21,909 bases of DNA, taken from the IMG/VR virus record IMGVR_UViG_3300020406_000031, positions 1-21,909 of that record. One strand, given 5' to 3'. The notes beneath the pieces were generated by a model. It had not been told where the DNA came from, searched no databases, and saw only the letters and a program-made list of their open reading frames with translations. The position numbers and the translations under genes are program-made. Shown here one piece after another: positions 1 to 21,909 of this stretch. Source of the stretch: a virus. Position 1 is the first letter of the stretch. Each line of letters starts with the position of its first letter.

Positions 1-2
1 AT

Positions 3-1748
3 CTGGACTTCAATGACAATATCCCGACTAGACGAAAACAAGAGGCACATATGAAAGTACCTAAGGACGCGAAGGCTCAATTAGAACGATTACTTGGCAG
101 ATTCATAAGGCATATTCCGGACTCCCCCGAGTATCATAACAGGCTTATCGAAGAACTGGAGATCATTCTCAAACTTCGCTTTGTCGATTACTTCCTCACA
201 ATTTGCGATGTACTGACGCTAACCGACGACATAACACACATGACTCGCGGTTCAGCAGGGTCTAGTCTCGTCTGTTACCTATTGGGTATTACAGACGTTG
301 ATCCCATAAGATGGCAAATACCGGTTGCACGTTTCCTAAATCCTTTGAGAGACGATTTACCAGATGTGGACATAGACTTTCCGCACTGGCAACAGACTGC
401 TGTTATGCAACGGATATTTGATAAATGGCCCGGGTATAGCGCAAGAATTAGCAACTATGTTACCTACAAGGAGCGCGGTGCTCGCAGAGAAGCGGCACGC
501 CGTCTTGGCGCATCTGGTAAACTCCCTCGCAATTTCAAGTATGAAGATTTAGATATAGACAAGGAAGAAGCAATGCGAATCGAAAGAAAACTTATAGGCA
601 AAAAGAAGGCAATATCAAAACACTGCGGAGGCGTACTTGTGTTTAAACACAAACTACCCAAGAGTCTAGTAAACGCAGACAACCAGATACTACTGGACAA
701 GAACGAAGTTGAGGACTTGGAACATCTTAAAATAGATATCCTTGCTAACCGAGGACTCAGTCAACTACTGGAGATAGATCCGGAGACTCCACTAGAAGCA
801 TATCCGGAACAGGATTACGAAACAGAACAGTTACTATGCAGTGGTAACGTTATTGGTGTAACACAAGCAGAGTCGCCAGCAATGCGCAGACTATTTCGTG
901 CTATACAACCTAAGAGCAAATCAGACTGTGTATTTGCTACTGCACTTATACGCCCTGTTGCAACAACGGGCAGACAGAAAGCCGCGTTCTTTCAGGACTG
1001 GACAGAACAACGTTTAGAGGATACTATTGTGTATGAAGATGATGCTATCCGTAAAATAGCAAAACTAATTGACTGTGATATGTATGAAGCGGACATGTAT
1101 CGTCGTGCCTTTGCAAAACGTGACGAAGAACGTGTTATGCAGTTTATGGAACGCATGGGCGACAGTGAACGCAAAGAAGAGATCATCAACGAACTATATG
1201 GACTGGGTAACTTCGGATTGTGCAGGGCACACGCCGTAAATCTTGGAAGACTGATCTGGGCACTTGCATATCAGAAAGCACACAATCCTAAGGAGTTCTG
1301 GCGTGCCGCACTGAAACACTGCCAGGGAAGTTGGCGCCGCTGGGTACACAAGACAGAAGCAAAACTTGCTGGCTGGGACTTGCGTGAACTAGGATATCCA
1401 AATGGCATAACAGAGTCACCACAAACACAATACAAACGTTATGGCTACTGGACACAACCGGAGTTCATGCCCAATATGTTTGTGCAGGAGACCTGGGGCG
1501 ATAGAGTAAATTTTGCAGGATTAGTTGCTAATGGTCGTGTATTCCGAGGAGCAGAGGGTAAGTATATTACGTTTGTTACACTGGGTATAAACAATGGTGA
1601 ATATGTTGATGTAACTATCAAACGTCCATTTAGTTACAGGGATCATGATGTAGTTGTGGGATCAGGACGTGTGCGTTATAACAACGGCAGCCAGTATATT
1701 GATTGTGTAGATGCACAGGGTTATAGACTAGAGAAGTATGTAAACTAG
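3..1748 (+). CDS. dnaE: DnaE-type (family C) DNA polymerase III alpha subunit, 5'-partial
   Basis: Replicative DNA polymerase of the bacterial Pol III alpha type. The reading frame is open through the left edge, so the ATG at 51 is internal and the gene is cut by the window; a PHP domain and first palm part would lie outside. Numbering from that ATG, I see RGSAGSSLV (66-74, DnaE RGSGAGSLV), ITDVDP (80-85), FLNP and PDVDIDF with D107 and D109 matching E. coli D401 and D403. KHCGGVLVF (190-198) follows, then KIDIL with D229 matching D555. A fingers motif like YGFNKSHA reads FGLCRAHAV. An OB-like segment (about 490-540) ends the protein. About 190 residues follow the fingers, so it is shorter than cellular DnaE. 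No exonuclease domain is visible here. It is the only gene apart from 7870-8241 on the plus strand. It probably replaces T4 gp43; no family B polymerase is in the window. Confidence 0.9.
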   Translation: MDFNDNIPTRRKQEAHMKVPKDAKAQLERLLGRFIRHIPDSPEYHNRLIEELEIILKLRFVDYFLTICDVLTLTDDITHMTRGSAGSSLVCYLLGITDVDPIRWQIPVARFLNPLRDDLPDVDIDFPHWQQTAVMQRIFDKWPGYSARISNYVTYKERGARREAARRLGASGKLPRNFKYEDLDIDKEEAMRIERKLIGKKKAISKHCGGVLVFKHKLPKSLVNADNQILLDKNEVEDLEHLKIDILANRGLSQLLEIDPETPLEAYPEQDYETEQLLCSGNVIGVTQAESPAMRRLFRAIQPKSKSDCVFATALIRPVATTGRQKAAFFQDWTEQRLEDTIVYEDDAIRKIAKLIDCDMYEADMYRRAFAKRDEERVMQFMERMGDSERKEEIINELYGLGNFGLCRAHAVNLGRLIWALAYQKAHNPKEFWRAALKHCQGSWRRWVHKTEAKLAGWDLRELGYPNGITESPQTQYKRYGYWTQPEFMPNMFVQETWGDRVNFAGLVANGRVFRGAEGKYITFVTLGINNGEYVDVTIKRPFSYRDHDVVVGSGRVRYNNGSQYIDCVDAQGYRLEKYVN

Positions 1749-3271
1749 TAGGGCCTATAAGCATCTAAATCAGGAATATAGTCCACCATCATAATATTTC
1801 TTGCACTATCCATAATGTCGTTCCATTTAAAAAACTTCTCTACTTTGTCTGGTTCAGTCTTATAGTGTTTGTAGTGTTCCAGCAATCCGTCTATGCCTGA
1901 TTTGCAGTCTTTGCCATCACTGTAGTACAGTTTAGTCTCCTGTGTTAGTCTTAAACTTTCTTTGACTTCTTCAATCATTGGACTAATAAACGCACTGTGT
2001 AGGTCCACAAAGTTGTACTGTAAATATAAATTTTCCTGAGGAAATTCTCTACTGGCAAACTTAAAGAATTCGTGTGTCCTGTGTATCCCCCAGATAGTGG
2101 GCACATGGTTCCAAGTAAACTGATGTCCTTCCTGTTTTATTCTGTGGCAATTTTCTACTATGCTATCCCAGTTACTACGCCAACGTATGTAGTTGTTTAC
2201 TATTCCATATCCATCACAACTAACACTGAAATGTAACTGTGTAAAATGTTTTGCAAGATCCCAAAACTGTTCACTAAAAAAGTTTGCATTGGTTCCTATA
2301 GTAAGTCCGAAATCCGTGTGTCCTGTATCAATACACTTGCGCATAAACTGATAAGTTTCCTTCATTACAGTGGGTTCACCACCATTAAGATATACTAGGT
2401 GTTTGTGAGTAAGTGTTTTTACATCTATAGTATTAAGTTTGTTACTATATTCATAATTGTCTCTCCAGTACTGTTGATCAGTCACAAGATCTGGATTTTC
2501 CTCAAATTCTTTTTTAAGCAAATGACTGTATAGCGGAGTACACATGCGACACATTAAATTACACTTATTACTGGAGCGTATTTCATAGTAATATGGATTA
2601 TCTATCTGCTCAAGATCCTTGACATTGCGTATACCCAGTTGTGCTATAAAATCAAGACTGTCATGCACCCTATAACTGTCCATGCCGTAGTCTTCATATT
2701 CGTAACAAGTTGAACAATTTTCAGGCATGCGTTCACCACGCAACATACGCTGTCTTATGTCCACATATTCTGGATGTGTTCGCCAGTTTTCAATTGTGCC
2801 TACGTCAGCGATCTTAGTTTTTGTTCTAGCACATAATATATTATTGCCGCCGTCATCATTGTAATTGATCCATGGATATATACAAAAACTTTTATTTGTT
2901 TTGAAGAAGTTCATCCATTCAGTATATATTTGAATATTTTTATTGTCCTTGTACTGAACATTAGTTCCCCAGTAATTACTATTACGTTCAACTTCCTGGC
3001 ATATTTTAAGACTGGATAGAAATAGTTTTTTACTTGTCCATTCTTCTAGTGGTTGATCAAGCAGAATTACCTTATCAAACTGTTTTGCAACATTGATAAG
3101 ATATCCACTACTTGCGTCTGCTATGCTACTATGATAATAACCTGACTGGTCAACATTACTGTCCTCAGTAATTAAACCTAAATTTTTACTAGAGTTTTTC
3201 CTTGCGAGATTTTCTGTTCTTGAATCTGTATCCAGAGTATTATTACCAATTACTAATACACGTTCATTCAC
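1745..3271 (-). CDS. Radical SAM protein with cysteine-rich N-terminal extension (twitch/SPASM-like)
   Basis: A 508-residue radical S-adenosylmethionine enzyme; substrate unknown. The core shows CNLMCRMC (C237, C241, C244; a CX3CX2C cluster motif) and GGEP at 297-300 for SAM binding. Before the core are C130, C147, C186 and C189 in a pattern recalling SPASM/twitch auxiliary-cluster sites, here N-terminal to the barrel. Residues 1-120 are a separate domain I do not recognise. The start is GTG inside the helicase stop region (GTGAATGA overlap). Its 3' end meets the plus-strand polymerase head on, sharing a CTAG palindrome. Similar proteins are, as I recall, common in T4-like marine phages. Ferredoxin and SufE genes in the same phage could supply electrons and clusters, which is inference. 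Confidence 0.85.
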   Translation of the reverse strand: MNERVLVIGNNTLDTDSRTENLARKNSSKNLGLITEDSNVDQSGYYHSSIADASSGYLINVAKQFDKVILLDQPLEEWTSKKLFLSSLKICQEVERNSNYWGTNVQYKDNKNIQIYTEWMNFFKTNKSFCIYPWINYNDDGGNNILCARTKTKIADVGTIENWRTHPEYVDIRQRMLRGERMPENCSTCYEYEDYGMDSYRVHDSLDFIAQLGIRNVKDLEQIDNPYYYEIRSSNKCNLMCRMCTPLYSHLLKKEFEENPDLVTDQQYWRDNYEYSNKLNTIDVKTLTHKHLVYLNGGEPTVMKETYQFMRKCIDTGHTDFGLTIGTNANFFSEQFWDLAKHFTQLHFSVSCDGYGIVNNYIRWRSNWDSIVENCHRIKQEGHQFTWNHVPTIWGIHRTHEFFKFASREFPQENLYLQYNFVDLHSAFISPMIEEVKESLRLTQETKLYYSDGKDCKSGIDGLLEHYKHYKTEPDKVEKFFKWNDIMDSARNIMMVDYIPDLDAYRPY

Positions 3272-4658
3272 TCTTTAATCCTGCTAACATATCCTTTAGT
3301 TTACTGCTCTGTACACTAGCAGTAATTTTGCCTGCTTCCTCATCTGGTGCTTCAACTATGCCGCTGTCTTTGTTTTTAAGTTGATCATATATACTTGAAC
3401 TTTGCTTCTTAAATTGTTTATATTCTTCATCATCACCTAAATCTCGAATGCGTAAACTTTCAACATCAAACTCAAGATCAATCTTTTGTCCAACACCTGA
3501 ACTGCTTCTAGTTTTCATAAGTTGCAATTGATAGCGTCCACGTTCACGCATAGCACGACTTGTAAAGATTCCAAACACATTGTCTGCTGTATTAATTTTA
3601 CTAAGTCCGCCAGCAATATGCGAATGATCAAACTCGATCTCATCCACTGCGCCTCTATTAAGTTGCGATGCTGTTACAAAAACACAGTTCAGTTCTTTTG
3701 CTAGATTGCGTAGTTCTTCACTAACGTACTTATCTTTAACAAACAAATCACTAGGACTTACTCTTGCACTTACAGGCATAAGCAAATCTAGATAGTCTAT
3801 CAGTAGGAAGTCCAGGTTCCAACCATTTTTAATCTGTAGTTCCTTAAGATATGCACGAACATCATTAACGTTGCTCTGTGCTGGCATGTATTTAATCTGC
3901 AGATTACCAGCCTTCTTGCCTGTCATACGCACTTTCATTTCAACAGTGTCAAGATCCTTGAATATTTCTTTTGTACTTACATTAGTTAGCATGCTGTCAA
4001 TACGCATAGCACTTAGTCCTTCACTAAGTTCAAGCGTTAGATATACACCATTCAATCCACTTGTTACCCAGTTTACTGCTAGATTCTGCATGAACAAACT
4101 CTTGCCACTGCCACTTCCACCAGCAAAAATATTAAGTTCGCCTTTGTTCATACCGCCAAACAGTTTACGATCCATAGCGGGCCAGCCTGTTGTAATCTGT
4201 CCATTGTTGTCCTTTAGTGCCATCAATCTTGCACGAGGATCTTCAAAGTAGTCTGTGCCCATGTCCTTTGTTAAACTGATCTGCACAGCGTCTTTAATTA
4301 GTTTTTCTACAGGATCATATGTGCCTTTCTCCAGTAGATCTGCTGCTTTAAGTATCGCACGTTCTAGTTCTTGCCGCTTTGTAAAGCCTTCAAATTCATC
4401 AAGGAACCAGTCATTGTGTTGTTCTGTAATGTCCGGAACAGGCTTTAGTTCAACACCTGTTACTGCCTGCACTTGTTCATATGTGGGCAGTGTTTTGTGA
4501 TCATCGCTGTGTGTTTTTATAAACTCCGCTGTGTCTCGGAGACTCCTGTCAAAGTTTTCTACATTGTATATATTTTGCACACGAACATAGTTCTGTGCAT
4601 CATTCATCATCATTTCTAAAAACAGTTTTTGTAAATCTGCTGTGTATTCTTTACTCAT
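3264..4658 (-). CDS. gp41: DnaB-family replicative helicase, T4 gp41-like
   Basis: Hexameric 5'-3' replicative helicase that unwinds the fork ahead of the polymerase and works with the gp61-like primase two genes upstream. The 464-residue protein has an N-terminal helical domain, then a RecA-like core with Walker A GGSGSGKS (about 180-187) and Walker B LLIDYLDLL (D288). A conserved region with SQLNRG and HIAGG lies further on. The length fits gp41 of T4-like phages. I chose the ATG at 4658 because it forms an ATGAGTAA overlap with the preceding stop; a GTG 21 bases upstream is possible. It overlaps the radical SAM start by 8 bases, so the two are probably translationally coupled. Confidence 0.9.
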   Translation of the reverse strand: MSKEYTADLQKLFLEMMMNDAQNYVRVQNIYNVENFDRSLRDTAEFIKTHSDDHKTLPTYEQVQAVTGVELKPVPDITEQHNDWFLDEFEGFTKRQELERAILKAADLLEKGTYDPVEKLIKDAVQISLTKDMGTDYFEDPRARLMALKDNNGQITTGWPAMDRKLFGGMNKGELNIFAGGSGSGKSLFMQNLAVNWVTSGLNGVYLTLELSEGLSAMRIDSMLTNVSTKEIFKDLDTVEMKVRMTGKKAGNLQIKYMPAQSNVNDVRAYLKELQIKNGWNLDFLLIDYLDLLMPVSARVSPSDLFVKDKYVSEELRNLAKELNCVFVTASQLNRGAVDEIEFDHSHIAGGLSKINTADNVFGIFTSRAMRERGRYQLQLMKTRSSSGVGQKIDLEFDVESLRIRDLGDDEEYKQFKKQSSSIYDQLKNKDSGIVEAPDEEAGKITASVQSSKLKDMLAGLKSE

Positions 4659-5490
4659 AATATTGTTTAAGTCCTTCACTATCTGGAAATGTATTTAATC
4701 CCCAGCATTTTAATTGCACACCCTGTTGGCGTAAATGATACTGTATCATTGCTTCATGCACAACGTCGCCCGCTAGTTTACTAGGTTTTTCACGTTTATA
4801 TTTTACATAATTATTCCAGTCTTGCCAAATTTTTTCCTGACCATTACTCCAGTGTTCACACATGGATTTGAATTTAGTTTCATTTGTAATTTTGCATCCT
4901 GTGTATTCCGTTATAATTCTCACACTGCGTTCAAAGTCACTGAATATATCCGTAATTGTGTCTAAACACAACATGTCTAATCTATCCGCTGTTTCCCATT
5001 GTGTAGTCATTTCAGGCAAGTACCAATCCATAAGATACATACTAATATACTCTCTTAGTTCCCAGCGTTCTAGTTCACCAGTATTTTTCCATTGACTACT
5101 ATTTTGTTTTGGCAAAAACCAATCAGGATAGTCCGGTACTTTCTGTAGTGTTATTATACTAAATTCACTACTAATATTGTTACTAGGACCTATATATATT
5201 TGCTTCCCGGGTTGACTGTTGCAATATTCTAATACTTCCTTGCCTTTCATATCAATCATGGGTACATTGGGTGTGAACACATTATCAGGATACTCTACAT
5301 AATCATGTGCAAGTAGTCCTGCTTTAGTTTTTGGATGCCACTGTTTATTGAAAGCATGACTGGTTACTGCACTACTAGTTGTGTCAAAACCCCCCTCTAC
5401 TGGCTTGCAATCCAAGTTTGTACAACTACGCAATATGTGCTCTATAGTACTAGCACCACCGCCCACTTGAAAGTTAAGCCATATGTTCAC
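4651..5490 (-). CDS. Uncharacterised protein, possibly sulfotransferase-like
   Basis: A 279-residue protein between primase and helicase that I cannot assign firmly. The N-terminus is a hydrophobic strand followed by a glycine-rich turn (IWLNFQVGGGAST, residues 3-15). This recalls the 5'-phosphosulfate loop at the start of sulfotransferase-fold enzymes, but a canonical Walker A lysine is absent. The rest is rich in Trp and Tyr and looks soluble. The start is GTG in a GTGA overlap with the primase stop. A good AAGGAG lies 9 bases upstream, inside a potential hairpin (5502-5520). If it is a sulfotransferase it would modify a small molecule or glycan. The family call is a guess from the N-terminal pattern only. 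Confidence 0.6.
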   Translation of the reverse strand: MNIWLNFQVGGGASTIEHILRSCTNLDCKPVEGGFDTTSSAVTSHAFNKQWHPKTKAGLLAHDYVEYPDNVFTPNVPMIDMKGKEVLEYCNSQPGKQIYIGPSNNISSEFSIITLQKVPDYPDWFLPKQNSSQWKNTGELERWELREYISMYLMDWYLPEMTTQWETADRLDMLCLDTITDIFSDFERSVRIITEYTGCKITNETKFKSMCEHWSNGQEKIWQDWNNYVKYKREKPSKLAGDVVHEAMIQYHLRQQGVQLKCWGLNTFPDSEGLKQYYE

Positions 5491-6443
5491 CAGCGTTTTC
5501 TCCTTAAATTTATTTTAAGGCTGCTGGTTTCTCGTGCATCCACAATACTTTTAAGTGTAAATAGTTTTCCATAGCGTATAACTGCATCATTAACATCCTT
5601 AACATCAGGTTCCCAGTCAGGAAAACTAACACTCCAACCATATTCTAGTGCATCATTAATAAGTTTTTGTCCTGCTATATCTCTGTCTGGCACTAGTATT
5701 ACTTCTCTGGCCAGTGTATCTATAATCTGTGCTTGTGTTTCACTGCACTGATTGCTTAGTATGCCTACACCACCTATACACATTGCGTCAAATAATCCTT
5801 CAGTTACTACTACAAACCTAGCATTAGGCAACTGATTATCAATCCCATAACAGTAGCCATTATCATGACTAGTAAAATATTTGGGTCTTCCGGCATCGTC
5901 TATACTCCTTGCGCTAAAACCTATTGTACGCCTTCCCCATTTAAAAGGAACAATTACACGCTTCCACATACCTGCAGGTTGACTGTTACTGTACATAAGT
6001 TTATCCACAGGGATACAACGCCTTAGTGCATATTCACGAATGTTGTCCGGAAGTTCTGATGTTGCTCCTTCAGGCAAAGGCCTACTCTTAAATTCTATTT
6101 TAAATTTTTCTTCTTCAACGTCTTCTACAACCACTGTTTCCTTAATGCGTAGTGCTTCTATGTTTAACATCTGGCGTGTATTTTCATCCACACCTAACCA
6201 GGTTAACAGTTTACGCATTTTGAAACTAATGTGTCTGCCAGGTTGCCAGCCTGTTTTAAAGTTGCAGTTAAAACAGTGATAACTCACTGCATCACCATTT
6301 GTAATGATACCGCCTCTGCTTCGCTTGTCCTGACTTTCACCATTATGATGACAGCATACAGCGTTGAACGAAATCCAGCCATTGGTAGTTCGTTTTTGCT
6401 TGCCGGGCAAACTATCTAATACTGCTTGTTGTATACCATTCAT
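5487..6443 (-). CDS. gp61: DNA primase, T4 gp61-like
   Basis: Primase that makes RNA primers for lagging-strand synthesis with the gp41-like helicase. The 318-residue protein starts with a CHC2-type zinc-binding region (C30, H33, C57, C60). A TOPRIM domain follows with VVTEGLFDA (E215) and the DRD motif (D253, D255), which bind catalytic metals. The length matches T4 gp61 (about 340). The ATG at 6443 directly follows the TAG of the upstream SGNH gene, and the 3' end overlaps the next gene by 4 bases, so it is part of a continuous operon. All expected key residues are present. Confidence 0.88.
   Translation of the reverse strand: MNGIQQAVLDSLPGKQKRTTNGWISFNAVCCHHNGESQDKRSRGGIITNGDAVSYHCFNCNFKTGWQPGRHISFKMRKLLTWLGVDENTRQMLNIEALRIKETVVVEDVEEEKFKIEFKSRPLPEGATSELPDNIREYALRRCIPVDKLMYSNSQPAGMWKRVIVPFKWGRRTIGFSARSIDDAGRPKYFTSHDNGYCYGIDNQLPNARFVVVTEGLFDAMCIGGVGILSNQCSETQAQIIDTLAREVILVPDRDIAGQKLINDALEYGWSVSFPDWEPDVKDVNDAVIRYGKLFTLKSIVDARETSSLKINLRRKRW
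5502..5520 (-). promoter_or_regulatory. Hairpin covering the ribosome-binding site of the 4651-5490 gene
   Basis: On the minus strand a perfect 7-bp inverted repeat, CCTTAAA and TTTAAGG, encloses a 5-base loop. The 3' arm holds the AAGG half of the AAGGAG Shine-Dalgarno sequence for the GTG start at 5490. Folding would hide the site unless ribosomes finishing the primase gene open it. The stem is A/U-rich and weak, so this is a hypothesis of translational coupling. Confidence 0.35.
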
Positions 6444-7094
6444 CTATAGTATTATACGCTCTTTTGCAAAAAGATGCAACCGTTTTGCAAAGTATTTGTG
6501 GCCCTGTTCGTTTGGATGTCCGTCATTTGCAAATAGTATTTTACTATTGTCATCCTGTTCAGCACGTTTTAACATGCTGTCCATTGTATAACCGTCCGCA
6601 TAATAGTTTTCATATACTGTAGTTTTGTGTTGTCCAAGGGCATTGAATTGTAGTATAGTTATATTATAGTTTTTGCAAACACTATTAACAAATAGTTTTG
6701 CATTTTCCGTAAACATGTTATGACTTTGAGGACGATTGCCAGTTCTCATTACCCATTCTTTTGCGCTCTGTGTCCAGCCATGTTTCCTGTCAACAAATCC
6801 ATTGTGAGTCCAGTGATCATCGTACCAGCTCATTCTTTCAGGACTTGTCCAGCCTACACAAATTATAATCTGTTCTTCTGGATCAAGCCTGTTGCGTATA
6901 TAATCTGCCACTTGATGTTGGATAGCATGATTACTGTTTGCAGGTTCAGCAAGGTTGTCAAATTTACAATTGAATAATTTTGCTAGTTGTCCTAACCAAC
7001 AGTGTTCATTACGATATGCTGTCCAGTGTGTATCGTCAGGTGCAATAAGTTCACTTCCGTATGTGAAACTACAACCGAATCCTACTAGTTTCAC
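6444..7094 (-). CDS. SGNH/GDSL-like hydrolase protein 1
   Basis: A 216-residue protein with SGNH-hydrolase features: block I GCSFTYG (7-13, nucleophile S9), a GWTSPER stretch in the place of block III, and DGHPN near 191-195 for the catalytic His region. The usual Asp-x-x-His spacing is one residue shorter here, so catalysis is not certain. SGNH enzymes remove or add acyl groups on sugars, lipids or peptidoglycan. GTG start in a GTGA overlap with the structural gene upstream. It is one of three such proteins in the window, with 10971-11633 and 14821-15465. The target may be a host or virion glycan, which is inference. Confidence 0.72.
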   Translation of the reverse strand: MKLVGFGCSFTYGSELIAPDDTHWTAYRNEHCWLGQLAKLFNCKFDNLAEPANSNHAIQHQVADYIRNRLDPEEQIIICVGWTSPERMSWYDDHWTHNGFVDRKHGWTQSAKEWVMRTGNRPQSHNMFTENAKLFVNSVCKNYNITILQFNALGQHKTTVYENYYADGYTMDSMLKRAEQDDNSKILFANDGHPNEQGHKYFAKRLHLFAKERIIL

Positions 7095-7771
7095 GGTCTA
7101 TATAATACTTCGCTTAGTGTCCCTGTAGTAGTTGCACGAACAAAACGCACTGCACTGAATACACCAGTAAAGTTTATAAAGTCATTGTCTTCCTGTGCAG
7201 TATATGTTTTGCTTGTAATGTCTGTAAAATCAGCATTTTGAATACTATTACTTGGATTAATCGAGCCCTGTATGGTTAGTGTGCCTGTAAATGCACTGCT
7301 GAAATAAATCTGCGCTGTGTGTTGTGCAGTATTGCGATTGATATATGGTTTGATAGATATATTACTGCCAGTATCACCACTTGTAAATGTTTCACTGGTG
7401 CTATCAACAAACGTTGGATAAACTCCTTCATCTATTTCGAGGACACCATTAGCACTGTAATTATCGTCTGCATATGCAGGTGTAGTTCTATCCTCTCCGT
7501 TAGTTACTTTTAGTCCATAACTAAAGAACTTACTGTCCAAGTTTAGCAAATCTGCTTCACTAATTAATGCTTCAAATATACCTCGTCTAGGATCAATAGG
7601 TGTTAGAGAACGTTCCAAAAACGCTACATTGTTTTCCTTGTCCAGAATTACAATGTTTGCTGTATGATCTGTCATACTTACTCGCTTCTGATCACGATTT
7701 TTAAATTCAATACGGATAAAATTATCTATTCCGCGATATACTTTAATGTTTGGTGTGTAAAACATACTCAT
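7091..7771 (-). CDS. Virion structural protein (tail/neck-type, cyanophage-like)
   Basis: Probable structural protein, 226 residues from the chosen start. The N-terminal part (NIKVYRGIDN near residues 6-15) resembles, from memory, beta-rich structural proteins of T4-like cyanophages that begin with a KVYRG element. The rest is rich in Thr, Ser and Asn with short beta-strand-like segments, as in tail or fibre-associated domains. The frame stays open upstream to a GTG at 7876 with an ATG at 7846. I prefer the ATG at 7771 (GGAG 11 bases upstream, or the next ATG at 7765), because a late-promoter-like box at 7851-7858 would start RNA downstream of both other starts. Late control fits a structural role. 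Confidence 0.65.
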   Translation of the reverse strand: MSMFYTPNIKVYRGIDNFIRIEFKNRDQKRVSMTDHTANIVILDKENNVAFLERSLTPIDPRRGIFEALISEADLLNLDSKFFSYGLKVTNGEDRTTPAYADDNYSANGVLEIDEGVYPTFVDSTSETFTSGDTGSNISIKPYINRNTAQHTAQIYFSSAFTGTLTIQGSINPSNSIQNADFTDITSKTYTAQEDNDFINFTGVFSAVRFVRATTTGTLSEVLYRP

Positions 7772-7820
7772 AATATTATTTACTCCAGTATCAGTTACAA
7801 CTGCAGTGTGCCTTTGTGCA

Positions 7821-7828
7821 TATAAATA
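7821..7828 (+). promoter_or_regulatory. T4-type late promoter box (TATAAATA), plus strand
   Basis: An exact TATAAATA, the T4-family late promoter consensus read by the gp55-type sigma factor with sliding clamp. It lies 41 bases upstream of the plus-strand ATG at 7870. RNA would start near 7834 and give a leader of about 36 bases. It is in the only divergent region of the window. Confidence 0.5.
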
Positions 7829-7850
7829 TCCAGTAATAACAGTCATACTG

Positions 7851-7858
7851 TATTTATC
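7851..7858 (-). promoter_or_regulatory. Late-promoter-like box (GATAAATA), minus strand
   Basis: GATAAATA on the minus strand differs from the T4 late consensus in one base. It would start RNA near 7845 and give a leader of about 74 bases to the ATG at 7771 of the structural gene. It faces away from the plus-strand TATAAATA 23 bases to its left, so the two transcripts would overlap at their 5' ends. Confidence 0.35.
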
Positions 7859-7869
7859 GTAAGAGTAAA

Positions 7870-8241
7870 ATGCCACCGTTAGCGGAAGAAATATTTGAAA
7901 AGTATCCTTTTCTAAGTTTGGTTACCTATGGTGGTCAAGAATATGTCGGGATAGTACAAAATCAGGACGACACTGTACTCAGCATGTATGATTATAGTAG
8001 ACTGCCTGTCGAACTAAAAGAGACTTTTCTTGCACTGGGGGATACGTGGTGGTGGGAAAGCAACAGAATGATTCCTATCAACCTTTTTTTGAAAAAAGAC
8101 TTTAATACGTTTGCAAGTTTTTTAATTACATTTAATATTAGAGACACACAAGTAGTGCGAGGACCCAGTGTTAGCATTGCAGATCTTGCAAAGAAACGCA
8201 GTAAACGTAGAAATATTCAATTGGTTAAAAAAGTAAAATAA
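7870..8241 (+). CDS. Conserved T4-like phage protein of unknown function
   Basis: A 123-residue protein with strongly protein-like sequence (EIFEKYPFLS, YGGQEYVGIVQN, WWWESNRMIPIN) and a basic C-terminus (KKRSKRRN). I recall small proteins of this pattern as conserved in T4-like marine phages with no known function. The central segment could form a small beta barrel and the basic tail could bind nucleic acid; both are inference. It is the only plus-strand gene inside a 20-kb minus-strand block. It has a TATAAATA box 41 bases upstream, a weak TAAGAG ribosome-binding site, and a 25-base convergent overlap with the DUF3307-like gene. Confidence 0.8.
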   Translation: MPPLAEEIFEKYPFLSLVTYGGQEYVGIVQNQDDTVLSMYDYSRLPVELKETFLALGDTWWWESNRMIPINLFLKKDFNTFASFLITFNIRDTQVVRGPSVSIADLAKKRSKRRNIQLVKKVK

Positions 8242-8576
8242 TACGCAATAGCAAAATATGTAGTGTGATGTAGAGTCTGATCCACACACTGCATCCACCA
8301 CCAGTTTTTAGTACGGTACTCCAATTTAAGTTTTCGATTAACATGTTGCTTACTATAGTCTATGTGCCAGTGTAGTACATAATCAAACATTGCAGCAAAC
8401 CATGCTGCATATGGATTTACAAATAGTGTAACAACTACAAACGTGCCCAAGCCATGTTGTAGATAATGATAGTGTCCAGGGCCAATATATTGATCTTTCC
8501 TACCTGTAAGATAGTTTTGTAATCCTAAATCTATCCAGACATGTTTAATCACTAGAGCAAAAAATAATTCAATCAT
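8217..8576 (-). CDS. DUF3307-like membrane protein
   Basis: A 119-residue integral membrane protein with probably three or four membrane segments: residues 1-15, a central stretch around TFVVVTLFVNPYAAWFAAMF, and a C-terminal stretch around YFAIAYYF. The Asp/His pattern (WIDLGLQNY, PGHYHYLQHG, HWHIDYSKQH, DQTLHHT) resembles the DUF3307 family found in bacteria and phages, function unknown. The repeated histidines could bind metal. ATG at 8576 directly follows the stop of the next gene upstream. The tail is antisense to the end of the plus-strand gene. Confidence 0.7.
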   Translation of the reverse strand: MIELFFALVIKHVWIDLGLQNYLTGRKDQYIGPGHYHYLQHGLGTFVVVTLFVNPYAAWFAAMFDYVLHWHIDYSKQHVNRKLKLEYRTKNWWWMQCVDQTLHHTTYFAIAYYFTFLTN

Positions 8577-8840
8577 TTAATGTACCGTCGGGCCTCCGTC
8601 TGAATCATCCATGTCAAAATATTTGTAAGCATTGTGAAGATCATCGCTCAGTGTATCACCAACAGTTTTTAACATTTCCTTAATCTGATCATCTTCTAAA
8701 AAAGTTTTGTATAAAACCATACTGTGTTTTAGTAGCATTGTTGCCATATACATAAAATCCTCATCACTGTGAAGTTCCTGTTGTATATGCTTAACTAACT
8801 TATCCTGTATTTCACTCAAACGCTTGTTATTATCCGCCAT
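8577..8840 (-). CDS. Small acidic helical protein, unknown
   Basis: An 87-residue protein I do not recognise. It appears all-helical, with a charged N-terminal helix (KRLSEIQDKLVKHIQQE), a Met-rich helix (MYMATMLLKHSM) and an acidic C-terminus (FDMDDSDGG). No metal or nucleotide motif is seen. It starts 11 bases inside the mini-DnaE gene with a strong GGAGGA ribosome-binding site, so the two are probably made together. A partner role for the mini-DnaE is possible but untested. Confidence 0.65.
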   Translation of the reverse strand: MADNNKRLSEIQDKLVKHIQQELHSDEDFMYMATMLLKHSMVLYKTFLEDDQIKEMLKTVGDTLSDDLHNAYKYFDMDDSDGGPTVH

Positions 8841-9402
8841 TTTTTTCCTCCAGTATGTTCATGTGTACTGCTACTAGTTGTGCGTAAGCCACACTGTGGC
8901 TCTTCTTAAAACTATAACTATCCTGTCCCGCACTCTGCCATATAGTTTTTGCAACCTCTGCCCAGGGTAATCCTATTAGATGTCTTTTTGCAGGACGTAT
9001 TACTGCTAGAAACATAGCCATGCGTGGAACACTTGTAATGTCCTCAGGCATACGAGCCGCTGTCTCAAAATGTTTTCCTACATGTATTAGTTGTTCAAAG
9101 AATGCTTGCTCCTGTAACCGAGCCCAGTTAGGTTCTCTCATAAGTTCCACTAGATGTAGTTCGTTTCGTACATGTTCATATACACCTACGTTAAGTAGAT
9201 CAAGTTTAAAGTAACCTAATTGTTCCGCATGTTTATGATCCAGTGTAGCAAGTCCATCATGAGCTACGGGTATATCTGTAAAATATACACCCGTGTTATG
9301 TTTATTACCGTTCTCCAGTCTTGCACCAACACCCTTGATGTGTTTAGTCAATTGTGTGCGATCACCAAAGTCAATGTCTACATCTGGCATATCAAAGTTC
9401 AT
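8830..9402 (-). CDS. Miniature DnaE-like protein (Pol III alpha palm/fingers motifs)
   Basis: A 190-residue protein that keeps the key DnaE motifs in order. PDVDIDF (6-12; D9 and D11 match E. coli D401 and D403) is followed by KHNTGVYF (34-41, like the HAGGVVI strand). YFKLDLL (64-70; D68 matches D555), a compressed region ending in RPAKRHLIG (136-144), and YSFKKSHSVAY (163-173, like YGFNKSHAAAY) follow. The gap from D11 to D68 is 57 residues, against about 120 in the large polymerase here. PHP, thumb, most of the fingers, clamp-binding and OB regions are missing. It is intact, with ATG coupling to its neighbours. I recall similar short proteins in T4-like marine phages, normally unnamed. Whether it polymerises, regulates the large enzyme or does something else is unknown. 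Confidence 0.75.
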   Translation of the reverse strand: MNFDMPDVDIDFGDRTQLTKHIKGVGARLENGNKHNTGVYFTDIPVAHDGLATLDHKHAEQLGYFKLDLLNVGVYEHVRNELHLVELMREPNWARLQEQAFFEQLIHVGKHFETAARMPEDITSVPRMAMFLAVIRPAKRHLIGLPWAEVAKTIWQSAGQDSYSFKKSHSVAYAQLVAVHMNILEEKNGG

Positions 9403-10246
9403 ATCTCACGCCTTCCCATACTTTGGTAGGATTTAAATCCTGTGTGTTCGTTGGATATTCTTGAGAAATTTCTATTTCGTATCCAAGATGCTGTTCGATC
9501 AAAAAATCCAAGTATGATTGTTCATATAAACAAAAATTACTAATATCCATATTAGTATTACTAGTATAACATTGAAATGCAAGTTCTACAAGTTTTCTAG
9601 ATTGTATTGTATTTTGTTTTCTATCTAAAAATGTCTGTTGATGATGTGCGATATCTATTTTGTATGTGTATCCAAGTTTAATTAATAATTTTTCTACTTG
9701 TTTACAAAAAACTTCCTGATCGTAAAACCAGGCAAATTTAAAAATATTTTCAATGCTTTGCCTATTTAATATATCTTCCTGACATTCAAAAAAAGTTTTT
9801 TCTGTTACCTTAATTAAATTTTTAAAGAATTCCCTCATACCTCGGATATGATCATTTTTAAAAATATCAACTTGTTTTTTGATATTATTTTTTATAGTTT
9901 GCGCATTTTTTGTTTTCTTATTCAATACTTTTTCTATATCAGCAAAATCTTTAATAGTTAATAAATCTAATCCAAATTCTCCAGACGCAAGCATCCAATG
10001 CCATAGCAATATGTAAAGATCTGAGTGGTCAATACTTATATAAACAAAAATGTTATTTTCATCACTAAGTGAAAGATCATGTGGGTGATGATGATCAATT
10101 ATTCTTTTTGATCCTATAGATCTATGTGCACCGTAATTACTTCCATAAAAATCAAAATCTTCAATTTCACCACTCGCTACATGACAACATCTTGTCAAGA
10201 AGTTACCATGTGTTGCACCCTGGAATAACAAAATTGGTAATGTCAA
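9392..10246 (-). CDS. AT-rich uncharacterised protein
   Basis: A 284-residue protein I do not recognise. The N-terminus is a hydrophobic strand plus turn (ILLFQGATHGNFLTRCC, residues 5-21), loosely like the opening of sulfotransferase or P-loop folds but without a Walker A lysine. The middle is Lys/Ile/Phe-rich and helical. Base composition is unlike its neighbours: 25 of 120 bases are G or C at 9781-9900 by hand count. That suggests later acquisition. Start is TTG in a TTGA overlap with the zinc-finger gene stop, with GAGG 7 bases upstream. It ends 11 bases inside the mini-DnaE gene. Confidence 0.6.
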   Translation of the reverse strand: MTLPILLFQGATHGNFLTRCCHVASGEIEDFDFYGSNYGAHRSIGSKRIIDHHHPHDLSLSDENNIFVYISIDHSDLYILLWHWMLASGEFGLDLLTIKDFADIEKVLNKKTKNAQTIKNNIKKQVDIFKNDHIRGMREFFKNLIKVTEKTFFECQEDILNRQSIENIFKFAWFYDQEVFCKQVEKLLIKLGYTYKIDIAHHQQTFLDRKQNTIQSRKLVELAFQCYTSNTNMDISNFCLYEQSYLDFLIEQHLGYEIEISQEYPTNTQDLNPTKVWEGVRYEL

Positions 10247-10974
10247 AGCCCTGCCTCTTTAAGAATATGTTTTACCCATTCTGTGTCCGCAAAGTAGTCT
10301 ACAAACTTGCGCTTCCAGAAGTCTGGATCAATGTATGGAAATATCATTTCTATTTGTTCCGTGCTTAGTTTATCCAGTGCCGCTTGACCACTGTCACAGT
10401 TAAAAACAATCCATGCACTGATACGTCCTGTTACTATGTGTTGCACAAGAAGATTACTGTTTACATAGTTAAAGTAATGGTTGAACACACTAGTCTTTTC
10501 TTCTGCCCAGTTTTCCATAGTCTTGATACTACGCTCCAGTGCATCCTGTGTTGCTTCTTTTCGCAGATGTTCCATAAGATATTCCTGATATACAGCATCT
10601 TTGCACCAGTGATCTAATTTTTTATTGCTTTTGATTACCCAGTCAATAAACTTTTGGGTGTTAATTGCACGAATAGCAACCATGTGTCTTCCAAACTTTA
10701 CAAATGCATTGTAGTATGGAGACTCACAAAAGTCACTGTATGTCTTAAACTTGGCACTGCCCTGACTAAGTTCATAAAAACGCAAGTATGCAGTCATACC
10801 CAGTTTTACTCCTGCTTCGTCCTCCTGTTGCGCACGTCGCTTGGGCTCACACAAATGCGCAGCCAGTGTGCTTTCCTTACGAAAACTCTTGCCACAGTAT
10901 TTGCATATATAATCTTTTTGTTCCATACTATAGTTAATTATAGCATCTTTTACAATTGCTGTAAAGTGATTCAT
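10243..10974 (-). CDS. Zinc-finger protein conserved in T4-like phages, unknown function
   Basis: A 243-residue protein with an N-terminal C2HC finger (C24, C27, H40, C42) of the classic CxxC-x12-H-x-C shape. A long helical domain follows with conserved-looking stretches (AYLRFYELSQGSAKF, YYNAFVKFGRH, IDPDFWKRKF). I recall this arrangement from cyanophages, where it is annotated as hypothetical. The LLVQHIVTGRIS region loosely recalls the C-terminal half of the gp59 helicase loader, which is only a suggestion. I chose ATG 10974, which forms an ATGA overlap with the upstream SGNH gene, over the ATG at 11001. Its place among replication genes fits a nucleic-acid role. Confidence 0.75.
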   Translation of the reverse strand: MNHFTAIVKDAIINYSMEQKDYICKYCGKSFRKESTLAAHLCEPKRRAQQEDEAGVKLGMTAYLRFYELSQGSAKFKTYSDFCESPYYNAFVKFGRHMVAIRAINTQKFIDWVIKSNKKLDHWCKDAVYQEYLMEHLRKEATQDALERSIKTMENWAEEKTSVFNHYFNYVNSNLLVQHIVTGRISAWIVFNCDSGQAALDKLSTEQIEMIFPYIDPDFWKRKFVDYFADTEWVKHILKEAGL

Positions 10975-11633
10975 AGATATTTCTTCACTTCCTCGGCCCA
11001 TGAGCTTTGGCAGTTATGGTTTAAATGAAATCCATCATCCGAGAACCCGTTATTCTCTATAGCAAATTCATATGGTGTTATAGGAACATAGTGTGTGCGA
11101 TCGAGCCTATCTAAGTAGTCTGTACACTGTCCTAGGCTTTGTTCTGAATAAACTTTTGTAATATCATATATGAATGTGTATTTGTATGGAATCTGTTTAC
11201 TATTCAAATATTCAATGAACATTATTACGTGATACATATTAAGTTGACTAAAATACTTAGTACAGTCACTGGTATATACTGTTTTAAATATGTCTTTTAC
11301 AGGCCCTGTTAGTTTATCAATAGCACCCAGTGGACCTCCTGATTGCACAAGATTCACATCTCCATACGGGCCCATATCATATCCTATAGGAAAACTAAAA
11401 TAATAGTTGGCTGGGTGTTGATCTTGTGGTAACGGCACACTGATTCTATTCAATCCTGTAAACATTACAAATACACTATCGTAATCTGGCAACACATGTA
11501 AACCTGTTCTGGTAATCCATGCATTATCAACACCGCCTTTAGCAAACACTGTATAAGGTTCGTCAAACATAGTGTCATGCCAAATTGCTTGATCTCTGTC
11601 TGTATAACTACATCCAAGTATAAGTTTAGTCAC
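10971..11633 (-). CDS. SGNH/GDSL-like hydrolase protein 2
   Basis: A 220-residue SGNH-like protein with GCSYTD (7-12, S9 in the nucleophile place), KGGVDNAWI for block II, FTGLNR for block III, and a DDGFHLN C-terminal motif whose D-x-x-H spacing is canonical. It has the most complete block V of the three in the window. GTG start, overlapping the gp62-like gene by 8 bases. Its 3' end is coupled by ATGA to the zinc-finger gene. Substrate cannot be read from sequence; acyl or acetyl removal from a glycan is a reasonable guess for the superfamily. Confidence 0.7.
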   Translation of the reverse strand: MTKLILGCSYTDRDQAIWHDTMFDEPYTVFAKGGVDNAWITRTGLHVLPDYDSVFVMFTGLNRISVPLPQDQHPANYYFSFPIGYDMGPYGDVNLVQSGGPLGAIDKLTGPVKDIFKTVYTSDCTKYFSQLNMYHVIMFIEYLNSKQIPYKYTFIYDITKVYSEQSLGQCTDYLDRLDRTHYVPITPYEFAIENNGFSDDGFHLNHNCQSSWAEEVKKYL

Positions 11634-12063
11634 CGTGCAACCTTTGCAGTTCTTTGATGTCCTTGTCAGTGTACATGTTCACTAGTATGTTTAGTTCATC
11701 TGTTTTTGCCAGCGGATGTAAATCTGCTATCTGTTTACGTTTTTTACTTGAATTGTTTTTGTCTTTTTGTTTGTGTCCTACCCATTGATGAAACTGTGTA
11801 CCCATGCCAGGCGATACTGTGCATAGCAACTGCCACACAAGTTTTGGATGTCGTGCCAGTTCAAAGTAAGTGCAGTTAACACGCTGGTTGCCAGCCATTA
11901 AGTAGTATGCCTGTAGTTCACTTGAACCTTTGACTAAACTTACATAACGGTTCAGTAGGAAGGGTGCTAGTTGCTTCTGATGTTCGGGTGTAAGTCTATC
12001 ATAAAAGCCATAGTCTTTTTTGTCTATGGCTGCAAGCACTGTGTTTAATGGCAGTTTACTCAA
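11626..12063 (-). CDS. gp62: Clamp-loader small subunit, gp62-like
   Basis: A 145-residue protein that by size, pattern and context fits gp62 of T4-like phages. Gp62 acts with gp44 to load the gp45 sliding clamp on primer-template DNA. Supporting features are an APFLLNRYVS stretch near residues 33-42, a helical middle, a Lys-rich linker (KDKNNSSKKRK) and a C-terminal helix (TDKDIKELQRL). It is shorter than T4 gp62 (about 187 residues), as in marine T4-like phages. Start is TTG overlapping the previous GAG-TAA, with GGAG 8 bases upstream. No gp44 is in the window. Another small replication accessory is possible. Confidence 0.5.
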   Translation of the reverse strand: MSKLPLNTVLAAIDKKDYGFYDRLTPEHQKQLAPFLLNRYVSLVKGSSELQAYYLMAGNQRVNCTYFELARHPKLVWQLLCTVSPGMGTQFHQWVGHKQKDKNNSSKKRKQIADLHPLAKTDELNILVNMYTDKDIKELQRLHGD

Positions 12064-12328
12064 AATTCACTCCATTTGTGTATATTACATCAGCAAATGA
12101 TAACACAAACATATGTGCATCGTCAAGTTTAGCAAACTCTATCCAAACAAGTTTATCCTCGTTTTGCATATCCCAGTCTAGATCTCTACGCATCCACAAA
12201 TACTTCTTAATGCGATCCAGTAAATCCTGTTGTTTTTTACCATACTTGACTGCACCATAAAAGTCCATGCTCTGACTAAAACAAAACTTACGATAATCTG
12301 TGCGTAGTATTTTACCAGGCTCTATCAA
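12056..12328 (-). CDS. Small unknown protein (TTG start inferred)
   Basis: A protein of about 90 residues that I do not recognise. It has a conserved-looking beginning (EPGKILRTDYRKF), a helical middle with many aromatic and charged residues (YLWMRRDLDWD) and a C-terminal strand region (HMFVLSFADV). The frame is open further up, but that part lies under the coding sequence of the gene before it. I place the start at TTG 12328, which overlaps the upstream stop by 17 bases; ATG 12268 (70 residues) is the alternative. The ribosome-binding site is weak, so translational coupling is likely. Confidence 0.6.
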   Translation of the reverse strand: MIEPGKILRTDYRKFCFSQSMDFYGAVKYGKKQQDLLDRIKKYLWMRRDLDWDMQNEDKLVWIEFAKLDDAHMFVLSFADVIYTNGVNFE

Positions 12329-12815
12329 TAGAGACGATCTCGTTTTGTTTGTTGATTTCTTTTGCGCAGAAAACGCAACGGGGATTATCCACTTCAGACT
12401 CAATTGGAATAGCGAGGATCTGTCCTTGTTTGAGTTTCGGGAAGAACCATTTGACATCACTGTATATATCCACTATGTTTACTGGCATGTAGTCATGTCT
12501 AAAATCTCCAAGCGGATTAAACACAAATGCGTCAAATCCTCTATCATTCAAACTTGAAAAGTTAAGCATTTCTAAATCACCAATCTCACGATCACCTATT
12601 AGAATTTTCCAATCAACAGGCATGCGTATTTTATTACCGCCTACATCTAACACAACAGCAGGCGAATTAAAACTTTCTAAAAATATTAAGGGTATAAAAA
12701 AGTAATCCGGATCCGCTGGATTGCTGTTATCCAGTATTGCAAAACGAAGATCATCAACTTCGTCAGGTATATCATTCATTTCATATGCCGTATTATCCAG
12801 GGTAAGAATACGCAT
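12312..12815 (-). CDS. Conserved hypothetical protein with C-terminal CxxC
   Basis: A 167-residue, mostly beta-strand-like protein that I do not recognise. It is acidic and rich in Asp-Pro and Phe-Asn-Pro turns. A CVFC motif at 147-150 could hold metal or a disulfide, but a second pair is missing, so a metal site would need dimerisation. ATG 12815 shares a base with the ClpP stop (TAATG), so it is coupled to the protease gene. No enzyme motif is visible. Confidence 0.65.
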   Translation of the reverse strand: MRILTLDNTAYEMNDIPDEVDDLRFAILDNSNPADPDYFFIPLIFLESFNSPAVVLDVGGNKIRMPVDWKILIGDREIGDLEMLNFSSLNDRGFDAFVFNPLGDFRHDYMPVNIVDIYSDVKWFFPKLKQGQILAIPIESEVDNPRCVFCAKEINKQNEIVSIDRAW

Positions 12816-13387
12816 TAGTATACCTCAACGATTTTATCCGCAATGCCATACTTAATTGCTTCTTCAGCACTAAGCCATTTGTCCTCGGGCGGCAATAATA
12901 CTTCTCGTATCTTTTTCTCCGTAAGTCCAGTGCATTTCTTATAGTGTTCCAGCATGCGTTCACTACTAAGTTCGAATTCTCGCATTGTAGCAAAAAGTTC
13001 ATGCTCTTTGCCTCTTGAGCCCCAACTATATTGATGACTTAGGATACTTGTGTTGGGTGTTATTACACGACGTCCTTTTTTACCAGCCATAAATGTTAGC
13101 ACACCGGAACTTGCTATAAGTCCTATACCCACAGTCTTAATTGGAATAGCACTGCCTTTCATTGTATCAATTAGTGCAAATGCAGCATGAACGCTGCCAC
13201 CTGGTGAATTAATAATTAGTGTTAGTTCCTTAGGACGTTGGCGTTTAGGCAATAGATTCATTTCGATAATCCACTTTACAAGTGGTGAAGTAGATTTGTT
13301 ATCGAATCCCTCACAAAAATATGCCATGCCTGAATTGTACATAGTTTGCCCAAACTTGGGCATGTCTTCTGTTTCTTGATCACTCAT
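12815..13387 (-). CDS. clpP: ClpP-family serine protease
   Basis: A 190-residue ClpP-type peptidase with an intact catalytic set: S93 in IASSGV (E. coli ASMGA), H118 in SHQY and D169 in EDKWLSA. The NSPGGSV substrate-binding loop is at 60-66. ClpP forms a barrel that needs an AAA+ partner to unfold proteins. No ClpX or ClpA is in the window, so it would use a host unfoldase or act alone, for example on capsid or scaffold proteins. T4 has an unrelated head protease (gp21), so this is an addition or a replacement. ATG two bases after the UvsW stop. Confidence 0.88.
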   Translation of the reverse strand: MSDQETEDMPKFGQTMYNSGMAYFCEGFDNKSTSPLVKWIIEMNLLPKRQRPKELTLIINSPGGSVHAAFALIDTMKGSAIPIKTVGIGLIASSGVLTFMAGKKGRRVITPNTSILSHQYSWGSRGKEHELFATMREFELSSERMLEHYKKCTGLTEKKIREVLLPPEDKWLSAEEAIKYGIADKIVEVY

Positions 13388-13388
13388 A

Positions 13389-14846
13389 CTAGTTCCAATC
13401 TGCTTTGTCTACCGTAAATGGATAGTTTGCTTCCTTATAAAATGCTTTACGTTTTGTTAAATGTCTTTTAGCGTATTTTGCTGTACTTGTTATGTCCCAG
13501 ATCTGTACAAAATCTTTGTCTTTAGCCTTACGAATGCCACGGCCAATGCTCTGTATGACTCGTACAAAACTTTTACCAGGCTCAACCAACACCAGATTAA
13601 AGATGCGAGGAATATTGATACCCACAGCCGCAACGCCGTAGGTTGCGATAATGACCTTTCCTTTAGCAGTTGATATCTCGTCATATTCTGCTTTTCTGTC
13701 TGCACCTTTCGTACTCCCTGATACAAAGACACTGTCTGGTATTGCAATCTGTAGTGCTTCTCCTGCACTTATACGATCCACAAGTATAAGTGTGTTGCCA
13801 CTGTCCTTAATACTATTGCATAAACTGCCTATCCAGTCTATCCTGTCCTTGTTTCCCAGTAAGTATTTAAGCTCACTCTGATAATTTGTATGTGCAATCA
13901 CATCAATCATTTGCACAATATTCACATGGCACTGTGCAAGCACACCCTTGTCCTGTAGTTCTTTTGCACTGATCTGATTTATTACAGGCCCAATACTACA
14001 CACTATGCCTACGTTCTCAAACTTTTCCTTGGGCACTGTGCCTGTTAGTCCCCAGCGTATGGGTATGTGACTCATTACACCAGTTAGCAGTGCAGTCAGT
14101 GCATCTGCTTTGGCCATGTGTACTTCGTCAACCATAATACACACCACATCCTCTAGGAACTCTCCTATGCTTATGGGTGCTACATGATTCTTTGTATTTT
14201 TTAACAGTATGTTTAGACTTTGCCAAGTACATATGGTGTGTGTTTTACCGAACTCCTTACGGTCACCATAGTAAACACCCACATCCAGACCCAAGTTAAC
14301 ATAGTCTTCTTCCGTTTGTGTAACCAAACTTTTGTTTGGCACAATAACAATGCTTCTACCATACTGTTCAACACTAGCACTAAGTGCCGCAGTCATTAGT
14401 GTTTTGCCAGCACCTGTTGCTACTTCCTGCAAACTCTGTGGATTTGCTAGAAACTGATTTATAGTTTCAACTTGGTAGTCACGTAATATAATAGGCTCTC
14501 CTTCAGCAGGATGCCCCTTTGGCCACGCTACATTACTAAAACTATCTTCCTGTACAGGCTCTAATGTGTATTCGTTCTGATATTCACGCAAGTCATTTAG
14601 CGTAACATCATAGCCCTGTTGCTGTAGTACAGGAAGAATGTCCGGGAGGAGATTAATGTATGTACTCCCTCCAAGTTGAAAGAATGCTTTTTTGCCGTCC
14701 CAGCGTCCCAGTTTTACTGCGGGCAAGTAACGAGCATAGGGTACTTCATACTTGAACATGTTACTTAACTTGCGTCTAGTATCCAGATCAAGTCCTTCAA
14801 TCTTTACGTTTACTTCATCTTTAACGTGTAGTATTGCAGGCTTCAT
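13389..14846 (-). CDS. uvsW: UvsW-like superfamily 2 helicase
   Basis: A 485-residue SF2 DNA/RNA helicase like T4 UvsW, which handles R-loops and stalled forks and helps switch from origin- to recombination-dependent replication. After a UvsW-type N-terminal domain (LGRWDGK near 46-52) come the Q-motif-like RDYQVE (122-127), Walker A ATGAGKT (143-149), DEVH (240-243), GLTGT and the motif VI stretch QSIGRGIR. Length matches T4 UvsW. It overlaps the SGNH gene 5' of it by 26 bases. All helicase motifs look intact. Confidence 0.9.
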   Translation of the reverse strand: MKPAILHVKDEVNVKIEGLDLDTRRKLSNMFKYEVPYARYLPAVKLGRWDGKKAFFQLGGSTYINLLPDILPVLQQQGYDVTLNDLREYQNEYTLEPVQEDSFSNVAWPKGHPAEGEPIILRDYQVETINQFLANPQSLQEVATGAGKTLMTAALSASVEQYGRSIVIVPNKSLVTQTEEDYVNLGLDVGVYYGDRKEFGKTHTICTWQSLNILLKNTKNHVAPISIGEFLEDVVCIMVDEVHMAKADALTALLTGVMSHIPIRWGLTGTVPKEKFENVGIVCSIGPVINQISAKELQDKGVLAQCHVNIVQMIDVIAHTNYQSELKYLLGNKDRIDWIGSLCNSIKDSGNTLILVDRISAGEALQIAIPDSVFVSGSTKGADRKAEYDEISTAKGKVIIATYGVAAVGINIPRIFNLVLVEPGKSFVRVIQSIGRGIRKAKDKDFVQIWDITSTAKYAKRHLTKRKAFYKEANYPFTVDKADWN

Positions 14847-15465
14847 ATAATTTCTCTGCTATCCTTTTGTGTCCTTCTTGTAGTGGATGTCCACCAGTGC
14901 CTTGTGTTGTTCCCCAAGTCCATTCTACAAAACCAGTGTTTGGCCAACCAACAAATTTTTCTGAATCAACAAGTGTTGTGTATTGTTCACTATCAGTATA
15001 GCGTTCCTGATTATCAAATGCTGTACACATTATATAATCTATTTCGCGATTTTGCAAGAAACTCTGTAGTAGAATAACCTGTCTTAACCAACGTCTATAT
15101 TCATGTTCTGGATTATTGTGAAGTGTGATATATTTAATAAGCTCGTGTCTATAAAGTAATTTACCTGAACGATCACCACTAAATGTTTTGCTATTACAGC
15201 CTGGCCAGATATCATAGGCACCCCATTCATCTGCGTGTTCCTGTCTACCGCAACTTGTCCAGGCCACTACTACTAGTTCAGGTTTGTGTTTAGCAACTGC
15301 TTGTATTGTTTTCTTAACAATATACTCATTGCCTATTCCAGGGCGACCTTCATTTATTAGTTCACAATCTAACTGATTAGCAAGTAGTATTGGCCACGCC
15401 TGTGTACTAGGATCTTCAAGTTCCTGTCCATATGTAAAACTATCCCCTATTGTGTATAGGATCAT
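14821..15465 (-). CDS. SGNH/GDSL-like hydrolase protein 3
   Basis: A 214-residue SGNH-like protein: GDSFTYG (7-13, S9), a GRPGIGNE stretch for block II with Gly, VAWTSCGR for block III, and GTGGHPLQEGH for block V. The catalytic Asp before the His appears replaced by Gly, so activity may be weak or use a Ser-His dyad. ATG in an ATGA overlap with SufE. It follows the ferredoxin and SufE genes but has no obvious link to iron-sulfur chemistry. Confidence 0.72.
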   Translation of the reverse strand: MILYTIGDSFTYGQELEDPSTQAWPILLANQLDCELINEGRPGIGNEYIVKKTIQAVAKHKPELVVVAWTSCGRQEHADEWGAYDIWPGCNSKTFSGDRSGKLLYRHELIKYITLHNNPEHEYRRWLRQVILLQSFLQNREIDYIMCTAFDNQERYTDSEQYTTLVDSEKFVGWPNTGFVEWTWGTTQGTGGHPLQEGHKRIAEKLYEACNTTR

Positions 15466-15857
15466 AGTCTTTGTAACCTTGTCTGAATATTTCCTATTAG
15501 ACTACTAAGTCCATTACGTCTTTGTGCAGTAAGTAGTTCTTTTATACCTAGTTGATTTAGATCATCGCGGGTAATGGCTAGTGCTTCAGATAAACTAATA
15601 TCACTAAAACAATCACATATTACACTTGTTATACCCTTAGTAATCATGGCATCACTGTCATAGTATACACGCACTATGTCCTCGACCAGTCCTACGTCAA
15701 TCCAGATTTGACTCATGCAACCTTTTACTAGTCTATCTTCTGTGCGTAATTCTACAGGTAAACTTGTTTTATTTTTAGCAAGGTCAATAATATACATTAA
15801 TCTATCATTGCCTTCTAAAAAACTAAATTCGTCTCGCCATTTTTCTATTTTGCTCAT
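15462..15857 (-). CDS. sufE: SufE-like sulfur acceptor protein
   Basis: A 131-residue protein matching SufE, which takes persulfide sulfur from the cysteine desulfurase SufS and passes it to the SufBCD scaffold. The acceptor cysteine is C47 in VKGCMSQIW (E. coli GCQS). The C-terminal ARRNGL-like element reads [11 protein letters not shown]. Length is near the family norm of about 140. It overlaps the ferredoxin stop as ATGA. A phage SufE would raise host cluster assembly if host SufS and SufBCD are present; neither is in the window. Confidence 0.88.
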
Positions 15858-16207
15858 TCTTCAGGTCCTGGATTTTCACTAAAATCGTTTGTTTTATCTT
15901 CTTCATATCCCATTGCTGGATTTAAACTGTCCGCATCAGGTAAAGGAGGTCTTTTTTGTGTGGCATTAGGCCATATTTCGCTAAACTTGCGATTGATTTC
16001 CAACCAGTATTCCAAGTTTTCATCCATATCACTGTCTGGTTGAATTGCTTCTGCTGGACATTCAGGCTCACACACACCACAATCTATACATTCATCTGGA
16101 TGTATTACTATTGTGTTTTCCCCTATGTAAAAGCAGTCAACAGGACAAACTTCAACGCAGTCAGTATATCTGCAGTTTATGCATTTTTCATTTACTATAT
16201 ATGTCAT
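15854..16207 (-). CDS. fdxA: 7Fe-8S ferredoxin, FdxA-like
   Basis: A 117-residue two-cluster ferredoxin. C9, C17 and C50 match the ligands of a [3Fe-4S] cluster, and C21, C40, C43 and C46 those of a [4Fe-4S] cluster, with extra C12 and C25 as in Azotobacter-type FdI. The VCPVDCF and [12 protein letters not shown] blocks and the C-terminal extension of about 60 residues look like alphaproteobacterial FdxA, from memory. It is the first gene after the terminator at 16235-16269. A TATAAT/TATAAATA promoter region ends 10 bases before the ATG and I see no Shine-Dalgarno sequence, so the leader would be very short. Likely host-derived. Confidence 0.92.
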
Positions 16208-16217
16208 GGAATAATCA

Positions 16218-16230
16218 TATTTATATTATA
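16218..16230 (-). promoter_or_regulatory. Overlapping sigma70-like and late promoter boxes before ferredoxin
   Basis: On the minus strand TATAAT (16230-16225) overlaps an exact late box TATAAATA (16225-16218). A TAGACT 17 bases upstream is a possible -35 but lies within the terminator stem. RNA would start near 16218 or 16212, leaving only about 5-11 bases before the ATG at 16207. The two boxes could give expression both early and late. Confidence 0.45.
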
Positions 16231-16234
16231 ACAT

Positions 16235-16269
16235 AAAACAAGCGGGCAGTCTATTTCTAAACTGCCCGC
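16235..16269 (-). terminator. Intrinsic terminator after the AAA+ ATPase gene
   Basis: On the minus strand a perfect 9-bp stem, GCGGGCAGT with ACTGCCCGC (16242-16250 with 16261-16269), has a 10-base loop and is followed by TTGTTTT. It would stop transcripts from the promoter at 17437. There is no T-tract on the plus strand, so it acts in one direction. Confidence 0.85.
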
Positions 16270-16274
16270 CCTAT

Positions 16275-16317
16275 GAACCGCGATCGGAGGAGAGAGAGGA
16301 GAGAGGAGCCGCGGTCC
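16275..16317 (-). ncRNA. C/U-rich loop hairpin, possible 3'-UTR-derived small RNA
   Basis: On the minus strand GGACCGCG (16317-16310) pairs with CGCGGTTC (16282-16275), 8 bp with one G-U. The 27-base loop (16309-16283) is almost all C and U, with repeated CTCTCTCC and a CCTCC, the anti-Shine-Dalgarno sequence of 16S rRNA. Five bases later the intrinsic terminator begins. A hairpin with an exposed C/U-rich loop followed by a terminator is the form of regulatory RNAs that bind ribosome-binding sites, including the alphaproteobacterial 'cuckoo' RNAs as I remember them. I see no strong separate promoter, so it may be cut from the AAA+ mRNA. Existence as an RNA is inference. Confidence 0.5.
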
Positions 16318-16324
16318 AATTCTA

Positions 16325-17374
16325 TTAAATACGTTTCATACAAGTGCTTTCTGCAAGAGCACGCCAGTTGTTTTCACTTATCTTACGCAAGTCTGCAACC
16401 TTAAGTGCCATACGCAGGCTAACTTCACGGAACTTGTTGCAGTTGTCTGCTATGAAGTCAATCACTTCCTGCTCCTGTTCCTTACTAAAGTTGTATTCTG
16501 TAAACAGTGTTCCTGCACTTGCAATCTGTTTTACACGCAGTATCTTATCACGCATTGTATCCAGTGTAAGATCTAAATAATGGCAACGAGACTGTAGTGC
16601 TTCCAGATGATCCTGCAGTTTCTTACTGCGAACATTTTCGAATTTAATGTTTGTAATAAAGCAGGCACTGCCTTTAAATTCGAACTTCTCGGGTATGCCT
16701 TCACTGCGCAGTTTGTTGCTTTCTGCGTTCCAGTATATCATACGCTTCTTGCCGCTATCCAGTGCGGCTTTAAGAATGTTCAGTGCAAGGTCGTCCATAA
16801 GGACACTGTCACAGTCATCAAACACAAGCACGTTGCCTTTGTCTGAATATTCATATAGTTTAGCGTAAAGTCCTAGGGCAGTCATTGCGCCTTTTACTAC
16901 TTCATATTTACGCTTGCTACCAGCCATATCGCCGAAAAGTGAACTCTTGTTAAGTTCTTCTTCTACACCGAAACTCTTTCCAACGCCAGGAGGGCCTGTA
17001 ACTATAAGAGCTCTTATGTCACTTTTAACAAGACTCTTAGTCATCTGATCCAGTATCTCAAAACGTGTGCCTATTTCGCGCATACGCACTGCATCCTGTT
17101 GTGCAGTAAACTTTGGTTCGGCACTAGCAACTATATCTGCCTTAGCGCCTTCCTGTTTTACAAAAGCATCACGCTCAACATACTGTAGGTATACAGGATT
17201 ATCTACACTTACACGAACTTTGCCAGCATTAGGACCAAAGCGGCATGTGCCGTCAACAGTAACAAAGCCACCGTCTTTGCCTTTAGCGGGTGTAAAATTT
17301 TTAATAAGGGGGAATACAGTATTTTCTACTGCTTGGTTGCGGTAACTGCCGCTTTTTACTAGAACGTATGACAT
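16325..17374 (-). CDS. AAA+ ATPase
   Basis: A 349-residue single AAA+ ATPase with an N-terminal substrate or regulatory region of about 100 residues. Walker A is GPPGVGKS (127-134) and Walker B VLVFDD (182-187), followed by a sensor-like ACFITN stretch. It is not the gp44 clamp loader by pattern. I recall similar AAA+ proteins in marine T4-like phages without a known role. I chose ATG 17374, which has GGAGAGAGA just upstream, over ATG 17419. A sigma70-like promoter (17437-17410) starts its transcript, and its 3' untranslated region holds the C/U-rich hairpin and terminator, so it is a monocistronic unit. Confidence 0.85.
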   Translation of the reverse strand: MSYVLVKSGSYRNQAVENTVFPLIKNFTPAKGKDGGFVTVDGTCRFGPNAGKVRVSVDNPVYLQYVERDAFVKQEGAKADIVASAEPKFTAQQDAVRMREIGTRFEILDQMTKSLVKSDIRALIVTGPPGVGKSFGVEEELNKSSLFGDMAGSKRKYEVVKGAMTALGLYAKLYEYSDKGNVLVFDDCDSVLMDDLALNILKAALDSGKKRMIYWNAESNKLRSEGIPEKFEFKGSACFITNIKFENVRSKKLQDHLEALQSRCHYLDLTLDTMRDKILRVKQIASAGTLFTEYNFSKEQEQEVIDFIADNCNKFREVSLRMALKVADLRKISENNWRALAESTCMKRI

Positions 17375-17409
17375 GTCTCTCTCCGTGTCATTTATTAACT
17401 TACTCTTTA

Positions 17410-17437
17410 ATGGTAACATCTATAGTATATATGTCAA
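17410..17437 (-). promoter_or_regulatory. Sigma70-like early promoter of the AAA+ gene
   Basis: TTGACA (17437-17432), a 16-base spacer and TACCAT (17415-17410) on the minus strand. The -35 box overlaps the stop of the exonuclease gene. RNA would start near 17403, about 29 bases before the ATG. It shares this design with boxes at 18490-18463 and 20261-20234. Confidence 0.6.
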
Positions 17438-17970
17438 CCTTTTATTTGCAAATATTCATAACAGGTTTGCACACACTGTGCTTGCGCACGACAATCCTCC
17501 AGTGCATTGTGTGCAGTAAAGTTCATAGCCTTGCGAGGATCCTGTGGCATAAGTTGAAACAGTGTTCTTGAATCTCTAATGTTCCAGAAGTTCCAGGGTA
17601 CATTGTGTCCAAACATACGCAGGAGATTTTCCAGTATAGTCATGTCAAATCCATAACCCTGTGCCCATACAACTTCTACACCAACTAACCATTTTTGTAG
17701 ATCTCGAATAAAATCTGCTACATAGGTTCTATTGTCATCTCCCAGTGCTTCCTGCCAAACTTCTGGAGGTTGTTTCCCCCACCATTCTACTGTTCTATCA
17801 TCCACAGTTCTACCTGCTATTGCTTGCGTATCCGCATCCAATCTATAGTACATTTCACTGTGTGGATTCTCCCGTGTAAAAGGATCAAACTTTATTGCAC
17901 CCACTGTTAACACAACTGCTTCTGGTTTTGTGTCCAGTGTTTCAAGATCAATCATACCATGTATAGCCAT
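17434..17970 (-). CDS. dexA: DEDDh 3'-5' exonuclease, DexA-like
   Basis: A 178-residue exonuclease of the DEDDh/DnaQ superfamily with MIDLETL (D8, E10), YGFDMTILEN (D109) and HNALEDC (H154, D159), all metal or catalytic residues present. It resembles phage DexA-type and RNase T-like 3'-5' exonucleases. DexA degrades DNA 3' ends. Because the DnaE-type polymerase part in this window shows no exonuclease domain, this enzyme might also serve as proofreader, like DnaQ; that is inference. Its ATG shares a base with the TAA of the small coiled-coil gene (TAATG). Confidence 0.87.
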   Translation of the reverse strand: MAIHGMIDLETLDTKPEAVVLTVGAIKFDPFTRENPHSEMYYRLDADTQAIAGRTVDDRTVEWWGKQPPEVWQEALGDDNRTYVADFIRDLQKWLVGVEVVWAQGYGFDMTILENLLRMFGHNVPWNFWNIRDSRTLFQLMPQDPRKAMNFTAHNALEDCRAQAQCVQTCYEYLQIKG

Positions 17971-18146
17971 TAAAAAGCATCCTGAATTAATTCATTAATT
18001 TTTCGTTCTAAATCTTCATTTTCATTTTCAATAAACGCAATTTGTTCGCGTAGTTGTTCCACACGCTGTTTACGTTGTTCCATTATATCCCGAATTTCAG
18101 TTAACACAACTGATAATCGCTGGCTAAGTTCTTTTGCTTCGTCCAC
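17970..18146 (-). CDS. 58-residue coiled-coil protein
   Basis: A short gene with a GTG start and a strong AAGGAG 8 bases upstream, lying inside the end of the previous gene (23-base overlap). The product is almost one continuous charged helix, with Leu and Ile at heptad-like spacing (LSQRLSVVLTEIRDI, then EQLREQIAFIE and LERKINELI), so a dimeric coiled coil is likely. It is coupled by TAATG to the exonuclease. Function is unknown; it may be a partner of the exonuclease or of a host protein. Confidence 0.7.
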   Translation of the reverse strand: MDEAKELSQRLSVVLTEIRDIMEQRKQRVEQLREQIAFIENENEDLERKINELIQDAF

Positions 18147-18438
18147 TTCTCAAACTCCTTAGGGCACCTTCTACTCTTGTGGGATATCCACCTAGGAATG
18201 TGCCTGCTTGTAAATCATTTTTAGATATGTACACTTTATGCATATGTTCTATATCGTCCCAACGCTCAAGCATTGTCTTTGCCATTGCATCAAAAAAGTC
18301 ATCACTAAAGATAGGATCATCTTGTTTGTAATATGCATAACTTGCCATCAAGTAGTAGGGCACCATCATGTTTATATTTTCCGCAAATAATTCTGCGGCT
18401 TTCTGATCCAGTGTTGCTTTTTGTTTTGCGACTGCCAT
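18124..18438 (-). CDS. Small protein resembling the Ia domain of NAD-dependent DNA ligase
   Basis: A 104-residue protein with a YYKQDDPIFSDDFFD stretch (36-50) like the Tyr-Tyr, Asp-Pro and Ser-Asp-x-x-Tyr-Asp pattern of the LigA N-terminal Ia domain, which binds the nicotinamide mononucleotide part of NAD. Nothing of the adenylation domain follows; the C-terminus is basic (SLRSGRSKRT). It could bind NAD or a host ligase, or simply share a fold. GAGGAG lies 6 bases upstream of the ATG and a sigma70-like promoter at 18490-18463. It starts an operon with the coiled-coil and exonuclease genes. Confidence 0.65.
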   Translation of the reverse strand: MAVAKQKATLDQKAAELFAENINMMVPYYLMASYAYYKQDDPIFSDDFFDAMAKTMLERWDDIEHMHKVYISKNDLQAGTFLGGYPTRVEGALRSLRSGRSKRT

Positions 18439-18462
18439 GTTCTTCTCCTCAAATTACTCTTT

Positions 18463-18490
18463 ACAATAGCATATATACGCACACTGTCAA
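18463..18490 (-). promoter_or_regulatory. Sigma70-like early promoter
   Basis: TTGACA (18490-18485), a 16-base spacer and TATTGT (18468-18463) on the minus strand. RNA would start near 18456, about 18 bases before the ATG at 18438. The -35 box starts one base after the stop of the glycosyltransferase-like gene. Confidence 0.65.
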
Positions 18491-18491
18491 C

Positions 18492-19511
18492 CTATTTCCC
18501 CCACAAATTTAAGAGATCCATTCTAAGTTCATCAATCATCTGGTAACCAAACTGTTCAAAGAAATAGTTTCTATTGTAATCTATTATGCCCCTTGTGTCC
18601 TCCCATATTTTTTGCATTTCAACTGCACTAAGTGGTTTACTTGTAAACGCATAATTACTGTCTATCATATCCTTCATACGAACTACATTGTCAAGTTCAT
18701 CATATGCTTCGTCGAATAAAGAGTTGTATGTATAAAAATTATAATGACGAACGTGTTCAAGTGCTAGTCTATGCGCACACATTAGGAAAGGATGTCCTGC
18801 AACAATTGCATTAAAAGTTTTTTCTGTAATTATTCCATATTCTTCAGAGTATTGACTTTCACTTATAATAGTAAACAGAGCATTGTTATAGTTCTTACGC
18901 ATAGCAAGTAAATTTGCTAGATTATCATATGTATCATCATATTCTTTAACACTTAAATTTGGATATTTAAGTTCTATGCCTTTTGTTTGTAAACTAATAT
19001 TACCTAATCGATCATCTAAACTGCTCTGCAGTGCCGCGCGATGTGGCTTATATATACGCTGTGGACATACAAAATTATATTCGAAGTCCTTGTGTTCTGA
19101 AGAAAATGCTTCTCGCAGTACATCCTCAGCGTCCTTATAACTGCACCAAGTTTCATACTGGTGGCTGCTAAATTCTATTAATTTAAAACTGTTTTTAGAC
19201 CAATCCTTCTTAATACCCAGTGGCCAAACTAGCACAATAATCTGATCCAGGGGAAATTCATTTTTCTTAAAATGCTGTTCAAGTTTTACAAGTTCACTGG
19301 GCCATTTACTATCCCTATGGTGTGCAGTAAGCATATCCTGTAAATTAAGTACTAGTCTGTATTCTGGATCTGCAAAATTACAAAACATTGTACTACGTGG
19401 TGCATGAACATCCCATCCGAATTCAGTGATAGGAAATTTAAGGGCGGCATCAAATATCTCCGCCCTTGGAAAAACTTCCCGAACAATATCAGGCCAATAC
19501 TTATGCTTCAA
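18492..19511 (-). CDS. Glycosyltransferase-like protein
   Basis: A 339-residue protein whose C-terminal half carries an ITEKTFNAIVAGHPFLM region (228-244). This resembles the donor-binding half of GT-B enzymes such as GT10 fucosyltransferases, where a Glu-Lys-Thr element and a G-x-P turn hold the nucleotide sugar. The N-terminal half is not recognisable to me. The start is TTG with GAGG upstream, 11 bases inside the SWIM gene; no close ATG exists. It may decorate host surface or virion glycans, or modified DNA bases; the sequence does not decide. Confidence 0.6.
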   Translation of the reverse strand: MKHKYWPDIVREVFPRAEIFDAALKFPITEFGWDVHAPRSTMFCNFADPEYRLVLNLQDMLTAHHRDSKWPSELVKLEQHFKKNEFPLDQIIVLVWPLGIKKDWSKNSFKLIEFSSHQYETWCSYKDAEDVLREAFSSEHKDFEYNFVCPQRIYKPHRAALQSSLDDRLGNISLQTKGIELKYPNLSVKEYDDTYDNLANLLAMRKNYNNALFTIISESQYSEEYGIITEKTFNAIVAGHPFLMCAHRLALEHVRHYNFYTYNSLFDEAYDELDNVVRMKDMIDSNYAFTSKPLSAVEMQKIWEDTRGIIDYNRNYFFEQFGYQMIDELRMDLLNLWGK

Positions 19512-19689
19512 ATTCTGCCTCGATACCCTTAATGTGTTTGCATTTTACACGAGCAGGACAGTTACAACTAAAGCCATAATCTGTCATTTCCACTGTATAA
19601 CGATCGCCTTTACTGCCAGTAACGGGCCACTGGACACCAATAAAAGGATGTCCAGATGTGTTAACTGTATCACTGCTGTGACTAAACAT
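19501..19689 (-). CDS. SWIM zinc-finger mini-protein
   Basis: A 62-residue protein consisting of little more than a SWIM zinc finger: C42, C44, C50 and H52 fit CxC-x5-CxH. SWIM fingers bind DNA or proteins. A short beta-like N-terminal part (YTVEMTDYGF) leads into the finger. ATG shares a base with the stop of the KOW-like gene (TAATG). A role in host takeover or replication is possible, but nothing in the sequence shows it. Confidence 0.75.
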   Translation of the reverse strand: MFSHSSDTVNTSGHPFIGVQWPVTGSKGDRYTVEMTDYGFSCNCPARVKCKHIKGIEAEFEA

Positions 19690-19985
19690 TATGCCGCAAC
19701 CTTTCCAACAATCATTGACTTCTGAATCTTAGTGCGTGTTGAACCAAACGGTGTAGCACCAGGATCCATAACTTCCATGGTCTTGCGGTTAACTTTAATG
19801 ACTTTGCCAGTCTTTTTAAGTCCGCCATACTCCCAAACAACAGTATCGCCTACTACAACACTGCGGGCCTTAATCTTACCTATATAGGTCATGTGCTTGT
19901 TAAAGCGATCCGCTAACACACACATTTCATCGCTGGACATAATTTTATTCATTGCATCAATAGCATTCTGTAATTCTGGTGACAT
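19689..19985 (-). CDS. KOW/SH3-barrel-like small protein
   Basis: A 98-residue protein with an N-terminal helix and a C-terminal small beta barrel pattern (VVVGDTVVWEYGG, then KTGKVIKVNRKTMEVM) like KOW or SH3-type domains that bind RNA or proteins. I chose ATG 19985, since AAGGAG sits 6 bases upstream (19997-19992); ATG 19988 is 3 bases away and less likely. Longer frames overlap the gene upstream. Function unknown. Confidence 0.7.
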   Translation of the reverse strand: MSPELQNAIDAMNKIMSSDEMCVLADRFNKHMTYIGKIKARSVVVGDTVVWEYGGLKKTGKVIKVNRKTMEVMDPGATPFGSTRTKIQKSMIVGKVAA

Positions 19986-19995
19986 CATTCTCTCC

Positions 19996-20205
19996 TTACA
20001 CCTGACTTGCATATTCTGACCAAAACTCGTTCCACATCTCACTAACATATTCATCTACTTCGTTAGTAGTCCAGTGTGCAACTAAACGTTTATGGGGAAC
20101 TACTTTCTGCATTGCTTCAGAAACATCTTCGCTTTCCTTGATAGCATTATACACTACCATATCAAACTTTTCTTCACAATCCATAACGTAACTTGACATT
20201 CCCAT
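19996..20205 (-). CDS. Small acidic protein, unknown
   Basis: A 69-residue acidic helical protein that I do not recognise, with a Trp-rich C-terminal part (SEMWNEFWSEY). The ATG at 20205 has AAGGAG 6 bases upstream; ATG 20223 lies before the Shine-Dalgarno sequence and is rejected. It is the first gene after the promoter at 20261-20234, with a leader of about 22 bases. Small acidic early proteins often bind host enzymes, but this is only a general expectation. Confidence 0.68.
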   Translation of the reverse strand: MGMSSYVMDCEEKFDMVVYNAIKESEDVSEAMQKVVPHKRLVAHWTTNEVDEYVSEMWNEFWSEYASQV

Positions 20206-20233
20206 TTGCATCTCCTTATTCATCTTATAATTT

Positions 20234-20261
20234 AAGATAACACAGATACTATATATGTCAA
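20234..20261 (-). promoter_or_regulatory. Sigma70-like early promoter
   Basis: TTGACA (20261-20256), a 16-base spacer and TATCTT (20239-20234) on the minus strand. RNA would start near 20227. The -35 box overlaps the stop of the 20258-20503 gene. It drives the small acidic gene and the KOW-like gene below it. Confidence 0.65.
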
Positions 20262-20503
20262 CTGTTTTCTGGCATTTTTCCTGTAATTAAGAACATTTTT
20301 TTCATAATGCATTGCACATCACGAGTAGTCCTAAAACGTGTCACAGTGGATTCCTGATCAGTGATACCAGGCATTTCTACTAAACGATCTTTGTAAAATA
20401 CTGCCAGTTCAAATCTGTCAGGTTTATTTTGTTCATCTACAATACTTAATTTGTAGTCTGGACCAAAATTAATTATCCTTTGTTTCGGCATTTGCGGTAT
20501 CAT
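20258..20503 (-). CDS. Small unknown protein
   Basis: An 81-residue protein that I do not recognise: an N-terminal beta-like part (RIINFGPDYKLSIVDE), then ELAVFYKDRLVEM and a basic helix (DVQCIMKKMF). The ATG at 20503 has GAGGAG 7 bases upstream and overlaps the membrane-protein gene by 35 bases. No motif is seen. Confidence 0.65.
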   Translation of the reverse strand: MIPQMPKQRIINFGPDYKLSIVDEQNKPDRFELAVFYKDRLVEMPGITDQESTVTRFRTTRDVQCIMKKMFLITGKMPENS

Positions 20504-20699
20504 TAAGCCGCTCCTCAAAAGTTAATTTTACAAGTTCAACTTCATCTGCATTCTTATCGCGTGTCTTAACAAAACCACCTTCAATAAGCAATTCAATAGT
20601 GTTTACTATTCCGTTTGCAACACCATACTTGAATCCAAAAAATACTCCACAACCAGTGCCTACAACATAGGCAATTACATACCAATATATTGGTTCCAT
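20469..20699 (-). CDS. Small membrane protein with cytoplasmic tail
   Basis: A 76-residue protein with one hydrophobic N-terminal segment (residues 4-34, with GTGCGVFFGF) and a charged C-terminal tail (KTRDKNADEVEL). A membrane anchor is likely, with the tail in the cytoplasm. GGAG lies 7 bases before the ATG. It may be an early inner-membrane protein; function unknown. Confidence 0.65.
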   Translation of the reverse strand: MEPIYWYVIAYVVGTGCGVFFGFKYGVANGIVNTIELLIEGGFVKTRDKNADEVELVKLTFEERLNDTANAETKDN

Positions 20700-20872
20700 G
20701 TTTTTTCTCCATAAAGTGCCGCAACTCTAGCATTATAATCAGTTTCGTTGTTTGCAAGATTTGCTAGATGACATCTCCAAATACGTTTAGCGTCTGGATC
20801 TTGCACACGAAGCATTATAGTTGCAATACGTTCCGCACGTTTTTGTTGCACATAATTACTGTAAGGACCCAT
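20675..20872 (-). CDS. Small basic unknown protein
   Basis: A 65-residue basic, helical protein (QQKRAERIATIMLRV, then DPDAKRIWRCHLANL) that I do not recognise. A good GGAGGA precedes the ATG, which shares a base with the stop of the gene above (TAATG). It overlaps the next gene by 25 bases. Basic charge hints at nucleic-acid binding, without proof. Confidence 0.65.
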   Translation of the reverse strand: MGPYSNYVQQKRAERIATIMLRVQDPDAKRIWRCHLANLANNETDYNARVAALYGEKTWNQYIGM

Positions 20873-21075
20873 TACAATTCCTCCACAATGCCTAAAATTT
20901 CTGCGGCACCCAGTGCATAAGCACTCAATACAATCATTTGTCCAGGAACTTCAAATATAGGATAATCAACCATAAATGTTCCTGCACTCCATAAACAATA
21001 AACTCCGCCCAGTCGAAGCAAACTTTTGGCAATGCTAATATAAAAATGTTTACGACTTGGATCCATTGGTTCCAT
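20872..21075 (-). CDS. Small membrane protein
   Basis: A 67-residue protein with two probable membrane segments: residues 11-35 (around GGVYCLWSAGTFMV) and 47-65 (VLSAYALGAAEILGIVE). A basic N-terminus suggests it lies inside. GGAG 7 bases before the ATG. It belongs to a run of small early-type genes; function unknown. Confidence 0.62.
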   Translation of the reverse strand: MEPMDPSRKHFYISIAKSLLRLGGVYCLWSAGTFMVDYPIFEVPGQMIVLSAYALGAAEILGIVEEL

Positions 21076-21235
21076 CTTTATTCTCCATCATTGTAAGCAC
21101 CCAGTGCAGTTCTTCTGCAACCCTGTTGTACCATTGAGCATCATGCGGATCATGACACTTGTTAGATTCATCTATTAATTGTCCCATGCGTACACGAATA
21201 TAGGCGGCGGGATCTTTTTTATTATTTCGCCTCAT
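21050..21235 (-). CDS. Small unknown protein
   Basis: A 61-residue soluble protein (MRRNNKKDPAAYIRV, then QWYNRVAEELHWVL) of helical character, not recognised. I chose ATG 21235, which forms an ATGA overlap with the stop upstream, over the ATG at 21289, which would overlap far into the previous gene. Confidence 0.6.
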   Translation of the reverse strand: MRRNNKKDPAAYIRVRMGQLIDESNKCHDPHDAQWYNRVAEELHWVLTMMENKDGTNGSKS

Positions 21236-21423
21236 TGTATTAAAAATGCTAACAAACCAATGCCGAATACCCAGGGCCAAAGTTTCCAACCAAGTTTAAA
21301 GGCACTACTAATAATCATTACAAAAATAGCAACACTAAAAGCAAATGCCGCTATATGGATAATTAAATCCATTTTATCATACAGTAATTCAAATGTGCCT
21401 TCAGGCGTAATTGCTACTTCCAT
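21232..21423 (-). CDS. Small two-segment membrane protein
   Basis: A 63-residue protein with two membrane segments (LIIHIAAFAFSVAIFVMI and LWPWVFGIGLLAFLI), shaped like a small inner-membrane protein such as a holin or anti-holin, though nothing in the sequence proves this. ATG 21423 shares a base with the stop of the upstream gene (TAATG); an ATG at 21447 would extend it by 8 residues. Confidence 0.6.
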   Translation of the reverse strand: MEVAITPEGTFELLYDKMDLIIHIAAFAFSVAIFVMIISSAFKLGWKLWPWVFGIGLLAFLIQ

Positions 21424-21614
21424 TAACGCACTCCCTGTACTGGACAAACTGTTTTTAAAATCTGAAACGGATTGTCTGACCGAAAAATATTACAAGTAAA
21501 GCCAGTATTTTTTGCCTTACGAACTGCTTCCTCAAGTGTCACTGCTGTTGCACAGGTGTAATGAAAATTAACAAGAAATACTTCGAAATTTGCCTTTGGT
21601 GCTTTTGCTAACAT
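21423..21614 (-). CDS. Small unknown protein
   Basis: A 63-residue alpha/beta protein (EVFLVNFHYTC, then LEEAVRKAKNTGF) with three cysteines, not recognised. The pattern of a strand followed by a helix with 'EAVRKAK' is seen in small domains that bind ligands or proteins. ATG shares a base with the preceding stop (TAATG). Confidence 0.6.
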   Translation of the reverse strand: MLAKAPKANFEVFLVNFHYTCATAVTLEEAVRKAKNTGFTCNIFRSDNPFQILKTVCPVQGVR

Positions 21615-21909
21615 TATGCTATCTCTTTCTGTTGTAAACTAGGAGCAAGCGGAGTAAATCCAACATCAGCAACTGCAAAACGACTACCATTTTCATCTTC
21701 AATGATGTTACCAACACTAATGCTGTTCATCTTTTCAAAACGTGTAATACGATCCTCAGGACCAATGTTACCAACTTCAAACACATGATCTAGATCATCA
21801 GCAACAATTTCTGCTACCTTAGTATAACAATCATGCTTCATACCAATCACAACATTACCAAACATTGCTTCTTTGTAGGCTAGTGCCTTAACATGACAAT
21901 CCCAACCTT
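21614..21909 (-). CDS. Unknown protein, 5'-partial at right edge
   Basis: The reading frame is open to the right edge, so the start may lie outside; ATG 21865 (83 residues) is the first internal ATG of the main frame. The part beyond it reads GWDCHVKALAYKEA, which faintly repeats the later HDCYTKVAEIV. The C-terminal half (FEKMNSISVGNIIEDENG) is beta-like. I do not recognise the family. Confidence 0.6.
   Translation of the reverse strand, partial: GWDCHVKALAYKEAMFGNVVIGMKHDCYTKVAEIVADDLDHVFEVGNIGPEDRITRFEKMNSISVGNIIEDENGSRFAVADVGFTPLAPSLQQKEIA

Follow-up and report, generated by a model that had tools for sequence, protein, structure and literature searches.

The window analysed here, a stretch of 21,909 nucleotides, corresponds to positions 6558-28466 of contig C9 (42 kb) of assembly G000 (1.93 Mb). 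Its minus strand contains, at 8830-9402, an open reading frame with an ATG start that encodes a protein of 190 amino acids, exactly within the limits given by the initial annotation; on the plus strand of this interval stops close all reading frames. The protein is called the C-half in what follows, and its proposed partner, encoded elsewhere, the N-half. The relevant genes of the window and the motifs of the C-half are:

51..1748, plus strand: unsplit PHP-less DnaE-type polymerase, 565 amino acids, with its own TRGS, PDVDIDF, KIDIL and RAHA motifs
3264..4679, minus strand: DnaB/gp41-type replicative helicase, a conserved neighbour
5487..6443, minus strand: DNA primase, a conserved neighbour
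7870..8241, plus strand: convergent gene of phrog_11637, function unknown, located 3' of the C-half gene in BF, Paride, Phosso, G009 and G010
8830..9402, minus strand: 190-residue protein of phrog_11778, probable C-terminal half of a split minimal Pol III alpha
8884..8910, minus strand: FKKSHSVAY (residues 165-173), equivalent of DnaE FNKSHSAAY; hhalign block 151-176 to 741-767
8986..8997, minus strand: RPAK (residues 136-139), by eye a candidate equivalent of the DnaE RPGP motif
9193..9207, minus strand: KLDLL (residues 66-70); D68 corresponds to E. coli D555
9289..9303, minus strand: KHNTG (residues 34-38), equivalent of DnaE KHAGG; hhalign block 29-74 to 505-561
9367..9387, minus strand: PDVDIDF (residues 6-12); D9 and D11 correspond to E. 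coli DnaE D401 and D403
13389..14846, minus strand: UvsW-type helicase, a conserved neighbour on the other side of the C-half

The sequence of the C-half, MNFDMPDVDIDFGDR...KHNTGVYF...GYFKLDLLN...AVIRPAKRH...DSYSFKKSHSVAY...HMNILEEKNGG, gives a full-length match to the PHROGs family phrog_11778, 'DNA polymerase' (residues 7-187, E 4.3e-49). Pfam returned no match for it, and searches of the PDB sequences with the single sequence and with a profile yielded nothing relevant; its connection to DnaE was seen only by profile-profile and fold comparison. Local alignment with hhalign to a profile made of E. coli DnaE (NP_414726.1) and 25 DnaEs from one phylum produced three matches in order, in which residues 3-96, 29-74 and 151-176 correspond to E. 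coli 397-494, 505-561 and 741-767, respectively. Their scores were 26.7, 36.3 and 31.8, the best of 100 column-shuffled profiles reaching 23.3; in the match of residues 3-96 only the start, the PDVDIDF block, is meaningful, because the tail overlaps the second match. The global mode gave no meaningful alignment between the C-half and DnaE, and hhalign showed no counterpart of E. coli ~425-500 or ~645-740. The homology to DnaE is beyond chance, and these collinear matches above shuffled controls bear out the proposal of the initial annotation that the protein derives from a DnaE palm and fingers with most of the polymerase gone. The motifs on which that proposal was based, PDVDIDF, KLDLL and KKSHSVAY, do stand in DnaE order at residues 6-12, 66-70 and within 165-173, and the three catalytic aspartates are kept: D9, D11 and D68, the counterparts of E. 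coli D401, D403 and D555, do not vary among 38 non-redundant relatives. Also invariant in these 38 proteins are, among others, D7, I10, H35, G38, K66, L70, R136, P137, K139, F165, K166, H169 and Y173. The dN/dS of the C-half against its relatives is 0.04-0.10, so that the gene is under purifying selection and is not debris. The single-chain palm, thumb and fingers of full-length DnaE or PolC are, however, not found in the 190-residue protein, and the GRGS loop is absent from it.

A GRGS half is encoded separately, by a standalone reading frame of ~171 amino acids at G000:C6:7840-8355 on the minus strand (phrog_11127, E 2.6e-48). The phrog_11127 family (171 amino acids) aligned to the GRGS part of the large DnaE of the window and ended just before PDVDIDF; searching with it revealed counterparts in Phosso, Paride, BF and the IMG/VR contigs G002, G003 and G005. 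The match of the N-half to PF07733 ends at position 94 of 260, and its profile aligned by hhalign with E. coli 335-393 and no further (score 45.1, shuffled maximum 22.7). GRGS is invariant in the N-halves. The break between both proteins is fixed, the N-halves ending at ~393 of the E. coli numbering and the C-halves starting at ~397; in 12 phages the end of the N-half is no more than a few residues away from ...EFLR/K/N, and in 12 the C-half starts shortly before DxDID. Once joined, the complementary halves have the DnaE catalytic motifs, apart from the stretch of the fingers that separates RPGP from KSHS, and are devoid of the PHP, thumb, clamp-binding and C-terminal parts. Among the fetched loci no natural fusion gene of the two was found, which has no bearing on their partnership either way. 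The initial annotation had taken the 190-residue protein for a paralogue and excluded that it was half of a split enzyme; a separately encoded GRGS half and a fixed break do not support this view.

Structure prediction, which had been proposed as a check, agrees with the DnaE assignment. The 12 best PDB matches (Foldseek) of the AF2 model of the C-half (pLDDT 81) are all bacterial DNA polymerase III-type chains, and so are those of the N-half model (pLDDT 87), a few of the matched entries bearing only the title 'DNA polymerase'. The probability reached 0.97 for the C-half and the E-values are modest, the best being 0.007 for the C-half and 0.018 for the N-half. In the isolated C-half model residues 1-20, including the DxD strand, have low confidence, which agrees with, without proving, a strand that would need a partner.

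Both proteins are widespread. Tblastn located the C-half in at least 90 phage records, the majority of them from jumbo phages that infect enterobacteria, Pseudomonas, Agrobacterium or Sinorhizobium, and in over 250 stretches of IMG/VR; a divergent member used as query added a Stenotrophomonas phage and two 141-kb Alishewanella phages. It is conserved over its full length down to about 35-38% identity in phages of many hosts. Short relatives in marine T4-like phages, mentioned in the initial annotation, are indeed present in many marine contigs, and the family extends to jumbo phages and to a 141-kb phage as well. The N-half appears in at least 95 phage records, the weakest matches including full-length DnaEs of unrelated phages. 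When co-occurrence in phage records was compared by genus, the counts among the matches listed were near-identical (C-half/N-half: Escherichia 34/34, Pseudomonas 11/11, Klebsiella 11/10, Erwinia 8/8, Salmonella 8/8). Both halves occur in 13 single genomes or large contigs (W01-W07, G002, G003, G005, G009, G010 and G015) and together in the single record of Alishewanella phage Slickus01. All complete phage genomes tested that carry the C-half also encode the N-half, and a profile detects the C-half in Salicola SCTP-2 and Vibrio 2.275.O, two phages found through the N-half. Several large IMG/VR fragments hold one half only, as expected of fragments, and neither half was found in the 484-kb phage LR756508, where a relative of the large DnaE is present. 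A family B polymerase is also encoded in all complete genomes examined. It is worth mentioning that several GenBank records of Erwinia, Cronobacter and Pectobacterium phages label the C-half 'putative membrane protein', a label that looks wrong.

In most genomes the genes of both halves lie tens of kilobases apart. The C-half belongs to a conserved gene order, UvsW, small genes of phrog_11279/11758/11058, C-half, convergent phrog_11637, primase and DnaB. This order is preserved in the window and in BF, Paride and 121Q, and for the most part also in Phosso and the marine contigs. The N-half has a GroES-like gene, a gp44-type clamp loader or both nearby in the assembly of the window, in BF and Paride, and in the Vibrio and Salicola phages. 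Both are thus located in replication regions, but in different ones. In a 141-kb Alishewanella phage (OQ508957.1 66000-82500) the two genes are ~11 kb apart with a clamp-loader gene between them.

The large DnaE of the window is complete in contig C9, with 565 amino acids, an ATG at window position 51 and no PHP domain. Its motifs, TRGSAGSS, PDVDIDF, KIDIL, KHCGG, LIRPV, YRRAFAK and RAHAVN, are near-invariant across ~80 loci, RAHA replacing the usual KSHS. The protein is a complete enzyme, separate from the split pair, as the initial annotation implied. Its close relatives are mainly in marine contigs, with a 37% relative in the 484-kb uncultured phage LR756508. The C-half is not a recent duplicate of this gene; it resembles the large DnaE (28% over 74 amino acids, E 0.023) no more than it resembles other DnaEs. 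At 20 loci of sufficient length the C-half is found 5-10 kb from the large DnaE, on the opposite strand and in a conserved arrangement; three large-DnaE loci with at least 8 kb of room had no C-half. The 565-residue PHP-less DnaE is present in G000:C9, G001, G007, G009 and G010, and carriers outside this marine subclade (G002, W01-W07) have no large DnaE.

Within G000 the N-half and the C-half are on different contigs, C6 and C9, and C22 encodes a family B polymerase of 887 amino acids with PolB and exonuclease domains. The tetranucleotide compositions of C6, C9 and the part of C22 read are mutually correlated (r 0.95-0.99; 0.24-0.30 versus C17), and in the compared stretches the three contigs agree with G009 and G010 gene for gene. 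Probably they derive from a single phage, or from closely related ones, and ended up in the bin of a bacterial genome. Attribution of the C6 N-half to the phage of the window rests on binning, composition and synteny, from which the single contigs G009 and G010 are independent. On G009 (328 kb) the family B polymerase is found at 105 kb, the N-half at 142 kb, the large DnaE at 226 kb and the C-half at 233 kb; G010 (203 kb) likewise encodes the split pair, the 565-residue PHP-less DnaE and a family B polymerase. Hence, the presence of a complete large DnaE does not rule out a split enzyme. Two more DnaE genes of G000, at C20:14610-15407 and C48:27219-28022, encode proteins of 1151 and 1144 amino acids with PHP-like N-termini; their scores on PF07733 are far below those of DnaEs from the same phylum, so that they may be of viral origin or highly divergent.

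The reading we favour, with a probability of about 80%, is that the 190-residue protein is the Mg2+- and template-binding C-terminal subunit of a two-protein minimal C-family polymerase of large T4-related phages. The C-half would supply the three catalytic aspartates and a finger remnant with the KKSHS motif, and the N-half, of ~171 residues, the initial portion of the palm, which includes the WGxGRGSS nucleotide-binding loop. From the sequences we infer that the halves would assemble physically, the N-half docking at the DxD strand of the C-half at the ~393/~397 break, and that a single NTase-fold palm would be rebuilt without PHP, thumb, most of the fingers, clamp-binding and C-terminal domains. 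Such a pair would add nucleotides to primers by short distributive synthesis near the primase and helicase. Distributive behaviour is expected of an enzyme with no thumb and few finger residues, so that the best guess for its role would be primer extension, gap filling or repair, the family B polymerase presumably acting as main replicase. Against this reading stand the distance between the two genes in most genomes, their location on different contigs in G000, the modest Foldseek E-values, the low confidence of the DxD strand in the isolated model, and the thumb and finger residues that the C-half lacks. The literature searched contained no bench test of a split enzyme of this kind.

It is possible, although clearly less probable, that the halves form an NTase active site but that the resulting protein is not a template-directed DNA polymerase; it could act as a nucleotidyl transferase, process primers or ends, or regulate the family B replicase. 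The C-half has neither the thumb nor ~95 finger residues including the LRRAMGKKK region, so that polymerase activity may be weak or lost, and the need for it in replication is not obvious when all complete genomes examined have a family B polymerase. Yet KKSHS (K166, H169) and GRGS show no more variation than the catalytic aspartates, and both half-genes sit in replication neighbourhoods.

The roles put forward by the initial annotation, in which the C-half alone, or acting on the large DnaE, would be a paralogous decoy, a template-binding regulator or a minimal polymerase, are improbable. Proximity of the complete PHP-less DnaE at the 20 marine loci would suit them, but G002 and W01-W07 have no large DnaE on which the protein could act, and the GRGS loop missing from the C-half is carried by a partner in the same genomes. 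As carriers outside the marine subclade do not have the large DnaE and all complete carriers tested have the N-half, these roles were rejected as the leading view. The small size of the protein compared with a DnaE of 1160 amino acids might also indicate a decaying fragment of a former DnaE gene. This can be practically discarded in view of its dN/dS, its full-length conservation and its conserved gene order.

Iyer et al. (2021, PMC7824862) described, by computation, a split minimal Pol III alpha from group 2.2 jumbo phages, and the 190-residue protein belongs to that published family. As in that paper, two standalone and distantly encoded proteins are found here, an NTP-binding N-terminal and a Mg2+/template-binding C-terminal one, and a family B polymerase is encoded in the same genomes; both systems were matched by description. 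The family is therefore not unnamed, as the initial annotation had supposed, since in addition to that description it is called 'DNA polymerase' in PHROGs and 'DnaE-like DNA polymerase III alpha' in the Phosso record. Two aspects are added here. Iyer et al. describe phages with the split version as devoid of further Pol III domains, to which the marine subclade with its 565-residue DnaE is an exception: the co-occurrence of the split pair, an unsplit C-family enzyme as third polymerase and a family B enzyme departs from the 2021 description. Moreover, unlike in the jumbo phages described there, the pair is also found in a 141-kb phage, below jumbo size.

Compared with bacterial DnaE (E. coli NP_414726.1), the joined halves share the aspartate triad, GRGS, KHxxG, RPxx and KSHxxxY in the same order, but they are two chains of ~171 and 190 amino acids instead of one of 1160, without PHP, thumb, most of the fingers, clamp-binding, OB and C-terminal domains. 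The N-half alone had probably been noticed before its partner was recognised, as the 172-residue 'truncated' Pol III alpha CBB_328 of phage CBB (PMC5259590) and as gp316 of Atu_ph07 (PMC6102473), mapped here by size and description; the passages on these two proteins make no mention of the C-half. In phage MIJ3, from the same wider group, a family B polymerase is split (PMC6892783); that case concerns another polymerase family and is intein-associated, whereas no sign of an intein was seen here. Yutin et al. (2024, PMC11348598) report two polymerases of different families per genome in only two phage subtrees, and in the sections of that study covered no mention of a split C-family enzyme was found.

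If the halves reassemble, the result would be a C-family polymerase reduced to its palm and template-binding core, and thus a direct test of what Pol III requires for DNA copying; Iyer et al. regard the split enzyme as a candidate model for an early form of Pol III (PMC7824862). With fewer than 220 residues each, the two chains should express easily and the 2021 prediction would be testable quickly. The marine subclade, in turn, offers a natural comparison of split and unsplit C-family enzymes within one phage. We tentatively propose, as a rather doubtful extension, that its large phages use three DNA polymerases: the family B enzyme, the PHP-less unsplit Pol III alpha, and a two-subunit Pol III alpha of ~360 residues assembled in trans, which would be the smallest active C-family enzyme. 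The two C-family enzymes could then share labour, for example primer extension versus lagging-strand synthesis or repair.

Other genes of the window deserve a comment. The protein encoded at 10243-11001 on the minus strand (phrog_11058) has a C2H2-like zinc finger and is a candidate replication protein; its gene adjoins that of the C-half in BF, Paride, Phosso and the marine contigs. A radical-SAM-like protein of 508 amino acids (1745-3271, minus strand), whose Pfam match is below the curated cut-off, is encoded between the large DnaE and the replicative helicase, and a ClpP-type protease (12815-13387, minus strand) within the replication gene block. At 15462-16207, on the minus strand, a SufE domain protein is encoded beside a ferredoxin, which in a phage suggests phage-encoded iron-sulfur metabolism.
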